Below are positions 1-7,391 of a stretch of DNA of 7,391 nt, one piece after another. The notes below the pieces were generated by a model that had not been told where the DNA came from, did not search any database, and worked only from the letters and a program-made list of their open reading frames with translations. The stretch lies in assembly GCA_023433185.1 (NCBI GenBank), contig JAEZEN010000337.1, forward strand, positions 1 to 7,391. The letters run 5' to 3'. This DNA is from Pseudomonadota bacterium. GTDB lineage: Bacteria > Pseudomonadota > Alphaproteobacteria > Rhizobiales > Kaistiaceae. How positions within the stretch are numbered: position 1 is the first letter of the stretch; each line of letters opens with the position of its first letter. The translations under genes and the position numbers were made by a program.

Positions 1-332
1 TCGGCATCCGCCCCGAGTTCGGCAACGATAAAGGGTACGCGCTGGGCCATGAGCCCGGCGATGAAGGCGACGTCGCGCGAGAGCCGATCGAGCTTGGCCA
101 CAATCACCGGACACTTGCCGGTCTTGCCGGCCGCCAGCGCTGCGGCGAGTTGCGGTCGCCGCTCCAGGGCGTCCGCGCCCTTGCCGGTCTCGACGTCGGT
201 GAACTCGGCAATGAGCGTGTAGCCCTCCGCCTCTGCGAACCGGGCGACTGCAGCGCGTTGGGCTTCGATCCCGAGCCCCGACTTGCCCTGCCTGGCGGTG
301 CTGACCCGGTAGTAGGCGACGGCATGTTGCAT
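1..332 (-). CDS. Serine recombinase (resolvase/invertase family), N-terminal part, cut by the window edge
   Basis: This is the first 110 residues of a site-specific serine recombinase, which cuts and rejoins DNA through a covalent phosphoserine intermediate. The N-terminus reads [12 protein letters not shown], and Ser11 in YYRVS is the expected nucleophile. [13 protein letters not shown] follows, then the conserved KLDRLSRD motif carrying the active-site arginines. This is the resolvase catalytic domain in its usual order. The C-terminal part, which would separate a small resolvase from a large integrase, lies outside the window. The start at 332 is supported by GGAGGG (344-349), although its spacing of 11 nt is rather long. 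The gene points left, away from the other genes, and follows an AT-rich intergenic region. It may be the recombinase of the element or belong to a neighbouring transposon. The family call is secure; the exact role is not. Confidence 0.9.
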
Positions 333-363
333 GGCGACAAGAACCCTCCGCTTCAGTACAGAC

Positions 364-372
364 AGCATACCA
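364..372 (-). promoter_or_regulatory. Possible extended -10 promoter of the recombinase
   Basis: On the minus strand this reads TGGTATGCT, which fits an extended -10 (TG-N-TATNNT) 31 nt upstream of the recombinase start. I see no convincing -35 at 17 nt. The surrounding DNA is clearly more AT-rich (28 of 60 G+C in 361-420) than the flanking genes. This is a motif match only. Confidence 0.25.
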
Positions 373-373
373 C

Positions 374-410
374 CGTTTGCCGTTTGTACGTAGCGCAAGT
401 CATTGGCAAA
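374..410. repeat. Short direct and inverted repeats in the AT-rich intergenic region
   Basis: CGTTTG occurs twice in tandem (374-379 and 381-386). TTTGCC (376-381) pairs with GGCAAA (405-410) across a 23-nt spacer, and the palindrome TACGTA lies at 387-392. The location directly upstream of a serine recombinase makes a recombination (res or att) site or an operator possible. Repeats this short can occur by chance. The rest of the 333-420 intergenic stretch holds nothing else I recognise, and I see no terminator hairpin with a T tract. Confidence 0.25.
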
Positions 411-420
411 TAAGGATAAT

Positions 421-1722
421 CTATTGAGAGGGAACGTCTCCAGAGGCCGGCTGGGCGAGATTGCTCCCACCATGGAGATCGAAGAGTTGGTTGGCGTTGT
501 CGCTCAAGATCTTCGGGGCGAGCCGTCTGGCGTCGGTGGCCGTGAAATACCCGCCGGCCACCTTCTCTTCGAGAACCTCACCCAGGATGCTGCGCGCCAG
601 GGTCATGGCTCCATAGGTCTCCTCGACGTGCCAGTTGTCCCCACCGATCATCATCCGCCCCTCATCCGGCAAGACCTCGATCGCTTCGTGGAGGGTGGCC
701 TTGAACAAGGTCGGGCTGAGAAGGGGGGCCCAGCAGAGATCGATCCAGACATTGCGATAGATCAGAGCCATACCGAGCAGATCGCGCGCCCAGGGGTATG
801 CGAGATGCATGAGAAGGAAGCGGGTGCGGGGATGCCGCTCGACCAGGCCGGCGACGTTCATGGGGTGCGACCCACGAATGATCGCGCTACCGAGATGCAT
901 CTGCATCGGGAGGTCGTGCTCGGCGGCGAGCCGACAGAACCGGTCTACGACAAAATCGCTGAATGCCTTCTGCTCCTCAGTCGAAGGAGAAACCTTGCCC
1001 CAGGCCGCGCGGGCCGCCTCCACCTGCGGAGCGTCGAAGTCGAGGTGGCGGTCGTAGGCAAGAGCATTCTTGAGCGCCACCTGGTGGCGCCCCCGCGCCT
1101 GGATGACGAGGCTGTCGAGCAAGTCGACATAGTCGTCGAAACTCTGTGGTCGAGCGCCCAAACGGCCGAGAATTTCGAAGGCACAGGTTCCATTGTGGTC
1201 CTTCGCTTCCGGATTCCAGCCGCAGGCAAACGCGTTGATGCGGAGCACCGACAGATGTCGGTCGCTGATTGCGGTGTGCGCGTCGATCATCGGATCGACG
1301 TACGGATCTGTGATGACGCGGCTCACCTGCGCCCGATCTAGAATCTCCAACCACCCGCCGGGACGCGCGTGCTGAGCGCGTACCTGGGCGTCAAGGCGCT
1401 GCCAGTTGTCGGGGGTGATCGACCTTTCGCCTTCCCCATAGAGCTGGGTGACGGAACGGACGAGATTTCGCACGAAGGAATTCGAGCCGCTCGCCATCAG
1501 GTAGGGCGCGAGCGCATCCCAACTCGTCGGCGCTGACGGCGGGTCCGGCAGCATCGGAGGCTCGGAAGGAAGGGCGAAGGTCCTTCGTCTCGTCCACGCC
1601 GCATAGCTCTCCGAAAAGATGCGGAGGAGATCGACCTCGGGGGCGTCTACTACGCCGGCGAAGTGATGCTCGTGGACGTCGACCATAGGCAGGCCATCAA
1701 CGAAAGTGCGAAGCTCGGTCAT
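421..1722 (-). CDS. Amidohydrolase-superfamily metal-dependent hydrolase (Amidohydro_2-like TIM barrel)
   Basis: This 433-residue cytosolic enzyme of the metal-dependent TIM-barrel hydrolase superfamily has no signal peptide or membrane segment. The N-terminal metal motif D15-V-H17-E-H19 is the DxHxH signature. Other expected barrel ligands follow in order: H276 (MQMHLG), H306 (FLLMHLAYP) and D362 (MIGGDNWH). K218 in [10 protein letters not shown] could be a strand-4 lysine ligand. The C-terminus has the usual [10 protein letters not shown] helix, so the domain looks complete and intact. The substrate cannot be told: this group includes decarboxylases, lactonases and uronate isomerase-like proteins. 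The start at 1722 begins [10 protein letters not shown]; no strong Shine-Dalgarno is visible upstream, so a start a few codons away is possible. It follows the phage-like block by about 100 nt and precedes the recombinase, so it may be cargo or flanking chromosomal DNA. Confidence 0.88.
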
Positions 1723-1819
1723 GGCATTGGCTCGTGCTGCACGGGGTTCAGCAGGTCTACCACAAGAGGAGCAAAGTGCGCTCTGGACGATGTCGCCAGC
1801 TCTTTCGCGCGGAGACAGC

Positions 1820-2092
1820 TCAACTCGGAGGGAGGTCTGCGAGCCTCATCTGGTCCGCCAAGAGGTGCGTTGGTGGCTTGCGGTATTTGTCCCGCTCGCT
1901 GGTGCTCAAGGCCATACCGAACAGGTCGCGATGGAAGCGGCGGCTCCAGTTGTCGCGGAACGCCTGGAGGCGCCGGTCGCGGTCCGCGGCGAGGAGGTGG
2001 CGAAGGCGCCCGCAGACCCAGCCGATCAGGGCCACGACCAGCGCGGGCTGCAATCCGACCAGGTAGGCGGTGGCGGCAACTAGGAGCACCAT
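1820..2092 (-). CDS. Small predicted inner-membrane protein, function unknown
   Basis: This is a predicted 90-residue protein. Residues 2-25 are strongly hydrophobic (VLLVAATAYLVGLQPALVVA, then LIGWV) and would form one membrane segment or signal anchor. A basic, Arg-rich hydrophilic tail follows (GRLRHLLAADRDRR and onward), expected on the cytoplasmic side. The gene lies 49 nt downstream of the last HTH gene and in the same direction, so it could be the last gene of that transcript. A GAGGGG stretch lies about 12 nt upstream of the ATG, which is a weak ribosome-binding site. I do not recognise the family. Size and layout would allow a small phage membrane protein, but there is no specific evidence for a holin. 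A coherent hydrophobic block in a GC-rich region argues for real coding; other frames here give only Arg/Pro/Ala-rich sequence. Confidence 0.45.
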   Translation of the reverse strand: MVLLVAATAYLVGLQPALVVALIGWVCGRLRHLLAADRDRRLQAFRDNWSRRFHRDLFGMALSTSERDKYRKPPTHLLADQMRLADLPPS

Positions 2093-2141
2093 GGCGCAAG
2101 TAGACCCCTCGGCTACGGCCCGGGCAAGGCCCTGCGTCTGC

Positions 2142-2555
2142 TCACGAGTCGGACTGGCTCGGGTCCACCGGCTTCAGTTCGATCAACGGCCTGACGCAAA
2201 CATCGAGTTCACGAATCCGCGCCTCCAGCTCCGCGTCGGTCATCTCACTCGCCGGCTTCACCGCGACCTCGTGGGACTGCGGGGTCTCGCGCCAGCCACC
2301 GCGGGTCTTCATCCAGAAGATGGCCGCGGTGACGCACTGGTGGCCCTCGGTGGTGGCCTTGCGGAACAGGAACTCGGCGACCTTGGCCGTGGCCTTGGTG
2401 GCGCCGAGGTCGAGTTCGTCCCTGTAGTGCTTGCGCAGCGTCTTGGGGTCGATCCCCACGACGCGGCCAATGTCTGTCTCGGGGACGCCATAGGCGGCGA
2501 GCGCCTCGACCTGGCGGCGGCCGCGTTCGTCTGGAAGATGCGCGCGGCGGCCCAT
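2142..2555 (-). CDS. Helix-turn-helix protein, tandem copy E (fifth and last)
   Basis: This 137-residue protein is the most downstream of five paralogues. The core (residues 1-90) opens with MGRRAHLPDERGRRQVEALA. An HTH at about residues 23-45 (VPETDIGRVVGIDPKTLRKH) is followed by the family block KVAEFLFRKAT and VTAAIFWMKTRGGW. The tail has an acidic, possibly helical stretch (EMTDAELEARIRELDV). It is likely a small DNA-binding protein resembling phage terminase small subunits; that function is inferred from the HTH and phage-type context. The frame stays open upstream, but the ATG at 2555 matches the conserved MGR(R/P)AH start of every copy and sits two bases after the stop of copy D (TGACCATG). 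GGAG lies 11 nt upstream. This copy departs from the others at LGATKATAKV, where they have GHIKAN or similar. Confidence 0.85.
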   Translation of the reverse strand: MGRRAHLPDERGRRQVEALAAYGVPETDIGRVVGIDPKTLRKHYRDELDLGATKATAKVAEFLFRKATTEGHQCVTAAIFWMKTRGGWRETPQSHEVAVKPASEMTDAELEARIRELDVCVRPLIELKPVDPSQSDS

Positions 2556-2557
2556 GG

Positions 2558-2980
2558 TCAGCGCCGCTCCGGGATGTGCTCGATGATCGGCGGCCCGACC
2601 GGCACCGGCTTGCCCATGGGGCGGCCCTCGGCATCGCGGGGCGGTGGCTCGACGATGGTGCGGATGATGACCGTCGGATACGCGGAGGCATTCGGCTCCT
2701 CGACCGGGTTTTCCTTCCATCGGGCCCGGGTCTTGAGCCAGAAGATGCAGGCGGTGACGGACTGGGGACCGTCGCCCATGGCCTTCCGGTAGAGGCTCTC
2801 TGCGATGCGGCTGTTGGCCTTGATGCTGCCGGTATCGAGCTCGTCGCGGTAGTGCTTCCTGAGCGTCTTCGGATCGATGCCGAGGACGCGGGCGATGTCG
2901 GCCTCGGGGATACCGTAGGCGGCCATGGCCTCGACCTGTCGGCGGCCGGCAGGTTCGGGTGTATGCGCTCGGCGACCCAT
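2558..2980 (-). CDS. Helix-turn-helix protein, tandem copy D
   Basis: This 140-residue paralogue has a core beginning MGRRAHTPEPAGRRQVEAMA, with the HTH at IPEADIARVLGIDPKTLRKH and the conserved FWLKTRARWKE ending the core. By hand count it matches copy C at 79 of the first 90 residues, the closest pair of copies I compared. The tail (residues 91-140) is different: Pro-rich and hydrophobic (YPTVIIRTIVEPPPRD, later PVPVGPPIIEHIPERR). The ATG at 2980 overlaps the stop of copy C by one base (TGATG), which predicts translational coupling. GGGAG 8 nt upstream supports this start over the much longer open frame to 3187. A DNA-binding role is inferred from the HTH; the target is unknown. Confidence 0.87.
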   Translation of the reverse strand: MGRRAHTPEPAGRRQVEAMAAYGIPEADIARVLGIDPKTLRKHYRDELDTGSIKANSRIAESLYRKAMGDGPQSVTACIFWLKTRARWKENPVEEPNASAYPTVIIRTIVEPPPRDAEGRPMGKPVPVGPPIIEHIPERR

Positions 2981-3447
2981 CAGTGGCGCTCCCGCCCCTG
3001 GCGGGGACGCTGGCTGAAGTCCTCGGCGACCAGCTGGCGGCTTGGTGCAGGATCGGAGCCCATCGCGCCGTCGATCTCGGCTTGCGGGCGATCGTGGATG
3101 CGCCGTCCGTGCTCGGCGATGTGCCGAAACAGATCGGCGATGGGGTCGCGGGTGATGCTGACCTCGCTGATCGTCGTCTCCTTCCATCGGGCGCGCGTCT
3201 TCAGCCAGAAGATCGTCGCCGTTACCGCCTGCGGGCCGTCCCCCATCGCCTTCTTGTAGAGGTTCTCCGCCATCCGGCTGTTCGCCTTGATGTGCCCGGT
3301 GTCGAGTTCGGTGCGGTAGTGGCGACGGAGGGTCTTGGGGTCGATCTCCATGACCCGGGCAATATCCGCTTCGGGGATGCCATAGGCAGCCATCGCCTCG
3401 ACCTGCCGACGGCCTGCTGGCTCGGGGGCGTGCGCGCGGCGGCCCAT
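2980..3447 (-). CDS. Helix-turn-helix protein, tandem copy C
   Basis: This 155-residue paralogue has the core MGRRAHAPEPAGRRQVEAMA, the HTH IPEADIARVMEIDPKTLRRH, then KAMGDGPQAVTATIFWLKTR. It differs from copies D and E at the HTH turn (MEID where they have GID). Its charged tail of about 65 residues (SITRDPIADLFRHIAEHGRR onward) is not shared with D or E. The start at 3447 lies two bases after the stop of copy B (TGACCATG), with GGAGG 11 nt upstream. Its own stop overlaps the ATG of copy D. Family and function are as for the other copies: likely DNA-binding, possibly terminase-small-subunit-like. Confidence 0.87.
   Translation of the reverse strand: MGRRAHAPEPAGRRQVEAMAAYGIPEADIARVMEIDPKTLRRHYRTELDTGHIKANSRMAENLYKKAMGDGPQAVTATIFWLKTRARWKETTISEVSITRDPIADLFRHIAEHGRRIHDRPQAEIDGAMGSDPAPSRQLVAEDFSQRPRQGRERH
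2989..2993 (-). promoter_or_regulatory. Ribosome-binding site of copy D
   Basis: GGGAG lies 8 nt upstream of the ATG at 2980. It decides this start against the longer open frame that runs to 3187. Confidence 0.6.
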
Positions 3448-3449
3448 GG

Positions 3450-3902
3450 TCAGGAGCGCCTCCGGCTGGCGGGATGCGGCAACATCTTCACGACATCGCC
3501 CGCAATGGCGTCAGAGGAACCGGCATCCCGCAACTGCGACCGCGCGATCAGCATCGCAATGGCACTCAGCCTTCGGGCGTCGGCAATGGCATCCCCGGGG
3601 TCCGTCGCATCGGTCACCTCGTGGACGGTGGTCTCCTTCCACCGGGCGCGGGTCTTGAGCCAGAAGATCGCTGTGGTAACCGCCTCGCGGCTCTCGCCGG
3701 TTGCCCGGCGATAGAGGTTCTCCGCGACCTTGGTGTTCGCCTTGATGTGGCCGGTGTCGAGTTCCCGGCGGTAGTGGCGCCGCAGCGTCTTGGGATCGAT
3801 CGCGATCACCGTCGCGATGTCCGTTTCGGGAATGCCATAGGCGGCCATCGCCTCGACCTGGCGGCGCTGGACGGGATCGGGCTTGTGGGCGGGTCGTCCC
3901 AT
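3450..3902 (-). CDS. Helix-turn-helix protein, tandem copy B
   Basis: This 150-residue paralogue has the core MGRPAHKPDPVQRRQVEAMA, the HTH IPETDIATVIAIDPKTLRRH, then NLYRRATGESREAVTTAIFW and LKTRARWKE. The tail is Ala-rich and probably helical (DAIADARRLSAIAMLIARSQ) and ends in a basic ASRRRS. The frame is open far upstream, to 4607, but the conserved MGRPAH start at 3902 has GGGGAG at a spacing of 7 nt and sits two bases after the stop of copy A (TGATCATG). The upstream extension would read out-of-frame methyltransferase and copy A sequence, so I reject it. Confidence 0.87.
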   Translation of the reverse strand: MGRPAHKPDPVQRRQVEAMAAYGIPETDIATVIAIDPKTLRRHYRRELDTGHIKANTKVAENLYRRATGESREAVTTAIFWLKTRARWKETTVHEVTDATDPGDAIADARRLSAIAMLIARSQLRDAGSSDAIAGDVVKMLPHPASRRRS

Positions 3903-3904
3903 GA

Positions 3905-4372
3905 TCAGGCTCCCCTTCGATTGGAGATCGTCTGGACCGGTCCCGGCAGGGCGAGGTCGCCGTCGATCACGTTGAGGCCGCGGTTGCCCGGTGGGCCATC
4001 CGCCTGCACGTCGGGTTGCGGCTCGGACCGCGGCTTCTCCGTCGGCCCCTTCCATGTGACCGTGATGCTGGGAGGCGGCCCCGCCATCTCGGTGACCTGG
4101 GTCTCCTTCCACTGCGCCCGTGTCTTCATCCAGAAGATCGCGGCGATGACGGACTCCCTGCCGTCGCCGGTCGCCTTCCGGAAGAGGTTCTCCGCAACCT
4201 TGGCATTCGCCTTGACGTGGCCAAAGCGGAGTTCCTGGCGGTAGTGTTTCCGGAGCGTCTTGGGATCGACGCCGACCACGCCGGCAATGTCGGCCTCCGG
4301 CACGCCGTAGCCGGCGAGGGCCTCGACGTTCCGTCGGCTCATCGCGGTCGGCTCGTGGGCGGGACGTCCCAT
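3905..4372 (-). CDS. Helix-turn-helix protein, tandem copy A (first, most divergent)
   Basis: This 155-residue protein is the first of the five paralogues and lies directly behind the methyltransferase gene. The core is MGRPAHEPTAMSRRNVEALA, with the HTH VPEADIAGVVGVDPKTLRKH, then KVAENLFRKATGDGRESVIA and FWMKTRAQWKE. It matches copy B at about 61 of the first 90 residues by hand count, clearly more diverged than the C/D pair. The tail carries PSITVTWKGPTEKPRSEP, then a Pro/Gly/Asp-rich end. That first tail segment recalls TVIIRTIVEPPPRD in copy D. The start at 4372 is fixed by a strong GAGGAGG 7 nt upstream and follows the methyltransferase stop by two bases (TGACCATG). Confidence 0.87.
   Translation of the reverse strand: MGRPAHEPTAMSRRNVEALAGYGVPEADIAGVVGVDPKTLRKHYRQELRFGHVKANAKVAENLFRKATGDGRESVIAAIFWMKTRAQWKETQVTEMAGPPPSITVTWKGPTEKPRSEPQPDVQADGPPGNRGLNVIDGDLALPGPVQTISNRRGA
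3910..3915 (-). promoter_or_regulatory. Ribosome-binding site of copy B
   Basis: GGGGAG lies 7 nt upstream of the ATG at 3902, inside the end of copy A. It decides this start against an open frame continuing to 4607. Confidence 0.65.
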
Positions 4373-4374
4373 GG

Positions 4375-6600
4375 TCAGGCCTCCTCGGGGATCGTGAGGG
4401 GCCGCAGATCGTCGGCGGGAAGCGACAGCGCGAGGTCGGGGGCCGCGCTGGTCGTGGAGGCGCTGTCGCGAGGGCAAGGGATGCCGCGCTCCGATGCCAC
4501 TTTCGCGAACGCGACACCGGTCCCTTCAAGGATAGCCGTCTCGCCGGCAAAGTCCTGCCAGCGCCGGATGGCAACATCGACATAGGCGGGGTTGAGCTCG
4601 ATGGCATGGCAGGGCCGGCCGGTCATCTCCGCCGCGATGATCGTGGTGCCGGAGCCGGAGAAGGGCTCGTATACCGCCTGGCCCGGCGCAGAGTTGTTCT
4701 CGATCGGCCGCTTCATGCACTCCACCGGCTTCTCGGTGCCGTGGCCGGTGGGATTGCGACGATGCGGGATCTGCCAGACCGTCGTCTGGTTGCGGCCACC
4801 GGCCCAGTGGCCGGTCTTCCCCTTCCGGACGGCGTACAGGCAGTTGTGGGTGATGAGCCCGTCGGCGACGTAGTGCAGGTCCTTGTCGACGTCGAGCGAA
4901 TAGACCGGGCCGCTGAACGGCGTCGCGTCATTCCCCGTGATCGTCACCCACGCAAACTGATCGCCTTCAACCGGCATCGGGATCTGCATGATTTGCGCAT
5001 GGACATTGCACGCCCGAATGAGCCGGGTCGTCTTGCGCGAGAACATCAGGTTCTCGCCCGCGGTGATGAGCGGGTGGTCGCGCTCGAGGCGGTGATCGCG
5101 AAGAAGAAGCGTTGCCCGGGCGTCGAGAGCGCTCAAGTTCAGGCTGGAGTAGATCGAGGCGATCAGTTCCGAGGTCCGGACGCGACCTGGGTCGGCCCAT
5201 CGATCGACCTCCCAATGCGTGGTGGGTATACCGTACCGGCAAGAAAGGGTCTGCTCTGCACACTGGGCCTCGCACACCGAGTCATGGACTGAGACGATCC
5301 AGGCCTCTTCGGCCTTGTTGTCGGCGAGGCGCGTCGCGAGACCGAAGCCTCTGGAGTTGAACAAGCTCACGCGCCCGACACGCCACCAATCTCCGCGGCG
5401 CATGACATAGACGACCTGCTTGCCGGCTGCGTCGGGATTGAGGCGCACCGAGAAGCGATGCTCCGGCGTCGCACGGGTGACCCGTCCGGCGGCGGAAATC
5501 GTGTGAAGGAGTCCGTCGAACTGACGCTCGCCGAAACGGGTGATCTCGCGTCCCCGACGGCGCACGACGCTCTCATAAGGATTGTACGACACCACGTAGT
5601 CGCCCTCGCGCAGGGTCTCGATCGGCACCTCCTCGATCCTGGCGGGCTGAGAGCCGGCGCTGCGCTCGACGACCTTCTGGACCATCGTTCCAGCAGGCTG
5701 ACACGGCTCATGCTGCCAGTGATAATCGCCGCGGCCGATGACGAGCCGCATCTTGTCCCAGATGATGACGGAACGGACGGCGAAGCCGCAGGCCTTGAGG
5801 CCCTGGGCAACGGTGGTGGCGTGCAGGGCCCCGTGCCAGACATAGGCGACATCGCCGGGGAAGAGGGCCCAGGCTTCCCGCCAGTCGGCCCGGTCGTCGT
5901 TGAGGACCTTCCCCTTCGCGATCACCGAGCCGTCGGTGAGGCCGGCGCTCTCGCGCCAGCCGGGATCGTAGTTCACGCCGTAGGGCGGGTCGGTGACCAT
6001 CAGGTGGGGACGAACGCCGGCAAGGACACGATCCACGTCCTCCTTCCGGGTGCTGTCCCCGCAGAGCAGGCGGTGCCGGCCGAGCAGCCAGACGTCCCCC
6101 ATTTGGGATACGGGCGTCTCCGGGACCTCCGGCACGTCGTCGGGATCGGTCAGGCCGGCCTTGCCGGTGTTGAGGAGCCCCGCGATCTCCTCGTCGCCGA
6201 AGCCGGTGAGCGACAGGTCGAAGCCCAGGTCCCCGAGATCACCGATCTCCAGCGCCAGCAGCTCCATATCCCAGCCGGCGTTGAGGGCGATCTTGTTGTC
6301 GGCGAGGATGTAGGCGCGCTTCTCGGCCTCGCTCAGCCCGTCCAGCTCGATCACCGGCACCGTCGTCATGCCGAGCTTCCGGGCGGCGAGCAGGCGGCCA
6401 TGGCCGGCGATCACGCCGTTCTCCCCATCGACGAGCAGGGGGGTGGTCCAGCCGAAGGCCCGGATCGAGGCGGCGATCTGCGCGACATGCGCCTCGTCGT
6501 GGGTCCGCGCATTCTTCGCGTAGGGGATCAGGTCGCCGATCGGGCGGTAGGTCACCGCCAGCGGCCGATTCTCCGGGGCGAGGTCAGGAGCGACGGTCAT
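4375..6600 (-). CDS. ParB-domain/DNA methyltransferase fusion (beta-class, N6_N4_Mtase) containing an intein
   Basis: This is a 741-residue precursor, predicted to be 454 residues after splicing. Residues 17-110 form a ParB/Srx-like domain (YRPIGDLIPYAKNARTH, then VIAGHGRLLAARKLG and the AYILADNKIALNAGW block). The methyltransferase follows: motif IV DPPY at 204-207, then motif I VYEPFSGSGTT at 643-653 with HAIELNPAYVDVA. The order IV then I is beta-class, and DPPY favours N6-adenine methylation; the target sequence is unknown. Residues 300-586 are an intein (separate entry) lying between these motifs. Joined exteins read DYHWQHEP + CLYAVRKGK, a continuous family-like segment. The start at 6600 has GGAAGAGG 7 nt upstream and overlaps the preceding stop (ATGA). 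Such fusions occur in prophages of alphaproteobacteria, often near terminase genes. Its likely role is modification of element or host DNA. Confidence 0.93.
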   Translation of the reverse strand: MTVAPDLAPENRPLAVTYRPIGDLIPYAKNARTHDEAHVAQIAASIRAFGWTTPLLVDGENGVIAGHGRLLAARKLGMTTVPVIELDGLSEAEKRAYILADNKIALNAGWDMELLALEIGDLGDLGFDLSLTGFGDEEIAGLLNTGKAGLTDPDDVPEVPETPVSQMGDVWLLGRHRLLCGDSTRKEDVDRVLAGVRPHLMVTDPPYGVNYDPGWRESAGLTDGSVIAKGKVLNDDRADWREAWALFPGDVAYVWHGALHATTVAQGLKACGFAVRSVIIWDKMRLVIGRGDYHWQHEPCQPAGTMVQKVVERSAGSQPARIEEVPIETLREGDYVVSYNPYESVVRRRGREITRFGERQFDGLLHTISAAGRVTRATPEHRFSVRLNPDAAGKQVVYVMRRGDWWRVGRVSLFNSRGFGLATRLADNKAEEAWIVSVHDSVCEAQCAEQTLSCRYGIPTTHWEVDRWADPGRVRTSELIASIYSSLNLSALDARATLLLRDHRLERDHPLITAGENLMFSRKTTRLIRACNVHAQIMQIPMPVEGDQFAWVTITGNDATPFSGPVYSLDVDKDLHYVADGLITHNCLYAVRKGKTGHWAGGRNQTTVWQIPHRRNPTGHGTEKPVECMKRPIENNSAPGQAVYEPFSGSGTTIIAAEMTGRPCHAIELNPAYVDVAIRRWQDFAGETAILEGTGVAFAKVASERGIPCPRDSASTTSAAPDLALSLPADDLRPLTIPEEA
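4380..4386 (-). promoter_or_regulatory. Ribosome-binding site of copy A
   Basis: GAGGAGG lies 7 nt upstream of the ATG at 4372, within the last codons of the methyltransferase. It is the strongest Shine-Dalgarno of the array and fixes the start of copy A. Confidence 0.7.
4843..5703 (-). other. Intein (287 aa) inside the methyltransferase gene
   Basis: This in-frame protein-splicing element covers precursor residues 300-586. Block A starts at Cys300 (CQPAGTMVQKV), followed by the Hint-type IETLREGDYVVSYN. Block B holds T378-P-E-H381 in GRVTRATPEHRFSV, the TxxH catalytic motif. Block F is VYSLDVDKDLHYVADG and block G ends LITHN with His585-Asn586, followed by Cys587 as the +1 nucleophile. All residues needed for class 1 splicing are present. 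It is longer than a mini-intein (about 130-150 aa) yet lacks a recognisable LAGLIDADG pair. The central region (about 395-560) is an insert with a YGIP motif and unclear function. It splits a conserved methyltransferase segment, so activity should depend on splicing. Sampled lines are lower in G+C (58-65%) than the exteins (67-73%), consistent with later insertion. Splicing itself is inferred. Confidence 0.93.
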
Positions 6601-7136
6601 GGGACTACCTCTTCCGTTTCGGGGATTCGTTCACGCTCGACCACAGGGCCACCTTGTCGCGAAAAATCCCCGGCGAGCTCCTTGGGCATGACAACACCCG
6701 GCCGCGGCGTCCTCGCCGATTCTCGGGCCGAAAGTGCCCTCGCCATCGAGGCGCGTTTGCGTTCCAGCGCATCGGGCGCGTAGGCGACCCGCCTCCGCAG
6801 CCCCGTCACCTCGCGGATGACCACCGCCTCCTGCGGCGTGGGCAGGCGACAGAGGCGAAGGCAGCCCTCCTCGTCACCGTCCTGGGTGATGGTCATGAAG
6901 GCCAGACGATGCTTGATCGCCGTCCAATGCCGCGCGGACCGGCCGATCACGCAGACAAGCCAGGTCTCCCCGTCGCCCCAAGTCTGGATGGTGCCGCGCC
7001 GACCCGCGATGGTCCACAGTCCGCATGCGTTGCGGCGTAGCTGGGACGAAGCAGCATCGAGCGCGGCGAGCAGGGTCTCCTGCTGATTGCGGTCGTCCCG
7101 TGCCTGGTCGCGGTTGGCGTAGACGAGCCCGGTCAT
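6597..7136 (-). CDS. Conserved-looking hypothetical protein upstream of the ParB-methyltransferase
   Basis: This 179-residue soluble protein has no signal peptide or membrane segment. The middle (about residues 36-100) looks like one compact domain rich in Trp, Gly and beta-type residues: NACGLWTIAGRRGTIQTWGD, then TWLVCVIGRSARHWTAIKHR and MTITQDGDEEGCLRLCRLPT. A helical, basic region follows (AVVIREVTGLRRR, then ALERKRASMARALSAR) and a charged tail. I recall similar proteins as unnamed phage or prophage genes but cannot assign a function. The start at 7136 is preferred over 7166 because GGGGA lies 7 nt upstream and the ATG overlaps the stop of the preceding ORF (ATGA). Its own stop overlaps the methyltransferase start in the same way, so the two are probably co-translated. 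Confidence 0.82.
   Translation of the reverse strand: MTGLVYANRDQARDDRNQQETLLAALDAASSQLRRNACGLWTIAGRRGTIQTWGDGETWLVCVIGRSARHWTAIKHRLAFMTITQDGDEEGCLRLCRLPTPQEAVVIREVTGLRRRVAYAPDALERKRASMARALSARESARTPRPGVVMPKELAGDFSRQGGPVVERERIPETEEVVP
6608..6615 (-). promoter_or_regulatory. Ribosome-binding site of the ParB-methyltransferase
   Basis: GGAAGAGG ends 7 nt upstream of the ATG at 6600. It lies inside the end of the preceding gene, consistent with coupled translation. Confidence 0.65.
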
Positions 7137-7312
7137 GCGACGATCCCCGCCGCAGGCTGTTGGCATGAGCGCAGAGCCTGATTGAACTTGATCTCCCGCG
7201 CGATCGGAGCATCAGTGTCGCGGCCCGCCCGACGGCTGATGCAGACGATGCTCCCCGCGAAGTCCGGGCCCTCCGGTCGTAGGAGAGGCGAATGACCGCC
7301 CTCCGCGAACAC
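7133..7312 (-). CDS. Possible small protein at the head of the minus-strand block (start uncertain)
   Basis: An open frame ends in TGA at 7133-7135, overlapping the ATG of the 179-aa gene (ATGA). Its last part reads SIVCISRRAGRDTDAPIARE, then IKFNQALRSCQQPAAGIVA, which looks protein-like. No ATG exists in this frame. The only usual start I see is GTG at 7312 (59 residues), without a clear ribosome-binding site. The frame also stays open to the right edge, but there it reads Arg/Leu/Gly-rich sequence with poor third-position G+C, opposite a better plus-strand frame. The 4-nt overlap is the main argument that it is real. I do not recognise the family. Confidence 0.42.
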   Translation of the reverse strand: MFAEGGHSPLLRPEGPDFAGSIVCISRRAGRDTDAPIAREIKFNQALRSCQQPAAGIVA

Positions 7313-7324
7313 GGAGACGAAGCC

Positions 7325-7391
7325 ATGACCACGAAGAGCCCGAAGGCCACGAAGGCGGCGGAAGAGACCGTCGCCGGCACCGAGGCGGCCG
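7325..7391 (+). CDS. Start of a plus-strand gene, cut by the window edge
   Basis: This frame begins MTTKSPKATKAAEETVAGTE and continues out of the window. Nearly every codon ends in G or C, a strong coding sign for this genome. GGAG at 7313-7316 lies 8 nt before the ATG at 7325. An in-frame ATG at 7292 with AGGAG at 7281-7285 (spacing 6) would add 11 residues (MTALREHGDEA) but would overlap the proposed minus ORF. The Lys/Ala/Thr-rich start suggests a flexible, basic N-terminus; nothing more can be said. If real, transcription diverges here and a promoter for the minus-strand block could lie nearby. Confidence 0.5.
   Translation, partial: MTTKSPKATKAAEETVAGTEAA

Follow-up and report, generated by a model that had tools for sequence, protein, structure and literature searches.

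The methyltransferase gene in the window, by which we mean the whole analysed stretch of 7,391 nucleotides, carries an in-frame class 1 intein. Judged from sequence comparison, it is very probable that this intein splices, is mobile and homed recently into its present place, and that the Cys codon at position +1 was co-converted in the process. The features of the window are collected in Table 1. The 741-aa frame matched the phage DNA methyltransferase family phrog_498 (E 1.9e-138) and Pfam N6_N4_Mtase (E 2.5e-16), and a ParB_N match at residues 32-84 was under the Pfam cut-off. The ParB-like N-terminal domain, DPPY and FxGxG follow each other in the order of the beta class, in agreement with membership in the phrog_498 family.

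Table 1. Features of the window (position 1 is the first nucleotide of the stretch; residues are those of the unspliced methyltransferase unless stated otherwise)
Feature	Coordinates	Strand	Evidence or remark
ParB/N6_N4 DNA methyltransferase gene with in-frame intein, 741 aa	4375..6600	-	phrog_498, N6_N4_Mtase matches
N-extein, residues 1-299, with ParB-like domain and DPPY	5704..6600	-	phrog_620, E 1.1e-52
Motif DPPY, residues 204-207, in N-extein	5980-5991	-	
Intein, residues 300-586, 287 aa	4843..5703	-	motifs, Hint fold, intein-free relatives
Intein block B, TPEH	5458..5469	-	sequence motif
Central domain, intein residues 96-157, beta-beta-alpha-beta-alpha, GIY-YIG-like	5233..5418	-	predicted secondary structure, conserved residues
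Intein blocks F and G with HN and +1 Cys	4840..4908	-	TIGR01443 match, residues 565-587
+1 Cys codon	4840..4842	-	Ala in the 8 nearest intein-free sisters examined
C-extein, residues 587-741	4378..4842	-	contains FSGSG
Motif FSGSG, residues 647-651, in C-extein	4648-4662	-	
Five tandem ORFs	3905-4372, 3450-3902, 2980-3447, 2558-2980, 2142-2555	-	about 95 shared N-terminal residues, unlike tails
Amidohydrolase-like ORF	421-1722	-	downstream
Serine recombinase, start only	3-473	-	downstream

The sequence-only reading had placed an intein in a ParB-domain methyltransferase, and its boundaries are borne out by motifs, predicted fold and intein-free relatives. That reading did not extend to the change at +1, the signs of mobility or the unusual central domain. 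The class 1 motif set (N-terminal Cys/Ser, block B T..H, His-Asn and +1 Cys/Ser/Thr) is complete in the window, and the same motifs are present in 55-56 of the 56 unselected carriers. The match to TIGR01443 was above the cut-off and that to Pfam Intein_splicing below it. When the predicted structure of the whole intein was compared by Foldseek and VIA-align, it had the Hint fold; an AlphaFold2 model made from 17 inteins (78-85% identity) had a pLDDT of 39.5 and was left unused. The best Foldseek E-values belonged to BIL domains and the top row of VIA-align was a hedgehog Hint domain, as might be expected if the insert were another Hint domain, bacterial intein-like or hedgehog-like, that cleaves without ligation and leaves the gene broken or in pieces. 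However, DnaB inteins reached the same Z within 1, the Asn and the +1 Cys are both retained in 55 of the 56 unselected carriers, and the insertion is exact, in frame and at the conserved methyltransferase site in 27 loci. We therefore give this alternative almost no credence. In pairs free of silent-site saturation, dN/dS of the intein was about 0.1 (0.104/1.03 for the window versus L004, 0.022/0.212 for L011 versus L009), dS being saturated in many other pairs; these values indicate that the intein is maintained and not decaying.

Occupancy of the site was surveyed in 121 proteins, consisting of the query and the best 120 of 7997 matches. The insert was present in 56, absent in 62 and incomplete in 3. 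When the spliced protein was aligned to intein-free homologues, a comparison that the sequence-only reading had proposed, 62 of the 121 proteins joined without a gap at HEP/x. The residue at +1 was Cys in 55 of the 56 carriers, and the 62 intein-free proteins had Ala (47), Met (8) or Cys (7) there. The intein lies between motifs IV and I, and since it parts these motifs the unspliced precursor is probably inactive; methylation would then depend on splicing, as the sequence-only reading proposed. Such an arrangement would suit a switch in which conditional splicing, responding for example to redox or temperature, controls the methyltransferase, the intein being no plain parasite. Against this stand the 62 relatives in the survey that do without the intein, including a copy in a Mesorhizobium genome that also has an occupied one, and we consider regulation of this kind quite improbable.

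Both ends of the intein were seen in 29 of the 31 loci read (L001-L031), L027 and L028 being partial. The host gene was this methyltransferase in 27 of the 29, a UvrD-type helicase of SPO1 in one and a Thermobispora AAA ATPase in another; the inteins of SPO1 and Thermobispora, when used as queries in viral scans, found no relative. The 27 methyltransferase loci come from viral contigs, Alphaproteobacteria, other Proteobacteria, a Streptococcus suis prophage, a Providencia plasmid, and Phycisphaerales and Acidobacteriota MAGs. The intein matched 61 of 50,697 phage records, including 15 of Streptococcus and 13 of Bacillus, and 4 plasmid records. No Mycobacterium or Gordonia was named among the 60 listed of the 61 matching phage records.

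On the Providencia rettgeri plasmid (L019:3001-3858) the intein-bearing methyltransferase ORF is open, yet the PLSDB table has no gene there. In Seohaeicola saemankumensis (L028:5398-6801) one frame fuses the methyltransferase up to about residue 139 to the intein from about residue 146 (query 445), motif IV and the N-terminal half of the intein having been lost in an in-frame internal deletion. P0178, P0181 and P0236 (893-1112 aa) have an apparent second Hint/intein farther down the methyltransferase, most clearly in P0178, and in P0213 (974 aa) a serine recombinase (Resolvase, Recombinase, zinc ribbon) is fused in frame to that end of the methyltransferase which bears the intein. Phage AcaML1, considered as a split gene, was rejected, its annotation showing two neighbouring methylase genes.

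Directly behind the methyltransferase the window has five tandem paralogous ORFs of 137-155 aa. Four of the five copies are in ORFs that matched phrog_309, the terminase small subunit (E 4e-15 to 2e-17), the second copy not having been scanned. A search of loci L001-L047 with one copy found such ORFs twice in L004, twice in L021 and once in L015. In a phage relative a single such gene stands ahead of terminase and portal, and no large terminase follows the tandem ORFs within the window. Because the ORFs farther downstream (window 3-1722) are not phage packaging genes, the region resembles the remains of a prophage, or else a hybrid junction.

The distribution of the intein was mapped on a quickly built tree of exteins; of 118 rows, 5 with short exteins were omitted and 113 used. 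The tree has many open forks, and long branches elsewhere. Presence of the intein required 4 changes, at least 3 of them forced by well-supported branches, compared with 37.4 for shuffled labels; three gains and many losses are not separable on this tree. The sister of the window's extein is P0044, which lacks the intein (support 87); both fall within a 66-row group (support 99) in which 62 rows are intein-free and 4 carry the intein. Of 19 proteins compared, 10 have an intein that is closer to that of the window than their extein is, as in P0012 (82.6% versus 58.4%). In the remaining 9, which are more distant (P0045 to P0246), the two identities are about equal or reversed, and since the intein is there no more similar than the extein, its older spread would not all be recent. 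Vertical descent gives the same pattern, which, together with the fact that many relatives at this depth all carry the intein, argues for an intein that splices but is no longer mobile, being inherited with the gene, aided in folding by its central domain and lost many times. This reading is counted within that of a splicing intein and overlaps the one we prefer; in view of the 10 proteins with the more similar intein and of the evidence presented below we think it unlikely. The computed patchy distribution suggests that the intein is mobile; the homing event and its direction are what we infer.

A trace of such an event may be preserved next to the insertion site. Cys at +1 and Ala at +4, the residues of the window, are shared by 54 and 49, respectively, of the 55 other carriers, and the eight intein-free sisters have Ala at +1 and Cys at +4. 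Position +2 is Leu in the window, Ile or Ala in the sisters and Trp in most carriers, some of which (e.g. L008 and L025) also have Leu. Past +4 the extein of the window is sister-like. The pattern looks like a short gene-conversion tract, although the residue at +2 counts against it.

The residue just after an intein insertion must be Cys, Ser or Thr. Mesorhizobium sp. YM1C-6-2 has two copies of the gene, one on contig C4 that is intein-free and identical to P0110, and one with the intein on contig C14, whose extein pieces are 91-94% identical to the C4 copy. In the first 60 nt 3' of the site the two copies differ solely at +1, where the codon is GCC without the intein and TGC with it. The 12 nt 5' of the site contain 3 differences, each of them silent, an excess that by itself falls short of significance (P about 0.07). 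The presence in one genome of near-identical flanks around an empty and an occupied site speaks against an intein that has ceased to move. Read most simply, the +1 Cys of the occupied Mesorhizobium copy came with the intein itself, and the residue required for splicing is probably co-converted during homing. That an intein was lost and the +1 residue changed to Ala seems less likely, given that Ala is the usual residue there in intein-free relatives. In a draw of 398 genomes from the same phylum, centred on the Mesorhizobium genome, 212 had a methyltransferase match of some kind, and among the matches listed only that of the Mesorhizobium genome runs through the intein. That an intein may bring its own +1 residue has been raised as a speculation (PMC11855218). 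With the Ala/empty and the Cys/intein alleles side by side in one bacterial genome the co-conversion idea is directly testable, and the apparent co-transfer of the needed Cys makes this a good test case for the spread of inteins.

If the intein is mobile, its central domain would be the most likely driver. The key residues of this domain are Y99, WRVG 107-110, R125 and E150. In 113 rows, hand-picked from proteins that had already passed the intein-end filter, Y99, R108, G110 and W135 were conserved in all 113, R125 in 111 and E150 in 112; this retention of Y, G, R and E argues against the loss of mobility, whereas the lack of a match to any nuclease family HMM argues for it. Tyr, Gly, Arg and Glu are invariant across 20 segments (from 6 methyltransferase, 13 UvrD-type helicase and 1 ATPase inteins) and lie in this order on beta1, beta2, helix 1 and helix 2. 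The order is that found in GIY-YIG nucleases. The canonical Tyr of YIG is missing, the motif being WRVG in the window and Y/F/W-R/K-V/I-G in relatives.

When the 20 segments were aligned by hhalign with 29 members of PF01541, 64 columns were matched with a score of 22.8 and a probability of only 26.6%. The score exceeded those of all 60 column shuffles (best 20.0), and Tyr, Gly and Glu fell on the PF01541 positions, Arg125 being off. The T5orf172 and MUG113 sets gave no hhalign signal above their own shuffles. Another profile comparison with PF01541 scored 19.4 (14.8 for the best slice outside the domain) and gave nothing against T5orf172 or MUG113; with helicase rows the score was 17.1, and there the Arg was aligned. 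Pfam, including the GIY-YIG models, had no match to the central domain in 9 inteins, 6 helicase proteins and the 20 domain segments. Neither PDB sequences searched with a 20-row profile nor typed consensus strings pointed to a named family, apart from one weak touch of DUF2797 (E 0.083) with the latter. No GIY-YIG chain was among the best 50 rows of Foldseek or VIA-align with the whole intein, these rows being filled by the Hint fold, and a pattern search of the intein found no LAGLIDADG motif. These results suggest a domain that is GIY-YIG-like, of unproven kinship, and we do not call it a member of the family.

Taken together, the following course of events appears most probable. A class 1 intein would have come to occupy the conserved site in the phage-type ParB/N6_N4 methyltransferase by recent homing, probably from another methyltransferase allele, most likely driven by the inserted GIY-YIG-like domain through a presumed nuclease activity. 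A conversion tract from the donor, extending to about codon +4, would have replaced the Ala of the recipient at +1, and the allele would be able to splice because gene conversion brought the donor's +1 Cys codon. Splicing would proceed by formation of a thioester at Cys1, transfer to the +1 Cys and cyclisation of Asn287 helped by His286, and would yield a 454-aa methyltransferase and the 287-aa intein from the 741-aa precursor.

The likeness to the inteins of UvrD-type helicases raises the question of movement between unrelated genes. The intein of SPO1 gp34.33, a UvrD-type helicase of a Bacillus phage, is annotated as an intein in its record and is homologous to that of the window over its full length (31.5% identity, 100% coverage). 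It and its relatives share with the window intein the start CQPAG, the end THN and the Y, G, R and E of the central domain; in contrast, the host gene is unrelated, and in SPO1 the +1 residue is Ser and the length 275 aa versus 287. A profile of the UvrD C-extein, +2 to +8, from 14 of 17 helicases (P0122-P0138) was scanned over the methyltransferases, and the median rank of the intein site, as a share of all positions, was 0.45% for 87 distant carriers, 1.2% for 55 near ones and 0.9% for 62 proteins that have no intein; as a control, 57 other stretches of the same helicases reached at best 8% over the 87. With a profile of 24 residues (12 on each side) the site ranked only 1-77 in 61 intein-free proteins. 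Because the site with both flanks does not stand out, the likeness between the methyltransferase and UvrD sites appears limited to the C-exteins and not to extend to the N-exteins. An ectopic jump of the intein between unrelated genes is plausible; alternatively, the C-side likeness may come from a demand of splicing for certain C-side residues. As a tentative proposal, which we hold to be possible rather than probable, GIY-YIG-type homing inteins could pass between UvrD helicases and ParB-methyltransferases via look-alike C-side sites, overwriting the +1 Ala with their own Cys codon and thus invading sites formerly unable to splice.

Compared with GIY-YIG nucleases (PF01541, T5orf172 and MUG113), the central domain has the same invariant Y, G, R, E order and the same order of strands and helices, but it sits inside an intein, has W/F/Y-R/K-V/I-G in place of YIG and is without a family HMM match. 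A 2006 survey states that GIY-YIG was not found in inteins (PMC1564403), and another paper describes a putative free-standing GIY-YIG nuclease located between the two parts of a split intein (PMC7891396). We recognised no report of a GIY-YIG domain inside an intein in the open-licence literature, which is only weak evidence that there is none. Should the central domain prove to be a GIY-YIG nuclease, inteins would gain a further nuclease class. The allele pair in one genome, the change at +1 and this unusual domain are what most deserve the attention of specialists.

Intein-free phage ParB-methyltransferases such as that of MW202613 belong to the same enzyme family, with an extein 65.7% identical to that of the window; in MW202613 the gene is without an intein and is followed by a TerS-like gene, terminase and portal. 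With such relatives for comparison, splicing can be studied cleanly in an enzyme in which the insert separates the catalytic from the SAM-binding motif. The sequence-only reading knew of no intein at this site in a ParB-methyltransferase, and the claim of novelty holds in part: inteins in phage DNA methylases have been published, and no report of the ParB-methyltransferase allele was recognised in open-licence papers, again weak evidence of absence. The mycobacteriophage DNA methylases DNMT-1 and DNMT-2 carry inteins (PMC5050341), and the Dorothy_75 family of actinophage methylases has an intein of 327 aa with a LAGLIDADG endonuclease (PMC9957025). Like that of the window, these inteins reside in phage N6_N4-type methylases, and they are patchy in distribution, having moved between divergent methylases (PMC5050341, PMC9957025). 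By its sequence, the intein of the window is a new allele, in a type of host gene already known to carry inteins, told from the Dorothy intein by its size, 287 aa, and by the nuclease motif, LAGLIDADG being present in the latter only.
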